64,000 nucleotides of DNA, taken from positions 310,001 to 374,000 of the forward strand of contig JAHHHM010000002.1 of assembly GCA_019359355.1 (NCBI GenBank), read 5' to 3'. Every line of letters begins with the position of its first letter. Within the stretch, counting starts at the first letter, position 1. The notes beneath the pieces were generated by a model that saw only the letters and a program-made list of their open reading frames with translations, was not told the DNA's origin and did no database searches. The stretch is from Microcoleus vaginatus WJT46-NPBG5 (GTDB lineage: Bacteria > Cyanobacteriota > Cyanobacteriia > Cyanobacteriales > Oscillatoriaceae). Shown here in pieces: positions 1-64,000 of the stretch. A program made the translations under genes and the position numbers.

Positions 1-1363
1 CGCAGGTAGATTCAAGACACTCTGCTGCTTTATACCTCACATCCAGATCAAAGAACTCATCCTTGACGAACTCTAAGCAACGATTGACCGATATTTGTTC
101 TTCAACTCGTATCGCAGTTAATTTATGTGGTTCTTCACGCCAATTTCTAGCATGACTTTGCACTACCATACAGTAAACGTCTACTATTTCCTCTTGAACT
201 GCCGGACGCTTTTGGCGTATAGCTGAGACAAGATATTCATCCACGTGTAATGGTGCATGACATAATGCTTTACCAATGCACCCCTTTGTTTGTTCATCTG
301 CACTGCCTCCAGAATGATCATCATCAAGTTCAAGAGAGTCAACCAGTTCTGGCAGTAAATCTAGCCCAAGTTGAGGGCACTCACTCTGTAATAATTTGAG
401 AACACCGCAAGCATCTATGCGAATGTGTTTGTTATCGCACCTCAACCGAGAGCGAAATGGTTCGATAACACTCGATGGGTCTGCCTCATAACAAAGGGTT
501 AAAACCCTTGTAGAATTTGGATATGATGGTTCACGACCAGGCAGATAAAACAAAATATTATGATTCTGATGACCTATAAGGTTTTCGATAAGAGGAGTTG
601 ATATTGGAAATTTAACTGTTTCACCAAGACGAATTAGTATGCCTGATGCTAATTCTGGATAAACACTCTGCTCAATAGCAGTGAGTGCTAAGCTTGTGAA
701 GCGAGAAGATAAATCTTTTCGCTGTCCCGCTAATTCAGCACAAATTGGCAAGCACTTTAATCCAAACGCTTTATATAATGATTGTTCAATCAAAATATTA
801 ATTGCTATTTCTGAAAATAAATCAGCACCAATTCTAGCAGCCTGGATCAATAACTTTGCAGTCTCTTCTTGTTGTTCTTCGTCTTCTGAAAATAATTCTT
901 CGATATAGGTCAAGATTTGCCGTTCATTTAGCTTGGCATTTTCTTTGGCCTGACGCGGTAATTCTCGAAGCCTTTCACGAACAGCCCTTAACTGTTCTTG
1001 GCGAACTTGCTCAGTTTGCTTGTGTTCCTTAAACTGCCGTTCATGCTTCTCAATTATTGCCTCTCCCCAAGAGACATCACCATTGGGTTCATGATCAGGA
1101 CATCCAGCACAGTTTTCAATAATAAAGCTTGGAACAATCGAAGGAAGATTCATACCTGCTGAAGATAGCTCTGCATACTGACATGAAATTTCAACAAGCC
1201 CTATAGGCAATCCTGACATTTGGGCAAGAAGCCCAGCCGACTGCATTTCAGCACGGAAATGCTTGCACCAATTAGTTGCCTGTTGAAGAATTTTTGCGTT
1301 TTCCATGCCAAGATCGAGTGCTTCAGCATTCTGGCGCTCAAGCGATTCCTCGAATTTGCCCAT
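1..1363 (-). CDS. Unrecognised helical protein, 3' end outside the window
   Basis: An open frame of 454 codons runs from an ATG at 1361-1363 on the minus strand to the left window edge with no stop, so the C-terminus is missing. I do not recognise the family. The visible protein looks mainly helical: a charged, probably coiled-coil stretch at residues 104-145 (rich in E, K, R and Q), a CxxC at residues 85-88 followed by PDH, then leucine-rich segments that could be HEAT-like repeats. No signal peptide or membrane segment is visible. The 1.8 kb holding this gene has no GCCGGC hexamer although the next gene has many, which suggests a newcomer. Coding status is supported by the long stop-free frame and protein-like composition; the function is unknown. 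Confidence 0.8.
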   Translation of the reverse strand, partial: MGKFEESLERQNAEALDLGMENAKILQQATNWCKHFRAEMQSAGLLAQMSGLPIGLVEISCQYAELSSAGMNLPSIVPSFIIENCAGCPDHEPNGDVSWGEAIIEKHERQFKEHKQTEQVRQEQLRAVRERLRELPRQAKENAKLNERQILTYIEELFSEDEEQQEETAKLLIQAARIGADLFSEIAINILIEQSLYKAFGLKCLPICAELAGQRKDLSSRFTSLALTAIEQSVYPELASGILIRLGETVKFPISTPLIENLIGHQNHNILFYLPGREPSYPNSTRVLTLCYEADPSSVIEPFRSRLRCDNKHIRIDACGVLKLLQSECPQLGLDLLPELVDSLELDDDHSGGSADEQTKGCIGKALCHAPLHVDEYLVSAIRQKRPAVQEEIVDVYCMVVQSHARNWREEPHKLTAIRVEEQISVNRCLEFVKDEFFDLDVRYKAAECLESTC

Positions 1364-1913
1364 GTTATTAGTCCTTACGAAATATATGGAAACGAGTAGC
1401 AGCAAATACCTAATGACTAGGTAAATGCATTTATACTATTTTATCTTGCTCAAATGATTGTGGCCCAAAAATACTGACGGCTTTGTTCGCTGCTTGCTTG
1501 TGCTTCACCCTAATTACTGCTCTATTAGACCTAATTACTGCTTTATTAGTTTTAAGCAAGCTAACAAACCACAAGCTTGTGATGGGCAAGTTTACCAAAT
1601 TTTCCATCTTCTGGTAACCTCACACAAGTGTTCATGCCTTAAAGTTACCTTTTTCCACTGGCTCTCTCCAAATTGTGAAGAATCCCTAATTAACTGGTCT
1701 TCCCACAACGTCCAGACTTACGTGCAAACGCTTAACATCTGTTTTACATTGTAGATCAGTAATACTATCCGAATTGCACTTGATCAAATTCCAAGCAAAC
1801 GTCCCCAAAAGCGCTAGTTTCGATCTGCAAAGCGTCTGCCGGCACCTCAGTCACATCAGCCGGCATCCAAAGTCAGCAACAGAATACCCCACCCAATGCC
1901 CCCTGCCCAATTC
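1364..1913. other. Intergenic region with a 21-bp tandem duplication
   Basis: No convincing gene lies in these 550 bases. Positions 1509-1549 hold two near-identical 20-base copies (period 21) beginning CCTAATTACTGCT. A C-rich stretch near 1885-1915 resembles the STRR arrays elsewhere in the window. A 98-codon plus-strand frame at 1458-1754 has poor composition and no ribosome binding site, so it is not called. Confidence 0.5.
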
Positions 1914-3098
1914 TCAATTTTGATGCTGCTGCCAATACTTATAAACAGCATAGGCTAAAGTCACAACGCCGGTGACAATTGACGATTCATCTACTTCAAA
2001 TAAAGGATGATGTAAAGGGTAATTATGTTTATCTGGATAACCCACTCCCAATCGAAACATTGTGCCTGGAGCGTGTTCCAAATACATGGAAAAATCTTCT
2101 GCACCGAGGGAGGGTTCAGGTAGAATTTGGACGTGAGTGGAACCCCAGGCTTCTAGGGCGGCTGACTCTACGATTTGAGTGAGAATCGGATCGTTTTGTA
2201 CTGAAGGCACTCCACGCCTATAGTTGAGCTGATAGCGTGCCCCAAAAGCACTACAAACATTGGCGACAATTCGCTCAATCCACGCCGGCAAATCGGCACG
2301 AGTTTCTGGATGCAGCGATCTCACGGTTCCTAATAATTTCACCTGATCGGCAATTACATTCGGTGCTCTGCCGCCGGCAATTTGCCCGATGGTTAAGACG
2401 AGGGGACGCAAAGGGTTTTGCGTGCGGCTAATGGCTTGTTGCAAAGTGGTAATCACTTGCGAGGCAATCCAAATCGCGTCAACTGCTTCATGGGGACGCG
2501 CCCCGTGTCCAGATTCGCCGATAATGATGAGTTCAATATCATCGGCGGCGGCTGTCAATGCACCATGCCGAATTCCCACTGAACCGGCAGGAATTGTGGG
2601 AAAAACGTGGAGGCTGAAAATACTGGTGACGTTTTCCATGACGCCATCTTTCACCATCCATTCGGCACCTTGGGCGATTTCTTCTGCCGGCTGAAATAAA
2701 AAGCGCACAGTTCCCGGCAGATGAATTCCTAACTGAGAGAGCACCATTGCCGTTCCTAGCCCAACGGTTGTATGGACATCGTGACCACAAGCGTGCATAA
2801 TTCCCGATTGGCGAGAGGCATAATCTAAGCCGGTGCGTTCGATAATCGGCAAAGCGTCCATATCCGTGCGAATCGCTAGCAGCCGGTTATCTGTGCCCTC
2901 ACCTTGCAGTTCCCCAACCACGCCGGTTTTCCCGACGGCTTCGCGCACATGGATGCCGCAGGAGGAGAGTACGCCGGCAACATAAGCCGCTGTTTGATAT
3001 TCTTGCCCGCTTAATTCTGGATGAGAGTGGAGGTGCCGGCGAATTTCAATGAGGCGAGGCGCTAAGGTTTTTGCTAAGTCTTTAATTTGTAGGAGCAT
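1914..3098 (-). CDS. M20-family amidohydrolase (N-acyl amino acid amidohydrolase type)
   Basis: This 394-residue protein has the full M20D signature: HxxxHPELS near residues 22-30, RTDMDALP at 77-84, HACGHDVH at 102-109 (cysteine and histidine metal ligands) and FQPAEE at 135-140 with the catalytic glutamate pair. Members are cytosolic metallo-hydrolases that remove acyl groups from amino acids or their conjugates (hippurate, N-acetyl amino acids, IAA-amino acids). The exact substrate cannot be read from the sequence. The length is normal for the family and the lid domain between the two halves of the catalytic domain is present. It stands alone: an STRR-rich spacer separates it from the DUF3352 gene upstream on the same strand. 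GCCGGC occurs often within it, so it looks resident. Confidence 0.9.
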   Translation of the reverse strand: MLLQIKDLAKTLAPRLIEIRRHLHSHPELSGQEYQTAAYVAGVLSSCGIHVREAVGKTGVVGELQGEGTDNRLLAIRTDMDALPIIERTGLDYASRQSGIMHACGHDVHTTVGLGTAMVLSQLGIHLPGTVRFLFQPAEEIAQGAEWMVKDGVMENVTSIFSLHVFPTIPAGSVGIRHGALTAAADDIELIIIGESGHGARPHEAVDAIWIASQVITTLQQAISRTQNPLRPLVLTIGQIAGGRAPNVIADQVKLLGTVRSLHPETRADLPAWIERIVANVCSAFGARYQLNYRRGVPSVQNDPILTQIVESAALEAWGSTHVQILPEPSLGAEDFSMYLEHAPGTMFRLGVGYPDKHNYPLHHPLFEVDESSIVTGVVTLAYAVYKYWQQHQN

Positions 3099-3184
3099 TC
3101 TTATTTAACTGTGGAGTTTTGAGTTATGAGTTTAACGATTAACTCATAATTCGGCTACCCATCACGGTTGCCGGATGGGATTAT

Positions 3185-3396
3185 ATTGTAGAGATTGGGC
3201 ATGGGGCATGGGGGATTGGGCATGGGGCACTCAAAACTCATTCCTCATTCCTCCCTCACTGATTCCTCAAAACTTCTCTTCCCAACTCAAAACTCAAAAC
3301 TTCTTCAGCTCAAAACTCCCACTCTCCCCCTCTCTTCCTATGCCCATACCTTTAGGTTGGGGAAGCTTTACCCCATGCCCCATGCCCCATGCCCCT
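3185..3396. repeat. STRR heptamer arrays in inverted arrangement
   Basis: Positions about 3195-3230 contain repeats of CATGGGG/GATTGGG, and 3371-3391 hold three exact copies of CCCCATG. The two arrays are on opposite strands with about 140 bases of CTCAAAACT-type repeats between them. CCCCA(A/G)T-type heptamers are the classical short tandemly repeated repetitive (STRR) sequences of filamentous cyanobacteria. The leader at 3342-3371 (CCATACCTTT, GGTTGG, GAAGCTTT) recurs beside the array near 61.8 kb. The two plus-strand frames that cross this interval are products of the repeat. Confidence 0.85.
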
Positions 3397-3402
3397 ACTT
3401 CC

Positions 3403-5451
3403 TTACTTCACCGGCGCGATGACGAATAAAATATCTGACTGTTCTTTTTCTGGGGTGGCGGAATTGCTAGCACTGAAGCTGCGAATCATTCCTAATCCTT
3501 GTTTGATCAAACGGGATGAGTTGCTGTTGTCGAGCGGAAAGACAGTATATATAAATGAAAGGGTAGCGCCCCAGTTGAGATAAAAGTAGCCTTCATTCGG
3601 GCGCGGGAAAGGTTGTGTGGCTGTTTGGAAGGTGTAGGCGTTGGTGAGAGGCTGGCTGGGTTCGGGGGTTAGCAAGCTCATCGGGCCGCTGCCGGTGGTG
3701 AGGATGAGGGTGTTATCATCTGTCCAGCGGTAAGCAAAAATGCTTTGAGGTGCTTTTCCTGGCATAGGAGTTTCCCAACTGGTGAGGGGAAACGATCCCT
3801 CCCGACGGGTAATGCTGACGTTGCCACCTGATGATCTTGTTATAGATTCTTCGAGCCGGTTTAACATTCTCTCGGCGGCTGGGCGATCACTGGTTTGGAT
3901 CATTAATCCCATTCCTAGCTTGAAGGCTGGTGCTACTTGAGGAAATAATCCTTGAGCGCTAGGAAAGAAAAACAGGGAGAATTCTCCATCCATCCAAGAA
4001 ATAATGTCTTCTTCGAGATCCAGCCCAGTCGCGTTGCGGATACCGTCTCTGACTATATCTAGAAATGATTCTCCTTCTTCACCATATAGCGTTACCATCC
4101 TGCTCCACTGCTTTTGGAAATTGCGGCTGCTGCCTAACATATAAGTGGAGGCGGGTATTTTTGCCAAAATTTCATCGGCATTGGATGTGATTTCTGTGGC
4201 GTTTTCTGGGTTGGGAGTGGTGTAATAAGCAGCAGATTGAGCACGAATTCCTTCAGGTTGCACCCAAACAAAGCCTTCTAAAGTATCGTAAGTTTCTGCG
4301 AGGGTTTTTAGCACTGCCGTGAGCATTTCGCCTGAAGGTAAAGGCACTGGCGGGCTTCCCTCTGGAGGTGTAGGAAGGCTGCCGATGGGGACAATTTGGG
4401 CGGCGGCGGCGATATTGCTATATCCCACCATTAATGAGGTTGAAAATTGCGGGTGCTTGAGGGTGCGTTGAAACTTTGCTGTTTCGGCGAGGGGTTTGAT
4501 ACCGGCTTGAGCATCGATAAATTGTTCGATGGCTTTGCCGGCAGTGGCGGTTGCGAAATATCCAGGTAAGACGGCAATGGCTAAACCGGCTCTCCCTGGC
4601 GGCGCAGGGATGGGAGGTGTGGGTTCTGGGACTTCCACCGGCTCACTTCCGACTGCAATTTGATTGTTTTGCGCCGGCAGAAATCGCGCTAAAGGCAGGG
4701 GTAAAGTGCTGCTGGGCAAAAATCGACTGAAGAAGGATAAGGATTGCGGTGGGTTCGTTGCCGGTGGCGACTGTTCTCCCTCCGGCGATGGGGTTGGTGC
4801 AGGCAACTCTTCTTCCGGAAGAGGTTCGGGTAAGTCGGGGAGGGGTTCTTCTACCGGCTCTTCTAAAACCGGGGGTTCCTGTGCCGGCCACTCTAAGATT
4901 GTAATGCCATTGTACTCACGCTCTATCGGGGGTTCCGCCTGAGTTTCTCTAACTTTTGCGACATAGGCATTGACGCCTTCCACATCTGTCACCGACGCAA
5001 CGGTTAGGGTGCTGTCGGCAAAATTGGGCAATTCTCCCTCTGCCGGTGGTTGGGGGATCATCAGTGCGACTGCGGCCCATTCGCCCACCCAAGGTTGGAC
5101 ATCTGCGGAAAAGTTAGTCCCTGCCGGCAAAAAGGGTAAAAAACCTGGCCCAGAAAGCTCAAAGGGCAGGGGATTAAATCGATTTAAGGTGCCCCAGTTG
5201 TCTTTGGTGGTATTGAGCAGCAGCACACCTGCGATATCCGCCGGCAAGACTTTTGTTACGGCAGGCGCAGGGATGGCGGGTGCTTCGAGGGCTGCCGGTT
5301 GAGCGAGGGCTGCGGTTGGGCCAATTACCAGAACTGAAAGCAGGGGTAATGCAATGCGCTGTAACAAAGTCTGTACTCTCCCGATGAATGACAACTGGGG
5401 ATGGGTTGCAGGAGGGAAGCATTCGGGAAATCGTGAGCCGGTTAAGCCCAA
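3403..5451 (-). CDS. DUF3352-type secreted protein
   Basis: The 682-residue protein begins with a positively charged segment and a hydrophobic stretch (about residues 33-50) ending in ALAQPA, consistent with a cleaved signal peptide. The mature start (PADIAGVLLLNT, TLNRF) fits DUF3352, a family common in cyanobacteria whose role is unknown. Residues about 185-270 form a proline/glutamate-rich low-complexity insert. The start codon is uncertain: the longest frame uses TTG at 5449-5451, and a second TTG just before the hydrophobic segment is possible. Lipoprotein and aminopeptidase genes lie upstream on the same strand, but the 57-base and 161-base gaps do not prove an operon. Function: probably periplasmic or membrane-anchored; nothing more can be said. 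Confidence 0.75.
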   Translation of the reverse strand: MGLTGSRFPECFPPATHPQLSFIGRVQTLLQRIALPLLSVLVIGPTAALAQPAALEAPAIPAPAVTKVLPADIAGVLLLNTTKDNWGTLNRFNPLPFELSGPGFLPFLPAGTNFSADVQPWVGEWAAVALMIPQPPAEGELPNFADSTLTVASVTDVEGVNAYVAKVRETQAEPPIEREYNGITILEWPAQEPPVLEEPVEEPLPDLPEPLPEEELPAPTPSPEGEQSPPATNPPQSLSFFSRFLPSSTLPLPLARFLPAQNNQIAVGSEPVEVPEPTPPIPAPPGRAGLAIAVLPGYFATATAGKAIEQFIDAQAGIKPLAETAKFQRTLKHPQFSTSLMVGYSNIAAAAQIVPIGSLPTPPEGSPPVPLPSGEMLTAVLKTLAETYDTLEGFVWVQPEGIRAQSAAYYTTPNPENATEITSNADEILAKIPASTYMLGSSRNFQKQWSRMVTLYGEEGESFLDIVRDGIRNATGLDLEEDIISWMDGEFSLFFFPSAQGLFPQVAPAFKLGMGLMIQTSDRPAAERMLNRLEESITRSSGGNVSITRREGSFPLTSWETPMPGKAPQSIFAYRWTDDNTLILTTGSGPMSLLTPEPSQPLTNAYTFQTATQPFPRPNEGYFYLNWGATLSFIYTVFPLDNSNSSRLIKQGLGMIRSFSASNSATPEKEQSDILFVIAPVK

Positions 5452-5508
5452 ACATTTATCACCGAATGCTTTATTAAAACAAAAGTATGAATTTTGTGTC
5501 TACAAGAA

Positions 5509-6177
5509 TTAATCGCAAACGCTGGTTTCTTCTAGTTTGCCATTCACAAAATAAAAAATATCCGAGCAGTAAGCAAGGGTGCTGACTTCTAAATTTTTTG
5601 GCAGGCCATTGTCAGTGGTGTCTAGCGCCCGCCACAATTCTATAGCAGGTTGCGCTTCAAAGTTTTTTCGTTCCGGTGTGCCGGCTTTAAGGGGAAAGCT
5701 GTCTCGCTGGGCTGGGCCACTTTCTCCTGCCGGCTTGAAGTTCATGGAGGTGTAAACAAGGCCATCTTCTGATTTGGTTGTCGGTTGGAAGGTTCTGACG
5801 ACTGCGGTGCCAAACTTGCCGGTGCCGCGATTTATTAGCAGCTCAAACCGAAAGTTTGATGTTTTGGGATCGACTAGCAACAGGGCGTATTCTTTGGCTC
5901 CATCGTTGTTAAAGTCAGCTGTGAAGATGCTACAAGTGAAATTCCTTTCGCTTTGCCCGTCATACTCGCGAATAGACGTGACAAAGTCGGCTTCTTGCGC
6001 CAGCTGGTAATTTTCTAGCTTCTCTTTGAGCGCTTCGGGGAGTTGTCCTTGACACTGGATATCGGGCAGTTGGGGTGGCGGTGCTGCCGGTGCAAGGTCT
6101 TTGGTGCGGTAAGGGGGTTGGCGACAAGCGACAAGCAGCAGCAACATAAGTGCCGGCAGGGAAATCTTTTTGAGCAT
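5509..6177 (-). CDS. Putative lipoprotein with FG-GAP-like segment
   Basis: The protein has 222 residues. It starts with MLKK and a hydrophobic run that ends in the lipobox LLVAC, so the cysteine at about residue 18 is probably lipid-modified and the protein sits at a membrane facing the periplasm. Residues about 88-110 include ADFNNDGAKEYALLLVD, a calcium-binding-loop pattern of the kind seen in FG-GAP/VCBS repeats. No enzymatic motif is visible. It lies 57 bases upstream of the DUF3352 gene on the same strand, so co-transcription is possible. I do not recognise a named family. Confidence 0.7.
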   Translation of the reverse strand: MLKKISLPALMLLLLVACRQPPYRTKDLAPAAPPPQLPDIQCQGQLPEALKEKLENYQLAQEADFVTSIREYDGQSERNFTCSIFTADFNNDGAKEYALLLVDPKTSNFRFELLINRGTGKFGTAVVRTFQPTTKSEDGLVYTSMNFKPAGESGPAQRDSFPLKAGTPERKNFEAQPAIELWRALDTTDNGLPKNLEVSTLAYCSDIFYFVNGKLEETSVCD

Positions 6178-6338
6178 CTTTGCAGGGTGAAATCAACCAA
6201 AAATAAACGATCAAACTGGCATGAAGCCCAGACGCAAAGAAAATGGCGGCTGTGGCAGGACAGGCACCCATCAAACTTAACTTTAGCTCAACAAGTGAGG
6301 TGGGCAATACCCACCGACTCTCTGAGAAAATCGGATTT

Positions 6339-7625
6339 CTACTTTGGCACGCCGGCAGTCAAAATTTCTTGCCCATTTGATGTTACTAAAACATCATCTT
6401 CTATGCGAATGCCAATGCCACGCCACCGGCTCTCAACTTCAGGTTGTCCTTCTGCCGGTTTAATATTGGGGTTAATATAAATTCCCGGTTCAACGGTTAG
6501 CACTTGTCCGGGTTGCAATATTTGCGCCTGATCCCCATGCTGATAAACACCGGCATCATGGACATCTAACCCCAACCAATGTCCTGTGCGGTGCATATAA
6601 AAGGGTTTGTATTTCTCCTCTTTGATAATTTCCTCAATATCGCCATCTAGTAATCCCAATTCCATCAATCCTTCTACGATCACTCGCACGGCGGCATCGT
6701 GCATTTGGTTCCAAGGATTGCCCGGTTTAACTTGCTCCATTGCTTGCGATTGTGCTTCTAATACAATTTCATAAATTGCCTTTTGTTCGGGGGTGAATTT
6801 GCCGCTGACCGGAAATGTGCGGGTAATATCAGCGTTGTAGTAACCGTAAGCGCAGCCGGCATCTATGAGGAGTAAATCGTTCTCTTGTAGCTGCCGGTTA
6901 TTCTCGATATAATGCAGAACACACGCATTTTCTCCTGAAGCAACAATGGAGGGATAAGCCGGCCCGTTGCCACCCCGCAAGCGAAAAATGTGTTCCATTT
7001 CTGCCTGAATTTCGTATTCATAGCGTCCCGGTTTTGCAATTTCTCGTGCATAGTTATGCGCTTCAATTGAAATTACCGCAGCTTTTCGCATCAAATCTAA
7101 TTCTGCAGGGCTTTTAATTTGCCGCATTGCGTGTAAAATCGGGCTGGTGTCTTCAATCGCAATTGGCCCTTTTCCGCGCTTGGGATACATCCCCATGAAG
7201 CGCTGCCAGTGTTTAAGAATGGTTTCATTAAAACCGCGATCTCGCCCTAAACGATAATAAATTCTGTCTGAATTTTGTATATACTTAGGCAGGTTTTCCT
7301 CTAATTCTGCGATGGGATATGCCTCATCCGCGCCATAAAGTTCTTTTGCGCCTTCGACGCCGGCACGATATCCCGTCCATATTTCTTTCTCCGGATCTTT
7401 CGCTTGTACGAATAGCACAAACTTGTGTTCTTCGTGATGAGGGGCTAAAACTAAAACGGCTTCCGGTTCATTAAACCCTGTTAAATAGAAAAAATCACTT
7501 TCCTGCCGGTAAACATATTCCACATCATTGTGCATCACGGCTGTTGGTGCACTGCGAAAGATTGCGGTGCCGGTGCCTATCTTCGCCATCAACTGCTCAC
7601 GACGCTGCCGGTATTCTGCTTGCAT
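6339..7625 (-). CDS. pepP: Xaa-Pro aminopeptidase (aminopeptidase P, M24B)
   Basis: This 428-residue cytosolic metallopeptidase removes an N-terminal residue that precedes proline. The N-terminal half is the creatinase/AMP_N-type domain. The C-terminal pita-bread domain carries the dinuclear metal ligands: LLIDAGCAY and NADITRTFP (two aspartates, near residues 254 and 265), HRTGHWLGLDVHD (histidine near 345-355), LTVEPGIYI (glutamate) and RIEDDVLV (glutamate). Length and order match bacterial PepP. The start is ATG at 7623-7625; the next gene upstream is divergent with about 125 bases between, so this gene probably has its own promoter there. Confidence 0.92.
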   Translation of the reverse strand: MQAEYRQRREQLMAKIGTGTAIFRSAPTAVMHNDVEYVYRQESDFFYLTGFNEPEAVLVLAPHHEEHKFVLFVQAKDPEKEIWTGYRAGVEGAKELYGADEAYPIAELEENLPKYIQNSDRIYYRLGRDRGFNETILKHWQRFMGMYPKRGKGPIAIEDTSPILHAMRQIKSPAELDLMRKAAVISIEAHNYAREIAKPGRYEYEIQAEMEHIFRLRGGNGPAYPSIVASGENACVLHYIENNRQLQENDLLLIDAGCAYGYYNADITRTFPVSGKFTPEQKAIYEIVLEAQSQAMEQVKPGNPWNQMHDAAVRVIVEGLMELGLLDGDIEEIIKEEKYKPFYMHRTGHWLGLDVHDAGVYQHGDQAQILQPGQVLTVEPGIYINPNIKPAEGQPEVESRWRGIGIRIEDDVLVTSNGQEILTAGVPK

Positions 7626-7750
7626 AACAACTCATATTTTTCAACTTCTTGTGATATCTTAACCTTTGTATCGCCTTAAATAAGACAGGTAATTAAAAAA
7701 TTGCCAAGGCTTGATAGAATTTTATTTTCCCTTTCTTTACAAATGTCCTA

Positions 7751-9019
7751 ATGGCTCAACCCGTAGCAGCACCCTCTGCCGCACAATTTCAAAATAACTC
7801 TAATCACTTAGATGCACTTCAAGCGCTTCGAGGATTTGCTTGTTTAGCTATTGTAGTTTTTCATTGTGCTGCGCCTAGAAATGCGATTATTTATAAAAAT
7901 TATGATTTTAGTTGGCTATTATTTAGCCACGGGATTGTAGCGGTTTGGATTTTTTTTGGGATTTCTGGGTACTTGATGGGGAAAGTTTTTTATACAGAGC
8001 GTTACACTACAGATGTTTCTGGCGTACTAAGCTTTTGGCGCAACCGGCTGCTAAGAATTTGTCCACTTTATTATTTTGCCCTTTTAATTTCATGTATCTT
8101 TGTTTACCCAGTCATTCTTAAGTTAGAAAATTGGGGTTCTTTGGTAAGAATTTTAACGTTTACTTACAACCAAGTTTTACCGCCGGCAGACTTTAATATT
8201 ACTTTTTGGGCAATTTCCTCAGAAGTGCAATTTTACGTGATTGTGCCTTTTGTCTATAATTTATTTAGATACCGCTTGTTAAACAAAAAGCAAATTTTGC
8301 TAGCTGCCGGCGGCATTATTACTCTAGCCTTCTTTTTGAGGCTGGGAGTTTGGATCGCGTTAAAAGAATCCTTGCAAACAAAAAGTTTTTATTATTATAA
8401 ATATACTTACAATCCGCTTTTCACGAATTTAGATGTTTTTTTGCTAGGGTTTTTAGTCAATCCTTGGATTCACTGCCAAAAACAAGTCGGTTCCAATTTA
8501 TTAGTTTTACCTAAATTAAGAAAGAAATTGAGATTGGATCGATTACCGTTAAAAACGGTAGCCATTGGATTAATAATTTTCCTGTATTTATTTACCGCCC
8601 ATCATATTTACTTTCAAGAACTTTGGAGACTACCAGGGAGAGGCGGCGGAATTAGAACCTCTACCTTCTTTTTCGTGTTGCCGATTTTAACGGCTGCTAT
8701 CACCTCTTTTTTCATTTATGCCTTTGAATCTGGGAATTCTTACTGGACGTTTAAAAATAATGAAAAACTTTCATTTTACGCTTGCCTGAAAAATCCCTTA
8801 AGAATATTAGAAATTTTTGGTCATCTATCTTACGGGGTTTATATATGGCACACGCCTATTAATAAAAATATTGCCCCAATTTTTACCTCTGATCTTCCCA
8901 TAGAAGCATTTTATTCCAGATTAACGGCAACGCTCATTTTATCCACCATCCTTGCAGCAGTTACCTACTATCTCGTAGAAATTCCCGCCGGCAGACTAAA
9001 AACTTATAAAAAACCTTAA
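7751..9019 (+). CDS. Acyltransferase-3 family membrane protein, copy 1
   Basis: The 422-residue protein has about ten membrane segments and the acyltransferase-3 (OafA/ExoZ-like) hallmarks: LRGFACLAIVVFHC near residue 28 with the conserved histidine, FFGISGYLMGK near 75, SSEVQFYVIVPF near 157, and LSYGVYIWHTPI near the C-terminus. Such proteins transfer acetyl or other acyl groups to sugars of surface polysaccharides or other envelope molecules. The substrate is unknown. Immediately downstream, after an 8-base gap, lies a clear paralogue of the same size and order of motifs. The pair is AT-richer than its neighbours but still contains GCCGGC hexamers, so it does not look newly acquired. No glycosyltransferase genes flank it. 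Confidence 0.88.
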   Translation: MAQPVAAPSAAQFQNNSNHLDALQALRGFACLAIVVFHCAAPRNAIIYKNYDFSWLLFSHGIVAVWIFFGISGYLMGKVFYTERYTTDVSGVLSFWRNRLLRICPLYYFALLISCIFVYPVILKLENWGSLVRILTFTYNQVLPPADFNITFWAISSEVQFYVIVPFVYNLFRYRLLNKKQILLAAGGIITLAFFLRLGVWIALKESLQTKSFYYYKYTYNPLFTNLDVFLLGFLVNPWIHCQKQVGSNLLVLPKLRKKLRLDRLPLKTVAIGLIIFLYLFTAHHIYFQELWRLPGRGGGIRTSTFFFVLPILTAAITSFFIYAFESGNSYWTFKNNEKLSFYACLKNPLRILEIFGHLSYGVYIWHTPINKNIAPIFTSDLPIEAFYSRLTATLILSTILAAVTYYLVEIPAGRLKTYKKP

Positions 9020-9026
9020 AAAAATA

Positions 9027-10232
9027 GTGAGTTTCTCTAACCCAAGCAAAAAAACATCCAACCGCTTAGATGCGTTGCTTTCCCTGCGAGGGTTTGCCTG
9101 CTTAATGGTTGTCATCGCCCACTGCGATCCACCCAAAGCCTCAATATTTTATCAAAATTACGATCTAAGCTGGTTACTTTTCAGCGCCGGCGGTGTTGCG
9201 GTTCGGATTTTCTTTTGTCTGTCAGGCTATCTGATGGGAAAAGCCTTTTACACGGAACGCTACTCAACAGATGCGCCGGGATTAATTAAATTTTGCCGCA
9301 ACCGAGCGCTGAGAATATTTCCGCTTTATTATTTTACCGTATTCATTTTAATTTTATTTGTTTACCCTGAACTTTTAAAACATGAAAATTGGGGTTATTT
9401 AGTTAGAATTTGCACCTTTACTTACAATCAAGCTTTACCCGTAACCTTTAATGGGGCATTTTGGTCTTTGTCAACCGAAGTTCAATTTTATTTAATTGTC
9501 CCGTTTATATTTACTTATTTCAAGCATCGCTTAATTACTCCAAATAAAGTGTTAGGGAGTATTTTTATAACGCTCGTTTTCTCTTTTGTTTTAAGATATG
9601 CAATCTGGATCATTATCGTTGCTCAATCTCCAGCGCCAGAAGCTCAATCTGCTGATTTTGTTAGATATATTTACACGCCATTAGTAACGAACTTAGATTC
9701 GTTTTTGTGTGGATTTTTCATTAATGCTTTAATTTATAGTGAAAAAACCGCTCAAAATTTTTCAAAAAAAGTGGCTTTCAGAAGTTATTTAAAAACTATC
9801 AAAATTCCAAGTGCAGCCATTTTGATGGTTCTGCTGTATTTATTCACCGCTTATTGTAAATATTATAACCAAAAACTTTTATTATTTGTTGCGCCGGCTC
9901 TAAGTGCGTCGCTGACATCTTTTTTTATCTTTGCCTTTGAATCTGGCGCAAATTATCAAGAATTTTCTATCAATGAAAAGCTTTCATTTAAAGCTTGCTT
10001 AAGAAATCCATTGAGAGTGTTTGAAGTTTTTGGCAATCTATCTTACGGGGTTTACCTTTGGCATCTTCCTATTATTGCCAATTTCAACCCTATTTTTACG
10101 TCCGAAATTCCCTTAGAAGCCTATTTTAAAAGATTGGCAGCAACCCTGATCGCTTCAGGATTGCTCGCCACTGTCACTTATTACTTCGTTGAAATCCCGG
10201 CAGTTAAATTCAAAACTTATAAAAAGTCTTAA
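9027..10232 (+). CDS. Acyltransferase-3 family membrane protein, copy 2 (GTG start)
   Basis: A 401-residue paralogue of the preceding gene, with the same landmarks: LRGFACLMVVIAHC, FFCLSGYLMGK, STEVQFYLIVPF and LSYGVYLWHLPI. The start is GTG at 9027-9029, eight bases after the upstream stop, so the two are almost certainly co-transcribed. Conserved blocks (RLDAL, ENWG-LVRI-TFTYNQ, LTSFFI-AFESG) show a tandem duplication; middle loops have diverged. Likely an inner-membrane O-acyltransferase acting on envelope carbohydrate; substrate unknown. A short inverted repeat CTTTTAG/CTAAAAG at 10254-10273 lies at the convergent end with the next gene and may contribute to termination. Confidence 0.87.
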   Translation: MSFSNPSKKTSNRLDALLSLRGFACLMVVIAHCDPPKASIFYQNYDLSWLLFSAGGVAVRIFFCLSGYLMGKAFYTERYSTDAPGLIKFCRNRALRIFPLYYFTVFILILFVYPELLKHENWGYLVRICTFTYNQALPVTFNGAFWSLSTEVQFYLIVPFIFTYFKHRLITPNKVLGSIFITLVFSFVLRYAIWIIIVAQSPAPEAQSADFVRYIYTPLVTNLDSFLCGFFINALIYSEKTAQNFSKKVAFRSYLKTIKIPSAAILMVLLYLFTAYCKYYNQKLLLFVAPALSASLTSFFIFAFESGANYQEFSINEKLSFKACLRNPLRVFEVFGNLSYGVYLWHLPIIANFNPIFTSEIPLEAYFKRLAATLIASGLLATVTYYFVEIPAVKFKTYKKS

Positions 10233-10266
10233 ATCTCACAGATGCCGGCGATTCTTTTAGACTTGC

Positions 10267-11046
10267 CTAAAAGTTATAACTTAAAACTGAAATAACCGAC
10301 CCAGTTGCCGGTAAATCCGAAGAACTGATTGCCATCGTATCGCTGTTAATCCTGCGAATTGAAGCATCATTCATCAAGCTTAAAAATTCCTCTATGGGCA
10401 CAAGATCGCAACTATTCGCATCAGCCGCTTGGGTGCGATAATGGGTAGGAATGACCATTTTAGGATTCAGCGCTTGCATCGCTTGCTTAGCTTCTTGAGG
10501 CGTATACGCTTTAGGGCCACCCCCCACCGGCAGCAACAGTAAATCAGGGCGTGCCAAGAGGATTTTTTGCTCTACACTGATCGGTGACGCTGCGCCTCCC
10601 AAGTGTAAAATATTAATTCCTCCTTGAGTCCAGCGCCAAGCCGTATTCGTGCCAAATCGCCGGCCACCCTCACGATCATGAGGGGTTTGAATGCCTTGAA
10701 CTTGGCTGCCATTCAGTTGATAAACCCCCGATTCATACAGCAGGCGCGGGTCGCCGGGTAATTGCTCTGTTGCCCCTTCATCTAATAGCTGAGAGCTAAT
10801 TAATACCAGATCAGAGGCAACCGTAGGCGGACGATATCCTGCCGTGCAACCTTGAGTGCGGAAGGGATTTACTAACACCTTTTGACCGGCACTCGTAAAC
10901 AAAAAGCAAGTATGACCCAGCCATTGGACAGAAAGCGTGTCATTGGTTTGAGCCTGATAGGTTTGCAATCCAGACGCTAAACCCGTTGCTAGAGTCGCCA
11001 AAAAACCTGTCCGCGCATAGCGCATTAACTGTCGCCGCTTCATCAT
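10267..11046 (-). CDS. Metallo-beta-lactamase-fold protein with degenerate metal site
   Basis: This 259-residue protein starts with an RR-containing leader (KRRQLMRYA followed by a hydrophobic stretch and AQT), a likely Tat signal. The fold markers are those of UlaG-like MBL proteins: WLGHTCFLF near residue 42, VLVNPFRTQG, LLLLPVGGG, and MVIPTHYRT near residue 200. The HxHxDH block that should follow the first strand is replaced by ISSQLLDEG, and the later HAGD block reads HLGGAA. Only the H of GHTC and the H of THYRT remain of the usual ligands, so metal-dependent hydrolysis is doubtful. Probably an exported binding or scaffold protein. It follows pabA on the same strand after an inverted repeat. 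Confidence 0.75.
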   Translation of the reverse strand: MMKRRQLMRYARTGFLATLATGLASGLQTYQAQTNDTLSVQWLGHTCFLFTSAGQKVLVNPFRTQGCTAGYRPPTVASDLVLISSQLLDEGATEQLPGDPRLLYESGVYQLNGSQVQGIQTPHDREGGRRFGTNTAWRWTQGGINILHLGGAASPISVEQKILLARPDLLLLPVGGGPKAYTPQEAKQAMQALNPKMVIPTHYRTQAADANSCDLVPIEEFLSLMNDASIRRINSDTMAISSSDLPATGSVISVLSYNF

Positions 11047-11084
11047 TAATTGCTAATTGTCGTGGGTGAGTTTAGGGTTTGTTC

Positions 11085-11147
11085 ATTTGTCATTTGTCGT
11101 TTGTCAGTTTGGAATAATTACTCCCTGACAAATGACCGATGACAAAT
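11085..11147. repeat. Imperfect inverted repeat of TTTGTCA heptamers
   Basis: Left arm 11085-11107 and right arm 11125-11147 can pair over 23 bases with three mismatches around a 17-base loop. Each arm is built from TTTGTCA-type heptamers, another STRR class. The hairpin lies just after the pabA stop codon and may stabilise or end the transcript, though no T-run follows on the minus strand. Confidence 0.65.
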
Positions 11148-11156
11148 AGAACATGA

Positions 11157-11747
11157 TTATGACAGTTGTTCCAGGAAATTTCGCAACAACTGTTTACCGG
11201 CATTGGTGAGAATACTTTCTGGATGAAATTGGACACCCTCGATGTGCGGATATTTTCGGTGTCGCACACCCATAATCGTGCCATCATCCACCCAAGCAGT
11301 AATTTCTAGCACATCTGGACAACTAGGCCGGTCAATCACCAAACTATGATAACGGGTTGCGGTCATGGGTGTTTCGATTCCTCGGAAAACTCCAATGCCG
11401 GTGTGTGTCACCTGGGAGGTTTTGCCGTGCATTAACTCTGGCGCGGAGACAATGTTGCCTCCAAACACTTGACCGATGCTTTGATGGCCCAGGCAAACGC
11501 CCAAAATTGGCATTGTGGGTCCTAGCTTTTCGATGGTTTCTAGAGAGATGCCGGCATCTTCCGGGCGACCTGGGCCAGGGGAAATCACGATCCCAGCAGC
11601 ACCAGAGTTGCGGATTTCCTCAACAGAAATTTGGTCATTGCGATAAACCTGAATTTCTGCAGCCACCGGCAACTCTATGCCGATTTCTCCAAGATACTGC
11701 ACTAGGTTGTAGGTAAAACTATCGTAGTTATCAATGACAATAATCAA
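11157..11747 (-). CDS. pabA: Glutamine amidotransferase, aminodeoxychorismate/anthranilate synthase component II
   Basis: The class-I glutamine amidotransferase begins IIVIDNYDSFTYN, has SPGPGRPEDAG near residue 55, the nucleophile motif GVCLGHQ near 78 and the HPESI histidine/glutamate near 172. It releases ammonia from glutamine for the chorismate-using partner in folate (PabB) or tryptophan (TrpE) synthesis; one subunit often serves both. The open frame extends upstream into dgkA, but the family N-terminus and an AGGAG at 11756-11764 (minus strand) point to a TTG start at 11745-11747, giving 196 residues, the usual length. The start lies 20 bases after the dgkA stop, so it is the last gene of a DUF3285-ybeY-dgkA-pabA operon. 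Confidence 0.9.
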   Translation of the reverse strand: MIIVIDNYDSFTYNLVQYLGEIGIELPVAAEIQVYRNDQISVEEIRNSGAAGIVISPGPGRPEDAGISLETIEKLGPTMPILGVCLGHQSIGQVFGGNIVSAPELMHGKTSQVTHTGIGVFRGIETPMTATRYHSLVIDRPSCPDVLEITAWVDDGTIMGVRHRKYPHIEGVQFHPESILTNAGKQLLRNFLEQLS

Positions 11748-11767
11748 AACTTGCGCTCCTCTCGCTA

Positions 11768-12307
11768 TTAGCTCATGGCTAATTCTTGAACCAAGGCTAT
11801 GAGTGGCGGCAGCAAAATCGAGCCGGCCACGAGTACGGCTGCAAATGCTGAAACTAGCACTGCACCAGCCGCACAATCTTTGGCTATTTTAGCGAGGTCG
11901 TGGTAAGCCTGCTGAACCGTTAAGTCAACGACCGATTCAATTGCAGTATTTAACAGTTCCATTGCCAAGACTGCCCCAACGGTTAGACCGATCACGGCCA
12001 TTTCCACTGCATTTCGATGTAAAAAAGCACCCAAAGCAATGGCCAAACTGCCAATGATCACATGGATGCGAAAGTTGCGTTGAGTGCGGAAGGCGTAGTA
12101 AAGGCCGGCCCAGGCGTATTTAAAACTAATGAGTAAGTTTGGCGCAACCCGCCAGGCCAATTCCCGCTTGATTTTCCCTACCTGATTCGATTTGTTGACA
12201 GGCGGGGTGGAAATATCTTGGGGCATAGGCAGGGGAGTTGGAGGTAAAGGTTGGTCGCAAATAGAGTGGGCCGTTGCGGATGAGATGGGCCGTTCATTTA
12301 ATTGCAT
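11768..12307 (-). CDS. dgkA: Prokaryotic diacylglycerol/undecaprenol kinase
   Basis: A 179-residue inner-membrane kinase with three predicted membrane helices. The signature AMELLNTAIESVVDL near residues 113-128 holds the glutamate, asparagine and glutamate that bind ATP-metal, and NFRIHVIIG precedes helix one. It phosphorylates diacylglycerol or undecaprenol with ATP, recycling lipid carriers. About 45 polar N-terminal residues precede the conserved region, longer than in E. coli but usual for cyanobacterial members. It lies 62 bases after ybeY and directly before pabA, the same order seen in many cyanobacteria. A translation start inside this frame was the source of the spurious longer pabA frame. 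Confidence 0.9.
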   Translation of the reverse strand: MQLNERPISSATAHSICDQPLPPTPLPMPQDISTPPVNKSNQVGKIKRELAWRVAPNLLISFKYAWAGLYYAFRTQRNFRIHVIIGSLAIALGAFLHRNAVEMAVIGLTVGAVLAMELLNTAIESVVDLTVQQAYHDLAKIAKDCAAGAVLVSAFAAVLVAGSILLPPLIALVQELAMS

Positions 12308-12369
12308 AACGATTAAGCTTAACGCGCCTCCGACGGATTACTCATTGAAAGTTTGGTACGCCTGCACTC

Positions 12370-12897
12370 TTAGGACTGAACGTCTTTTGCGCTTTCAGTG
12401 ATAAGACCTATTTTCTGCAGTAAAGTTGCTTGCTGGTTTAACATTTCAGTTAAACTTTCTTCGTCTGGGTGATCCCAGCCCAAAAGATGCAGAAGTCCGT
12501 GGGCAGCCAGCCATGCAAGCTCGGTTTTTAAGCTGTGCCCCTGCTGTTGGGCTTGCCGGCTTGCGGTATCGACAGAAATGACGATATCACCCAAATATAA
12601 GGGCAGCTCCTCGATTACCATAGCTGCTGGAGGACATTCTACCTCTAAAGCCGCAAACGCCAAAACATCTGTCGCTTGATCTCGATGCCGGTACTGAGCG
12701 TTGAGGCTTTGGATTTCAGCATCGTCACTCAGGCGCAAGCTTAGTTCATAAGCCGGTGCCGCCGGCATATCCGGGTGCAAGATTTCTAGCCAATCACAGA
12801 ACCAATTTTGCCAGGTTTCCTCGCTAATCGGGCTGGCAGACGGGTCATCGCCATAGAAATAATCTTGCACACTGACTTCAAATTCTACGCTTCCCAT
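12370..12897 (-). CDS. ybeY: Endoribonuclease YbeY (rRNA maturation)
   Basis: A 175-residue metal-dependent single-strand endoribonuclease for 16S rRNA 3'-end processing and 70S quality control. The zinc site [11 protein letters not shown] near residues 132-142 matches the family motif (three histidines), and TDVLAFA and LGDIVIS are the other conserved strands. The N-terminus has about 35 extra residues, common in cyanobacteria. Transcription runs from the DUF3285 gene, 17 bases upstream, through ybeY into dgkA and pabA. Confidence 0.93.
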
Positions 12898-12914
12898 GCC
12901 GCCTCGCTTTGTGA

Positions 12915-13106
12915 TTAACGAGTCAGGTAAGCCAAACCAACCAGGACAGCCAACAGGCCGGTACTGGTCATCACAAAATGCTTCACAGAGGTGCCACGCT
13001 TACGCACCATGTTTCGCATCGCCAGCTTGACATAACTATCTTTTTTTGGTTCTGAGCCTGGTGCCGGCTGCTCAGAAGTTGGGGACGGTGAAGAGGATTG
13101 GCTCAT
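12915..13106 (-). CDS. DUF3285 small membrane protein
   Basis: The protein has 63 residues: a serine/proline-rich start, a basic stretch ([15 protein letters not shown]) and one C-terminal hydrophobic helix. This matches DUF3285, a short cyanobacterial family usually found immediately upstream of ybeY. The function is unknown. It is the first gene of the apparent ybeY-dgkA-pabA operon, with the promoter presumably in the 460-base divergent spacer shared with the universal stress protein gene. Confidence 0.85.
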
Positions 13107-13566
13107 AGGGATGGGTCGTTAGGGTTTAAATTCAGCTGATCTAGCTGGAAATCGCTTTAATTGTAAAGATAAACTGACAAAACTACCTTATCAATCTAAC
13201 AAGTTATCTGGCAAAGAGTTGCCAATTTGCTCAATTCTCAAGGGGGGTGCCGGCAACACTTGCGGTCGCGCCTCAAATACTACAGGCCGGCGGCTTGAGG
13301 CTGCCGGTTGGGAGCGTTCTCTTAAGCGTTATTGCAGTGCTCGCCCGACTCAAACTCTCCCTCAATCGCACATTTGAGCAACTGATCTAGCGGAGCAACA
13401 ACCGTGCTGTTTTAATTTGGGATATTTATAAAAATCTATTAAAAGCAACCGAGTTAATACAGCTCAATATAACAACAGTGTAAAGTTTTATAAAAACCGG
13501 CGTTAAACTTCTAGCGAACGCAACGCCTTTACTAAACTTAAGCCTAATTCTAAGGACAAACAAACC
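13107..13566. other. Divergent intergenic region between DUF3285 and the stress protein gene
   Basis: These 460 bases separate divergent genes and must carry both promoters. I see several GCCGGC-type palindromes near 13246-13306, including an imperfect hairpin around 13285-13308, but no recognisable regulatory site or hidden gene. Confidence 0.5.
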
Positions 13567-14091
13567 ATGAGCTTTAAAAAAATGCTGGTTGCCATTGATC
13601 GCTTAACCCTAAGTGAAACAGTGTTTGAGGAAGCCCTGGAGCTGGCCCAAAAACAAGGTGCTAGCCTGATGGTGTTTCACTGCATCAACTGGCAAAACGA
13701 GGGACAGATCACGCCGCTGACAGGGTCTTCTATCGGGTTTGATGTGGGGAGTGGTATGGGTCTCGATCCAACCGGCGGAGTCATGGAACAAACGTTGCAG
13801 CAGGAGCGTTTGCAACAGGAACTCCAGCAAGTGCAAGGATGGATAGACACCTACGGCCAAAAAGCAGCAAAGTTGGGAATTGCCACCGAATCTTATTACA
13901 AAGTCGGCGATGCCGGTCAGAGCATTTGTGAAGTCGCTCGCAACTGGGGTGCTGACTTAATTGTGATCGGGCGTCAAGGCCATACAGCCCTGACGGAAAT
14001 GTTGATGGGAAGTGTGAGCAATTATGTTTTGCATCACGCTCCCTGTTCCGTGCTCGTGGTGCAAGGAATGAAGCCCGCAGCACAGGCGTAA
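13567..14091 (+). CDS. Universal stress protein (UspA family)
   Basis: A 174-residue cytosolic protein with a single Usp domain. The ATP-binding pattern G-2x-G-9x-G-S is intact (GRQGHTALTEMLMGS near residues 138-154), so it probably binds ATP. The N-terminal KMLVAIDR strand is typical. An insert at about residues 55-95 with a Gln/Glu-rich helix (LQQERLQQELQQ) makes it longer than a minimal Usp. It is monocistronic: the upstream gene is divergent and the downstream one is on the other strand. A stress-related role is a family inference. Confidence 0.9.
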   Translation: MSFKKMLVAIDRLTLSETVFEEALELAQKQGASLMVFHCINWQNEGQITPLTGSSIGFDVGSGMGLDPTGGVMEQTLQQERLQQELQQVQGWIDTYGQKAAKLGIATESYYKVGDAGQSICEVARNWGADLIVIGRQGHTALTEMLMGSVSNYVLHHAPCSVLVVQGMKPAAQA

Positions 14092-14378
14092 AAGCGAAAG
14101 CATTGGTGTCAACTGCAAGCATCCGGGCGAAGAGAATATTGCGATTTCGCTACGCGACCGGGGAGACGATGCCCACGCCGGCTGACGCCCCTACAGCCAG
14201 AAAATCACACCTCGCTCGCGCAACTTGGCAGGAGAAAGCATCAAGGGTTTTTCACCCTACGCTGCGAGGGTTTGGGCTGTGTGAGTGCGATTTCACCCGC
14301 TCAACTTCAATTGACACCAATGCCAGAATTCGCCCCTACAGCCTATAAATCTTGTATTTGCTGGTGCTGGGTAGCTAC

Positions 14379-14510
14379 CTACATATCGCCGCCGCGAGCA
14401 GCCAGCAAAAAGATGACGATCGGCCCAGAAAGCATGATCAGAGCAACAAACGTTAGCTGAACAATTGCTTCCCAATTGACGTTGCTGACAAAACTCGTTA
14501 AAAAGTCCAT
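14379..14510 (-). CDS. psb30: Photosystem II protein Psb30 (Ycf12)
   Basis: A 43-residue thylakoid membrane subunit of photosystem II near the PsbJ/cytochrome b559 side. The sequence starts MDFLTSFVSNVNWE and has one membrane helix ending LLSGP-like then FLLAARGG, the Psb30 signature. The frame is open for 47 codons further upstream, but the ATG at 14508-14510 is preceded by GGGAGGAAGA and gives the family length. It is convergent with the stress protein gene and divergent from the YkgJ gene. Confidence 0.88.
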   Translation of the reverse strand: MDFLTSFVSNVNWEAIVQLTFVALIMLSGPIVIFLLAARGGDM

Positions 14511-14693
14511 TCTTCCTCCCGACTTGACCCAACAAATTTGGATGGCTAAGCGTAAAAATCCGCTTTTGATTTTACCTGTTGGGTGTTCATTTTTTTTAAT
14601 TAAGTTTACAAAAATCAATAAAATGCAAAAGATGGAAGTCCGCAGTCCCACCTGCTAAGCTCAAATGACAAGGCGTAAAAGTGAGTTTTGACA

Positions 14694-15044
14694 ATGGCCA
14701 CTTGGCGATGTGTAAAGCAATGTGGGGCGTGCTGCTACCTCGAACCCTCAGAGCGTCCCGATTTGGATGAGTATTTATCGCCAGAAGAGTTAGAGCGTTA
14801 CCTCAGCATGGTGGGTGTGGATGGGTGGTGCGTTAATTTTGATCGCGCGACGCGAGAATGTCGCATTTATGAAGATCGGCCTCGCTTCTGCCGCGTTCAG
14901 GTGAATGTTTTTCAAGATTTATATGGGATTGAGCCTGAAGAGTTAAACGATTTTGCCATTGAATGCTGCCAGGAGCATATTGAGGATATGTACGGTGAGC
15001 GCAGCTTGGAAATGCACCGATTTGACGAGGCAGTGGGAATTTAA
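14694..15044 (+). CDS. YkgJ-type cysteine cluster protein
   Basis: The 116-residue protein starts MATWRCVKQCGACC, giving the CxxxCxxCC cluster of the YkgJ (CxxCxxCC) family thought to bind zinc or an iron-sulfur cluster. A second group is C-x12-C in WCVNFDRATRECRIY and RPRFCRV. The length and motif spacing match cyanobacterial homologues. TTG at 14688 is in frame, but ATG at 14694 fits the conserved N-terminus. It lies between psb30 and two GDT1-type exporter genes. The role is unknown; a link to metal handling is only suggested by neighbours. Confidence 0.85.
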   Translation: MATWRCVKQCGACCYLEPSERPDLDEYLSPEELERYLSMVGVDGWCVNFDRATRECRIYEDRPRFCRVQVNVFQDLYGIEPEELNDFAIECCQEHIEDMYGERSLEMHRFDEAVGI

Positions 15045-15211
15045 AGCGATTTTCTGGCGCGGACAGCTTTGTTTCTCCCACTGCTTAACTCTGGCTCACC
15101 CCCAGCCGGAATTCCTGGCCTACACAAGCGATCTCTACCGGCAGGCTTGATATTTGATCCCCTTTTCTGAGAAAATGAAAGGAATATGAAAAAAAATAGC
15201 GGTGAGCGAAA

Positions 15212-15673
15212 TTGCTTGTGAAACTTGTGTCTGCGCCTTCAACCTTGCCGGCTCCTGAGTTCCCGGTTTCTGGACTAGATAGCCCCCAACACTTAAGCAA
15301 GCGAGAATTGAACGATGGGGGTGAGGTATTGCCGGCTGAACGTAGCGAAATTAAAAGTTTTCAGACAGCAGAACGGGCGGCAAAACCGAAGACACGCAAG
15401 GGATTATCTGTTTTTTGGTCTACGTTTATAACGATTTTCTTAGCTGAACTTGGAGACAAAACCCAAGTTACAACATTACTCATGAGTGCCGAATCTCACT
15501 CGCCTTGGCTAGTTTTTGCGGGTGCCGGCACAGCACTGGTTGCTACTAGCTTAGTCGGCGTTCTATTAGGTCAATGGCTGGCAAAGCGGCTTTCTCCGAA
15601 AACTTTGGAAACCTCAGCCGGTGTGAGTATGCTGCTGATTTCCGCACTCCTGCTTTGGGATGTAGTGCGTTAA
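15212..15673 (+). CDS. Half-size TMEM165/GDT1 (UPF0016) cation exporter subunit 1
   Basis: This protein has one copy of the UPF0016 signature (FLAELGDKTQ near residue 78) inside three predicted membrane helices. Full-length exporters carry two inverted copies, so this half must pair with a partner, most plausibly the next gene. The family moves Mn2+ or Ca2+ out of the cytosol in exchange for protons. About 65 soluble N-terminal residues precede the first helix. The start is uncertain: TTG at 15212, GTG at 15218 or GTG at 15224 are all in frame. Cyanobacteria with split genes are known to use the two proteins together. Confidence 0.85.
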   Translation: MLVKLVSAPSTLPAPEFPVSGLDSPQHLSKRELNDGGEVLPAERSEIKSFQTAERAAKPKTRKGLSVFWSTFITIFLAELGDKTQVTTLLMSAESHSPWLVFAGAGTALVATSLVGVLLGQWLAKRLSPKTLETSAGVSMLLISALLLWDVVR

Positions 15674-15723
15674 AACTCGCTCCATTAAATATACTCAGCA
15701 CTTAGCACTCAGGACTGGCAATT

Positions 15724-16032
15724 ATGGACTGGCAACTTATCGGATTAAGTTTTATCACGGTATTTTTGTCTGAATTAGGAGACAAAAGCCAATTAGCAGC
15801 AATTGCACTCAGTGGTAGTTCTAAATCGCCTTGGACAGTATTTTGGGGAAGTGTTGCCGCCTTGTTATTAGCTAGCTTTCTGGGTGTAATTGTTGGAGAA
15901 GGCGCAGCTCAACTTTTACCGGCTCGTTTAGTGAAGACAGTAGCCGCAGTTGGCTTTGCACTTATGGCTTTGCGCTTACTGTGGCCCAAGGAAAATTCAC
16001 CCGAAAGTTTGGAAGAAACGCTTGGGGATTAG
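15724..16032 (+). CDS. Half-size TMEM165/GDT1 (UPF0016) cation exporter subunit 2
   Basis: The 102-residue protein has three membrane helices and the motif FLSELGDKSQ near residue 15. It is the second half of a split Mn2+/Ca2+ exporter, lying 50 bases after subunit 1 on the same strand, probably in one transcript. A classic hairpin terminator at 16069-16094 ends the unit. The motif has KS instead of KT, a difference also seen between the two halves of fused homologues. Confidence 0.87.
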   Translation: MDWQLIGLSFITVFLSELGDKSQLAAIALSGSSKSPWTVFWGSVAALLLASFLGVIVGEGAAQLLPARLVKTVAAVGFALMALRLLWPKENSPESLEETLGD

Positions 16033-16068
16033 GCAAGAGAGTGTGTGTTCTCTACCCTACAAAAAGCA

Positions 16069-16094
16069 AAAGCCCCTACGATCAGAGGGGCTTT
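16069..16094. terminator. Bidirectional Rho-independent terminator
   Basis: AAAGCCCCT (16069-16077) pairs perfectly with AGGGGCTTT (16086-16094) around an 8-base loop, with A-rich and T-containing flanks. It sits between the convergent exporter gene and the next minus-strand gene and can serve both. Confidence 0.85.
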
Positions 16095-16115
16095 AAACAT
16101 TATCAAATGAGACGA

Positions 16116-16631
16116 TTAACTGATTGCTTCAGCCGGTGATTGCCGGTAGGACAAGCTCAACAGCATCCCTGCCGATGCGAGTTTAAGCGCTTCTAAGGCC
16201 CAATAACTCCCGTGCATCTGATTCATTGCATTGGGAACTTCGGATGCCGGCTCAAACAAATTTAGCTGCATTCCCAAAGCGCTCATGTGAGGGGTAAGGC
16301 CATAAGTATCCACCAAGGCAACCGCCAACAGGAGCAAAGATAAAATAATTGCTGTGCGCCCCCGTGAGATCGGTAGATAGTGGGTGTTGAGAAGAACTAA
16401 TGACCCTGTCAGCGCCAAAGCCGCACCAACTAACTCTAGGCGATTAAACACCCAGAAAATTGAATAGCCTGCCGAAGCAAACCCCGGTTGAGTTAGCATC
16501 CCTGCCGTGTAAAGACTGGGCATCATTACGAAATCAACAAGCAAGCTGGCACCTAGCCAGAATGCTAGCGTAAAAATGACAACGGTTTGCCAGGAGGGTC
16601 GCTTGAATTCATTTTGAGAAATAGCCGCCAT
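16116..16631 (-). CDS. Integral membrane protein of unknown function
   Basis: The 171-residue protein has four predicted membrane helices (about residues 15-35, 55-80, 88-110 and 142-160) and a short polar loop. Its layout resembles DUF4149-type proteins, but I cannot confirm the family by eye. A polar loop contains EPASEVPNAMNQMHGSYW. The gene is convergent with the GDT1 pair, sharing the hairpin terminator, and the start ATG at 16629-16631 is followed upstream by AGGAAATT, a fair ribosome binding site. Confidence 0.7.
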   Translation of the reverse strand: MAAISQNEFKRPSWQTVVIFTLAFWLGASLLVDFVMMPSLYTAGMLTQPGFASAGYSIFWVFNRLELVGAALALTGSLVLLNTHYLPISRGRTAIILSLLLLAVALVDTYGLTPHMSALGMQLNLFEPASEVPNAMNQMHGSYWALEALKLASAGMLLSLSYRQSPAEAIS

Positions 16632-16870
16632 AGAATTTCCTCTTCCTGTCTTATCTTTAGCTTAGCCAAGATTCGACCGAACAAATATGAAGTATTTTTA
16701 CGAATAAAGCTGCAATCAATTTAAAAAAAATTGTGGGAATTTCTGCTAATTTCTTCTAGGAATTCCTAAGACATTTTTGCAGCACCGGCTTGCCGAAAAC
16801 TATAATTAATAAAAATCTGGTTTAACCCTGTCAGAGCGGATCGCATTGAAACCCGATTGGGAATTGAAAT

Positions 16871-17431
16871 ATGCGTGTTGTATCGGTATTTGGAGCAAGC
16901 TTAGCAATTTCGGCAGCAAGTTGGGCAATAACCGGCCCGTCAGCACCGGCAGTTCAGCTAGCAGATGGCACCGTCTATTTTGTTCAGCCACCCCGCTTGG
17001 TTGAAGCAACCACAACCCAAAAAGGCACCTATGTGTGGGGCGCAACCTACTATTTCACCCTGAGTGTGCCAGAAAATGCGGGCGAACCGCTTCAGCAGGT
17101 GACATTCAACCAAGCTGAAGGCACAGACACAGTGCGATTTGAGCTGGAAGACACCCGCTCATTTGAAGGAACGCGCTGGGACAAAGGCACAAAATTTGCC
17201 CTAGGGCCGGTTGCGAAAGATCCGCAAACGGGAAGCATTTCGGTAAGGTTTGACCCGCCCATTCCTCCCGGCAAAACAGTGACAATTGGCCTACGTCCGT
17301 ACCAAAACCCACGTTATAGCGGCATCTATCTTTTTGGCGTCACCGCTTTTCCTGCCGGCGAAAAAGCTCATGCTCAATTTCTTGGATATGGCCGGCTGCA
17401 TTTCTACAGCAGCAGTGATGGGGGATTTTGA
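16871..17431 (+). CDS. DUF2808 secreted protein
   Basis: A 186-residue protein with an N-terminal signal peptide (hydrophobic residues 3-28, then AVQLADG). The mature part has the DUF2808 layout: DGTVYFVQPPRL, YYFTLSVPENAGEPLQ, PVAKDPQTGSISVRFDPP and YLFGVTAFP. DUF2808 is almost confined to cyanobacteria and is thought to be beta-rich and periplasmic or extracellular; its role is not established. It stands alone on the plus strand, followed after 152 bases by queC. Confidence 0.88.
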   Translation: MRVVSVFGASLAISAASWAITGPSAPAVQLADGTVYFVQPPRLVEATTTQKGTYVWGATYYFTLSVPENAGEPLQQVTFNQAEGTDTVRFELEDTRSFEGTRWDKGTKFALGPVAKDPQTGSISVRFDPPIPPGKTVTIGLRPYQNPRYSGIYLFGVTAFPAGEKAHAQFLGYGRLHFYSSSDGGF

Positions 17432-17583
17432 AATTGCACAGAAGGCCGGGATTAGGAAACTCTGGGAGTTGAGGATTTGGGTGTCTGTCAGGCTTAGCCA
17501 GGAAAAATTTACTCGATACAATAACTCTAAATTGGCCGACACTCGTTATACTCAGAACTCAGAACTCAAAAGCTCAGAACTGA

Positions 17584-18285
17584 ATGAAAGCAGTTATTTT
17601 ATTATCTGGAGGATTGGATTCCTCCACCGTTTTATATCAAGCCAAAGCTGATGGTTGTGAGTGTTATGCCCTTTCTTTTGATTACCGGCAGCGACACTGG
17701 AAAGAGTTAGAATCCGCTGCACAAATCGCCCACGGTGCCGGTGTGGTAGAACATCAAATTGTCAGCTTTGACTTGCGTCAGTGGGGGGGTTCTGCCTTGA
17801 CGGATGACCGGCTAGATTTGCCTTCTGAACGCAGTTTGGCAGAAATGGCTGTAAATATCCCCATCACTTATGTCCCCGCCCGCAATACCATCTTTTTAAG
17901 TTTTGCCGTCGCCTATGCCGAGGCAATCAATGCCGAGCGCGTTTATATTGGCGTTAATGCTTTAGACTATTCCGGCTATCCAGACTGCCGGCCTGACTAT
18001 ATCCAAGCTATGCAAGAAGTGTACCGCTTGGGAACTAAACAGGGGCGAGAAGGACAGGCAATTACGATTGTTACGCCCCTAATAGACCTTAAGAAAACTG
18101 AAATTATCCAACTGGGTAATCAATTGAGAGTTCCTTGGCAGCAAACTTGGTCTTGCTATGCCGGCACAGAAGAAGCTTGTGGGGTATGTGACTCATGCCG
18201 GTTGCGTCTGGCAGCCTTTGCAGAATTAGGCTTAACCGATCCCTTGCCCTACGCACAACCAGAGGGAAACGACAGCTTCCTTTGA
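17584..18285 (+). CDS. queC: 7-cyano-7-deazaguanine synthase QueC
   Basis: The 233-residue ATP-dependent enzyme converts 7-carboxy-7-deazaguanine to preQ0, a step of queuosine synthesis. The PP-loop LLSGGLDSST is at residues 6-15 and the zinc site CGVCDSC with an upstream cysteine (SCYAGTEEACGVC) is at about 198-210, both intact. ATG at 17584 follows a CTCAGAACT-type repeat rather than a strong ribosome binding site. tgt, which acts later in the same pathway, is in this window at 59.1 kb but not linked. Confidence 0.95.
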   Translation: MKAVILLSGGLDSSTVLYQAKADGCECYALSFDYRQRHWKELESAAQIAHGAGVVEHQIVSFDLRQWGGSALTDDRLDLPSERSLAEMAVNIPITYVPARNTIFLSFAVAYAEAINAERVYIGVNALDYSGYPDCRPDYIQAMQEVYRLGTKQGREGQAITIVTPLIDLKKTEIIQLGNQLRVPWQQTWSCYAGTEEACGVCDSCRLRLAAFAELGLTDPLPYAQPEGNDSFL

Positions 18286-18297
18286 GACAGGGCCGGT

Positions 18298-18894
18298 TTA
18301 GTGGTAAATACTTCCATTCGGCATCACCAACCCCTTCAGCTTTGCCACCGTTAAATCTGTATCAGTCAAATCGACCTCTAGCAAATTCGCCCCCCTGAGA
18401 TCCGCTTCTGTCAGGTTAACCCTCACTAGGATTGATGCCACCAGAATTGCCTCAACCAAAATTGCCCCGATTAAGATCGCTTTGGTCAAGTTTGCCCCAG
18501 CTAGCATTGCTTCAGTCAAATTTGCCATAAACAAATCTGCCTCAAACAGCAATGCCGACGTCAAGTTTGCCTGAATCATATTTGTTTCAACCAATGTTGC
18601 CCCAGATAAATCTGCATTCGTCAAGTCTGCCCCACTCAAGTTAGCCCTTGTTAACGTTGCCCCTCTCAGGTTGGCCCCCCGCAGATCCGCCCGCCATAAA
18701 TCCGCCCCAGTCAAATTGGCCCGTCGCAGATCGGCCCCAGCTAGGTTGGCCCGTCGCAGATCTGCCTCAACTAGCTTCACCCCGCGCAAGTCTGCTTTCT
18801 CTAGGTTCAGGTTGTAAAAACTCCTTTCTCCTGTTTCATACCGCTTCAGAAGTTCTTCAGCCATCATGTTATCTAGCTTAGCCTTCATAATCAT
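18298..18894 (-). CDS. Pentapeptide-repeat protein
   Basis: After about 28 residues (AEELLKRYETGERSFYNL) the 198-residue protein is almost entirely A(D/N)LxxAxL pentapeptides, about 29 units, folding as a right-handed quadrilateral beta helix. The N-terminal ELLxRYxxGER module is typical of cyanobacterial members, and no signal peptide is visible, so it is probably cytosolic. Targets of such proteins are mostly unknown. The start is uncertain between ATG at 18894, 18888, 18867 and 18864. It is convergent with queC with only 12 bases between stops. Confidence 0.88.
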   Translation of the reverse strand: MIMKAKLDNMMAEELLKRYETGERSFYNLNLEKADLRGVKLVEADLRRANLAGADLRRANLTGADLWRADLRGANLRGATLTRANLSGADLTNADLSGATLVETNMIQANLTSALLFEADLFMANLTEAMLAGANLTKAILIGAILVEAILVASILVRVNLTEADLRGANLLEVDLTDTDLTVAKLKGLVMPNGSIYH

Positions 18895-19035
18895 CTAACT
18901 CTGTGTCTTTTTTTGTCAGTGGCGTGACCCAACGATTGAGAAAGACATTTTAGCCGTTAAGCATCGGGACACTTTCAATTGGGTTTGCACGCTATATTTC
19001 AAAGATAGATGGTGCAAGTAAAAAAACCGGGCAGG

Positions 19036-19084
19036 AAATCGGGAAGATTTCAGGTAAAAAATCGGGAAGATTTCGGGAAGATCC
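19036..19084. repeat. Short direct repeat AAATCGGGAAGATTTC
   Basis: Identical 16-base copies start at 19036 and 19059, followed by a partial third copy (GGGAAGATCCC). They lie downstream of the response regulator stop codon. Each copy is also partly self-complementary (GAAATC/GATTTC). Confidence 0.6.
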
Positions 19085-19127
19085 CAAGCAGCCAAAAATA
19101 AAGTTGTCCTCGTTTACAAAAGCCAGA

Positions 19128-19802
19128 TTAAGGAACTTGTTTGAGCCGATAGCCCACGCTGTGGACGGTTTCTATTAAATCATTTGGCGCTCCCCCACCC
19201 TTGAGTTTTTGTCGTAGGCTTTTGATATGAGCCTTAACCGTTTCTTCTTCTGGAAAATCGCGTTCGTCCCAAACTTGTTCCAGCAGCACCCGCCGGCTCA
19301 GCACCCGTCGGCCATTGCGAATGAACGTTTCTAGAAGAGAATATTCTATAGGGGTCAAGTGCAGAGGTTGGCCTGCGTAGGTGACTTCATAGGTACTCGG
19401 ATCAACGCGTAAGTCCCCCCATATCAAAATTGCCGGTGTTGAAGATCCCCGGCGCAGCAAAGCGCGGATACGTGCCAGCAACTCTGGCAGATCAATTGGT
19501 TTAACGACATAATCATCAGCACCGGCATCCAAACCTCTAACTTTATCAGTGCTGGTGTCGCGAGCTGTAATTAGGAGGATAGGGAGGTTATACCCATGAG
19601 AGCGTAGGCGCTGACAAAGAGCAATTCCATCTAACTTAGGAAGCATGACATCTAGCAAAAGCAAGTCATAATCCACCGCTGTGACTTGCTGCCAACCGGC
19701 TTCCCCATCCGTGACAACATCCACCGTATATCGCTGATCTGTGATAGCTTCTGCTAAAGCCTCGCCCAAGCGCACATCATCTTCTACCAGAAGAATTTTC
19801 AT
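19128..19802 (-). CDS. OmpR-family response regulator
   Basis: A 224-residue protein with an N-terminal receiver domain (acidic pair near D8-D9, phospho-acceptor D51 in LLLLDVMLP, lysine in VVKPI near 101) and a C-terminal winged-helix DNA-binding domain (LTPIEYSLLE, VKAHIKSLRQKL, GYRL). It probably acts with the divergent CHASE3 kinase whose start lies less than 90 bases away, a typical two-component pair with a shared promoter region. Similar cyanobacterial regulators are numerous, so a specific name is not justified. Confidence 0.9.
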   Translation of the reverse strand: MKILLVEDDVRLGEALAEAITDQRYTVDVVTDGEAGWQQVTAVDYDLLLLDVMLPKLDGIALCQRLRSHGYNLPILLITARDTSTDKVRGLDAGADDYVVKPIDLPELLARIRALLRRGSSTPAILIWGDLRVDPSTYEVTYAGQPLHLTPIEYSLLETFIRNGRRVLSRRVLLEQVWDERDFPEEETVKAHIKSLRQKLKGGGAPNDLIETVHSVGYRLKQVP

Positions 19803-19889
19803 TGTTAACTTTGCGTTGAAAATTGAAAGCGCTCACACTTGCTCCTGCTACAAGATGGAAGCATTTTTGCTTTAGAGAGGATCACTTCC

Positions 19890-21902
19890 ATGAAAGAGTT
19901 GATTTCAAAAAATATTATTCCCAGCGGATTTAGTTTAGCGTTGCTCATTTTGAGTGCAGTTAGTGCAATTTCATATCAAAGTATGGCGCGACTCATAGAC
20001 ACCTTTAAATGGGTGCAGCACACTTACGAGGTTCAGGTAAACCTAGAAAGTTTGCTTTCTACTATCAAAGATGCAGAAGCAGGGCGGCGGGGTTATATCA
20101 TTACAGGTGATCCGGCACTGCTCGAACCCTATAATGCAGCAATTGAAACAATTAACCCACGAATCCAAAATCTGCGGCAGTTAACTGCCGATAACCCCAA
20201 CCAGCAGCGCCGGCTCGATATGCTTGAACCCTTAATTGCCGAGAAAGTGGCTGGTTTCAAGCAGTCGCTCGCCTTACCGCCCAACCAACGCAAGAGCGCT
20301 TCGTTGCAGATTGCCGTAACGGAAGAGGGCAAAAGGATTATGGATGAGATCCGCCAGAAGATCCGGCAGATGCAAAACGAAGAGCAGCAGTTGTTAAAAC
20401 AACGATCAGCCACCGCTGCAGCTAGCCTCAGACAGGCAATGCTCACTGACTCCATCGGCACCGGCCTTAGTTTTGCGCTGCTGTTATTAGTTTACTCTCT
20501 CCTTCATCGCGAGAACAAAAAACGCCGGCAGGCAGAAGAGGCGCTCCGCATAGCGAATGAAAAATTAGAAATAAGAGTGGGAGAACGAACTGCACAGTTA
20601 GCCACAACCAATCAATCGCTCCAAGCAGAAATTATCGAGCGCCAACGAGCTGAAACGGCTGTGAGGGAGAGCGAAGAACGCTTCCGTTCCTTGATCGAAA
20701 ATGCCTTGGATATTATTACTGTCTTGGACGAGCGCGGCACTGTGCGCTATGAAAGTCCATCGGCTGAAAAAGTTTTAGGATACAAACCGGAAAACTTGGT
20801 CAATCAAAACTTTTTTGGCTACATTCATCCGGATGATGTGGGAACTGCCCTTGAGACTTTCACTCATGCCCTTGAAAATTCGGGAGTTGCTTTATCTATC
20901 GAGTTTCGCTTTCAGCATCACGACGGTTCCTGGCTTGTTCTGGAAGCCATCGGTCAGAAGTTTTTAGATGTTTCGGGAGCGATTAATTTTGTTGTCAATT
21001 CTCGCGATATCACAGAACGTAAGCGAGCTGAAGAAGTTCGTATGGCGTTAGAAAAAGAACAAGAACTAAGCGAACTCAAACTTCGTTTTTTTTCGATGAC
21101 TTCTCACGAGTTTCGCACGCCGATTAGCACAATTTTAATTTCGGCTCAAATTCTGGAAGGTTGTCAGGATCAATGGCTGGATGAGAAAAAACTGAGAAAT
21201 ATCCTGCGAATTCAATCAGCCGCCAAAAGTTTAACGCAACTTTTAGCGGATATTATGACAATTACTCGAGCAGAAGCCGGAAAACTTGAGTTCAACCCTG
21301 CGCCACTGAATTTAGAAAAGTTTTGTTCTAATTTAGTGGAAGAAATGCAGTTAGCGGATAACAATCAGCACCAGCTCGTTTTTGTGAGTCATGGTAGAGA
21401 GACGTTGAAGGCTGGGGATGTTTCTCCTCCTGATGCCCTCGCCCCGTTACCTGTGGCAGACAAATCACTATCCGAAGGGGGCAAAGGATTTGGAATGCCT
21501 CGCCTGGATGAAAAGCTACTGCATTCTATTTTGATAAATTTGCTGTCGAATGCGATTAAGTATTCTCCCGCCGGCAGTACCGTTTGGTTTACACTGTCTT
21601 ATCAATTGCCAGAAAGAAAAAGAGATTTTGAGGAAAATCTAGAGGCTGCCGGTGAAGATTACCCACCTTCAGACCTTGCCGTTTTTCGCATTCAAGATGA
21701 AGGCATCGGCATTCCTTTAAAAGACCAGCAGCGATTGTTTGAGTTGTTTCATCGGGGAGAAAATGTAGGAAAAGTTTCCGGTGCAGGCTTGGGATTGGCG
21801 GTTGTCAAAAAGTGTGTGGAATTACACGGCGGCAGCCTCACAATGAGGAGTGAAGAGGGAGCCGGCACTACATTTACGGTGACGATTCCTTTAAAGTATT
21901 GA
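19890..21902 (+). CDS. CHASE3-PAS sensor histidine kinase
   Basis: From the ATG at 19890 the protein has 670 residues: membrane helix near 10-28, CHASE3 sensor domain (KDAEAGRRGYIITGD near 66) to about 185, a second helix near 186-207, a coiled linker, one PAS domain (SEERFRSLIENALDI, then DITERK) about 255-380, HisKA with the H-box SHEFRTP near 405, and HATPase_c with LLSNAIKYSP, DEGIGIP and GAGLGLAV. It senses an unknown periplasmic or membrane signal and should phosphorylate the divergent OmpR-type regulator. The frame extends 17 codons upstream to a TTG, but AGAGAGG at 19873-19879 favours the ATG. An insert of about 20 residues follows DNNQHQL in the ATPase domain. Confidence 0.9.
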   Translation: MKELISKNIIPSGFSLALLILSAVSAISYQSMARLIDTFKWVQHTYEVQVNLESLLSTIKDAEAGRRGYIITGDPALLEPYNAAIETINPRIQNLRQLTADNPNQQRRLDMLEPLIAEKVAGFKQSLALPPNQRKSASLQIAVTEEGKRIMDEIRQKIRQMQNEEQQLLKQRSATAAASLRQAMLTDSIGTGLSFALLLLVYSLLHRENKKRRQAEEALRIANEKLEIRVGERTAQLATTNQSLQAEIIERQRAETAVRESEERFRSLIENALDIITVLDERGTVRYESPSAEKVLGYKPENLVNQNFFGYIHPDDVGTALETFTHALENSGVALSIEFRFQHHDGSWLVLEAIGQKFLDVSGAINFVVNSRDITERKRAEEVRMALEKEQELSELKLRFFSMTSHEFRTPISTILISAQILEGCQDQWLDEKKLRNILRIQSAAKSLTQLLADIMTITRAEAGKLEFNPAPLNLEKFCSNLVEEMQLADNNQHQLVFVSHGRETLKAGDVSPPDALAPLPVADKSLSEGGKGFGMPRLDEKLLHSILINLLSNAIKYSPAGSTVWFTLSYQLPERKRDFEENLEAAGEDYPPSDLAVFRIQDEGIGIPLKDQQRLFELFHRGENVGKVSGAGLGLAVVKKCVELHGGSLTMRSEEGAGTTFTVTIPLKY

Positions 21903-21912
21903 AACAAAATTT

Positions 21913-23451
21913 TTAAGGATTGGCTGGATCGTCAAATTCTGAGTGTTCCGGCTGCATTTCTACGATGTCTTCGATTGCATATTGATTGAGCTGTTCGTTG
22001 TCTGGTGAAGATTCTAGGCGATGAATTTGAATTTTATGCAAGCGCGGGCCTTCGGCTGAGATGACCGTGAGTTCCAAATATTGATATTTTAATATCTCGC
22101 CAACAGTGGGAATTTTCTGCATCTCGTAGATGAGGAAACCTCCCAAAGTTTGGTACTCATCGGTCAAGGGCAAATTTAAATTGAGCAGATCGTTGACTTC
22201 TTCTAAGTCTAGTTGGGCCTGTACGATGAATGTCTGGTCGTCTAAAATTTCCACGTTCAACTCTTCTGTGTCTGCCGGCTCAACGCTATCGCCAATAATT
22301 TCAGCAATCACATCTTTAATTGTGACTAAACCGGCAGTCCCGCCAAATTCATCGACGATCATCACCATATAAGTGTTAGATCGCTGCATCAGTTGTAGCA
22401 GTTCACGCAAAGGGGTGTATTCTGGCACAAATCGAGCCGGTCGCACCCAAGGCTGCACCTGCGTTTGTGGGGTGAGAATGCCTTGAGATAAAGGCTCTGC
22501 CAACTCCTTGAAGTCAATAATGCCGCGAATATCGTCTAAGGATTCCTCCATGACGGGATAGCGGGAATAGTCGGTGGCTACCACTTCAGCTAGTAGCATT
22601 TGGAAGGTGGCTGTCGTGGGAAGGGCGGAAATGCTGGTGCGGGGAACCATGATTTCCCCAGCTGATACGTCCCCAAACTCAAAGACATTGTTGAGCAGTT
22701 CCCGCTCCTCTGCTTGCAAGCCGGTGGACTCGCTGGAGGTGGCGATAATCAGCTGTAACTCTTCTGGGGTGACTTGATGATACCAACCTTGGCCGGTGTA
22801 GCGAATTCCCACGAGCCGCAGCAGCCAGCGAGTCGATTGATTGAGAATCCAAATAAAGGGGTTGAAAATACGGGCGATGGCCAAACTGGGCGAACCTAAG
22901 AACCGGGCGAGCTGCTCTGAGTACAGCAAGGCAACAGATTTGGGGCACAACTCGCCTAAAACAATTTGCAGGTAAGCAACCAGGAAAAAGGCAATGGGGA
23001 TGGAGAAAGAATGGGCCATCACCTGCTTCATGGCCATTGGCAGGGGCAGGTGCACAATGGTGCCGGCAACGAGTCCAGACATTGTATTCTCACCGATCCA
23101 GCCCAAGGCGAGACTGGAGAGGGTGATTCCTAACTGGGTGGTAGACAGCAGCCGGTCTATACTGCGCTGTAAGTCTTGAACAGTTTTTGCTTGGATATCG
23201 CCGGCATCGACTAACTGGTTAATTCGGGATCGCCGAACCGACACCATCGAAAACTCAGCGGTTACAAAAAAAGCATTGATTGCAATCAGCAGAAACACTG
23301 ATAGCAATCGCAGCGTGACATCTGACGGCGTTAAGTCAGAAGCGATAGAGGCTCGATTCACTAAACTGCTGTTACCTGCCTCCAAGACAGCGACAGCGAA
23401 AGTGTTCGTCCACCAAATAGAGAAAGGGTTTAAAGCAGGCACCGGCGTCAT
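21913..23451 (-). CDS. CNNM/CorC-type transporter-associated protein (hemolysin family)
   Basis: The 512-residue membrane protein has a DUF21/CNNM domain with four hydrophobic segments (about residues 40-220), a CBS pair (about 240-365, starting EIMVPRTSISALP) and a CorC_HlyC domain at the C-terminus (LGGFLIYEMQKIPTVGE). The family has been linked to Mg2+/Co2+ efflux or regulation, and the name hemolysin is historical. It converges with the CHASE3 kinase gene, leaving 10 bases between stops. The N-terminal 30 residues before the first helix are poorly conserved in such proteins, so the exact start is open. Confidence 0.88.
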   Translation of the reverse strand: MTPVPALNPFSIWWTNTFAVAVLEAGNSSLVNRASIASDLTPSDVTLRLLSVFLLIAINAFFVTAEFSMVSVRRSRINQLVDAGDIQAKTVQDLQRSIDRLLSTTQLGITLSSLALGWIGENTMSGLVAGTIVHLPLPMAMKQVMAHSFSIPIAFFLVAYLQIVLGELCPKSVALLYSEQLARFLGSPSLAIARIFNPFIWILNQSTRWLLRLVGIRYTGQGWYHQVTPEELQLIIATSSESTGLQAEERELLNNVFEFGDVSAGEIMVPRTSISALPTTATFQMLLAEVVATDYSRYPVMEESLDDIRGIIDFKELAEPLSQGILTPQTQVQPWVRPARFVPEYTPLRELLQLMQRSNTYMVMIVDEFGGTAGLVTIKDVIAEIIGDSVEPADTEELNVEILDDQTFIVQAQLDLEEVNDLLNLNLPLTDEYQTLGGFLIYEMQKIPTVGEILKYQYLELTVISAEGPRLHKIQIHRLESSPDNEQLNQYAIEDIVEMQPEHSEFDDPANP

Positions 23452-23676
23452 TAATGATTGGGGACTGAAACGTGAAAAGAGAAAATTAAAAAACGAGAAG
23501 CTGCAAGGAAGTTTCCCCAGGATAATTCTCGCTTCTCCCTAGTCTATTCCGCTTCATTCCTGTTGCTTAGCTCACCCCTAGGATGCCAGACATTTGCAAA
23601 TGCCAGGGTCGATGAAAACCGGCTGTCAGCTTGAGTGAAAGCTGCGATGCCTGGTTCACTAGGGCTGTCGGAATCT

Positions 23677-24078
23677 TCAACTTACCAGAAAAGGACTCAC
23701 CATTTGGAGCGATTGTTCTGGCAAACCCTGGAGGTTGACACTCAGCAGTCGCCCTTGGGCATCTGTCGGTTTAGCAGACTGCTGATCTTTTTCATCTTCG
23801 CTTTCAGTCTGATTTTTTTGTGTGTTCGCCCCCTTGCCTTCCATGTGGGCTTTGACGTTTTTCAAGATCTCTGGCTCTTTGAGAATGAGCATCTGATCCC
23901 GATTGGCCGGAGTTCCCTTGCGGTTCGCGGCATTATTACTCGGGCGGACATCCGGCTGCGTAATTCCTTTGAGTGCTTCACGACCGAGGGCAAATCCCCA
24001 GGTTCCGCTCACCATGCCGGCTGTAAACATCAGGGCTAGTAGAGTGAACGTGAGCGCCACAGTTGGATTCAATTTCAT
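23677..24078 (-). CDS. Conserved hypothetical, single membrane anchor
   Basis: The 133-residue protein has one N-terminal hydrophobic helix (about residues 8-30) and a polar, charged remainder (a long Glu/Asp/Lys/Gln stretch around 85-105) ending in LPEQSLQMVSPFLVS. It resembles cyanobacterial hypothetical proteins with one membrane span. No enzymatic motif is visible. The start ATG at 24076-24078 lies in a spacer with a promoter presumably before it. Confidence 0.6.
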   Translation of the reverse strand: MKLNPTVALTFTLLALMFTAGMVSGTWGFALGREALKGITQPDVRPSNNAANRKGTPANRDQMLILKEPEILKNVKAHMEGKGANTQKNQTESEDEKDQQSAKPTDAQGRLLSVNLQGLPEQSLQMVSPFLVS

Positions 24079-24354
24079 GGTTTTGGTGAGGAAGTGACCA
24101 AATGGCTATGCTAAGGGCAACAATAAACTTTATTGTAGTTTCAAAGTTTTAGCACGACCTTCGGGAAATTTAAACGTACGGCGTGCAGTCAACGATTGCG
24201 GTCTGCCCAGATATGTGGACACCGGCAGCCGATTTAGGTTATAATTTTTTTACGTTTGGTAAAAATAGAGGATTAAACTAAGAAAGTCGGCAAAAAAACT
24301 GCCCACTCATCCTTAAGTCCGATAGCAATCCGCTATACTAATACCAAGACTTTC

Positions 24355-24427
24355 CGGCAGTTGGCCGAGCGGTTCAGGCAGCGAACTCATAATTCGCCCT
24401 AGGCAGGTTCAACTCCTGCACTGCCGA
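24355..24427 (+). tRNA. tRNA with anticodon CAU (Met, or Ile2 if lysidinylated)
   Basis: The 73 bases fold cleanly: acceptor CGGCAGT/ACTGCCG (7 of 7 pairs) with discriminator A, D arm GGCCGAGCGGT.., anticodon stem GCGAA/TTCGC with loop CTCATAA, variable loop CCTAG and T arm GCAGG/CCTGC with loop TTCAACT. CCA is not encoded. The initiator features (unpaired C1-A72, GGG/CCC anticodon stem) are absent, so elongator Met or tRNA-Ile(k2CAU) is meant. The D arm TGGCCGAGCGGTT looks like that of class II Ser tRNAs although the variable loop is short, which is unusual. Confidence 0.85.
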
Positions 24428-24611
24428 TTTACTTTATGTTGAGATGTGGGGCATGATCCTTATCAGGCCGGTTCTGGATCTGTGAAGAATGCCAGACACG
24501 GCATGATAAAGATGAAAGTGTAGCCATGCCAATCCGAAATTTCAGCGCCAGCCGAGTTGATTTTATCCGTTGCCGGTGAACGTGTGGCGAGAGAACGAAT
24601 CAGTGAGAGTG

Positions 24612-25067
24612 CTAGGGATTCTGGATTGGCCCATTGTAGTCTACGGTGGCTTGAAACGTGTTTTGATCAACAGTAACGACGCTTTCCACCGTTGGAGTCA
24701 TCGCTCCAGGAGTGCCGCCTTGAAATGTGAACGTCCAAGTGCCATCGCCGTTATCAACGAAGGGAGACTCGATGGAGGGGCCGTGCATGGAACTTTCGGC
24801 ACGATACTCGTTTAAGCCGCCGTTCGCCATCTCAGCCGCTTGACGAGCAATATTTTTAGCGCGATTTAGTTGAGTCGGATTAATCGCCGGCACAGAAGTG
24901 CTGTCTGTTGCTTGAGCGAAGGAAGCGTTACGGGGAATGGCCATTTCAGCTAAAGTTCGGGTTGCCGGTGCGATAGCAGCCACAGCTACAGCAGAGAGAA
25001 CGAGGATGACTGTTTTCACGTTTGATACACTCCTGAGATGGGACAGTTTTTCTCTTAGCCAACTCAT
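24612..25067 (-). CDS. Secreted hypothetical protein
   Basis: The protein has about 151 residues from the ATG at 25065-25067 (a TTG ten codons upstream is in frame). A basic start and hydrophobic stretch (VKTVILVLSAVAVAAIAPA) suggest a signal peptide or anchor. The mature part includes NRAKNIARQAAEMANGG and a beta-rich end (DGTWTFTFQGG, VTVDQNTFQATVDYNGP). No family is recognised. It is convergent with nothing close and appears monocistronic; the next plus-strand gene begins at 25370. Confidence 0.7.
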   Translation of the reverse strand: MSWLREKLSHLRSVSNVKTVILVLSAVAVAAIAPATRTLAEMAIPRNASFAQATDSTSVPAINPTQLNRAKNIARQAAEMANGGLNEYRAESSMHGPSIESPFVDNGDGTWTFTFQGGTPGAMTPTVESVVTVDQNTFQATVDYNGPIQNP

Positions 25068-25369
25068 TTTAAAAGGCTCTAAACCAGAGTCGAGCAAGAA
25101 AGTCGTAGAATTAATTAATACATCAACCCAGAAAATCTATTGACTATCAGACTCATCCAGGAAATATTTTATAATCATATATCAGACGCTGATGCACTTC
25201 ACTTGTGAGCTGCCGGTTCTTAAATTTATTCATCGATTGCTTGCACGCTCTTTTCTCTCGTCTAGGCCGGCAGTTGGCAACCCCAGCTTTTGTACTGGCG
25301 TGAGATGTGAGATGTTTGTCCTCTCCAATTTTTCCATTATCCAGCCCCCGCACAGGGAGGGAAGGCGTT

Positions 25370-25837
25370 ATGACTGAACCGTTAAATGAAATGCTTTCGA
25401 GAGAAATTGCGAAGCGCTTCAAAAGCAAAGCTAAAACTTGCTTTGATAATGCTTGCAAGGCAGCACTGGCAACCGAGGGAGCCATCTATGTTCAAGGCTT
25501 TTTGGCGATAGCTGGAGGTCCGTACAAGCCGATTGAGTATAGCTGGATAGAGATAGAGGGCCAGATTGTTGATCCCACCTTTCCCCACCTTGGCCAAAGT
25601 GCTGAAAACCTCTATTACTTTCCCGCACAGCGTTTAAAAATAAAGCAACTCAAAGCAATTTTAGAAGAATCAAAAGAAGATTATCCAGAGGATGACCCGC
25701 TGCCAATTCATGGCGATCCGCCTTATGAGTATTATGGCGATGTCATGCTAGGAGGAAAGGATTACCAAACTGCTTATAATTTAGCAGTAGCGAAGTGTAC
25801 AGAATTAAACAAACCCAGAAAGCCGCAAGCAGATTGA
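25370..25837 (+). CDS. Hypothetical protein, transglutaminase-like pattern
   Basis: The 155-residue soluble protein starts at ATG 25370, preceded by GGGAGGGAAGG. The middle carries a cysteine helix (KTCFDNACKAAL) and the segment YSWIEIEGQIVDPTF, which resembles the H-W-E-x-DG-x-x-x-DPT strand of transglutaminase/NlpC-like folds, although the expected histidine is replaced by Y-S. This is only a pattern match by eye. The C-terminus is acidic then lysine-rich. It could equally be an unrelated hypothetical. An in-frame TTG/ATG upstream would add 21 residues of poor composition. Confidence 0.65.
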   Translation: MTEPLNEMLSREIAKRFKSKAKTCFDNACKAALATEGAIYVQGFLAIAGGPYKPIEYSWIEIEGQIVDPTFPHLGQSAENLYYFPAQRLKIKQLKAILEESKEDYPEDDPLPIHGDPPYEYYGDVMLGGKDYQTAYNLAVAKCTELNKPRKPQAD

Positions 25838-26248
25838 TTCAACCGCTCAATTAAAGTTTAATGTACACTCACCCTTCATTCGTTTGGGATCGCACGGGGT
25901 TACCCTGTAGTGTAGATGCGTTGAGCATTAGTTCGTGACACGAGATAAATTTGAATAACCGGCACTGTTTTTTACAAATCTTGCCCACTCTCCTAGGCAG
26001 ATTTTTGAGTGGTTTGTGCTGAGTGGGAGACTAGGAAGGCTTACAAGAATAGGTTTTTTATAGAGTCTGCCGGCAGCGCTAAAGCGACAGGCTAAAACTT
26101 TCATATTTTTGTTGTCTGTTTCCTTCTCCCCCTTAATTTCCATAGAAAAAAGAAATAGATAGCAGGTGATAGGGTGCCGGCTCACGGAGAAGTTAGGCGA
26201 GTAGGCATTAAAATTTTAGGGTAATTGCATCTATCTTGAGATAGATTG
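25838..26248. other. Intergenic region before the large kinase-cyclase gene
   Basis: About 410 bases with no gene support and no clear hairpin or operator. It must hold the promoter of the 5.4-kb plus-strand gene that follows. A minus-strand frame of 85 codons here has no supporting features. Confidence 0.5.
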
Positions 26249-29200
26249 ATGATTCCTGACAGCAAAAAACCATTAAGTATGATCACCCTTGCCGGCATTT
26301 CCGTAACAGCACAAATCTATGAAAGTGCCAACTCCCTTGTCTATCGAGGCATTAGGGAGTCAGATCAACAACCCCTAATTCTCAAGGTTCTCAAGCAAGA
26401 TTATCCGACGCCGGCTGAACTCACTCGCTACCGCACAGAGTATCACCTGACAAAATCTCTAAATCTAGCAGGCGTTGTTAAGGTTGATGGCTTACAGAAA
26501 TATCAAAATACCCTAGTAATGTTTCTCGAAGATTTTGGTGGGAAATCTTTGAAGAGTTGGATGCAGGAATCCCCATTTACTTTAAAGGAATGTATTGAAA
26601 TTGCCATCGCTCTAGCAGACGCATTAGGACACATTCATGCAGCGAATATTATTCATAAAGATATTAACCCATCGAATGTAGTTTTAAACAAAGAAACCCA
26701 TCAATTAAAAATTATAGATTTTGGGATTTCTACCAAATTAACGCGGGAAATGCCGGTCTTAAAAAATCCTAATGTTTTAGAAGGTACTTTAGCTTATATG
26801 TCGCCGGAACAAACCGGCAGGATGAACCGGACTTTAGATTATCGCACAGATTTTTACTCGCTTGGAGTGACCTTTTACGAACTGCTGACGAATCAATTAC
26901 CCTTTGAAACGGATGATGCGCTGGAATTAGTTCACTACCATATTGCTAAGGTGCCGGTGTCGCCATCTGAGTTAAATCCAGAAATTCCCCCCATTCTCTC
27001 AGATATCGTCATGAAACTTTTAGCAAAAACGGCTGAAGAACGATATCAAAGTGCTTGGGGACTTAAAGCGGATTTAGAAGAATGTTTAAACCAGTTGAAT
27101 TTGACCCGGAAAATATCAAATTTTGAATTAGCCCGTGAAGACATTTATGATAAATTTCAACTGCCGCAAAAACTTTATGGAAGAGAACAAGAAATTGCCA
27201 CCTTATTAACCGCTTTTGAGCGGGTGACTCACGCCCAGAGCGAACTGATGCTCATTGCCGGCTATTCTGGCATTGGTAAATCAGTCTTAGTACAGGAGCT
27301 TTATAAACCCATTACTCAAAAGCGCGGCTATTTTATTTCCGGTAAATTCGACCAATATCAGCGCAATATTCCCTATAGCGCTCTTGTTATCGCTTTTCAA
27401 GAATTAATCAAAAACCTGTTAACTGAAAGTGAAGCGCAACTAAATCTATGGCGAGAAAAGTTATTAACAGCTTTGGGAATTAACGGGCAAGTCATTGCCG
27501 ATGTCATTCCAGAAATTGAATTAATTATCGGCAAGCAACCCCCTGTTCCAGAAGTCGGGCCAAATGAATCTCAAAATCGGTTTAATTTAGTTTTTCAAAA
27601 CTTTATTAAAGTCTTTACGCAACCTGAACATCCCTTAGCATTATTTATCGATGATTTGCAGTGGGCAGATGGCGCATCGTTAAAATTAATGCAGCGTTTA
27701 ATGAGTGCTGCCTCCCCTGGACTATTTTTAATCGGTGCCTATCGGGACAACGAAGTTTCCGCAGCACATCCGTTAATGTTAACTTTAGATGAAATTGCCA
27801 AAGCCGGCGCAAGTATCGAGCGCATTTTTCTATCACCATTAGACTTACCTACTATCACACACTTGATTGGCGATACGCTCAACTGTGAAGCAGAAAGGGT
27901 TCAGCCTTTGGCTGAGTTAGTGCTGTTTAAAACCGGCGGCAATCCCTTCTTTATGAATGAATTTTTAAAATCACTATATACAGAAGAATTGTTAAAGTTT
28001 GAGATTAAAAGTCGCCAGTGGCAGTGGAGTTTAGAGCAAATTCAATCGCGCGGCTTCACCGATAACGTCGTTGAACTTATGGCAGACAAAATTCAAAAGC
28101 TGCCAGAAAATACGCAAGATTTATTAAAGCAAGCTGCCTGTATGGGCAATCAATTTAACTTAAATACCCTTGCTTTGATTGACGCTAAATCTTTACGAGA
28201 AACAGTTGACGATTTATATCCAGCCGTGGCTGAAAATTTAGTGGCTCCTATTGGCAATATGGGAGAAACAGAATTAGCAATTGATGCAACTGAATTAACC
28301 ACTCGCTCATTACCAACAGTCTCATCCCAATCCCTAGAATATAAATTTGTTCACGATAGAATTCAGCAGGCTGCTTATTCCCTCATTGCCGAACAAGATA
28401 AGCCTCTCATTCACCGTAATATCGGGCAACTGCTGCTGAAAAATATTCCTGAAAGTAACCGAGAACAAAAAATATTTGATATTGTTAATCAACTAAACTT
28501 TGGCATTCAACTAATCTCTAACCAGCAAGAAAGAAATGAACTCGCACAGTTAAACTTAGTTGCCGGCAAGAAAGCAAAATTATCCGCAGCCTATCAGCCG
28601 GCTTTAAATTATTTACAAATCGGCATCAACCTCTTAGCAACCAATTGCTGGCAGCAACAGTATGAACTCGCCCTGTCACTGCACACAGAAGCCGCTGAAG
28701 TTGCCTATCTCAACGCTGACTTTGTTTTAATAAAAACATTTTTTGATGCAGTCGTGTCACAAGCAAAAACAGTCTTGGACACAGTGAAAGTGTATGAGGT
28801 GAAAATTTTAGTAGAGACTGTACAAAGCAAGTTTAGTGAAGCCATCAATATTGGACTAGAAGTGTTAAGTCTACTGGGAGTAAAGTTGCCTAAACAACCT
28901 AACAAAGTAGATGTTTTAAGGGGACTGCTGCAAACAAAATTTAGGATCGGGTTTAAATCAGTTGCCAGCTTAGTGGACTTGCCGGTGATGAGTGATCCTT
29001 ACGCAAAAGCAGCGATGCGTATCCTCACAAGAATTGCCCCCGCAACCTACTTTGCCGCACCGCTTTTATTGCCAGTTATTGTGTTTCAACAAATTTACTT
29101 ATCTATAAAGTGGGGAAACACGAGTGACTCTGCTTTTAGCTATAGTTTATATGGAATGATTCTATGTGGGGTTGTTGGGGATATTCAGAGTGGCAGTCAA

Positions 29201-31657
29201 TTTGGTCAACTCGCTCTTAATGTGATCTCCCGACTTGATGCAAGAGTTTTTAGAACCATGACGGGATATACCGTCTCTACCTTTATCAGACACTGGGTAG
29301 AGCCTCTCAAGGAAGTAGTAAATTTACAGCGGGAAGTTTACACGTTTGGACTGCAAACAGGAGATTTGCAATTTAGTAGCTACGCAATGCACGTCTACTG
29401 CTCCATGAGCTTTCTGAGCGGCTCGGAATTGGTGAAATTGGAACCAGAGATGGAGATTTATGCTCAGAATCTGCGTCAAATGGGACAAGAAACAGCTTTT
29501 AATATGCAAGACGTAGTGCATCAAGCTGTTTTGAATTTGCTAAGTGAAATTGAAAATCCTTGTAATTTAATTGGCAAAGCTTTCGACGAGCAGGTGATGC
29601 TACCAAGACTAAACAGCCAAAATGATCGCACCACACTGGGTATTTTTTACTTGAATAAATTGATGCTTTGCATTATATTTTGTGAGTTAAAGTTGGCAAT
29701 TGAAAATGCTGACTTAGGTGAACAATACCTTGATGCCAACACATCTACTTGCACAGTTGTTCACTTCTATTTTTATGAATCTTTAGCGCGTCTAGCCGTG
29801 GCAAAAAATGCTCATCAGCCAGAGCAAAATCGCCAAATAAAGAAGATCATTAGCAACCAGAAAAAGATGAAAAAATGGGCACATCATGCCCCAGCTAATA
29901 ACTTGCATAAATATTATCTAGTAGAGGCTGAATTTTGTCGAATTCGGGGAAAATATGCTTTAGCCACAGAATTTTATGATCGCGCGATTTCCCTTGCGAA
30001 AGAACACGAATACATCCACGAAGCCGCTCTCGCTTACGAACTTGCTGCCAAGTTTTATTTATCTCGAGGGAAAGAATTAACAGCCAAAGCTTATATGCAA
30101 GAAGCTCGTTACTGCTATCAACTTTGGGGAGCATCTGCTAAAGTTAAGCATTTAGAAATGCGATACGGCAGCTTATTGGCTGCAAATCAAGGGAGTAGTC
30201 AAAATACTAAAGCGACTACAACAAAAACGACCACCGGCTCAAAACACAGTCTTGATATCGGCACAGTGATGAAGGCTTCTCAGGCAATTTCAGGTGAAAT
30301 TGTGCTGGATAAGTTACTGTCTAGCTTGATGAAAATTTTGATTGAAAATGCCGGAGCGCAAAAAGGCTATCTTATTTTAGAAGAACGGGGAAACCTGCTG
30401 ATTGAAGCGGAAGGCTCAATCGATTCGGAGCAGGTGAACGTACTTGAATCAATATTGGTTGAGGACTTTAAAAATGCTTCTCAATCCATTATTAATTATG
30501 TCTGTCGCACACAAGAAAGTGTAGTTTTGAATGATGCGGCTCGTGAGGGTCAATTTACTAATGATCAGTATATCCAAGAACATCAGCCGAAATCGGTTCT
30601 CTGCGTACCGCTGATTAATCAAGGGAAACTGGTGAGTATTGTTTATCTGGAAAATAATCTCACAGCCGGCGCGTTTACTGCTGAACGAGTGGAAGTGATT
30701 AAATTATTATCCTCTCAAGCGGCAGTTTCTATAGAAAATGCTAAGCTTTATACCGAAGTGAGGAAAAATGAGACTAGGCTTGCTCAACTTAATTTCGATT
30801 TAGAACAAGCTTTAGAAGCTGAATTAGAACTTTCTAAAGCAGCGAGTCGCTTTGTTCCTAATCAATTTTTATCTTTTCTGGGTTATCAAAAGCTGACAGA
30901 AACAAAATTAGGAGATTCTGTCCAATTAGAAATGTCAATTTTGTTTTCTGATATTCGAGATTTTACAACGCTTTCTGAGCAAATGACCCCAGAGAAAAAT
31001 TTTAAATTTATTAACTCCTATTTAAGCCGGATGGAACCGGCAATTATTGAAAATCATGGTTTTATTGATAAATATATCGGGGATGCGATTATGGCATTAT
31101 TTAGTGGCGAGGCAGATAATGCCGTGAAAGCCGGCATTTCGATGCTGCACCGACTTGCTGAATATAATCAACTTCGCACCCATTCTGGTTATCCTCCCAT
31201 TCAAATTGGAATTGGCATCAACACCGGCACCTTAATGTTAGGAACCGTTGGCGGACAAAATCGCATGGATAGCACCGTGATTAGTGATGCGGTAAATTTA
31301 GCTTCTCGCGTAGAAGGTTTAACCAAAAATTATGGCTTGCCCTTATTAATTACTCAACAAACTTATGAACGATTGACGAAGCCGGCAGACTATGCAATTC
31401 GCACCATTGACACCGTAAAAGTTAAAGGCAAATCCCAAGCCGTCACAGTTTATGAAATCTTTGAAGCTGATCCACCGGCACTCAAAAACGGAAAATTAAA
31501 TACCCTACAATCATTTACAGAAGCCCTAGCGCTCTACAATCTAAAACAATTTAACAATGCGGCGCGACTATTTGACGATTGTCTGCGCCTCAATCCAGGC
31601 GATCAAGTCGCTCAAATTTATCGACAACGCTGCTATGAGAATCACCGCGAAAGATAG
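26249..31657 (+). CDS. Multidomain Ser/Thr kinase-AAA ATPase-GAF-adenylate cyclase
   Basis: An 1802-residue cytosolic signalling protein. Order: protein kinase (about 10-285; LKVLKQD lysine, HKDINPSN near 137 with the catalytic aspartate, IIDFGIS, APE-like SPEQTG), AAA_16 ATPase (LYGREQEI, Walker A AGYSGIGKS near 337, Walker B LFIDDLQWADG near 468), a long helical TPR-like region (about 650-1330), GAF (about 1335-1510) and a class III cyclase (1555-1740) with FSDIRDF metal aspartates near 1565, DKYIGDAIMA and NLASR. The K in DKYIGD and downstream D/T pattern favour ATP, so cAMP is the likely product. A C-terminal TPR-like tail follows. Kinase, ATPase and cyclase residues all look intact. Start: ATG at 26249, one codon after a TTG. 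Cyanobacterial relatives usually end in a histidine kinase instead. Confidence 0.88.
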   Translation: MIPDSKKPLSMITLAGISVTAQIYESANSLVYRGIRESDQQPLILKVLKQDYPTPAELTRYRTEYHLTKSLNLAGVVKVDGLQKYQNTLVMFLEDFGGKSLKSWMQESPFTLKECIEIAIALADALGHIHAANIIHKDINPSNVVLNKETHQLKIIDFGISTKLTREMPVLKNPNVLEGTLAYMSPEQTGRMNRTLDYRTDFYSLGVTFYELLTNQLPFETDDALELVHYHIAKVPVSPSELNPEIPPILSDIVMKLLAKTAEERYQSAWGLKADLEECLNQLNLTRKISNFELAREDIYDKFQLPQKLYGREQEIATLLTAFERVTHAQSELMLIAGYSGIGKSVLVQELYKPITQKRGYFISGKFDQYQRNIPYSALVIAFQELIKNLLTESEAQLNLWREKLLTALGINGQVIADVIPEIELIIGKQPPVPEVGPNESQNRFNLVFQNFIKVFTQPEHPLALFIDDLQWADGASLKLMQRLMSAASPGLFLIGAYRDNEVSAAHPLMLTLDEIAKAGASIERIFLSPLDLPTITHLIGDTLNCEAERVQPLAELVLFKTGGNPFFMNEFLKSLYTEELLKFEIKSRQWQWSLEQIQSRGFTDNVVELMADKIQKLPENTQDLLKQAACMGNQFNLNTLALIDAKSLRETVDDLYPAVAENLVAPIGNMGETELAIDATELTTRSLPTVSSQSLEYKFVHDRIQQAAYSLIAEQDKPLIHRNIGQLLLKNIPESNREQKIFDIVNQLNFGIQLISNQQERNELAQLNLVAGKKAKLSAAYQPALNYLQIGINLLATNCWQQQYELALSLHTEAAEVAYLNADFVLIKTFFDAVVSQAKTVLDTVKVYEVKILVETVQSKFSEAINIGLEVLSLLGVKLPKQPNKVDVLRGLLQTKFRIGFKSVASLVDLPVMSDPYAKAAMRILTRIAPATYFAAPLLLPVIVFQQIYLSIKWGNTSDSAFSYSLYGMILCGVVGDIQSGSQFGQLALNVISRLDARVFRTMTGYTVSTFIRHWVEPLKEVVNLQREVYTFGLQTGDLQFSSYAMHVYCSMSFLSGSELVKLEPEMEIYAQNLRQMGQETAFNMQDVVHQAVLNLLSEIENPCNLIGKAFDEQVMLPRLNSQNDRTTLGIFYLNKLMLCIIFCELKLAIENADLGEQYLDANTSTCTVVHFYFYESLARLAVAKNAHQPEQNRQIKKIISNQKKMKKWAHHAPANNLHKYYLVEAEFCRIRGKYALATEFYDRAISLAKEHEYIHEAALAYELAAKFYLSRGKELTAKAYMQEARYCYQLWGASAKVKHLEMRYGSLLAANQGSSQNTKATTTKTTTGSKHSLDIGTVMKASQAISGEIVLDKLLSSLMKILIENAGAQKGYLILEERGNLLIEAEGSIDSEQVNVLESILVEDFKNASQSIINYVCRTQESVVLNDAAREGQFTNDQYIQEHQPKSVLCVPLINQGKLVSIVYLENNLTAGAFTAERVEVIKLLSSQAAVSIENAKLYTEVRKNETRLAQLNFDLEQALEAELELSKAASRFVPNQFLSFLGYQKLTETKLGDSVQLEMSILFSDIRDFTTLSEQMTPEKNFKFINSYLSRMEPAIIENHGFIDKYIGDAIMALFSGEADNAVKAGISMLHRLAEYNQLRTHSGYPPIQIGIGINTGTLMLGTVGGQNRMDSTVISDAVNLASRVEGLTKNYGLPLLITQQTYERLTKPADYAIRTIDTVKVKGKSQAVTVYEIFEADPPALKNGKLNTLQSFTEALALYNLKQFNNAARLFDDCLRLNPGDQVAQIYRQRCYENHRER

Positions 31658-31811
31658 CAGTAGCTGCTAACAACTATCTCTAAGAAATTTTAAAGGACTA
31701 CTAGGAACATAATGAACCCGTAGGCGAGGGAAACTGTCGTAGTGCACGGAATGGGAACGCAAGTAAAGTAGAATTTTCTTTACATCCGCCCTTCGCTCAC
31801 CTATTGACCCC

Positions 31812-33323
31812 ATGTATTGCGACTACCTGGTACAAATCCTCACCGCCCGTGTCTATGATGTTGCCCAGGAATCGCCCCTGGAGTACGCCCCAAATTTATC
31901 TACACGGCTGAATAACAAACTCCTGCTGAAGCGGGAGGATATGCAGTCTGTATTTTCCTTCAAGCTGCGGGGAGCTTATAACAAAATGGTGAATCTGTCA
32001 CCGGCACAGTTGGCGCAGGGAGTTATTGCCGCATCTGCCGGCAACCATGCCCAAGGCGTTGCCCTCGGTGCAAACCGGCTGGGAACCCGCGCGATTATCG
32101 TCATGCCGGTAACCACACCCCAGGTGAAAGTCGATGCGGTTAAAGCCCGTGGGGGAGAGGTGGTATTGCATGGGGATACTTACGATGATGCCTATGCGTT
32201 TGCCCGTCAACTGGAAGTGGAAAAAGGCTTAACTTTTATTCATCCCTTTGACGATCCCCACGTTATTGCCGGCCAGGGTACAATCGGCATGGAAATTTTG
32301 CGGCAATGTCAACAACCGATTCATGCGATTTTTGTGGCAATTGGCGGCGGCGGATTAATTTCTGGGATTGCAGCTTACGTGAAGCGAATTCGCCCTGACA
32401 TCAAAATCATTGGCGTGGAACCTGTCGATGCCGACGCCATGTATCGATCCCTCAAAGCCGGCAAACGAGTGAGATTACCCCAGGTTGGCTTATTTGCCGA
32501 TGGGGTCGCAGTAAGGGAAGTTGGAGAAGAAACTTTTTGGCTGTGTCAGCAGTATGTCGATGAAATCATTTTGGTTGATACGGATGCCACCTGCGCTGCA
32601 ATTAAAGATGTATTTGAAGATACGCGCTCAATTTTAGAGCCGGCAGGTGCTTTAGCGCTCGCCGGTGCCAAAGCATACGTTGAACGGGAGCAAATTGAAG
32701 GGCAAACCTTAATTGCTATTGCCTGCGGTGCCAACATGAACTTTGATCGCCTCCGCTTCGTAGCAGAAAGAGCAGAATTTGGTGAACGCCGCGAAGCTAT
32801 TTATGCCGTTACAATTCCCGAAGAACCGGGCAGTCTTCGCAAGTTTTGTGAATGTCTGGGCAGACGCAATCTCACTGAATTTAGCTATCGCATAGCGGAT
32901 GAAACAGAAGCTCATATTTTTGTTGGCGTGCAAATTCAAAACCGTGCCGATGCTGCAAAAATGGCAGAAAGTTTTGAAGGTTGCGGATTCAAAACGCTTG
33001 ACTTAACCGATGACGAACTTACGAAATTGCACCTGCGTCACATGGTTGGCGGACGTTCTCTCCTTGCCCATCATGAATTACTCTACCGTTTTGAGTTCCC
33101 TGAACGTCCCGGTGCATTAATGAAATTTGTTAGTTCCATGAGTCCCGATTGGAATATCAGTATGTTCCACTATCGCAACAACGGTGCAGACTACGGGCGA
33201 ATTGTTGTTGGGATGCAAGTTCCTCCTCATGAAATGGAAGAGTGGCAAGCATTTCTTGATACCCTCGGCTATCGTTATTGGGATGAAAGTTTAAATCCGG
33301 CTTACAAATTGTTTTTGGGCTAA
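31812..33323 (+). CDS. ilvA: Biosynthetic threonine ammonia-lyase (threonine deaminase)
   Basis: The 503-residue PLP enzyme deaminates threonine to 2-oxobutanoate, the first committed step to isoleucine. The N-terminal domain has KREDMQSVFSFKLRGAYNK (PLP lysine in SFKLRGA near residue 50), SAGNHAQGVA and GGGGLISG (phosphate loop). Two ACT-like regulatory domains fill about 325-410 and 420-500, the arrangement for isoleucine feedback inhibition. Start MYCDYLVQIL matches the conserved N-terminus. The 130-base leader before it contains a short hairpin GTAAAG/CTTTAC at 31763-31783 but no recognised riboswitch. Confidence 0.95.
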   Translation: MYCDYLVQILTARVYDVAQESPLEYAPNLSTRLNNKLLLKREDMQSVFSFKLRGAYNKMVNLSPAQLAQGVIAASAGNHAQGVALGANRLGTRAIIVMPVTTPQVKVDAVKARGGEVVLHGDTYDDAYAFARQLEVEKGLTFIHPFDDPHVIAGQGTIGMEILRQCQQPIHAIFVAIGGGGLISGIAAYVKRIRPDIKIIGVEPVDADAMYRSLKAGKRVRLPQVGLFADGVAVREVGEETFWLCQQYVDEIILVDTDATCAAIKDVFEDTRSILEPAGALALAGAKAYVEREQIEGQTLIAIACGANMNFDRLRFVAERAEFGERREAIYAVTIPEEPGSLRKFCECLGRRNLTEFSYRIADETEAHIFVGVQIQNRADAAKMAESFEGCGFKTLDLTDDELTKLHLRHMVGGRSLLAHHELLYRFEFPERPGALMKFVSSMSPDWNISMFHYRNNGADYGRIVVGMQVPPHEMEEWQAFLDTLGYRYWDESLNPAYKLFLG

Positions 33324-33423
33324 AGGGGAACGCCCGATTAATTAACGGGACTTAAACGAAAAACAAGAGCCAATAAGAGTATATTGCTAGCCGAGTAAGC
33401 CTCTGACGTCGAGTTCAGAGTCT

Positions 33424-33762
33424 ATGAAAGAGACAACTCCGGCAGCTATGCCCCCTTGCTTCAATAAATGGTGTCAACGCTTCGATGATGTCTTCACTCA
33501 TCAAGCGCAAAAAAGGGAGTTTAGGAACTATATAGGGGGATTATTAGGGGAAAGTGAGAGAAAAAACCTGTCTCAAATGGCGAATAACGCTATGGGAGTG
33601 ACCTACCACCGATTACATCATTTTTGGAAAGAAGCGCCTTGGTGTGCCGCCGCCGTCAATGAGCGCCGACTGCTCGTGATGAATCAATGTAGCCAAACTC
33701 GTATCAGTAAAGGATTCACATTAATAGTAGATGATTCAGGTCATATGGGTGGCAACGGTTGA
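33424..33762 (+). pseudogene. Transposase, N-terminal fragment
   Basis: The 112-codon frame begins MKETTPAAMPPCFNKW and continues through SQMANNAMGVTYHRLHHF to IVDDSGHMGG, where the first DDE aspartate lies in the VDDSG motif of IS701-type transposases. It then hits a stop at 33760-33762 just after the deletion junction. About three-quarters of a normal transposase is missing here. A near copy of the first 13 codons occurs inverted at 34864-34902. Confidence 0.85.
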
Positions 33763-33899
33763 AGTTGAACTGCCGCAGCTCGACTGAAGCATTAGAAGCA
33801 TTTCGCACAGCGATGTCTTTTCGTTTTGTAGAGTGGCTGACCCAAAATCGAGACGTATTCTACGCTTATAAAGCGGCTAGGGGCTTCATTTGGGCTTGA
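33762..33899 (+). pseudogene. Transposase, C-terminal fragment
   Basis: In a different frame, 45 codons read KLNCRSSTEALEAFRTAMSF, then FVEWLTQNRDVFYAYKA and end FIWA-stop 17 bases before the right inverted repeat. This is a typical transposase C-terminus and shows that the gene was fused head to tail by an internal deletion plus a frame change. Confidence 0.75.
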
Positions 33900-34123
33900 T
33901 TTCTGTTTAAGTCCCGTTAAAAAATATCACGCCCCCACCGGGTTTTACCGGAGGGTTGAGTGTTCTAGCTTAAATAATTAATTTCAAAGCTAGAACTATT
34001 ATTTATCTCTTTGCTGGGATGGGGGCAGAAGCGCGGCGGGGCTTAACGGCACTTTTCCCACGATTGCTACTCAAACGCCGAGCCGAGCGATATCTTCTGC
34101 CTCGACTGAGTTAAAGGAGTTTA

Positions 34124-34160
34124 GAGGGGACACCAAAACCCAGGATTTTGGTGTGCCCTC
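34124..34160. repeat. Strong 15-bp hairpin
   Basis: GAGGGGACACCAAAA (34124-34138) pairs with TTTTGGTGTGCCCTC (34146-34160) with a single mismatch around a 7-base loop. No T-run follows, so it is not a standard terminator; it may be a small RNA piece or a mobile hairpin. Confidence 0.7.
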
Positions 34161-34278
34161 GTGTGGTGATACGGGGGTAGAACTAACAGAGGGGTCGGTT
34201 TAGGCGTTTGTATCTGATGAAAAAGTCAAGGGAAAGGAGGGAGAATTAACTTTTCCCACCTCTAACCAAACCCCTCTC

Positions 34279-34336
34279 AAGGTATCCTGGAAGGGCTAAT
34301 AAGGGTAATAAGAGGTAGGATACCCTTGTTTTTTTG
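34279..34336 (+). terminator. Possible terminator with large loop
   Basis: CAAGGTATCCT and AGGATACCCTTG pair with one bulged base around a loop of about 30 bases, followed on the plus strand by TTTTTTT. It could end transcripts reading out of the IS region toward the EF-hand gene. Confidence 0.45.
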
Positions 34337-34340
34337 ACTG

Positions 34341-34568
34341 TTACTCTAAATTCCCTGCTTTCTCAACAACTTGTTTCAAGTCTTCAAAGGTAATACTACC
34401 GTCTTTATCTCCATACATCGCTAGCAATTCCTGGGGGCTAGTACCTGTTTCTGCTGAAATGATTGCACTTAACCCAGGGCTTAAAAAAAGCTCATTACTC
34501 GAGACTTTGCCATCTTGATCGGTATCCAAGGTATTAAAAAGAGATTGAAGCTCTTGCTCAGTTGCCAT
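34341..34568 (-). CDS. Small EF-hand calcium-binding protein
   Basis: The 75-residue acidic protein has a canonical EF-hand loop with D15, D17, D19, G20, V22 and E26, flanked by helices (ELQSLFNTL and NELFLS). A second loop near residues 52-62 (GDKDGSITFED) is shorter at its start and may bind weakly. It is like a mini-calmodulin (CSE-type) protein; role in calcium signalling is inference. It lies isolated inside decayed DNA bounded by IS ends, without GCCGGC, and may be a recent arrival. Start ATG at 34566-34568. Confidence 0.85.
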   Translation of the reverse strand: MATEQELQSLFNTLDTDQDGKVSSNELFLSPGLSAIISAETGTSPQELLAMYGDKDGSITFEDLKQVVEKAGNLE

Positions 34569-34724
34569 AAGTTTCTATCTGAATTAATTTCTTCAATTCA
34601 ATATCTCAAAATTTTGAAAAAGATGCAAGGAAAGTTAAGATTTATCACTGAGCAAACTCTCTCTGTAACCCTGCCATAGGAAGGTTTTGCTCAACAACAC
34701 GAAATTGTCTCAATGTCATTTAAC

Positions 34725-34868
34725 TTAGCACTGTACAAGTTTGTCCGCCTTCACTTGAACCGACAGCAGTTGCTCATCTGATAAGTTCAGCTCTGGAAAG
34801 GTTTGAGAAACAATCAGCTCATTTCCTTTAAACTCTCTTGGCTCATAGCGTCCGTCATTCAATAGAGC
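34725..34868 (-). pseudogene. Uma2-type endonuclease remnant (C-terminus)
   Basis: On the minus strand an open stretch reads LLNDGRYEPREFKGNE, then LIVSQTFPELNLSDEQLL and ends VKADKLVQC-stop at 34725-34727. The pattern DGRY..F.G.E.I.S.TFPELNL is that of the C-terminal part of Uma2 (DUF820) PD-(D/E)XK-like proteins, abundant in cyanobacteria. The catalytic N-terminal part is absent; its place is taken by the truncated IS end just upstream. No start codon belongs to it. Confidence 0.7.
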
Positions 34869-34978
34869 AAGGAGGCATAGCGGCGGGAGTTGTTTCTTTC
34901 ATCTCTCCATCTTTACGTAAAATACTTGCCCTACATGAATTATACTCTTATTTACTCTCTATTTTCGTTTAAGTCCCG
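34864..34978 (-). mobile_element. Second, truncated copy of the IS701-type end, inverted
   Basis: The minus strand from 34978 begins CGGGACTTAAACGAAAA, the same end as the element at 33346, next to TTAA at 34979-34982. After a 75-base leader similar to the first copy (AATAAGAGTATA is shared) comes ATG AAA GAA ACA at 34902, encoding MKETTPAAMPPC as in the other copy. Homology stops after about 13 codons, where the Uma2 remnant begins. Only one terminal repeat is left, so it is a dead fragment. Confidence 0.85.
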
Positions 34979-35313
34979 TTAACTGCGAAACCAGTATACT
35001 GCCTCACCTCTGGCGATTTAAAGCCGAGAACAATATGCTCTTTAGGAATGCCGGCAGCCATTAATTCATCGGCAATTCCATCTTCATTTCCATCTCGTTG
35101 AATCCACACTTTGCCTTCAACAATCTCAACATGAATCAGACAACCATGAATCCGCCGACGATCCTGCCCCCAACCGGACGAGACAATTAAATAACGATCT
35201 GCTTCTGGGTCAAATACGGTGCTATTATGAATGTCATCGTAGGCATATTGAAGATTAGAGTAGGGTCGCAGAACCTGTTGGATAATCCTGCGATAATTCT
35301 CTAAACAATCCAT
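34969..35313 (-). CDS. xisI: XisI-family protein, C-terminus replaced by IS end
   Basis: The 114-residue protein reads MDCLENYRRIIQQVL, then FDPEADRYLIVSSGWGQDRR, HVEIVEGKVWIQRDG and PEVRQYTGFAV, the full XisI pattern. XisI was found as a factor for excision of the fdxN element in Anabaena, but most copies lie outside such elements and their real role is unsettled. The last codons (N-G-T-stop) come from the inverted IS end, because the element inserted at the GTTAAC right after the conserved TGFAV; probably one or a few native residues are lost. The start ATG at 35311-35313 overlaps the 3' end of xisH, so the two were co-translated. The partner is broken. Confidence 0.88.
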   Translation of the reverse strand: MDCLENYRRIIQQVLRPYSNLQYAYDDIHNSTVFDPEADRYLIVSSGWGQDRRRIHGCLIHVEIVEGKVWIQRDGNEDGIADELMAAGIPKEHIVLGFKSPEVRQYTGFAVNGT

Positions 35314-35718
35314 TGAATAATCTCCTCCGTTTCCAAGTTAAATACCAGAATCTTGAGTTGATTTTGAGTAATTACTAATTGTCCCAAATCTTCTTCAAAA
35401 ATATCAATAAAAACTCGATCTGAAATCGCTAGAAAAAGCGTGCGATCTGGTTCTTTTACGGTTAAAACATTTTGATATAGGATGTATTGTCCTAAAGCAT
35501 CCCGCAAATCAGCCACTTCGGACTACCCTAGAAAACTCTTGATTTCAACGGCAATTTTACGTTCTCCCTTTCGGGCTGCGATGAATTTTTTAGCCCCTAA
35601 GTCCACAAAAAGGTCTTTTTTGCCATAGCGCAACATTAGCGGATCGTGGGAAGATTACCCAACCATCCTTCTCTAGGGCGTGTCTTACGCGATCATGGTA
35701 GATGTCTTTGGCCGGCAT
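35301..35718 (-). pseudogene. xisH: Broken xisH (frameshift and in-frame stop)
   Basis: The minus strand from ATG 35716-35718 reads MPAKDIYHDRVRHALEKDGW then VI; one extra base near 35655-35665 shifts the frame, after which HDPLMLRYGKKDLFVDLGAK and FIAARKGERKIAVEIKSFLG follow. A TAG at 35523-35525 (in FLG-stop-SEV) then breaks it again, and the rest (ADLRDALGQYILYQNVL to EEIIQWIV) is intact to 35301. The total of 418 bases equals the normal 138-codon gene plus one base. XisH has a nuclease-like fold and is always paired with XisI. Confidence 0.88.
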
Positions 35719-35764
35719 AGGAATGCTGATGCTAATCTCTTATCTTTAATTTTGCATTTTCCAG

Positions 35765-35842
35765 GCTCTGTGTGCTGCAGAGGAAGAATTTCAACGGCTG
35801 TTACCCAAGCAAATTTCTCAAAGGCTGGTGCAGCAATCATAA
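35765..35842 (+). pseudogene. Possible 3' remnant of an unknown gene
   Basis: Twenty-five codons read ALCAAEEEFQRLLPKQISQR then LVQQS-stop, amphipathic and protein-like, with no start codon or upstream continuation. It may be the tail of a gene lost during decay of this island. I cannot name a family. Confidence 0.25.
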
Positions 35843-35903
35843 ACTGCGTACAAGCTGATTATTATTATCTGGAATATAACAAATCTGGGGATTGCCAGAA
35901 TAT

Positions 35904-35938
35904 AGAAAAGGCCCAAGCATTGGTGCTTGAGCCTTTCT
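35904..35938 (-). terminator. Rho-independent terminator of the RNA-binding protein gene
   Basis: AGAAAAGGCCCAAGCA and TGCTTGAGCCTTTCT form a long stem with one wobble and one bulge and a short loop, ending on the minus strand in TTTTCT. It lies 100 bases after the rbp stop codon. Confidence 0.7.
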
Positions 35939-36037
35939 AGATAACTATTCAGTGAATAAGATTAACAAAGCTCACACAGTGACAAGTGATTTATAATCAG
36001 CTAGGACTGAGGAGCTAAATGTGATTAATCTTAGAGC

Positions 36038-36346
36038 TTAGTACCGGCGAGAAAAGCTGTCGTTACGACGACCGCCGCCGCCACCGCCACCTGAACCCCG
36101 ATCTTCACGAGGCTTAGCTTTGTTCACTTTCATATCGCGGCCCATCCACTCAGCACCGTCAAGTGCTTCAATAGCTGCCGTTTCTTCAGCATCGCTACTC
36201 ATTTCTACAAAACCAAAGCCACGGAGTCTGCCAGTTTCCCGGTCAGTAGGTAGCTGAACGCGCTTTACAGAACCATATTCTGCAAAAACGGCGCTCAGGT
36301 CTTCTTGAGTAACTTCGTATGAAAGATTGCCTACATAAATAGACAT
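36038..36346 (-). CDS. rbp: RRM-type RNA-binding protein with glycine-rich tail
   Basis: From ATG 36344-36346 the protein has 102 residues: one RRM with RNP2 IYVGNL (residues 3-8) and RNP1 RGFGFVEM (near 42-49), then a tail GSGGGGGGGRRNDSFSRRY. This is the cyanobacterial Rbp group; glycine-tailed members are often cold-inducible and bind RNA, some helping thylakoid mRNA localisation. The open frame goes 35 codons further upstream, but the family start is MSIYVGN. The roughly 400-base upstream region is long, as usual for such genes whose leaders matter for cold control. Confidence 0.92.
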   Translation of the reverse strand: MSIYVGNLSYEVTQEDLSAVFAEYGSVKRVQLPTDRETGRLRGFGFVEMSSDAEETAAIEALDGAEWMGRDMKVNKAKPREDRGSGGGGGGGRRNDSFSRRY

Positions 36347-36748
36347 ATGTTGTCTCCAAAATCTAAGAGGTGTGAAGGGTGAGATTTCGGAGAGGAGCCT
36401 GCCAATACCAAAAGGAAAATGCCTGTCAATACTAAAAACAAACGCTGCCACCGAATTTCATTCCTATCCATTACTCTAACACAGGCTTGGAATTTTAGGA
36501 AAACACGGAGATAATGATCATATAACTTAACAGGGGAGGAAGACGACCTCAGCAAATCTTGCTGGGGGTGGTGAATATCGCAAAGCGTTTTGTGAGGTTC
36601 ATTATTTTCTCCGCCAAAAATAATTAGAGAGTTTTGAGATCGAATGGCAGAATGACCCTGTCTAGGTTGAGGATGGTTGCCCCCAATTTTGAGAGATTTC
36701 CAGATGCGGGGAATCTGTAGGCTTATTGAGGACTCCTTTTAATCGTCA
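36347..36748. other. Upstream region and leader of the RNA-binding protein gene
   Basis: No gene is supported here. It should hold the rbp promoter and leader. A small inverted repeat AGCAAATCTTGCT at 36552-36564 is the only structure I see. Confidence 0.45.
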
Positions 36749-38431
36749 TCAAAACGGCGTATTTGCTTGAAGATGTAGAGTTTGCCCAGATTGAGGATGT
36801 CCAAAGCTGATTTCTCTGGCGTGCAAATGTAGCCGGCTGGCAACCGCATCGCATCCATAGAGGCGATCACCTAAAATAGGCATTCCCAGTCCTCGCGCAT
36901 CAGCCGCATGAACCCTTAGCTGATGGGTACGTCCCGTCACCGGCACAAACTCCACACGAGTGTAGCCGCCTTCCCTCGCCATTACCTGAAACCGAGTCAG
37001 ACTAGGTTTACCCCGCGCTTGATCCACTTTCTGATAGGGGCGATTTTCAGGATCTCCCCACAGTGGCAAATCAATCAAACCTTGTTCAACCGGCACCACA
37101 CCCGAAAGGATCGCTTCATAAACTTTATCAACCTGCCGGTGTTGAAACTGCCGGCTTAATTGACGATAAGTGTCGAGATCGCGTGCTAGCAGAAGAATTC
37201 CAGAGGTTTCCTGATCTAGACGATGTACAGCCGCCAGTGTCATACCATCCGGCAACAGATGACGCAGCCGGCTGAGGACACTATCTTGGCTATTAAGATA
37301 ACGCCCAGGCACCGATAGTAATCCCGCCGGCTTGTTTACCGCAATCAGCCATTCATCTTCATAAATAATTGGGATCTCAGTACAGGAAGAAGTGAGTCGG
37401 TGATCAAAAGTGAATTTCTCTTTCTCTCCCCCTCTCCCTAATCCAGACAACAAAAACCCCATCAATGGCTGACAGCGTTCGGCACAAGCTCCATAGTATT
37501 CTCCCTGAATTTTGTCCTGACTGACAGACGCCGAACCCCACCAAAACTCCGCCATTGCTAGGGGTTTTAAACCTTGGGTTGCTGCATAGTGAAGTAGCTT
37601 CGGGGCACAACAATCTCCTGTGCCGGTGGGCATCAAGCCTCCTGGCATCAATTGTTGCAACGATAAAGATTGCCCTGAAAAATTGGTCAGGCTGTAGGCT
37701 GCGTGCATCTGAGCCTGTAATTTCCGGGAAAGTGCTTTACGCTGTTGTTTCAGTTCCCTCATCTGCATATCCGCCTGTTCAATCTGCTGCTTCAGTGGCT
37801 GCAACGCTTCATCTCGTTGGCGTTTAAATATTCGCCGCTCAATTCCTTGCCGGCGACTTTCTTCATCAAGTTGTTCGAGAGCATCAGTGAGTGTTTCCCC
37901 TGTTAACATTTCACTGAGTCTCTGGCGTTCTTGCTGCCGGTGCTGCTTACAATCTCGATGGGAATCGTTCATTTCTTGCAACTGCCGGTCAAACTCACGA
38001 CATAGCAATTCGTATTGTTGCCGTTGTGGAAGTTGCTTGAGGGTAATCAGTTGCTGCTTGATCACTTCCAATTCAGCCAATGTGCCGGCTTCTTCTAGGG
38101 CAACGTGATCGCGTCCCGGAATGGGCGGAACCCATCCCTCCACAAGACTTTGACCGTTCAGAAGCCCGGAGAAGGCTTTTAACACCCGTTGTTCACCTGC
38201 CGGCAGTTCAACCAGCAAGACTCCATACATCTTGCCCTCACAGGAATAAGACTCATTGCCGGCAAGAAATTGCATCAAACCTCTGGCGATCGCCTCTACC
38301 AAAGGAGTGCGGGCCAGTCTCAGAATCTCGCCAGTTTGAGGACAGCGCCCTTCATAGTAATAGTGAGGCGATAAGCCGGCCGTTGCAGCATTGCAGTCAA
38401 TAAAATCTGAAAGCGGATGAAGAACTACCAT
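36749..38431 (-). CDS. RluA-family pseudouridine synthase with coiled-coil N-terminus
   Basis: From ATG 38429-38431 (MVVLHPLSDFIDCN) the protein has 560 residues; a GTG 11 codons upstream is also in frame. The C-terminal 220 residues are a pseudouridine synthase: LIAVNKPAGLLSVPG, catalytic HRLDQETSGILLLA (aspartate near residue 415) and GRTHQLRVHA. It isomerises uridines in rRNA or tRNA; the target is unknown. N-terminal 330 residues include a strong coiled coil (about 115-250, rich in Q, E, R, L) that E. coli RluA lacks; similar long forms exist in cyanobacteria and some gamma-proteobacteria. No S4 domain is seen. Confidence 0.9.
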   Translation of the reverse strand: MVVLHPLSDFIDCNAATAGLSPHYYYEGRCPQTGEILRLARTPLVEAIARGLMQFLAGNESYSCEGKMYGVLLVELPAGEQRVLKAFSGLLNGQSLVEGWVPPIPGRDHVALEEAGTLAELEVIKQQLITLKQLPQRQQYELLCREFDRQLQEMNDSHRDCKQHRQQERQRLSEMLTGETLTDALEQLDEESRRQGIERRIFKRQRDEALQPLKQQIEQADMQMRELKQQRKALSRKLQAQMHAAYSLTNFSGQSLSLQQLMPGGLMPTGTGDCCAPKLLHYAATQGLKPLAMAEFWWGSASVSQDKIQGEYYGACAERCQPLMGFLLSGLGRGGEKEKFTFDHRLTSSCTEIPIIYEDEWLIAVNKPAGLLSVPGRYLNSQDSVLSRLRHLLPDGMTLAAVHRLDQETSGILLLARDLDTYRQLSRQFQHRQVDKVYEAILSGVVPVEQGLIDLPLWGDPENRPYQKVDQARGKPSLTRFQVMAREGGYTRVEFVPVTGRTHQLRVHAADARGLGMPILGDRLYGCDAVASRLHLHAREISFGHPQSGQTLHLQANTPF

Positions 38432-38516
38432 ACAAGGCACGATCACAAATCTGGCTAATCCCACTACCTGAGATTATTGTGTCCGAGCCTACTACTTTAA
38501 GGCATCCGGTGAATCA

Positions 38517-38548
38517 ACAAAAAAAAACTCAGCCAACCGACTGAGTTT
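38517..38548 (-). terminator. Rho-independent terminator of psb34
   Basis: On the minus strand AAACTCAG (38548-38541) pairs with CTGAGTTT (38532-38525) around an 8-base loop and is followed by a run of nine T (38527-38519). It ends the psb34 transcript about 90 bases after its stop codon. Confidence 0.88.
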
Positions 38549-38573
38549 AGGAGACAGAGTCTACAGAGACTTC

Positions 38574-38609
38574 TTAAAAAAGAATTTAAAAAAGAATTTA
38601 AAGAAGAAT
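38574..38609. repeat. Three tandem AAAAAAGAATTT units
   Basis: Twelve-base units of A-run plus GAATTT are repeated three times in the 3' untranslated part of psb34, the last with one change. Confidence 0.6.
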
Positions 38610-38635
38610 TGACAAGAAAAGAGAAAACCTCACGT

Positions 38636-38803
38636 TTAGCCGGCAGATAAAGCAACTAACACCAGGAAACTGACAAACAAAGTGGCAACCCCGCCCACAA
38701 AGGCGTATTGACGCTGCTGTTCCGGGGACGGGAACTCGGAATAGTACAGATCAGGCTCAGTGGCGTAGTTGTTGAGGATGCCATTGTCGTCGGTGGTGTA
38801 CAT
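38636..38803 (-). CDS. psb34: Psb34 (ssl1498-family) photosystem II assembly protein
   Basis: A 55-residue protein starting MYTTDDNGILNNYATEP, then a PSPEQQRQY segment and one C-terminal membrane helix (VGGVATLFVSFLVLVALSA). The pattern is that of Psb34, a single-helix relative of the high-light-inducible proteins that binds CP47-containing PSII assembly intermediates. The gene is transcribed alone: a perfect HLR1 site lies 24 bases before the ATG and a strong terminator follows. Identification rests on the N-terminal motif, length and helix position. Confidence 0.85.
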   Translation of the reverse strand: MYTTDDNGILNNYATEPDLYYSEFPSPEQQRQYAFVGGVATLFVSFLVLVALSAG

Positions 38804-38826
38804 TTGTTTGCTCCGGTTTGTTACCT

Positions 38827-38844
38827 TATGTAAATAAATGTAAC
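38827..38844 (-). promoter_or_regulatory. HLR1 element (RpaB site) before psb34
   Basis: On the minus strand the 18 bases GTTACATT-TA-TTTACATA match (G/T)TTACA(T/A)(T/A)-N2-(G/T)TTACA(T/A)(T/A) at every position. RpaB binds HLR1 and controls high-light genes. A third half site in opposite orientation (GTTACAAA, 38851-38858) makes the palindrome TGTAACGATCTCGTTACA at 38839-38856. Confidence 0.85.
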
Positions 38845-38858
38845 GATCTCGTTACAAA

Positions 38859-39240
38859 GTGTCAACCCCTTGCCGGCTCTTTAAGATAGAAAATACTTTG
38901 GTAATAAATTAACTTTACTTATGCCATACAAAATTAGTGATTGACATTATTTATAGAAATAAGATGGCATAGGCAGATAAAGTTATAAAAGCTCTGAAGG
39001 TGCCAGCTTTGGCTCTGTCGGGGTTTATTTTCACCCTTACCCTCTTTATTAAATGCCCTAGCAGTAAAGTAGTTCCGCCTGTTCAATGGAGAAGTCACCG
39101 CGCGAAACTTAGGAATTACTAAAGTTAACCTAATTTTCGAGTGCCGGTTTCTTTAAATCGAATCCCCGCAGAAAACTAAAACACCAATAAAAGTTGAATA
39201 CCCTCTTGAGTTCGCAGATAAATATTAAATACAGTTGCTT
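38859..39240. other. Divergent intergenic region upstream of psb34
   Basis: About 380 bases without a gene; apart from the HLR1 site at its left edge I see no clear signal. Confidence 0.4.
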
Positions 39241-39483
39241 ATGAAACTTAACAACCATGATGCGGCGCTCATTCGAGATTTGAAAAATCAGCCACTCGCT
39301 TTGATATTAGGTTATATCGCTGCTGGTGTTGCTGGGCTAGTGTTGTCACTCTTAATAGATTTTAATTTGTCTCTTAAGTTACTAACGGTTTTTCTCTGCG
39401 GGTTTATCATTGGCATCTCCGCTGAAAAATTAGTCAGTCAGAAAATTAGAAAAATTGCTTTAAATTTAATTGAAGACCGATAA
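39241..39483 (+). CDS. Small membrane protein
   Basis: An 80-residue protein from ATG 39241 (TTG at 39235 is in frame). After a polar start (MKLNNHDAALIRDLKNQP) come two hydrophobic helices (about 18-40 and 45-63) and a basic end (KLVSQKIRKIALNLIEDR). The composition is convincing but the family is not recognised. It is flanked by non-coding DNA on both sides. Confidence 0.6.
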   Translation: MKLNNHDAALIRDLKNQPLALILGYIAAGVAGLVLSLLIDFNLSLKLLTVFLCGFIIGISAEKLVSQKIRKIALNLIEDR

Positions 39484-39813
39484 AAATAACCAAAAAAAGT
39501 CTTTTTCACTTTTAAACCTGTTGCTCAATACTTTTAGAAAAACTGAAGTAGCGTTTTTTCTAAAGCCTGGAATTGAATGAAAAAATAGTTACAAAGGGAA
39601 TGGCTGAAGTTTATCATCGCCGGCATTCCTGCCCTGACATGAAGCGAAAGCAAGAATATATTTACTATTATTGATGAATCAGATAAAATTGGCATAGGTT
39701 TTATCTTAAATACTTTTGAGATAAAAATAAAATAATAACTTGCGAAAACGAAGAGGAATCTGTTAACAGACCTCGAAAATTGGGTGTAGACAGCATCTAA
39801 AGGAATTGGCAAT
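39484..39813. other. AT-rich spacer
   Basis: About 330 AT-rich bases with no gene support. A minus-strand frame at 39534-39812 has no ribosome binding site or family pattern. One GCCGGC is present at about 39619. Confidence 0.4.
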
Positions 39814-40734
39814 GTGAATTTTTCAACAGAAGATTTTGACGAACGTGAATCAGTTCTAGATGCAACTAGCCTGCCTTTAGTTAAAGACGATATAACGAGC
39901 GTTGCCGAGCTTGATTTTGTCGATCCAGCGACGGGAAGACATTCCCTGGATATACTCTATGAACAGTTTGCCAAACCTCAACTCAGCACCGCACTCAAAC
40001 CTAACGAGCCTTCAATTTATATCAGACATCTAGAAGGCCAGGAAATCACTGGAGGATACATTATTGAAAAAGTGTTTGAAGATGCTCAGACAGGTTTTTA
40101 TGCTGAGGGTCGAGTTCCACTTTCTGGAACAAATCCGCCGGTTCTGGTTATCCGGGGATACGGCTCATGGTATCCTTTCGAGGGCGTGCTAGAAGATACC
40201 CCAGATGTTTTCATGGCCGGCATGGAACGGCATTTTAAATCCGCTGAAACTCATGGGGCTGTTGATTGGCTGAAGCAACAATCTGAAGCCGGAAATCAGC
40301 CAGACGTCATTGGAGAAAGCTTAGGCGGAAAAGTTGCTCAACAAATCGCAGTAAAGTACCCGGATTTCATTCGCTCAACCGTTACGTTTAACTCTCTTGG
40401 TGTGTCCCAAAAATTAGCAGAAACATCCCAAGCAAAAAATGTTTTCCACTACTTTACATTGGGAGAAAAGTATGCATATTGGGCAAATAGAGGAGAGTAT
40501 ATACCGGGTCAATTTTTCCAAATTTCCAAAAACGGAAGAAGCTGCCGGTATAAAATAGAAGAAGCTGTAATTGGGATGGGAAGATTTCGGAGTCCTGCCA
40601 GATTTCATCCGAAAGGTCGCCACAGAAAAATGATTTTGATAGTTTTAGCCCAATTAATTTTATTAACCCGGCACAATGAACTCATTTTAAATAGACGAGC
40701 GCCGGTGGTCATTAAAATAGAGCGCTACCCATAA
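39814..40734 (+). CDS. Alpha/beta hydrolase-fold protein (lipase-like)
   Basis: The 306-residue protein starts at GTG 39814 (AAAGGAATT upstream). The middle has PPVLVIRGYGSW and the nucleophile elbow GESLGGKVAQQIA (serine near residue 170), typical of lipases/esterases, with a final RHNELILN that may supply the histidine. The N-terminal 60 residues are acidic and no signal peptide is seen. The C-terminal part is unusually basic (SPARFHPKGRHRK) and ends abruptly, so a change of frame near residue 245 is possible though not proven. Substrate unknown. Confidence 0.7.
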   Translation: MNFSTEDFDERESVLDATSLPLVKDDITSVAELDFVDPATGRHSLDILYEQFAKPQLSTALKPNEPSIYIRHLEGQEITGGYIIEKVFEDAQTGFYAEGRVPLSGTNPPVLVIRGYGSWYPFEGVLEDTPDVFMAGMERHFKSAETHGAVDWLKQQSEAGNQPDVIGESLGGKVAQQIAVKYPDFIRSTVTFNSLGVSQKLAETSQAKNVFHYFTLGEKYAYWANRGEYIPGQFFQISKNGRSCRYKIEEAVIGMGRFRSPARFHPKGRHRKMILIVLAQLILLTRHNELILNRRAPVVIKIERYP

Positions 40735-40827
40735 ATGATCTCGTTAATCTCTAGCAATCCTAAATCCATAGACATTGAGAAATTTCTTCGTTCTCATCAA
40801 CTTAGATAATTATCTCGCCATTTAAAG

Positions 40828-43179
40828 TTAAGGAATGCCGGTGCGTCCAGCCAGACTCGCCACGACAGTCGCTAATTCCGCCGGCTCCACAGGTTTAGGG
40901 ATGTGCATTTGAAATCCGGCAGCAATTGCTCGCATCCTATCCTCAGCCCTAGCGTATGCGGTTAGGGCAATCGCAGGAATTTGCCCCCCTTGCTCTGCAG
41001 AGAGTGCCCGTACTTTACGGATCAAAGAGTAGCCATCTTCTTCAGGCATCCCAATATCGCTTAATAGAACATCTGGTTTAAGAAGCTTGATGTCTTCAAT
41101 GGCTAAATCAGCCGAGGCAACGGCACGCACAGAAGCCCCGCACTGTTGCAGAACCGTAGTGAGAAACACACGCGAATCAACTTCATCGTCCACGACAAGT
41201 ATTTGTAACCCATCTAGCGACGGTGGATTGTTAAATCCTACTCCCCTTCCCGCCCTTGGGTGAATTCGTTCTGGCTGGGTTGTCTCTAAGCGGACAGGCA
41301 TAAGAGGAAGCGTTACGATAAATGCCGATCCCTGTCCCTCCCCTTGACTCTCTGCACGAACTGTCCCGCCGTGCAATTCCACCAAATTGCGGACAATCGC
41401 CAGACCAAGACCAAGTCCACTGTATGTCCGGGTAATCGAGCTATCCGCTTGCCGAAAGCGTTCAAAGACGAATGGCACAAAGTCAGGGCTGATGCCAACA
41501 CCTGTATCGGTTACCGTGATTTCAACCTGGGAGTTGACTTGTTCAAGGCGAACTTGGACGCGTCCTTCTTTGGGTGTGAACTTAATCGCATTAGATAACA
41601 AATTCCAAACGATCTGCTGCAAGCGGTCTGAGTCACCGGCAACCGGCCCGGCTGCCGGATCGAGTAGGCTTTGGAGTTGAATCGCCTTAGCATCAGCCGC
41701 TGGGCGAACCGTATCAAGCGCTGCCTCAACAACCAAAGCAAGCTCAACTGGACGAACATTCAGGCGCAATTTACCCTGAATAATGCGGGAAACATCCAGC
41801 AAATCCTCCACCAGCTGAGCTTGTGCCCTAGCACTGCGTTCAATTGTCTCCATCGCCCGCGCAGTCGTCGCCTCGTCAAATTTGCGGCTCTTGAGTAATT
41901 GAATCCAGCCCAGCATTGCGTTGAGAGGTGATCGCAGTTCGTGAGATAGCGTTGCTAAAAACTCATCCTTCATCCGGTTTGCTGACTCCGCAGCAGCGCG
42001 TGCCTCCTGTTCCGAAACCAGTAGTTGGTTGCGTTCGTCTTCAGCTTGCTTGCGCTGCGTAAAGTCGCGCATGAGTTTAGCAAAGCCGCGTAGTTGCCCA
42101 GCCTGATCTTGTAAGGGCGTTACGATGCCACTCCCCCAGAAACGAGTGCCGTCCTTCCGTACGTGCCAGCGTTCGTCTTCCGCCCGACCTTCTTTGACTG
42201 CCGTTTCCAGTTCTTGCTTATCTGCCCCGGACGCTAGGTCTTCAGGCGTATACATAATTGAGCCAGATTGACCCAACATTTCGGCTTCCTGATACCCTAA
42301 AATGCGCTCTGCCCCTACACTCCAACGAATAACACGCCCGTCTGGATCGAGGAAGAAAATTGCGTAGTCCTCTACATTTTCTAATAACAAGCGAAACCGT
42401 TCTTCACTGGTTCGCAGCGCTTCTGATGCCCACTTGCGATCTGTAATGTCAGCAACAATATAAACCGCACCCGTGAAAATTCCAGCCTCATTGAACACGG
42501 GATCTGTAGTTACAGAAAACCATCGTTCCCCACACTTTAACTCCTCGCTCTCCCGGCTACGAGTCTCCTGAACACGAGTTAAGGGAGTAACCTCAACGCA
42601 GCCCAGGATATTTTGCATTAGCTCCTGATAAAAGCAACCCTCGATCTGTGCGAACGGTTTTCTCAGAAGATTCCTCATGGCGCTGTTAGAGCGCAAGATT
42701 CTGCCCAAACGATCTAGTAAACAAACACCATCGCTCATGGCATCGAATGTCGTTTGCCACTCCTTCGCCAAAGCCAGTGCCGAGTCTTCAGCCTCGCGGA
42801 TACGAAGCAGAGCTTTTACAGTTGCGAGCAACTCGATTGGCTCCACCGGCTGGGCTAGATAGCCATCTGCACCACTCTCTAACCCTTGTACCTTGTCCTT
42901 ACTCTCGACAAAACTAGCAGACAGATGCAGTACGGGAATAGAGGAAGTGGCAGGATTTGCCTTGAGTCGGTGGCAAACTTCAAATCCATTAATCCCTGGA
43001 AGCCGCACGTCAAGGATAATTAAGTCGGGCGGCTGCTGCGTGACCATTTGCAGAGCTGTTTCGCCGGTGGCAGCTTCTTGAACCTCAAACCCCGCTTTCC
43101 GAAGCATCCGATTAATGACATAGCGGTTGGTTTCGTTGTCGTCTACGTGCAAGATCGTGACAAGGGTGCTATTAGACAT
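40828..43179 (-). CDS. Hybrid histidine kinase REC-PAS-PAS-HisKA-HATPase-REC
   Basis: A 783-residue soluble protein: receiver 1 (8-125; ILDVRLP aspartate near 56), PAS (about 145-260), PAS (about 272-395, SEERFRLLLENVEDY), HisKA with LSHELRSPLNAML near 415, HATPase with LLSNAIKFTP, DTGVGIS and GLGLGLAI, and receiver 2 (about 655-770; LLSDIGMP). It has no membrane segment. Its start overlaps the end of the upstream kinase gene by eight bases, showing tight co-translation as the last gene of the stressosome operon. Phosphate probably flows within and between the two hybrid kinases; no DNA-binding output is present in the cluster. Confidence 0.9.
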   Translation of the reverse strand: MSNSTLVTILHVDDNETNRYVINRMLRKAGFEVQEAATGETALQMVTQQPPDLIILDVRLPGINGFEVCHRLKANPATSSIPVLHLSASFVESKDKVQGLESGADGYLAQPVEPIELLATVKALLRIREAEDSALALAKEWQTTFDAMSDGVCLLDRLGRILRSNSAMRNLLRKPFAQIEGCFYQELMQNILGCVEVTPLTRVQETRSRESEELKCGERWFSVTTDPVFNEAGIFTGAVYIVADITDRKWASEALRTSEERFRLLLENVEDYAIFFLDPDGRVIRWSVGAERILGYQEAEMLGQSGSIMYTPEDLASGADKQELETAVKEGRAEDERWHVRKDGTRFWGSGIVTPLQDQAGQLRGFAKLMRDFTQRKQAEDERNQLLVSEQEARAAAESANRMKDEFLATLSHELRSPLNAMLGWIQLLKSRKFDEATTARAMETIERSARAQAQLVEDLLDVSRIIQGKLRLNVRPVELALVVEAALDTVRPAADAKAIQLQSLLDPAAGPVAGDSDRLQQIVWNLLSNAIKFTPKEGRVQVRLEQVNSQVEITVTDTGVGISPDFVPFVFERFRQADSSITRTYSGLGLGLAIVRNLVELHGGTVRAESQGEGQGSAFIVTLPLMPVRLETTQPERIHPRAGRGVGFNNPPSLDGLQILVVDDEVDSRVFLTTVLQQCGASVRAVASADLAIEDIKLLKPDVLLSDIGMPEEDGYSLIRKVRALSAEQGGQIPAIALTAYARAEDRMRAIAAGFQMHIPKPVEPAELATVVASLAGRTGIP

Positions 43180-45355
43180 GATCTTCCTCTCCGGCCTCCA
43201 AGACTAGCCCAGCTAAAAGCAGTGCTTCTCGCACAAGAGAGGTCGCGACTTCACGCGATAGGTTTTCTTTTGAGAGAATGGCTACTGTTTTTCCTACAAG
43301 GAGCGAGCGCTCCTGTGGTTCAAGAACCTTTGAAGTATGAATAATTACGGGAATATTTGTAGTCGCTGGATCGGCTTTTAGCTGTTCCAAAACCTCGAAC
43401 CCGCTCATACCGGGCATAACTAAGTCGAGAAAAATGCAAGAAGGATTTTCGAGGCCGGCATAACGGATGCCTTCGATCCCTGAAGTGGCCTCAATGATCT
43501 TCAAATCAAACTTATTTTCCCCAGGGGCAGCACCCTTACCATCGCCTAAATATTGCTTGAGTAGATAGTGGAATACTGGATCATCGTCTACAATCAAAAC
43601 TTTTTGCAAATGCGCTTGCCTGACTAAAGAATTAAGTTTCTCGATAAGCGATAATCGTTCCACTGGTTTAACAAAGAAGGCATCAGCGCCTAATGTGAGA
43701 GCTTTCTTGTCGTTGTCAATAACGGTAATGACGATAATCGGAATCTCTCGTGTTGAAGGGTTTGCTTTCATCTCAGAAAGAAGATCCCAGGTATTTTGCT
43801 CCTCAAGCAAGATGTCTAATAGCACAGCTCGTGGCTTAAACTTTTGAAAAGCTTGTTTTACTTGCTTGAGTGATCGTGCTGGAATCATCTGATAAATAGA
43901 CTCTGCAAAATATTTCTCGTAGATGAAGAGCGTCTCTGGGTTATCTTCTACAACTAATAGCGGATAGCGAGTTGCATCTAACTGTAAAGGAACATCAATT
44001 TCATCTGCCGGCTCTATCTCACTTCTGTAAACAATGGGTATAGTGGCAAAAAACGTAGATCCAAGCCCTTTCGAGCTTTTGATCGAAACACTGCCTCCCA
44101 GTAATTCCGCTAATTTACGCGAAAGCGGCAGTCCTAGACCTGTTCCTTTCACCCGCTTTTGAAGGTAAGAATTCACCTGAATAAATTCCTCAAAGATTCG
44201 CTCGGTATCTTCAGGGGCAATACCAATACCTGTATCAGTTACAGAGAAAACAACGGTATTGTTATGTAGTTCTGCTCTGATGCGAACTTCACCTTTTTCG
44301 GTATATTTCAAGGCATTAGAAATAAAATTTCTTAAAATTTGGCCAACCTTGCCCTCATCGGTGCGGAGCGTGGGAAAGCCAATGGGTTCTTCAAAAACCA
44401 GAGAAATTGAGGAATTATCACTTAGAAGCGGGCGCAGCATCCCTCTGAGAGCCGCGAATAAATCGCTGACTTCAAACTCATTGGGATGAACCACAATTTT
44501 TCCTGCCTCGACCTTTGCCAAGTCTAAAAGGTCGTTTACTAACTCCGAGAGACCTTCAGCAGATTGACGGATAAATGTTACTTGCTTTTCTTGATCGGGG
44601 GTCAATTCACCGTCCATCCGATCCAGCAGCAGTCTGGAAAGGGACATAATCGAGTTCAGCGGCGTGCGAAACTCATGGCTCATATTCGAGAGGAAGCGAG
44701 TTTTGAGTTCATTGGCTCGCTGTAGGGAAACTGCTTTTTCGTCTAACTCGGCATATAATGCCACAACACCCCGATTGGTATCCTCTAACTCACGATTGAC
44801 CTGGGCCAACTCGGCTTGACGCTTTTCGAGTTCTGCTAGTGTGCGAAGCAGTTCTTGGTTTTGTTGCTGAATTTCCTCAAATGGGCTTTGAGGCGATTTC
44901 ATGATCAACTCATCAAGAATCTGCGCCAAGCGCGTTGCTGTCAAAATGGGTGCCGATTTCGGCAAGGTTTTTCCCATCAACACTTCGGTTCCTTGCCCTA
45001 GCGTTGAGGTAATGTGAAATTGATCCATCAGCCGCTTGGTGCCGGTGATGCCTAAGCCCATGCCGGTTTTAGATTTATACTGCCCATCCAAAATGGTCTT
45101 GAGATCGGCGATACCCGACCCTTGATCCCGAATGCATACCCGCAAACTCTGGGGCAATTCGCCTTCCACCCGAAATTCAACTTTTCCCCCACCGGCATAT
45201 TGGAAGGCGTTACGGGCAATTTCAGATACAGCAGTGGCAATGCGCGTCTGATCCTGAGCGTCAAACCCCAAAGCTTGAGCAATCTGCCGTGCCCGCTGAC
45301 GGATCATCACGACATCTTGCTCGTAGCGTACTTCTACAGTGAGGAGATTGGTCAT
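43172..45355 (-). CDS. RsbT-like ATPase fused to hybrid histidine kinase (HisKA-HATPase-REC-REC)
   Basis: The 727-residue protein begins with an RsbT/RsbW-like ATPase domain (about 1-135: VVMIRQRARQIA, TAVSEIARNAFQYAGGGKV, DQGSGIADL, GMGLGITGTKRLMD), very like the separate RsbT upstream. A coiled coil (about 160-215) leads to HisKA (MSHEFRTPLNSIM near 235), HATPase (about 330-450), then two receivers (ILLEEQ near 520, with LLDILL; and FLDLVMPG near 645). The fused RsbT-like domain offers a direct path from the stressosome to a phosphorelay: release of RsbT could be replaced by docking of this domain. It lies 73 bases after the phosphatase gene and overlaps the next kinase. Confidence 0.9.
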   Translation of the reverse strand: MTNLLTVEVRYEQDVVMIRQRARQIAQALGFDAQDQTRIATAVSEIARNAFQYAGGGKVEFRVEGELPQSLRVCIRDQGSGIADLKTILDGQYKSKTGMGLGITGTKRLMDQFHITSTLGQGTEVLMGKTLPKSAPILTATRLAQILDELIMKSPQSPFEEIQQQNQELLRTLAELEKRQAELAQVNRELEDTNRGVVALYAELDEKAVSLQRANELKTRFLSNMSHEFRTPLNSIMSLSRLLLDRMDGELTPDQEKQVTFIRQSAEGLSELVNDLLDLAKVEAGKIVVHPNEFEVSDLFAALRGMLRPLLSDNSSISLVFEEPIGFPTLRTDEGKVGQILRNFISNALKYTEKGEVRIRAELHNNTVVFSVTDTGIGIAPEDTERIFEEFIQVNSYLQKRVKGTGLGLPLSRKLAELLGGSVSIKSSKGLGSTFFATIPIVYRSEIEPADEIDVPLQLDATRYPLLVVEDNPETLFIYEKYFAESIYQMIPARSLKQVKQAFQKFKPRAVLLDILLEEQNTWDLLSEMKANPSTREIPIIVITVIDNDKKALTLGADAFFVKPVERLSLIEKLNSLVRQAHLQKVLIVDDDPVFHYLLKQYLGDGKGAAPGENKFDLKIIEATSGIEGIRYAGLENPSCIFLDLVMPGMSGFEVLEQLKADPATTNIPVIIHTSKVLEPQERSLLVGKTVAILSKENLSREVATSLVREALLLAGLVLEAGEEDHV

Positions 45356-45428
45356 TGGTCAATTGCTAATAGAAGGATTGCTAATGGCTAATTGTTCATT
45401 AGCCCTTACTGCTGTACTTCTTTGCCCT

Positions 45429-46436
45429 TCAGCTTTCTTCGCGAGCAACCAGCACAGTTACGTCATCGCGACCTCGGGAGAAATCTCGGTACAAAACTCC
45501 AGCGATCAGGCTGGGATGTCTGGTTATAAGACCAGGATAGCGATCCAAACGCCACTGTGTACTCAACCCATCGGAATGCATCACCAAAAGCCCTCCTTTC
45601 GGCCACTGGTAGACAAATTCCTGAATCTTACGCACCTCATGCCCCACAGTACCGTTGTGGGAAACCATGCTGTAGCTGCCTTCGGGAAAAAAAACGCAGC
45701 TAGAGATATTTCCAATGCCGGCAAAACGAACAACTTGGCGTTCAAAATCCACTTCGGTGATCGCTAAAGCGGCTCCACGAGTGCTCCGCAAAGCCGTGTG
45801 AGCCGCTTCAATAATCTCTTTGGGACTTTTGCGGAGATTCTCTCGAAATATTCTTACCGCTTCTAAGGACGCCTGGGCAGCTAAAGGGCCATGACCCAAA
45901 CCATCTGCGACTAATAGCAGACTGCGACCGGCCTGTTGGTCGATTGCCCACGCATCACCCGGCACCTCCTCCCCTCTGATCGGCAGGCAGACGACCCCAA
46001 TCTCTAGATTGTTTTTCGACTGCTGCACCGGCGTTGGACTAGCCCAGAGGTGGCTTAATAACGCTGTCCCCACCTTGGGAGTTGAATGAATGTCCAAAAA
46101 AGCAGAAAGCCGGCTAATTGCCCCCAAACCATTTCCCGGAGTGCCGGCGGTAGAAAACCCGTCGCGCATACATTCCTGAATATCCCGAATTCCCGGCCCT
46201 TTGTCTAAGGCGAGGATTTCCATCCCCGTTATGTCGTTTTTGGTTGAAGCCTGGAGCAGCAGCAGACCGTCTTTAGCGTGCAGAACTAGGTTATTTGCAA
46301 CCTCAGTAACGACAATACCAACCTGCCCCCGCTCAGTTTCGTTGAAGCCGAGACGAGTGGCAATTGCCATCGCTATCCGTCGCGCTTCACCAACCTGACT
46401 AGACTCTACAATGGGCAAGGCAACGGCAGCGTTCAT
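45429..46436 (-). CDS. RsbW-like ATPase plus RsbX/SpoIIE-type phosphatase
   Basis: From ATG 46434-46436 the protein has 335 residues. Residues 1-130 form an anti-sigma-type ATPase domain (VVTEVANNLVLHAKDG, DKGPGIRDI, GNGLGAISRLS). Residues about 145-335 are a PP2C-type SpoIIE/RsbX domain with LLVADGLGHGPLA, ALAITEVD, GNISSCVFF, MHSDGLSTQW and GRDDVTVLVA, all acidic metal ligands being present. In Bacillus RsbX removes phosphate from RsbS and RsbR and resets the stressosome, the likely job here. A longer frame overlaps rsbT; the chosen start is 8 bases after the rsbT stop. Confidence 0.9.
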   Translation of the reverse strand: MNAAVALPIVESSQVGEARRIAMAIATRLGFNETERGQVGIVVTEVANNLVLHAKDGLLLLQASTKNDITGMEILALDKGPGIRDIQECMRDGFSTAGTPGNGLGAISRLSAFLDIHSTPKVGTALLSHLWASPTPVQQSKNNLEIGVVCLPIRGEEVPGDAWAIDQQAGRSLLLVADGLGHGPLAAQASLEAVRIFRENLRKSPKEIIEAAHTALRSTRGAALAITEVDFERQVVRFAGIGNISSCVFFPEGSYSMVSHNGTVGHEVRKIQEFVYQWPKGGLLVMHSDGLSTQWRLDRYPGLITRHPSLIAGVLYRDFSRGRDDVTVLVAREES

Positions 46437-46443
46437 AATTAAC

Positions 46444-46824
46444 TCATTTCCACTTTGTAATCGTAATCTTTGTGCCCTCGCCGACATGAGAAACGATATT
46501 AAATTCGTTTACCAGTCGCTTTGTCCCACTTAATCCCATACCCAGTCCGCCGCCGGTTGTGAAGCCATCTTTGAGGGCTAGATCAATATCCGCAATTCCT
46601 GGCCCAGTGTCTTCAAAAGTCAGTCGCAGACCCCGACGCATTCCCGCCTCTAGGGCTTCGAGTTTGACAATCCCGCCACCGCCATAGTCTAGCGTGTTGC
46701 GTGCCAGCTCACTTGCCGCCGTTACGATCTTCGTCTGATCTACCAAGCTAAAACTCAGTTCTATCGCAAACTGACGCACGGCTTGCCGGATGAGCACAAC
46801 GTCTGCGGCGGACTGGATGCTCAT
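46444..46824 (-). CDS. rsbT: RsbT-type serine kinase (stressosome)
   Basis: A 126-residue ATPase/kinase: VVLIRQAVRQFAIELSF, ASELARNTLDYGGGGIV (N-box), EDTGPGIADID and GLGMGLSGTKRLVNEF (ATP lid). RsbT phosphorylates RsbS and RsbR and is then freed to act on a partner. ATG at 46822-46824 is five bases after the rsbS stop; another ATG eight codons upstream would overlap rsbS by 20 bases. It is the third gene of the rsbR-rsbS-rsbT order. Confidence 0.92.
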   Translation of the reverse strand: MSIQSAADVVLIRQAVRQFAIELSFSLVDQTKIVTAASELARNTLDYGGGGIVKLEALEAGMRRGLRLTFEDTGPGIADIDLALKDGFTTGGGLGMGLSGTKRLVNEFNIVSHVGEGTKITITKWK

Positions 46825-46828
46825 CGTT

Positions 46829-47224
46829 TCAGACCTCTGCAAGACCATCTATGCTCCCCCCAGGAGAAGCCTCCAACGATTTACGCAGGAGCACCATTCC
46901 CTTTTCAACGTTTAAAGCTGTGCGAATGCCGGTTAAGGAAAGTCCCAACTCTACCAAAGTAATGGCGACTGCCGGCTGCATTCCGACAACGACTGTTTCA
47001 GCATCAAGTACACGCGACATCTTGGCAATATTTCCCAATATTCGTCCAATAAAAGAATCAACGATTTCCAACGCTGAAATATCTATTAGCACACCCCGGG
47101 CACTTGTTCGGTTAATGCGGTCGGTTAGGTCGTCTTGCAAAGCGATCGCTAGGCGATCGTGCATATCGACCTGAATCGTCACCAGAAGGAATTCGCCCAT
47201 CTGTAATATAGGAATACGTTCCAT
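46829..47224 (-). CDS. rsbS: RsbS-type STAS protein (stressosome)
   Basis: The 131-residue single STAS-domain protein starts MERIPILQMGEFLLVTIQ. The phosphorylatable serine is S57 in DISALEIVDSFIGR, the position of the known RsbS site. RsbS and RsbR build the stressosome shell that holds RsbT until stress. It lies eight bases after rsbR and is followed directly by rsbT. Confidence 0.93.
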   Translation of the reverse strand: MERIPILQMGEFLLVTIQVDMHDRLAIALQDDLTDRINRTSARGVLIDISALEIVDSFIGRILGNIAKMSRVLDAETVVVGMQPAVAITLVELGLSLTGIRTALNVEKGMVLLRKSLEASPGGSIDGLAEV

Positions 47225-47232
47225 AACACTCC

Positions 47233-48096
47233 TTAATGTGTTTGGACGCGAGATATCTTGGCTCCAGTTCGCTTCAGCGCCAAAGCAAATGCGTCGGATA
47301 GGGAAGCCTTGGTGATCACATCAGCCAGATCCACGCCCAAGTAGACAATCGTTTGAGCAATCTGAGGCCGAATCCCGCTCAGGATGCAATCAGCGCCCAT
47401 CAGACGCGCCGCAGTGACGGTCTTGAGTAGGTGCTGAGCTGTGAGAGTATCAACGGTTGGCACGCCGGTAATATCGATGATGGCGACTTCCGAACCCGTC
47501 TCTACAATTTTCTGCAACAGGGACTCCATCATCACTTGGGTGCGGGCACTATCGAGGGTGCCAATGATGGGGAGGGCTAAAATGCCGTCCCACAGTTTCA
47601 CAACCGGCGTTGACAGTTCCATCAGTTCTTGTTGCTGGCGCATGATTACTTCTTCGCGCGCTTTCTGATAGCTCTCAGTTGTCCAGAGGCCAAGCTTGTC
47701 TAAAAGCGTAGTCACCGACCAAATCTCTTCGAGAAGGCTTTCGCTATCCTGTGCAAGTTCTACGCGCAACCGACTGAACAAAGGTTGCTTCAAAGAAAAA
47801 ACAAACGTTGCGGTTTCTGATGGTGTGAAGCCTTTATGGCCGCGGGATCGCGAAATTGAGCTAAGCATCTCGCGCGTGCTGCGCCACTCAGGCGATTCAA
47901 TGTCGGTGAAGTTACCCTCGTGAGTTGCCACTGCTAACAGCTCAAGGAATTCCCTACACTCTTCCCGCAGTTCTGTCTCTCTAATTAGGTCTTTGCGGAT
48001 ACCTATATATGCTTGCTCAGAGAGCCAATCTGCCAACAGTTGGGCTTGATTAGTTTTAATAATCTCTGAAATTTTACTTTTGCCGCTCAGGTTCAT
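47233..48096 (-). CDS. rsbR: RsbR-type stressosome sensor
   Basis: A 287-residue protein with an N-terminal RsbRD-like helical domain (about 8-150; QLLADWLSEQ, GFTPSETATFVFSLKQPL) and a C-terminal STAS domain (about 165-280; LWDGILALPIIGTLDSAR, IIDITGVPTVDT). T217 in VDT aligns with the RsbS serine and is the expected phospho-threonine. The N-terminal domain is not a globin; its signal is unknown. It is the first gene of the apparent six-gene stressosome operon, with the promoter presumably in the 338 bases before it. Confidence 0.92.
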   Translation of the reverse strand: MNLSGKSKISEIIKTNQAQLLADWLSEQAYIGIRKDLIRETELREECREFLELLAVATHEGNFTDIESPEWRSTREMLSSISRSRGHKGFTPSETATFVFSLKQPLFSRLRVELAQDSESLLEEIWSVTTLLDKLGLWTTESYQKAREEVIMRQQQELMELSTPVVKLWDGILALPIIGTLDSARTQVMMESLLQKIVETGSEVAIIDITGVPTVDTLTAQHLLKTVTAARLMGADCILSGIRPQIAQTIVYLGVDLADVITKASLSDAFALALKRTGAKISRVQTH

Positions 48097-48434
48097 ATAA
48101 CGGCCCCTTCTCTCTAGCCGGAATTTAGCTACTTTTTGTGCGAGTCAACTCTTTAGGCTTTCCGGTTCACTAGCTCAATGGAGTGGTTAAACAGCTTTCG
48201 TTAGTAGAAATCCTTTGATGGAGTTTTTGAGCATCTAGGAATTTAGGTTGACGAACTAGGCGGTTTGAGGAGGTAGTCCCTTAAAGGCTGATTGACCCAC
48301 ATTATTATATGGATAAGGGGGGACAAAATAAGTACGAGTCCCAATAACTTTTAGATTTAGATGACCCTGCCTGTAGTTTGCCTTAAAATCAGTAAACTGG
48401 GCCAGAAGTACATCCTGCTGGTTGCGCCTAATCG
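48097..48434. promoter_or_regulatory. Putative promoter region of the stressosome operon
   Basis: These 338 bases separate rsbR from the SLH lipoprotein gene upstream on the same strand. There is no gene and no clear terminator or operator; the operon promoter is inferred to be here from position only. Confidence 0.35.
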
Positions 48435-49772
48435 TTAGTTGCTCTGACGTTTAGTTTGCAGCAAATCTTTGGCCGATAACCCTTCGCCCTGAAAACCAAA
48501 ATACCAAAGTGCTGCACCGGCTTCTGCGCGAGTCACCGGCTTGCTGGGTTGCAAGAGCGTTGTATAACCAAAAGACCGGCGAATATTTGACAGTTCACCA
48601 TTTTGGAAATCTGCCTGCACGGCACGCAATGCTTTGGGATCGATTTTTGCTGCATCTTGGAAACCCCAAGTTTGCTGCACTGCTTCAACTGAGGCGGTTG
48701 GTAAAGATCGGCGCGTATCTAATGGGACTTTCCAAACTAGCAGTTGCTCCCGCGTCAGTGGGGCATCGGGGCGAAACGAGACATCTGTCCCGTCTCCAGA
48801 AAGTGAGCTGGGAATGATGCCGGCTTCGGCAAGTCCTTGAATAACGGCAAAATCCGGATCTTTGCGGGAGACATCAGAGAAAGCCGGTTCAGCGGTTTCT
48901 AATCCCAAGCGGATTTTTCTCGCCGGCTGGTTGCTGTGAATCTGATTGTTTGCCGCAACTAGCCAACGGGCATATTCCCGACGGGTGATAATTTTGTTTG
49001 GATCAAACTTGTTACCGGCAGCAGATTCTTTTGTTTTCACTGCGGCATTTTCTGGCGTCAAAATCCCTAATGCTGCCAAATCTTCAACAGACTGGCGCAA
49101 TTCTGGCGGCGTTTTATTCAAGTCTGTAAAGCTTCCGGACTTAGCCGATTCGGTTGGGGTGGGGCTAGGTGAAGCGGTTGTTGAACTGGGAGATCCGCCG
49201 ACCATAGCAGTTGGTGATTTGTCGGGTTTTGCCTGGGCTGTTTCACCCGCATCGCGCCGGTATTTAATCACCAAATTCGCGCCGTCTGTTAATTTTTGCC
49301 CTGCCGGCTCCACAAACACTTTTACCTGTAAATTATCCAGCGAGGTTTCAAATGAGCCTTTCCGGTCGTCTGCCGGCTGGGCAACCACCTGCCATTTGTT
49401 TTCTTGAAACTGCGTTCGGTAAAAGTTCTGCACTAATGTACTGGAGTCGGAAGTCGTCCAGCGCGTCACCTGCCCTTGTTCATCTGGGTTGCCGGCAGCA
49501 TCAAGCAGCGGCTTAACTTCCTGTAGTTGCGCGTCTGGATACAGGGGAATTTCGCTGGGAAAATCAGCCGGCAGCTCAGCGACAGCCTCAGTTGGCCGGC
49601 TACTTTGAGCCGGTGGGGGGGTGAAGGTAGCAGGATTTTCTTGGAGTCGGGGATCTGCCGCTAAAGATTGCTCCAGCGCCTTGCCGGTGGGGCTATTGGC
49701 ACAAGACGTCACAGAGATCAGCAAGCAAGCAGCTAAGCCAACAAATGCAGCAGAACGTCGATAAGGCAGCAC
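48435..49772 (-). CDS. SLH-domain lipoprotein
   Basis: The 445-residue protein starts with a signal ending in SVTSCANS, a plausible lipobox. Residues about 65-165 form a soluble alpha/beta part (IPLYPDAQLQEVKPLL, TSDSSTLVQNFYRTQF), then a Ser/Thr/Pro linker, then two SLH-type repeats (FTDLNKTPPELRQSVEDLA; FSDVSRKDPDFAVIQGLAEA with TREQLLVWKV). SLH repeats bind pyruvylated cell-wall polymer or peptidoglycan. It is probably an envelope protein; several relatives occur in cyanobacteria. Start ATG at 49770-49772. Confidence 0.85.
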   Translation of the reverse strand: MLPYRRSAAFVGLAACLLISVTSCANSPTGKALEQSLAADPRLQENPATFTPPPAQSSRPTEAVAELPADFPSEIPLYPDAQLQEVKPLLDAAGNPDEQGQVTRWTTSDSSTLVQNFYRTQFQENKWQVVAQPADDRKGSFETSLDNLQVKVFVEPAGQKLTDGANLVIKYRRDAGETAQAKPDKSPTAMVGGSPSSTTASPSPTPTESAKSGSFTDLNKTPPELRQSVEDLAALGILTPENAAVKTKESAAGNKFDPNKIITRREYARWLVAANNQIHSNQPARKIRLGLETAEPAFSDVSRKDPDFAVIQGLAEAGIIPSSLSGDGTDVSFRPDAPLTREQLLVWKVPLDTRRSLPTASVEAVQQTWGFQDAAKIDPKALRAVQADFQNGELSNIRRSFGYTTLLQPSKPVTRAEAGAALWYFGFQGEGLSAKDLLQTKRQSN

Positions 49773-49895
49773 AGCAAATGAGAAAGTTACTATCTTTCCC
49801 TAGAGTAACGTACATTGAAGCGATCCCATGTTGTGTAATGGATACTCCAAAAGTTCTGAACTCTTACAAACGCCCCACTGGGCACTCAAAACCGA

Positions 49896-50261
49896 CTACT
49901 TCACCGGCCATTGCACCCCCACTCCGTCAGGACGATCAGCAGGACTAGACTGTATTGGAGCGCAAGGCTCGAGACACAGCGGCTCAACAAGGCTGGGTTC
50001 GTCGTTAATGTTTAAGTTGCCTAGCCGGTTTCCTGGCGACTGTAGCTGTTGATTTGCTTCCTCAATTGCAATTTGCAGAGGCGCAGGATCAACTGCCGGC
50101 TCAATTGGTTTTAGCAGTTCTGCCTGACTGACGCTTTGACTATTGGTTGGGTTGGGATTGTCTTGAATGGCGATGTAAAGCTTTTCTTCCTTAGCAAGTG
50201 CATTCGTGCTGATAAACACAACACCGCTCAAAGACAGAAGGATAGTTAAAAGTCGTTTCAT
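49896..50261 (-). CDS. Secreted small hypothetical protein
   Basis: A 121-residue protein with a clear signal peptide (MKRLLTILLSLSGVVFISTNALA). The rest is rich in Pro, Gln, Asn and Glu with two late cysteines (EPLCLEPCAP). No family is recognised. It is upstream of the SLH lipoprotein on the same strand, separated by 123 bases. Confidence 0.65.
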   Translation of the reverse strand: MKRLLTILLSLSGVVFISTNALAKEEKLYIAIQDNPNPTNSQSVSQAELLKPIEPAVDPAPLQIAIEEANQQLQSPGNRLGNLNINDEPSLVEPLCLEPCAPIQSSPADRPDGVGVQWPVK

Positions 50262-50790
50262 ATTAATGCTCCCATTGCATACCGATCCGTTGTTGGACGG
50301 GCGCTGGAGTCGGGAAAGATTTGTTATGAGGCTGAATTAAAGCCTAGATAAATACCACACCACCGCTGCGTTATCTTTGCGCCAATTTTTTGATGCCGGC
50401 GCAAATCCCTTTCTCCTGCTGCCCTATTCTTACTATTTAAGCATTGAATTTTAGAAAAGCGAGATTCTCCTATCCAAAATCTGTCTCAAGTTATAACGGT
50501 TAATTAAGTTATCTGTAAAAATGCTGAATTACTCAAATGCAAGTAATTTTTCATCCTTTAGAATGGCGCGGGATGAGGGGCGAGTTGGAAGCGAATTAAA
50601 CCTTAAACATCCCGGCATTTTCTTCGCTTCTCCGCCCGTCATCCCATTTTTGTCTGCGGTGGTCTCATCTAACCGCAGAAGTCGCTCAGCATATAGACCA
50701 GAACCCTGACGTTTGGCTGCCGGCAACACGAGTCAGGGGGCTGTTGTGCCGGCAATCCCATCTAAGCTTTTTCGCCTATTTCAGGGCTGT
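50262..50790. other. Intergenic region, no gene supported
   Basis: Of the 529 bases none has a convincing gene. Two overlapping opposite frames of 60-66 codons near 50521-50729 lack ribosome binding sites. Two GCCGGC-type sites occur near 50720 and 50748. Confidence 0.45.
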
Positions 50791-52194
50791 TTAAGACCGC
50801 TGAAAACCTTTTGCAGCCTTCTTGTTTCCCTTCGGCTTGGATTGAGATTTATTGACCTCTGTAATCGCTTCTTGAAACAGATCGTGCAGATGCACCGGCA
50901 CACTGGCAATTTCTGGAAGTTCTGGCTCTAAAGGCTTATTAAATTCCTTCATCAGAGCGTCTAAATCCTGCTTAAGATTGAAGTCGGGACGCCCTAAAAC
51001 GCCTTGCAAGAGCTTTTCCATGCCGGTTGGATACTGCTGAGCCAGCCGCCGCCAGATAAACACATTAATCGCCGGATCTTCCAGATATTTGCGAACCAGC
51101 TTTTCTGCGCCTTCCACTGTCTGCCAGTCTTCAGCTTCCAGTAAAGTTTTAAATCGGCTGTAGGTTGGCAGAAACATCTGACCCCAACGGGGATGAGCGA
51201 GAACCGTCACCTGTTCGGCTTTCTTCAACTCTGCCGGCAGCTCAATTTTCGGCGTCACCATTTTGCCGGCTTGTTGCGGATTAAACATTTTATCAATCGA
51301 TTTTGAATCAGCGCCGGCGGAAGCTGCCGCTGATTTAATTTCTTCTTCGTCAACTCCTGCTTCTTGAGCCAGTTCTGAAAGTGATTTAGATTCATCAATG
51401 CCGGCTGCTGCCAGACGTTTTTTGGTCATGAGTTCCTGAAACTCAGAAATTTTCTTGTTCAATTGATATCCCGGCATTGTCACTTCTTCACTGCCGAAAA
51501 ACTCAAGAAAATTTTCGTGATATTGCTCCACCGACTGCCACGCCTGCTCTAGCAATTCTGGCGCATCGCTGTACAGATGTTTCCTGTATTTATCCTTAAA
51601 ATTCCCAATCGCCACAGCCAACTTTGGTTTGCCTAAACTCCCCATTTGCGTGCAAGGGCCAGAAAACATCCAGTAAGTCTCCGTTACCGGCGCAATTCGC
51701 GTTAGTAAAATTTCTCCCTGCTTAAAGGATGCCATTTCTTCTCGCGCCCGCTGATTATTGGGCTTAACCGTATAGTTTTTTGCTGTCAACCAGTTCATCA
51801 GCTCAAAGCCTTCGGGTAAATTTTGGCTAACCGCAAATAAACTGGTGAAACTATGCTGCCAACTTCTCACTAAATTGCGATCATTCTCTGATAATTCTGG
51901 TCGGCTTTCTAGAAATAGATCCATTGGCGTTTTCTCGCCGACTTTTCCTTCGATTAGAAAGGTATCAATCACCAAATCTCTTTCAGCCCTGTCAAATTGT
52001 TCTCCTCGATGAGGCTGCGTGGCAACATACGCCTCTAGGGCAACTGCCAAATCTCCTTCCGCCTCAAACACAAACTCAATTAAATCTTCCTTGAGTTCTG
52101 CGGCTCTTTCTAGTATGGCATCCACAAGCAAATCTCCACGATGAATAGTTCTACACAAAAGGTTACTAGCAACGCGCAACCAGGAGCATCCCAT
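50791..52194 (-). CDS. Conserved hypothetical protein
   Basis: A 467-residue, mostly helical, soluble protein. Features seen: an acidic stretch (LKEDLIEFVFEAEGDLAVALEAY), a central MFSGPCTQMGSLGKPKLAVA, a helix-turn-helix-looking KSLSELAQEAGVDEEEIKSA near residue 285, and a lysine-rich C-terminus. The long frame and protein-like composition leave no doubt about coding, and similar proteins occur across cyanobacteria, but no function is known to me. Start ATG at 52192-52194. Confidence 0.8.
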   Translation of the reverse strand: MGCSWLRVASNLLCRTIHRGDLLVDAILERAAELKEDLIEFVFEAEGDLAVALEAYVATQPHRGEQFDRAERDLVIDTFLIEGKVGEKTPMDLFLESRPELSENDRNLVRSWQHSFTSLFAVSQNLPEGFELMNWLTAKNYTVKPNNQRAREEMASFKQGEILLTRIAPVTETYWMFSGPCTQMGSLGKPKLAVAIGNFKDKYRKHLYSDAPELLEQAWQSVEQYHENFLEFFGSEEVTMPGYQLNKKISEFQELMTKKRLAAAGIDESKSLSELAQEAGVDEEEIKSAAASAGADSKSIDKMFNPQQAGKMVTPKIELPAELKKAEQVTVLAHPRWGQMFLPTYSRFKTLLEAEDWQTVEGAEKLVRKYLEDPAINVFIWRRLAQQYPTGMEKLLQGVLGRPDFNLKQDLDALMKEFNKPLEPELPEIASVPVHLHDLFQEAITEVNKSQSKPKGNKKAAKGFQRS

Positions 52195-52422
52195 TTTTGT
52201 TAATTTGGACTGCGGACAAGATGCCCGCTTGTCGTCAGATCAGGGAGCATTTTGCTCCCACTCCAATATTTTGACAAATCTGGGATGCACCCCTAGTAAC
52301 CTTCAAAGCTTGCCAGTTTAAGACTGTTGTTTTCCTGGCAGTATCGACTGATTTTTTTCATTGAATTTCGCACTTCTCTGGGACTGAGATAAAATGCCAA
52401 AACTCCGAGGCAAAATGTCAGT

Positions 52423-53061
52423 TTATGTGCCTGGTAACGTCCGTAAACGCTCACTGAGATGCGTGCGATCTGCCAATGAGTGAAGTAAGGGTCCATTCGC
52501 TCCAAATTCGACAATGCTAACCGAACCTACAGGGCATCCTAAGCGATAGCGAAAGCGTCCCACATCAATTCCTAGCAGGCTACACAGCGTAATTCGGATG
52601 GTTGCCTTGTGGGCAACAATTAAAACGTTGCCGGTGTTGTAGTGCTGCTTGATTTCTTCAATGACGTGCAAAGCGCGAGTCGCGATCGCAACCGCTAATT
52701 CTCCCTCAGTCGGGGGATACCAAGCGGGATCGGCTGTCCAGCGGATGTAGTCATCGTGATACTCGTGGCTGACTGTTTCTACGGTTTGAGCTTCCCATTT
52801 GCCATAGTTGATTTCCTTCAGCCCGTCCCGCAGTTGCATTTCCACGCCCACTGCATCGCACAGAGGTTGTGCTGTTGCCTTCGTTCGCAGCATCGGACTG
52901 GAAAAAATAGCACTCCAAGGTTTGGAATGGTAGGCAGCCGCAAAAGCTTGTGCCATTTCCAGCCCTTCTGAGGTTAATTCTGGGTCGATGGAACCGCAAA
53001 AAACATTTTCTCGACTGCGGGCTGTCTGCCCGTGGCGGAGGAAATAAAGCGTTAGACTCAA
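52423..53061 (-). CDS. Histidine phosphatase family protein (phosphoglycerate mutase-like)
   Basis: The 212-residue protein starts LTLYFLRHGQTARSREN with the catalytic RHG histidine at about residue 9, has the FSSPMLRTKATAQ arginine motif near 55, E near 83 (LKEINYGKWE) and VAHKATIRI with the second histidine near 150. It fits the PGM/PhoE branch; substrate (3-phosphoglycerate, another phosphoester) cannot be told. It is monocistronic with an AT-rich spacer upstream. Confidence 0.9.
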   Translation of the reverse strand: MSLTLYFLRHGQTARSRENVFCGSIDPELTSEGLEMAQAFAAAYHSKPWSAIFSSPMLRTKATAQPLCDAVGVEMQLRDGLKEINYGKWEAQTVETVSHEYHDDYIRWTADPAWYPPTEGELAVAIATRALHVIEEIKQHYNTGNVLIVAHKATIRITLCSLLGIDVGRFRYRLGCPVGSVSIVEFGANGPLLHSLADRTHLSERLRTLPGT

Positions 53062-53344
53062 AGTGTTTTTCTCCGACTGGTCTACATTGAGATTTTAGGA
53101 GAAATAAGGGAAGATGACCGCGTTTGGTGATTTTTCAGTAATTATTTCTATATCATTGAAAAAATATTTGCCTTTTTCAAAACCATTTTTTTAGAAGAAA
53201 CGAAATTGAATGGCTGCAAGCTCAGAGATTTTTATTGGCTATTTTAATAATCATCAAAGCATTAAATAAAATTAAAATGATTTAAATAAATTTATTAGAT
53301 TTGTCCAGGAAAAGCCCGCAAACAAGACTTTACCAAATAATTAT

Positions 53345-55027
53345 CTACTTTTCAGCCAGTTTATCGAGTTTTTCCTTAATTCCTAAAACAATTAAAGAGT
53401 GCAACAATACCAAAAATACAATCCCCGATACGCTGAAAGCTGCGATTGCCCAAATCTTAAATTTCCCTACCAGCATCACCGCGCCGGCGATAAAGATAAA
53501 TCCCGTAAAACACGCATAAATTAAGCTTTTAAGTGCTAAATGAATGCGCTTGAGGGCGCGATCACTCTCAAGAGAACGCACCCGCACTTGTAACTCCCCG
53601 TCTTCAATTCGTTTTTCTAACCGGGCGATTAAAATTTCAGCGCCACTGGGCTGATTCAACTTATATTTAATAAAATCTCGTGCTTGTCTGGCAAGTTCCC
53701 CGATTGTATTGCCCTGTCCCTTAGAGGCAGTAATACTTTTTACAAAAGGCTGAACGGCTGCCATTAAATTGTACTCAGGATCAAGTGTCCTCGCAATGCC
53801 GTCAAGCGTTGTTAATGCTTTTAGAATAAATGTCATCTGCGCCGGCAAGCGAAATGGCTGCTGCTCAAACATCACATACAATTCACCTTTAATTTCATTA
53901 AACGCCTGGAAATCTACAGGTTTTTCAGTGAATTTATCTAAAAGAAATGCAATCAGCCGGCGCACTGGCGTCATATCTGGCACCGGCTCAATTAAACCCA
54001 TTTTAACTAATGTCTCAAGAACCTCATCGGTATCCTTTCTCAAAACAGCAAAAAAGTTTTTAATCATCTGGTCTTTTGCCAGAGCGTGTACCTCTCCCAT
54101 CATCCCGAAATCATAGAAAATCAAGCTTCCATCCTGGCTTACCGCCAGATTTCCCGGATGAGGATCAGCCTGAAAAAAACCATCCTGCAATAACTGTTTT
54201 AAATAACAACAAATTCCCAGTTGATTGAGTTTTTTAACGTTAATATTACACGCCTGCAATGTGTGACGATCATCTATCTTGATTCCGGGTAAATATTCCA
54301 GCGTCAGCACTTTTTTAGTCGTGTATTCCCAATAAACTTTCGGGACAATAATGCCCCGGTAGCCATGAAAATTTTGGCGGAAGCGATCCGCATTTTTACC
54401 CTCTTGTAAATAATCGATTTCTTGATATAAAATCGTAAAAAATTCCTTATAAATTGCATCTAAATCATACTTTTTTGTCCAGGAAAAATAGCGCTGGGAA
54501 AGTCGCATGACTTTACGCACTGCTATCACATCTACATCAAATAACTGCTGTAAACCTGGACGCTGCACTTTGACAACGACTTCCTCTCCCGTATGCAGCC
54601 GTGCTCTGTGTACCTGTCCCAGACTGGCAGCCGCAAGGGGAATTCGGTCAAAATCCCGATATAAAGCAAAAATAGAATTTCCGAGTTCTGCTTCAACCAG
54701 GGCGGTTGCTTGTTCCCCACTAAATGCCGGAACCTGATCTTGCAGCTGGGATAAAGCTTCTACATACTCTATGGGGAGCAGATCGGCACGGGTGGAGAGC
54801 GTCTGCCCAATTTTAATAAAAGTCGGCCCTAAATTTAGTAGCGTCTTGACTAACCACTGAGCGCGTTGCTTTTTACGCCTTGAAGATTTGTGATTAAAAT
54901 TTGCATCCCACCACAGATAAAAGATAAACTTGCCGGCGGCCCCAAAAACATCAATTTGACGGGCTATGGGAGAATATCGAGGCCGTTGCCAGCGTAGTGG
55001 CTTGGGTGGTGCGATCTTTTGAAGCAT
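53345..55027 (-). CDS. UbiB/ABC1-family atypical kinase
   Basis: The 560-residue protein has the family features: FIKIGQTLSTRADLLP (KxGQ motif near residue 73), AAASLGQVHRARL (alanine-rich loop), VVKVQRPG, QADPHPGNLAV and IFYDFGMMG (metal site), and two C-terminal membrane helices. UbiB/AarF (ABC1K) proteins support quinone synthesis or transport; in cyanobacteria and plastids they act on plastoquinone and tocopherol metabolism. All kinase residues are present. It stands alone on the minus strand. Confidence 0.92.
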   Translation of the reverse strand: MLQKIAPPKPLRWQRPRYSPIARQIDVFGAAGKFIFYLWWDANFNHKSSRRKKQRAQWLVKTLLNLGPTFIKIGQTLSTRADLLPIEYVEALSQLQDQVPAFSGEQATALVEAELGNSIFALYRDFDRIPLAAASLGQVHRARLHTGEEVVVKVQRPGLQQLFDVDVIAVRKVMRLSQRYFSWTKKYDLDAIYKEFFTILYQEIDYLQEGKNADRFRQNFHGYRGIIVPKVYWEYTTKKVLTLEYLPGIKIDDRHTLQACNINVKKLNQLGICCYLKQLLQDGFFQADPHPGNLAVSQDGSLIFYDFGMMGEVHALAKDQMIKNFFAVLRKDTDEVLETLVKMGLIEPVPDMTPVRRLIAFLLDKFTEKPVDFQAFNEIKGELYVMFEQQPFRLPAQMTFILKALTTLDGIARTLDPEYNLMAAVQPFVKSITASKGQGNTIGELARQARDFIKYKLNQPSGAEILIARLEKRIEDGELQVRVRSLESDRALKRIHLALKSLIYACFTGFIFIAGAVMLVGKFKIWAIAAFSVSGIVFLVLLHSLIVLGIKEKLDKLAEK

Positions 55028-55320
55028 TATTACTTATTTGTAGATCCCTTATGATCTTTTGCAAAATAGTTGCCTAGATTTTGCAGGGCGAAATTTGCCG
55101 GCAGGAATTGTTTAAGGCAACATTTAAACGCTACCCATCTAAACTGCTATTATATAAGCCCTCAGGCATCTATGAATGCTATTGCCGGCTTGAAACCTCC
55201 CATTGTCCCGACTGCAAGGAAAAGTTTCTCACCCATCGGGCAATAAATAATAGAACGAGCAATGCCCACTTTACCAACAATCCAGATAAAGCACGATTGA
55301 ATGCCGCGTTTGAGCTGGGT

Positions 55321-57612
55321 CTAGATTTTGGTACTGTCAAAAACCTGGGGAAGGGTGAGGGTAAAGCAAGTTTCCCAAGCGGAGGCAGCGTCTAAAGTAT
55401 TGCTAGACACATTAATGGTGGCATTTAAATGCTGCACTAAACACTTGACCAAAGCCAACCCTAAGCCGGTGCCGGCAATTGCCTGTTGCGTCACTCCTTG
55501 GCCACGCCGAAATTTATCAAAAATATGTGGCAATTCTTCTGGAGAAATTCCTTGGCCGGTGTTGGACACACTCAAAACAAATTCATGATTGCTTTGATTA
55601 ACTTGCTGACAGGCACGCAAGACAACAGCGGTTCCCGGTTCAGCATACTTGCCGGCATTGGTTAAAAGCTCTTCAAGAATGCGGTTCAAACTGTCTTTAT
55701 CTGTCTGGATTTTCAATGCTTGCTTGGGTAAATCTAACACCAGCGTTAATTTCTTGGCAGCCCATTTCTCTTCAAAAGGCTGCCCAATACTGCTGATTAA
55801 TTGCTTTAAATCTACCTTTTCTAGTTGCAGGTCAGCTTGATTGGATTCCAACTTCTGTAGCGTCAGCAAATCGTTGATCAGATTGGTTTCCTGGTTGCAT
55901 TGCTGCTCCAAAATCTCTAGATATCTGTCCCGCCGGTCTTCAGACAACCCTGGTTGGCGCAACATTCGGATCGCTAACGTCATACTCGTCAGTGGCGTCC
56001 GCAGCTCATGACTCATTGTGGCCAAAAATTCATCCTTGAGCTGATTTAACCGGCGCAGCTGGTCAATTTGCTGGCGGGTTTTTTCATACAATTTGCCCTG
56101 AACTTCCAAGCTACGTTGCAGCTGAGCGGTGCGCTCTTCAACAAGGGCTTGGACGTGTTGCATTGTCTGGGTTTGGATAATGGCGGTACTCACTTGAGCG
56201 CTCACTAATTCTACAAGTTCTAATTCATCTGTGGCCCAAGGGCGGGGTGAGGAGTGCTGTAGGGCTAAAAATCCTAAGATAGTGCCGGCTGAGATCGAAC
56301 CGCTGGGCACCCCTATTAAGGGAACTAATAGCAGCGCCGGCATTCCCTCTGGATTAAAAATCGAGCAGATCGTTGTGTCTGAATCTAAAGTCAAAACCTG
56401 GCTTTTGTCAGCGATGGCCAGGGGCTTAGGGGCGTCTGTAAAGGCTAAAGCACACAACGCACAATCAGACACCCAAAAAGACTGATTTAATAGCGTGTTG
56501 GCCGGTTGCTGCGGTTCGGGTTCGCCGACACCCGACAGCTCAGTTGCACTGGACGCCTCACACACAATGGTTGCCCTAGCCTTCGGAATGCGTTTTACCT
56601 GTATCGGCACTGAGCGAGTCGCAAATAAGGGATCTGCATATTTCAATAGCAAAATCAGACCTTGATTAACCTGGAAGGTTTGCGCGACTCCGTCAATCGC
56701 CATTTGGAGAATCTGATTTAGGTCTAAGGCATTATGAATAGCCATCGTTAACTTGTTAATCAGGTTTCGGTGTTGGGTGAAGGAACCCACCTGCTTTTGT
56801 AAGGACCCGATTACCCCTGCTTGTAAAACTTGAGAAATGGCGATGGCCACCGGCTCTGAAATTGTTTGCAGCAACTCTTTATTTGAGTCTGTCCAACAGT
56901 AAGGCTGCGAGTGCATCACAACGATCCCTCCATTTACCTGACCTTGAAACCGTGTTTGAATTCCTAAAATCGCCTGGACTTGCAGTGCTTGCCATAGATC
57001 GGCCCTCGCACGATTGGACTCATCTCTCTCAAGGTTAGAAATGGCCAGAAGCTGCGAATCATCCAGCAGCGCTTGTATGGCTGCCGGCGCAATCTGCTGA
57101 ACCGGCTCTGAACTCAGCACCGCTTGAGTGCTGCTAGGATATCCATATATCTGTAGGGGCAAATGGTTGTCTTGAAGTGCAACCAGGCAGCCATCTGCCT
57201 CAAACGCTTGCCCCAACGCAGTCGCAATTGCGTTTAGCAACGTTTCCGGATCAGAGATCGTCCGGATAATGTGAGCAATTTGTTGCCCTAAATCGATGGG
57301 ACGGGCCGGTTGCTGCATGAGTTGCACTCGGTGTGCCTGCATAGGAAAGGTTTCACTAGGGCAATGGGCCTGTGGCATAACAGACTCTACCCTAACTGGC
57401 GCTGTCACCAAACGCTGAATACTATGCTGACACACACATCTGTTTCTGGTAGCTATATCGCTTCCAGAAAGTGACACTTCCTGTATGAACGGGCTGTGTT
57501 CTAAAGATCCCGAACTCGCCTCTTGACAAGAGCGACTTAAATGTGCAGGCGTTGCCATCTGCTCATTAAGAGTCTGCAAATCTATGTCGTTTCTTGTGAA
57601 TTGATTGCACAC
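55321..57612 (-). CDS. GAF-domain histidine kinase
   Basis: A 763-residue cytosolic kinase. After about 90 residues of weakly structured sequence come a GAF domain (about 95-265), a second, longer GAF (about 285-480) with an insert containing two CALCAL-like cysteines (SDCALCALAF), a coiled coil with QTMQHVQALVEERTAQLQRS, HisKA with MSHELRTPLTSM near 545 and HATPase with LLTNAGKYA, NTGQGISPEEL and GTGLGLAL. No receiver or membrane helix is present, and no response regulator is adjacent. The signal is unknown; the GAFs lack an obvious bilin-binding cysteine in the usual place. Confidence 0.87.
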   Translation of the reverse strand: MCNQFTRNDIDLQTLNEQMATPAHLSRSCQEASSGSLEHSPFIQEVSLSGSDIATRNRCVCQHSIQRLVTAPVRVESVMPQAHCPSETFPMQAHRVQLMQQPARPIDLGQQIAHIIRTISDPETLLNAIATALGQAFEADGCLVALQDNHLPLQIYGYPSSTQAVLSSEPVQQIAPAAIQALLDDSQLLAISNLERDESNRARADLWQALQVQAILGIQTRFQGQVNGGIVVMHSQPYCWTDSNKELLQTISEPVAIAISQVLQAGVIGSLQKQVGSFTQHRNLINKLTMAIHNALDLNQILQMAIDGVAQTFQVNQGLILLLKYADPLFATRSVPIQVKRIPKARATIVCEASSATELSGVGEPEPQQPANTLLNQSFWVSDCALCALAFTDAPKPLAIADKSQVLTLDSDTTICSIFNPEGMPALLLVPLIGVPSGSISAGTILGFLALQHSSPRPWATDELELVELVSAQVSTAIIQTQTMQHVQALVEERTAQLQRSLEVQGKLYEKTRQQIDQLRRLNQLKDEFLATMSHELRTPLTSMTLAIRMLRQPGLSEDRRDRYLEILEQQCNQETNLINDLLTLQKLESNQADLQLEKVDLKQLISSIGQPFEEKWAAKKLTLVLDLPKQALKIQTDKDSLNRILEELLTNAGKYAEPGTAVVLRACQQVNQSNHEFVLSVSNTGQGISPEELPHIFDKFRRGQGVTQQAIAGTGLGLALVKCLVQHLNATINVSSNTLDAASAWETCFTLTLPQVFDSTKI

Positions 57613-58244
57613 AGTTAAGTCCTAGCTGGCATTCTCGGCACTATTGTTTAGATTCGTTACAAGAAAATTCCCATCGGGTGCTAAATCTTTAGCCGGATGG
57701 TCAGCAACATTAAGAAAACAATTAGGCAACTGGTTCCTCAACGCTCTTAGCGCAAATGAGACAGGGCGTGGTCGGTACAACGGACTCTGTCTAAATTCCA
57801 GATTACACTGCACTCACTAAGCACAGCATCCGTGATTTCGCTGCTAATAATTCAACTGATTGTTCAATACTGACGAAAACTCTGGCAAAGCGGTCACATC
57901 AGTATTAGCAAGCGGGCTGAAAAACATAGTTTTTAACAAAAATTAATAATTTATAGCCCTAGGGAATTATTCACATCAGTGTCAATAAACTGGCTTAAAG
58001 ACATAACTTTTAACAAAAATTAATAATATATGGGAATCCTACAGAGAACTCGATAAACAAAATGAGCCGGTTTTCAAGGGCTGTTTTCTACTCAATATTT
58101 TGCAGTTCTGTTAGGGTCTTGCAATGCATAAAAATTTTTGTGTGGGCTACTGTCAAGCAACCCATCAGCAGCACTGACTGCTTGGGTTTAGCTGGAATTG
58201 CCTTAACATCATAATCGTTGTGTTTAAGGCTAAGGATAAAATCC
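57613..58244. other. Intergenic region with a 77-base tandem repeat
   Basis: About 630 bases between divergent genes. Two imperfect copies of a 63-base segment at 57894-57956 and 57971-58033 (period 77) share CACATCAGT and TTTTAACAAAAATTAATAAT. Both promoters must be here. I see no gene. Confidence 0.6.
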
Positions 58245-58805
58245 GTGTTAAAACTCTATGGCGGTGCTCGCAGTCGCGCCTCAATTGTGCAGTGGTATTT
58301 AGAGGAAATTCAAGTTCCTTACGAGTTTGTCATGCTCGATATGCAAGTCGGTGAGCATTTAAACCCTGATTTCCTGGCCATCAACCCGATGGGTAAAGTG
58401 CCGGCCATTGTGGATGGTGATTTAAAACTTTGGGAGTCTGGGGCGATTTTGATTTACTTGGCCGAGAAGTATGGCAAGATGCCTTCTTCATTAGAACAGC
58501 GTGCCGAGATCGACCAGTGGGTGATTTTTGCCAATGCGACCTTAGGGCCAGGGATTTTTGTTGAAGCCAGCCGCGAGCGTGAAACGAAGAAGTTGATGAC
58601 GCCGCTGAATCAAATTTTCCAGCAGCACTCTTTTTTGCTTGGTGAGGAGTTCAGTGTCGCCGATGCAGCAGTTGGGTCTATTTTGGCTTATATTCCCATG
58701 ATGCTGAAACTAGACCTGAGCGAGTACCCGGCTGTGGTGGATTATATCCAGCGCATATCTTCTAGGCCGGCATTCCAAAAGGCGATTGGAGGCCGCGCTT
58801 CATAA
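58245..58805 (+). CDS. Glutathione S-transferase family protein
   Basis: From GTG 58245 (AAGGA upstream) the protein has 186 residues. The N-terminal thioredoxin-like part has LYGGARSRASIVQWYLEE (S near residue 9-11 as the thiol-activating position), NPMGKVPAIVD with the cis-proline, and WESGAILIYLAEKYG; the C-terminal part is helical. It should conjugate or reduce substrates with glutathione; its subgroup is not certain. Longer in-frame starts at 58218 add only nine residues with no family match. Confidence 0.87.
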   Translation: MLKLYGGARSRASIVQWYLEEIQVPYEFVMLDMQVGEHLNPDFLAINPMGKVPAIVDGDLKLWESGAILIYLAEKYGKMPSSLEQRAEIDQWVIFANATLGPGIFVEASRERETKKLMTPLNQIFQQHSFLLGEEFSVADAAVGSILAYIPMMLKLDLSEYPAVVDYIQRISSRPAFQKAIGGRAS

Positions 58806-58886
58806 AAGCAAGGGGTTAGGGGAGTGCTGAGTGGCAGAGTAGAGGGATAAGGCATTTCTTCCACTCTTCCACTGTTCCCTAACCTC

Positions 58887-58914
58887 TAGCCCTTAGCCCC
58901 TAGCCCCTAGCCCC
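58887..58914. repeat. STRR array of TAGCCCC
   Basis: Four heptamer units (first one TAGCCCT) in the 114-base spacer between the glutathione transferase gene and psbK. This is a different heptamer class from the CCCCATG arrays. Confidence 0.8.
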
Positions 58915-58919
58915 TCTTG

Positions 58920-59057
58920 TTATCTGAAACCTACAGCAGCTTGCCAAACGAAAGCCAGCAGGAGGAAAAATACGGGGATGATCGGTAGAACATCTACCAG
59001 GGGGTCAAAAATTGCGTAAGCTTCAGGCAGTTTTGCCAACAGCAGTGCTGCGTCCAT
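58920..59057 (-). CDS. psbK: Photosystem II protein K
   Basis: The 45-residue precursor reads [20 protein letters not shown] then [20 protein letters not shown] and ends AVGFR. The mature protein begins at about K9 and forms one thylakoid helix near CP43. The P-x5[18 protein letters not shown] segment is diagnostic. The gene follows tgt on the same strand after 66 bases, a conserved order in cyanobacteria. A small palindrome ATGAGCTGCTCAT lies in the gap at 59109-59121. Confidence 0.95.
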
Positions 59058-59123
59058 ACAGATACCTACCTCTCCAACACAGTTTTAATAATTGACATAG
59101 ATCGTAACATGAGCTGCTCATAC

Positions 59124-60248
<1,125 letters not shown>

Positions 60249-60341
60249 TCAACAGGCTTGGATAGGTTTGAATTAACCCGTCAGCTAAAAACTGAGAGCT
60301 TGAACAGTTAAACGCAGTGCGTTTGTGCGTCACCCTTAACC

Positions 60342-60794
60342 TTAAAACGGGAAGGTTCCTTCGTCGTCCATCTCAGCATCCAACTTGGCGGAAAGTACCT
60401 CAGTGAGTACAGCCTCCAAGGCAGCAGCATTTAAGTGGCTCGTGTTTTGCTCTTGCAGGGGGTTAGAGAGGGGGATCAGCTGCAGATGCCGGTTATCCTG
60501 AACCAGTTCAAAATAACTTTCTCGCTCACCAGAGCGCTTAAGCTCTAAATAGTCAAAACTGTAGACATTTAGATAAAGAGCATGGTTCGCGACAAGGGTA
60601 GAGCGATGAGGATCGGCAAACACCTCGATTACAAATCCTTCACCCTCGCTTTGCCATTTACCATCTTGGGTGTGGATGTAGTGAACTCGCCCCAGATCGG
60701 CGAGCAAGCGTCGCATATCTAGCTTGTTCACGACAATGCCAGTGTCTATGATACAGGGGGCGGGCACCCTGATGTTTGATTGATCAGAATTCAT
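60342..60794 (-). CDS. Conserved hypothetical protein
   Basis: The 150-residue soluble protein starts [20 protein letters not shown]. It has an alpha/beta look with conserved-looking blocks ([53 protein letters not shown] read in pieces) and an acidic end. Similar single-gene hypotheticals exist in cyanobacteria; I do not know a function. It is divergent from cobS, with a GCCGGC-free 182-base spacer upstream of that gene's start. Confidence 0.75.
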
Positions 60795-60976
60795 GGGGAA
60801 AAGCCTCTGGTGTCAAATCCTTGCTTGCAGCGAAACCGGCGGCATCCAGTGGGAGCCTTATTTCTGTATTAACACACCCACCGGAACGGGCAGCGAATAG
60901 GTGTTCTGGGTACAATTCTGGCACAGGTCAGGGGGGCAAGCTAGTCCCCTGCACAAGGAAAAATAGGAATTTTTAT

Positions 60977-61771
60977 ATGGCGGAGCATCAAAGGTTAGCT
61001 AGAGAAAGCATCCAGTTTATGCGCCGGCAAGGAGAGACGCTAGCTGCTGCAATTGCATTCTATACCTGCTTGCCGGTGCCAACGGCTTGGACGTTAGAAT
61101 TTCGAGGAATCGCGCGGATGGCCCCAGCGATTGGCATCATGATTGGGGGACTTTTGGGACTTTTAGATGCCGGCTTGCAGCAGCTAGCAATGCCGGTGCT
61201 AACCCGCTCAGCCTTAGTGGTTGTCACTTGGATTGCGTTAACCGGCGGACTGCATCTTGATGGTGCGATGGATACCGCCGATGGGCTGGCCGTGCCTGAC
61301 CCCCAGCGGCGTCTGCAAGTAATGGCAGATAGTGTTACGGGGGCGTTTGGGGCAATGGCGGCGGTCGCCCTACTGCTGCTCAAAACAGCCGGCTTACATG
61401 ACTTAGATGGCTATCGATGGCTAGCCCTGATGGCGGTTGCCGGTTGGGGCCGGTGGGGCCAACTCGTGGCGATTGCCCGCTATCCCTATCTCAAAACCAT
61501 TGGCAAAGGCGCGATTCACAAAGCTTCCATGCATTCACCGCTGGATCTTTTGCCGGGTTTGGTGTTACTCCTAGGTTTGAGTGGCTTACAAATTCTTCTA
61601 AATCGTGATCAATGGCTAGTTGCCGTCGGCATGGCTTTGGGGGGCGGTGCGATTGCCGTGCTTACCGGCGCTTGGTTTAATCGCAAATTAGGAGGTCACA
61701 CCGGCGATACCTACGGTGCAGTTGTGGAATGGACTGAAGCGCTGCTGCTGTGTCTGCTCACCGGCTTATGA
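60977..61771 (+). CDS. cobS: Adenosylcobinamide-GDP ribazoletransferase (cobalamin synthase)
   Basis: From ATG 60977 (AGGAATTTTT upstream) the protein has 264 residues with about six membrane helices. CobS joins alpha-ribazole to adenosylcobinamide-GDP in the last steps of cobalamin synthesis. The family markers are [28 protein letters not shown] with the metal-binding aspartates near residue 100, and [16 protein letters not shown] near the end. The longer frame starting at 60776 overlaps the divergent gene and has no family match. No other cob genes are near. Confidence 0.93.
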
Positions 61772-61810
61772 AATTAGGGGCTAGGGGAGAGAGGAAGAAA
61801 TGCCCCTTTG

Positions 61811-61915
61811 CCATACCTTTCGGTTGGCGAAGCTTTGACCCATTCCCAATGCCCCATGCCCAATCCCCCATGCCCAATCCCCCATGCCCAATCCCCCATG
61901 CCCAATCCCCCATTA
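61811..61915. repeat. STRR array with 14-base units and conserved leader
   Basis: Four exact copies of CCCCATGCCCAATC span 61852-61907, each made of two heptamers (CCCCATG and CCCAATC). The leader at 61811-61840 (CCATACCTTT, GGTTGG, GAAGCTTT, ACCC) is nearly the same as that at 3342-3371, so leader and array behave as one dispersed module. It abuts the 3' end of the IS630-type gene. Confidence 0.9.
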
Positions 61916-62374
61916 CTTATCAACCGTTTCTCGCCGGCTTGGGCGCTGTCCGCTAATATCTAACCGCTGTAGATAATCCCAGCCTCGCTGATCGGATACC
62001 TGACGTCCGATTTGGGTCGCCATCCATTCTGCCACTTTGCGACTATTCCACGGCCCACCGTCGGGGGCTGGGCCTTGTAGAGCTTCCCAGAGTTGTTGCT
62101 GCTGCTGTTCTGACAGCAAGGGTTCGCCCCCTGGATTTTCATGCCGGCGATCACCTAGCCCTTCGGCTCCACATTGGTTATAGCGACCGGCAATTTTCCT
62201 GACCCAGGTGGCAGAATAGCCGGTTGCCTCGACCACAGCGTGGGTGGGTTTGCCTTGAGCCAAGAGCCACACAATCTGCCAATGACTGCGAGCGACGGGG
62301 TCTTTGGCTTTACGATAGCGAGTCTCTAGGTCTTTAAGGCTTAAGTGAGGCTCGATAGTCAAACGTTTGGGCAT
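61913..62374 (-). CDS. IS630-type helix-turn-helix protein (transposase N-terminal part)
   Basis: The 153-residue protein has a helix-turn-helix (AVVEATGYSATWVRKIAGRY near 55-75), a basic linker GLGDRRHENPGG and a winged part (WNSRKVAEWMATQIGRQVS). This is the N-terminal DNA-binding half of IS630-type transposases. The DDE catalytic half should follow but the frame ends inside an STRR array, so the element is partial or this is a two-frame type whose second gene was lost. No inverted repeats were found around it. Confidence 0.75.
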   Translation of the reverse strand: MPKRLTIEPHLSLKDLETRYRKAKDPVARSHWQIVWLLAQGKPTHAVVEATGYSATWVRKIAGRYNQCGAEGLGDRRHENPGGEPLLSEQQQQQLWEALQGPAPDGGPWNSRKVAEWMATQIGRQVSDQRGWDYLQRLDISGQRPSRRETVDK

Positions 62375-62653
62375 CAGACAGCTCTATACTCGGAAATTGC
62401 CGGCTCCTATCATTTTAAATTTTAGATTGAGATTTTAGATTGCGACTGAGGTGCCTACACCTTTACAGCAAGAACACCTTTCGGCTGGGACTGCCCGATT
62501 TATTCCCGGCAGACACAACACAAAACAGCCACAAAGAGTGGCAATGGGCTTAGATGTTGGGTGCCAGATGAGTGTGAGCGGGTTAATGCCAATTCCCTTA
62601 GGAAGGTTTCCCTCAAAAATTGTTTAAATCTACGTCAGGAGTGAAACTCTCCC

Positions 62654-64000
62654 TTACTGCTGACTTGGCTGGGGAGAGGCAGATGGAGCCGGCGTAGCGG
62701 CTGGTGAAGAGGCAGAAGGAGCTGGGGTGGTGGTTGCGGCTGGGGAGGTAGCCGGCTCTTGAACGCACTCACCCACCTGTTCTGGTTTCGGATCGGGAAT
62801 GGCAAGGGCGACCGAGCGAACTTTCTCCTCTGCCATCCAGCCAATCGGATTTTGTCGCACAGGAGGCCGAGTGACTGGTTCGGCAGTCGTGGGTTTGCCG
62901 CTGGGTTTAACTACCGGCGTTTGCTGAGGTGTAGGACTATTCAAACGTTGCTCAGTGTTATTGTTAACGGGCGCAGGCTCACGTTCAGCTAGCTGTGGTT
63001 GGCTAGCGGCTGAGTTAACCCGACTTCTGGGCGGTATCCAGCAGACTTGGAGTTGCAACCAGCTCATCCGATCAGCGGTTGTCTGTTTGCGGAGAACTTT
63101 CACAACACTACCTGCCGGCACTGAGCCGGCAATATCTGGCTGTCCCGGTTGGCTTAGTAGCTGGGCTAGCTGAGTTTGGCCTTGAACGGCTTCTGGTGCC
63201 AAATTTTGAATTCGGATCAGAGAACCCACGTTTAAAGACTCTACAGAGGCATCAACCACAGGAGTAGCCGGCTCAGGATCGGGATTAGAAACCGGCACCC
63301 GGCCAATCAAGGGATCGACCCCTTCTTTGACTCCTGGAATCAGCCAGTAGGCTAGGAATGGCAGCCCCAGTAAAAGTGCAATAAGCAACATGAGTGGTAG
63401 CGGGCTGCCGGCACGACGAGGACGCTCTATGAGCTGTGTGGGGGCAGTGGATAAAGCGGTCTGATTTGCTGCTGCTGTCTTTTCTGGTAAGTCGGCAGCG
63501 TCCAGCTGGGCTAGCAGCAATTCTGGAGTGATGTTGGCGTTCTTGTTTTCTTTTACCCGACAACAGACTATCCCGACGGTGACGTTATCGTGGCCATTTT
63601 GACTATTGCCGAGGGCGATTAATCGGGTTGCTGCCGTGGCTACATTGGTCTGGCCGGTTAACACCGGCAGAATTTCACTTTCCCAGTATTGCTCGACGCG
63701 GTCATTGTCGCTCAGCCCATCGGAACACAGCAGAAAAAGACAATCTTCGTCGATGACAAAGCGCCCCACAGAGGGGTGTAGCATTCCTGAGGCTGCCATT
63801 CCCAGTGCCTGAACCAGGGAACCTGCTGCAGGCTGTTGTACGGCATCTCGGTAAAGAGCGTAGCCTAGACGCACTTCGCGAGTTGCCACATCATCATCTA
63901 GGGTTACTTGATAGCAGCCATTGTGGGAGATCAAGTAAGCTCGACTGTCGCCAATGTTGGTAAGATACAGTTCGTGAGCTTTTGCAAAAGCCATAACCAA
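62654..64000 (-). CDS. PP2C-type Ser/Thr phosphatase with membrane anchor, 5' end outside the window
   Basis: The visible 448 residues are open to the right window edge, so the start and first metal aspartates are missing. The PP2C part includes LTNIGDSRAYLI, LLCSDGLSDND (metal aspartate) and GHDNVTVGIV. A membrane helix follows (about residues 202-220, LPLMLLIALLLGLPFLAYW), then a periplasmic segment with an SH3-like look (GSLIRIQNLAPE, GSVVKVLRKQ, WLQLQVCWIP) and a Pro/Ala/Ser/Thr-rich tail. It likely dephosphorylates cytosolic phosphoproteins from the membrane; partner kinases are not adjacent. Confidence 0.88.
   Translation of the reverse strand: MVMAFAKAHELYLTNIGDSRAYLISHNGCYQVTLDDDVATREVRLGYALYRDAVQQPAAGSLVQALGMAASGMLHPSVGRFVIDEDCLFLLCSDGLSDNDRVEQYWESEILPVLTGQTNVATAATRLIALGNSQNGHDNVTVGIVCCRVKENKNANITPELLLAQLDAADLPEKTAAANQTALSTAPTQLIERPRRAGSPLPLMLLIALLLGLPFLAYWLIPGVKEGVDPLIGRVPVSNPDPEPATPVVDASVESLNVGSLIRIQNLAPEAVQGQTQLAQLLSQPGQPDIAGSVPAGSVVKVLRKQTTADRMSWLQLQVCWIPPRSRVNSAASQPQLAEREPAPVNNNTEQRLNSPTPQQTPVVKPSGKPTTAEPVTRPPVRQNPIGWMAEEKVRSVALAIPDPKPEQVGECVQEPATSPAATTTPAPSASSPAATPAPSASPQPSQQ

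Follow-up and report, generated by a model that had tools for sequence, protein, structure and literature searches.

The RST(X) module and its residues

The DNA analysed here, a 64,000-nucleotide stretch of the Microcoleus vaginatus WJT46-NPBG5 genome (the window), contains six collinear open reading frames (ORFs) between positions 40828 and 48096, all on the minus strand. The first encodes RsbR (47233..48096, 287 aa), which by Pfam has a sensor-type RsbRD_N N-terminal domain and a STAS domain. RsbS (46829..47224, 131 aa; Pfam STAS) is a STAS scaffold, and RsbT (46444..46848, 134 aa; HATPase_c/HATPase_c_2) is predicted to be a stand-alone GHKL serine/threonine kinase. The fourth gene, X (45429..46487, 352 aa; HATPase_c_2 and SpoIIE), encodes an RsbT-family GHKL domain fused to an RsbX-type PP2C phosphatase. 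Two hybrid kinases follow: the RsbT-headed H1 (43172..45355, 727 aa) and the REC-PAS kinase H2 (40828..43179, 783 aa), the latter with the Pfam order REC, PAS, PAS, HisKA, HATPase_c, REC. RsbR and RsbS are separated by 8 bp, the RsbS and RsbT frames overlap by 20 bp, and H1 and H2 overlap by 8 bp. The longest X ORF overlaps RsbT by 44 bp; an ATG at 46436, which leaves a 7-bp gap and gives a 335-aa protein, is the more likely start, and a 335-aa X ORF is also present in a relative locus (L032). The 73-bp gap between X and H1 may contain a promoter; a consensus scan for promoters and terminators came out at or below chance (promoters: 4 found, 7.9 expected). The preliminary description of this locus had listed six minus-strand genes with short gaps or overlaps, from rsbR to a PAS hybrid kinase, and the ORFs and Pfam matches confirm that layout.

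The adjacent RsbR, RsbS and RsbT homologues carry phosphorylatable STAS residues, and the RsbX-type phosphatase carries its metal Asp residues. In alignments with solved structures, putative phosphosite S57 of RsbS falls on the Ser of the RsbS chains, replaced by Ala in a single deposited variant, and putative phosphosite T217 of RsbR falls on T209 of the RsbR chains. RsbR has a second putative site, S183, which the preliminary description overlooked. Its counterpart in the alignment is position 175, where three deposited RsbR sequences have T, A or E; we read these as a phosphosite plus its mutants. With the window counted among the rows, S57 is kept in 106 of 107, S183 in all 107 and T217 in 106 (Ser in one), and the four phosphatase Asp of X are kept in 111/111. 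For H1, the His, the Asn of the N box and the Asp of G1 are present in 112/112. Duplicates are included in these counts; of 111 rows for H1, 4 pairs are identical. All three families, RsbT, X ATPase and H1 head, retain the N, G1 and G2 motif residues. The switch residues S57 and T217, the complete RsbT ATP site and the complete phosphatase ligands, all claimed earlier, are thus borne out. In the PDB, X matches 3zt9 and the RsbX structure 3w40; RsbT matches SpoIIAB alone at E 0.001, and its identity rests on Pfam and the tree described below. The organism names that go with the matched chains are in part our assumption.

As in the sigB operon of Bacillus subtilis and Listeria, RsbR, RsbS, RsbT and RsbX homologues occur here with conserved phosphosites. 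Unlike in that operon, no RsbU, RsbV, RsbW or SigB was found in the window, and its RsbX carries an additional RsbT-family domain. Pfam searches of 36 of the 41 window ORFs of at least 150 aa turned up neither a sigma factor nor, apart from that of X, a SpoIIE domain, and the rest of the contig gave no additional RsbW-like (PF13581, over the cut-off) or STAS (PF01740) match; on this ORF scan and these contig searches, no rsbU-rsbV-rsbW-sigB set lies beside the RST genes. The core is therefore complete, with two hybrid kinases adjoining and the local sigma branch absent, as had been proposed. The wording that the kinases stand "instead of a sigma factor" holds for the window; elsewhere in the genome there are other partner-switching genes, with RsbW-like, STAS and SpoIIE genes on other contigs.

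An RsbT-family head on H1 and the first receiver of H2

Pfam finds HATPase_c_2, HisKA, HATPase_c and two REC domains in H1. The N-terminal HATPase_c_2 region (residues 1-135, 44951..45355) is the best match to RsbT in the genome after RsbT itself (98 bits, 43% identity), and at E 0.001 a genome search with RsbT returned only RsbT, the H1 head and X, despite the presence of separate RsbW-like genes. In a tree of 71 rows, with few columns and an unsettled bootstrap, RsbT, the H1 head and the X ATPase form three groups (minimum of 3 label changes), and these split from five RsbW-like domains of the genome in 100/100. The H1 head is thus nearer to RsbT than to the genome's RsbW-like proteins, and its GHKL motifs are intact; judged by their sequences, the three RsbT-type domains are paralogues of common descent. 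The fusion is not a frameshift artefact, as the 111 rows contain 107 different head sequences. No relatives of the head were found in viral contigs, and Pfam gave no match to RsbU_N (PF08673) in H1. The preliminary description had named H1 an "RsbT-like hybrid kinase" and drawn no consequence from it.

Behind the head lies a conserved helical linker (residues 136-214, 44714..44950; ELEDTNRGVVALYAELDEKA), in which a single helix is predicted at 158-211, and then the transmitter (residues 215-450, 44006..44713), with HisKA (H227) and HATPase_c. An AlphaFold model of head and linker has a pLDDT of 87, and its 54-residue helix points toward HisKA. In a Foldseek search with this model the nine best matches were SpoIIAB and RsbW, ranking above histidine-kinase CA domains; several of the nine were solved with STAS partners. 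The head is the most likely physical link of H1 to the stressosome.

The first receiver of H2, REC1 (residues 1-135, 42775..43179), keeps the phospho-Asp D57 and has Q110 where Lys is usual. Indeed, the phospho-Asp is kept and the Lys absent in 88/88 distinct sequences. For this count two of the 93 H2 rows were removed, L041 and L110 being pieces of H1 receivers, and a row had to be 38% or more identical to REC1 of the window, so that diverged Lys-bearing receivers could be hidden. Lacking the Lys, REC1 may be a docking or atypical receiver. It is the constant opening of the protein after H1, and the part behind it varies: kinase-REC, GGDEF in Desulforhopalus, where REC-GGDEF lies downstream of the RsbT-headed kinase, or, in Deinococcus and in loci of Pseudomonadota type, a short REC-kinase. 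Because REC1 is conserved while the downstream part changes, it is the likely next step of the signal after H1. In Microcoleus-type loci H1 ends in an apparent receiver stub and there is no REC1 match; a relay past H1 is therefore not universal.

Distribution and related operons

A search of cyanobacterial genomes for the gene order had been proposed in the preliminary description. It was run, and the same order was found in many cyanobacteria; outside this phylum it recurs in records from several others and on the megaplasmid of Deinococcus radiodurans R1, so the arrangement is not peculiar to cyanobacteria. A chance arrangement is implausible because the same order recurs in so many genomes. 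Upstream sequence of 4 kb or more was available for 102 fusion loci, and in 97 of these it holds homologues of R, S, T/ATPase and phosphatase (93/98 with the four duplicate pairs out); the test for T is weak here, as T, the X ATPase and the H1 head cross-match, and T ORFs were read off the locus maps. "REC1" in this survey means that some part of the locus matched at 36% identity or more. The samples overlap by four identical pairs, and the best 80 of 175 confirmed genome-contig stretches were taken, so that proportions are biased toward the window's relatives; the phylum names of two relative sets (L130 and L133) are ones that we infer. Among 386 genomes of the window's phylum, the 13 with a close RsbS are the identical 13 with the fusion. 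A stand-alone RsbT is present next to most fusions, and the H1 head is therefore no replacement for RsbT.

RST modules followed by two-component genes had been described as known in other phyla, and the literature bears this out (PMC9237108). The cluster places RSTX immediately before HisKA/REC proteins, as in Heinz et al. 2022; the globin-coupled RsbR of the set surveyed there is not found in the window, whose RsbR has RsbRD_N (PF14361). In the passages on Vibrio vulnificus (PMC9237108, PMC10014275), RSTX-D1-D2 is likewise an RSTX module followed by two-component genes, with no sigB. Unlike the window, it has a globin-type RsbR and a single-domain PP2C RsbX; the same passages report no RsbU_N in the downstream proteins, and the output is thought to be c-di-GMP (D1 is compared here by description only). 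Section 10 of Heinz et al. (PMC9237108) states that RsbU_N is absent from the majority of downstream proteins considered and that VvRsbT and the downstream kinase gave no positive interaction. Published stressosome-linked kinases, in the relevant passages of PMC12143880 and PMC9237108, bear RsbU_N, the binding domain of RsbT; such Proteobacteria kinases of RST operons, and a kinase in our relative locus L054, occupy the position of H1. They bear the target domain of RsbT, whereas H1 bears the RsbT domain itself. Moorella thermoacetica, as cited in a passage of PMC12143880, also has a SigB-free stressosome that drives another output, there an RsbU_N diguanylate cyclase (GGDEF) rather than an RsbT-headed kinase.

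A close counterpart is the operon D. radiodurans R1 MP1 DR_RS15570-DR_RS15595, with six genes in identical order and identities to the window of 72% (R STAS), 64% (S), 64% (T), 53% (H1 head) and 51% (H2 REC1). Its REC1 also lacks the Lys (His there). It differs in that its H1 has one receiver rather than two and its H2 is a short REC-HisKA-HATPase protein with neither PAS nor a second REC. In passages of D. radiodurans papers, DR_B0026 is RsbT and DR_B0028 and DR_B0029 are kinases (old tags were matched to new ones by their order, in part presumptively); PMC6501615, citing Makarova 2001, has the kinases as thought to be co-regulated with an antisigma-factor operon. Stressosomes of cyanobacteria and the Deinococcus group are credited to Pane-Farre 2005 in a passage of PMC7358398. 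In the searchable literature, whose coverage Pane-Farre 2005/2017, Im 2013 and Makarova 2001 lie outside, we found neither an RsbT-headed kinase nor a cyanobacterial or Deinococcus stressosome with such an output. Within that coverage, the built-in RsbT paralogue of H1 looks undescribed.

How the stressosome may be read out

We consider it fairly probable that the six genes form one signalling unit in which the RsbT head docks H1 on the stressosome and phosphorylation of the STAS sites sets it free for a phosphorelay. We infer the docking, direction of control, route of phosphotransfer and terminal target as follows. RsbR, as sensor, and RsbS would build a putative stressosome shell with RsbT docked on it, and under stress RsbT would phosphorylate RsbS at S57 and RsbR at S183/T217. 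X, which has an RsbT-family domain too, would use it to reach the STAS surface where RsbT docks, and would reset the phosphosites. H1, the presumed output kinase, would dock there through its head, a client of the stressosome as RsbT is in Bacillus, with the RsbU_N adaptor dispensed with. STAS phosphorylation would then release or rearrange H1, and the state of the head would pass along the helical linker to HisKA. Phosphoryl groups would move to the two receivers of H1 and the N-terminal receiver of H2, whose kinase would act on a target encoded outside the cluster. Fused GHKL heads such as that of H1 may no longer bind STAS or act as kinases.

A bolder reading, which we offer tentatively, sees here a widespread and hitherto undescribed class of output, with the kinase a stressosome subunit tethered in cis by its RsbT head. 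RsbT, the RsbX head and the kinase head would compete for the same STAS sites, the occupancy of which would determine output as well as feedback. The signal would exit via an atypical, Lys-less receiver with a C-terminal output that is swapped between phyla. H1 would possibly then be one chain with two GHKL kinases, one Ser/Thr acting on STAS and one His acting on HisKA.

RsbT-family proteins dimerise, and the H1 head might instead bind stand-alone RsbT, or sense ATP/ADP, with stressosome-released RsbT activating H1 as it does RsbU and no docking. The retention of RsbT next to most fusions fits this account, as do passages in PMC12143880 and PMC9237108 on Bacillus RsbT, which once released targets the N-terminal domain of RsbU, and on RsbU_N kinases in RST operons (as at L054). 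The head, however, is a paralogue of RsbT and not a target domain for it, and in two genomes (G718 and G1334) a satellite locus consists only of RsbR and an RsbT-headed kinase with no RsbT of its own, the full module lying elsewhere. We regard this account as unlikely. More doubtful still is that RsbT, as a Ser/Thr kinase, transiently phosphorylates H1 or H2 and so alters activity, the head being a passive remnant: a passage of PMC9237108 suggests this for the Vibrio downstream kinase, after interaction went undetected, but the aligned H1 rows retain the ATP-site motifs of the head, which is unexpected for a remnant.

Least probable, in our judgement, is that stressosome genes and kinases are mere neighbours, with H1-H2 independent. 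In its favour, H1-H2 occur with a truncated X in G003 (99% complete), where neither RsbS (E 0.001) nor a stand-alone RsbT (E 1e-8) is found; Rhizonema L123 has no RSTX within 7 kb upstream of H1-H2, and in L044 and L110 the pair lies beside mere fragments of the core. H1-H2 can therefore persist without the core, at least for a while, which weakens the idea that they always depend on RST. Nevertheless, these losses look like decay, because they are confined to one genus of the window's family and Rhizonema and include fragments. The RsbT-family head, and a gene order that several phyla and a plasmid share, also speak against mere neighbourhood. Because the association recurs in several phyla, functional coupling of the core to the two kinases is very likely on the genomic evidence.

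The arrangement is not rare, and RSTX with two-component genes is already in print (PMC9237108). The cluster bears on how stressosomes signal in the many bacteria that lack SigB. The same operon is present in D. radiodurans R1, which laboratories use as a model of stress resistance, and this makes the reading testable; Im and colleagues reportedly described D. radiodurans kinase mutants in 2013. Were the reading wrong, a conserved operon class would still have been mapped. If it is true, the RsbT-headed kinase would account for that signalling in direct physical terms in a considerable set of genomes: here a histidine kinase with a built-in version of the switch kinase RsbT probably reads out the stressosome.

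The six-gene operon and its stressosome core

The operon comprises six collinear minus-strand ORFs (window 40828-48096) encoding RsbR, RsbS, RsbT, X (an ATPase-RsbX phosphatase) and the hybrid kinases H1 and H2, with successive intergenic spacings of 8, -20, -44 (alternatively +7, with an ATG at 46436), 73 and -8 bp. Both the ORF listing and the Pfam domains bear out the preliminary description of this cluster. RsbS matches the solved RsbS chains 6qcm (E 4e-33) and 6jhk (E 3.5e-30), presumably the Listeria and Bacillus proteins, respectively; RsbR matches full-length RsbR chains (9o3o, 9o4r, 7b0u and others), and X matches 3zt9 and the RsbX chain 3w40. For RsbT, SpoIIAB was the only PDB match at E 0.001. 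The two residues proposed as switches align with their equivalents in solved chains: S57 of RsbS with the Ser replaced by Ala in the deposited variant 9o4r, and T217 of RsbR with T209. RsbR S183 aligns with position 175, where three deposited sequences have Ala, Thr or Glu. Pfam searches of 36 of the 41 window ORFs of at least 150 aa revealed SpoIIE in X alone and found no sigma factor, in keeping with the claim that a local sigma-factor branch is missing.

A 306-aa ORF without a Pfam match (39814-40734, plus strand) is convergent with the operon, and another plus-strand gene (26246-31657) encodes an 1803-aa product that combines Ser/Thr kinase, AAA_16, GAF and guanylate/adenylate cyclase domains. 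Elsewhere in the genome (6.46 Mb, 44 contigs), one gene joins a STAS domain to a bacterial sugar transferase (PF02397; contig C41, locus L190, 5110-6108, minus strand); its neighbours are an RsbW-like kinase and a SpoIIE phosphatase with PAS/GAF domains, and exopolysaccharide synthesis may there be a direct target of partner switching.

The RsbT-type head of H1

Residues 1-135 of H1 form an RsbT-family GHKL domain. Besides finding itself, the RsbT query had two matches in the whole genome at E 0.001: one to the head of H1 (98.4 bits, 43%) and a weaker one to the ATPase of X (41.6 bits, 28%). None of at least five separate RsbW-like genes above the PF13581 cut-off was matched. In an AlphaFold model of head and linker (13-sequence alignment, pLDDT 87, pTM 0.73), whose nine best Foldseek matches are SpoIIAB and RsbW chains, a predicted helix (158-211) extends towards HisKA. 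The linker, which we take to be a signalling helix, carries the motif ELEDTNRGVVALYAELDEKA, conserved about as strongly as the head.

A maximum-likelihood tree was built from 71 selected rows and 138 columns, few for that many rows; its bootstrap had not settled. Three label changes suffice to explain it, the fewest possible with four groups, and the three RsbT-type groups stand apart from five RsbW-like domains taken from this genome. Since each group holds rows from several phyla, the tree fits one origin per RsbT-type group before copies spread; whole operons may also have been transferred between phyla. Stand-alone RsbT is not one clade: two short stand-alone proteins, one being the second T of locus L054 (order R, S, T, T', X, kinase), fall beside the X ATPase and may represent the pre-fusion state.

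Judging from sequence and gene context, H1 would most likely work by docking on the stressosome through this head. Docking is favored because the head is paralogous to RsbT and has intact ATP-site motifs, because RsbX bears a similar head within the same operon, because the L054 kinase has RsbU_N, the target of RsbT, where H1 has its RsbT-type head, and because a satellite locus pairs only RsbR with an RsbT-headed kinase. In this satellite (L185 5018-7521 and L199, from the near-identical genomes G718 and G1334), RsbR is divergent from the kinase, with no RsbS, RsbT or RsbX beside the pair. Within that order the satellite was seen in these two genomes out of 250, and each also holds a full module elsewhere.

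The receiver following H1

The N-terminal receiver of H2, REC1 (42775-43179, minus strand), has a match somewhere in 94 of the 113 loci with an RsbT head fused to a kinase. It is followed by PAS-kinase-REC in cyanobacterial loci with H2, by GGDEF in Desulforhopalus, by PAS-PAS-HisKA_2 in a Spirochaetes MAG, and by a short HisKA-HATPase in L181, L182 and Deinococcus. Because the domains after it vary, the comparison suggests that the conserved component acting next after H1 is REC1. The phospho-Asp is retained in 94/94 rows, a count that precedes the removal of two rows. Receivers nearly universally carry a Lys at one further position; there, the 88 distinct REC1 sequences have Gln (78; 74 by pattern and four by reading the sequence strings), His (5), Glu (3), Ala (1) or Leu (1), and Lys in 0/88. 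This Lys is kept in the other receivers of the operon (80/80 rows for the first and 86/86 for the second of H1, 80/89 for the second of H2). Pfam finds no terminal output domain, DNA-binding or otherwise, in the window operon.

In Microcoleus-type loci (L037, L038, L047-L049, L093, L120, L122, L124, L128, L129, L136 and L137), H1 does not extend beyond its HATPase domain except for a stub like a receiver start, and H2 does not follow; the relay therefore differs there. These H1 proteins have 512-531 aa, and their short, varied stubs resemble a first receiver strand. They have apparently lost the receiver.

Distribution, decay and known relatives

Head-type matches were found in 15 of 60 genomes, counting our own, and the fusion in 14; a stand-alone RsbT was found with it in all but G003 and G007 (12 of 14). 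The phylum sample of 386 genomes gave 16 with a match and 13 with the fusion. RsbS occurred in those 13 and in G094 and G097, 15 in all; the last two have RST but no fusion. Given these low counts, the module is present in a minority of sampled genomes. The best 80 of 175 contig matches are mostly cyanobacterial (Nostoc, Scytonema, Brasilonema, Microcoleus, Leptolyngbya and others), and include records labelled Deltaproteobacteria (L082, L118), Rokuibacteriota (L095, L119), Spirochaetes (L116), Gammaproteobacteria (L130) and Desulforhopalus vacuolatus (L133). An RsbT-type match at E 1e-15 was obtained for 40 of 398 genomes from the phylum to which L130 belongs, and a match spanning head and linker for 9 of the 398 (partial in G539); for the L133 phylum the figures were 11 and 4 of 297. 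Plasmid records add Caballeronia and Deinococcus radiodurans R1. The gene order, whose conservation the preliminary description proposed to check in cyanobacterial genomes, recurs there and in several other phyla.

Of the 102 fusion loci with at least 4 kb of upstream sequence, 97 have R STAS, S, T, X ATPase and PP2C matches within 5.5 kb upstream (93/98 after removing four identical pairs). The remaining five are the satellite L185, L043 and L044 from one genus of the window's family, and L110 and L123 from Rhizonema. L044 retains fragments of R, S and X. L043 (2609-8200) keeps H1 and H2 with a truncated X, and the gene immediately upstream encodes a Ser/Thr kinase that has a periplasmic-binding-type domain; neither RsbS (at E 0.001) nor stand-alone RsbT was found in its 99% complete genome, G003. 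Rhizonema are lichen symbionts. Their RSTX genes are absent or down to a fragment in L110 and L123, and X is split across two frames in L098; H1/H2 persist in all three. The module is apparently decaying in this genus.

Heinz et al. 2022, who surveyed globin-type RsbR and mention cyanobacteria, distinguish eleven types of downstream genes in RSTX modules, HisKA/REC phosphorelays among them (PMC9237108). Two-component outputs and RsbU_N kinases of stressosomes are likewise attested in PMC10014275 and PMC12143880. For the D. radiodurans counterpart of the operon, published reports hint, thinly, at a link to desiccation or oxidative stress: DR_B0028 is among proteins with raised abundance in recovery from vacuum and is "thought to be co-regulated" with an antisigma-factor operon (PMC6501615); DR_B0029 was more abundant following low-Earth-orbit exposure (p 0.046; PMC7597052); and DR_B0026, named RsbT, was counted among oxidative-stress proteins, although qRT-PCR disagreed (PMC7143949). 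DR_B0028 and DR_B0029 are merely listed as receiver proteins in PMC8363230. The accessible portions of PMC4976288, PMC8256260, PMC7522486 and PMC7358398 contain no RsbT-headed kinase, and a literature search, which was not exhaustive, found no published description of an RsbT head on a kinase. The preliminary description holds and its interpretation, a core beside two hybrid kinases, was mostly right, but the arrangement is ordinary beside the published RSTX and two-component modules. The new part is probably the RsbT-headed kinase together with the conserved Lys-less receiver.
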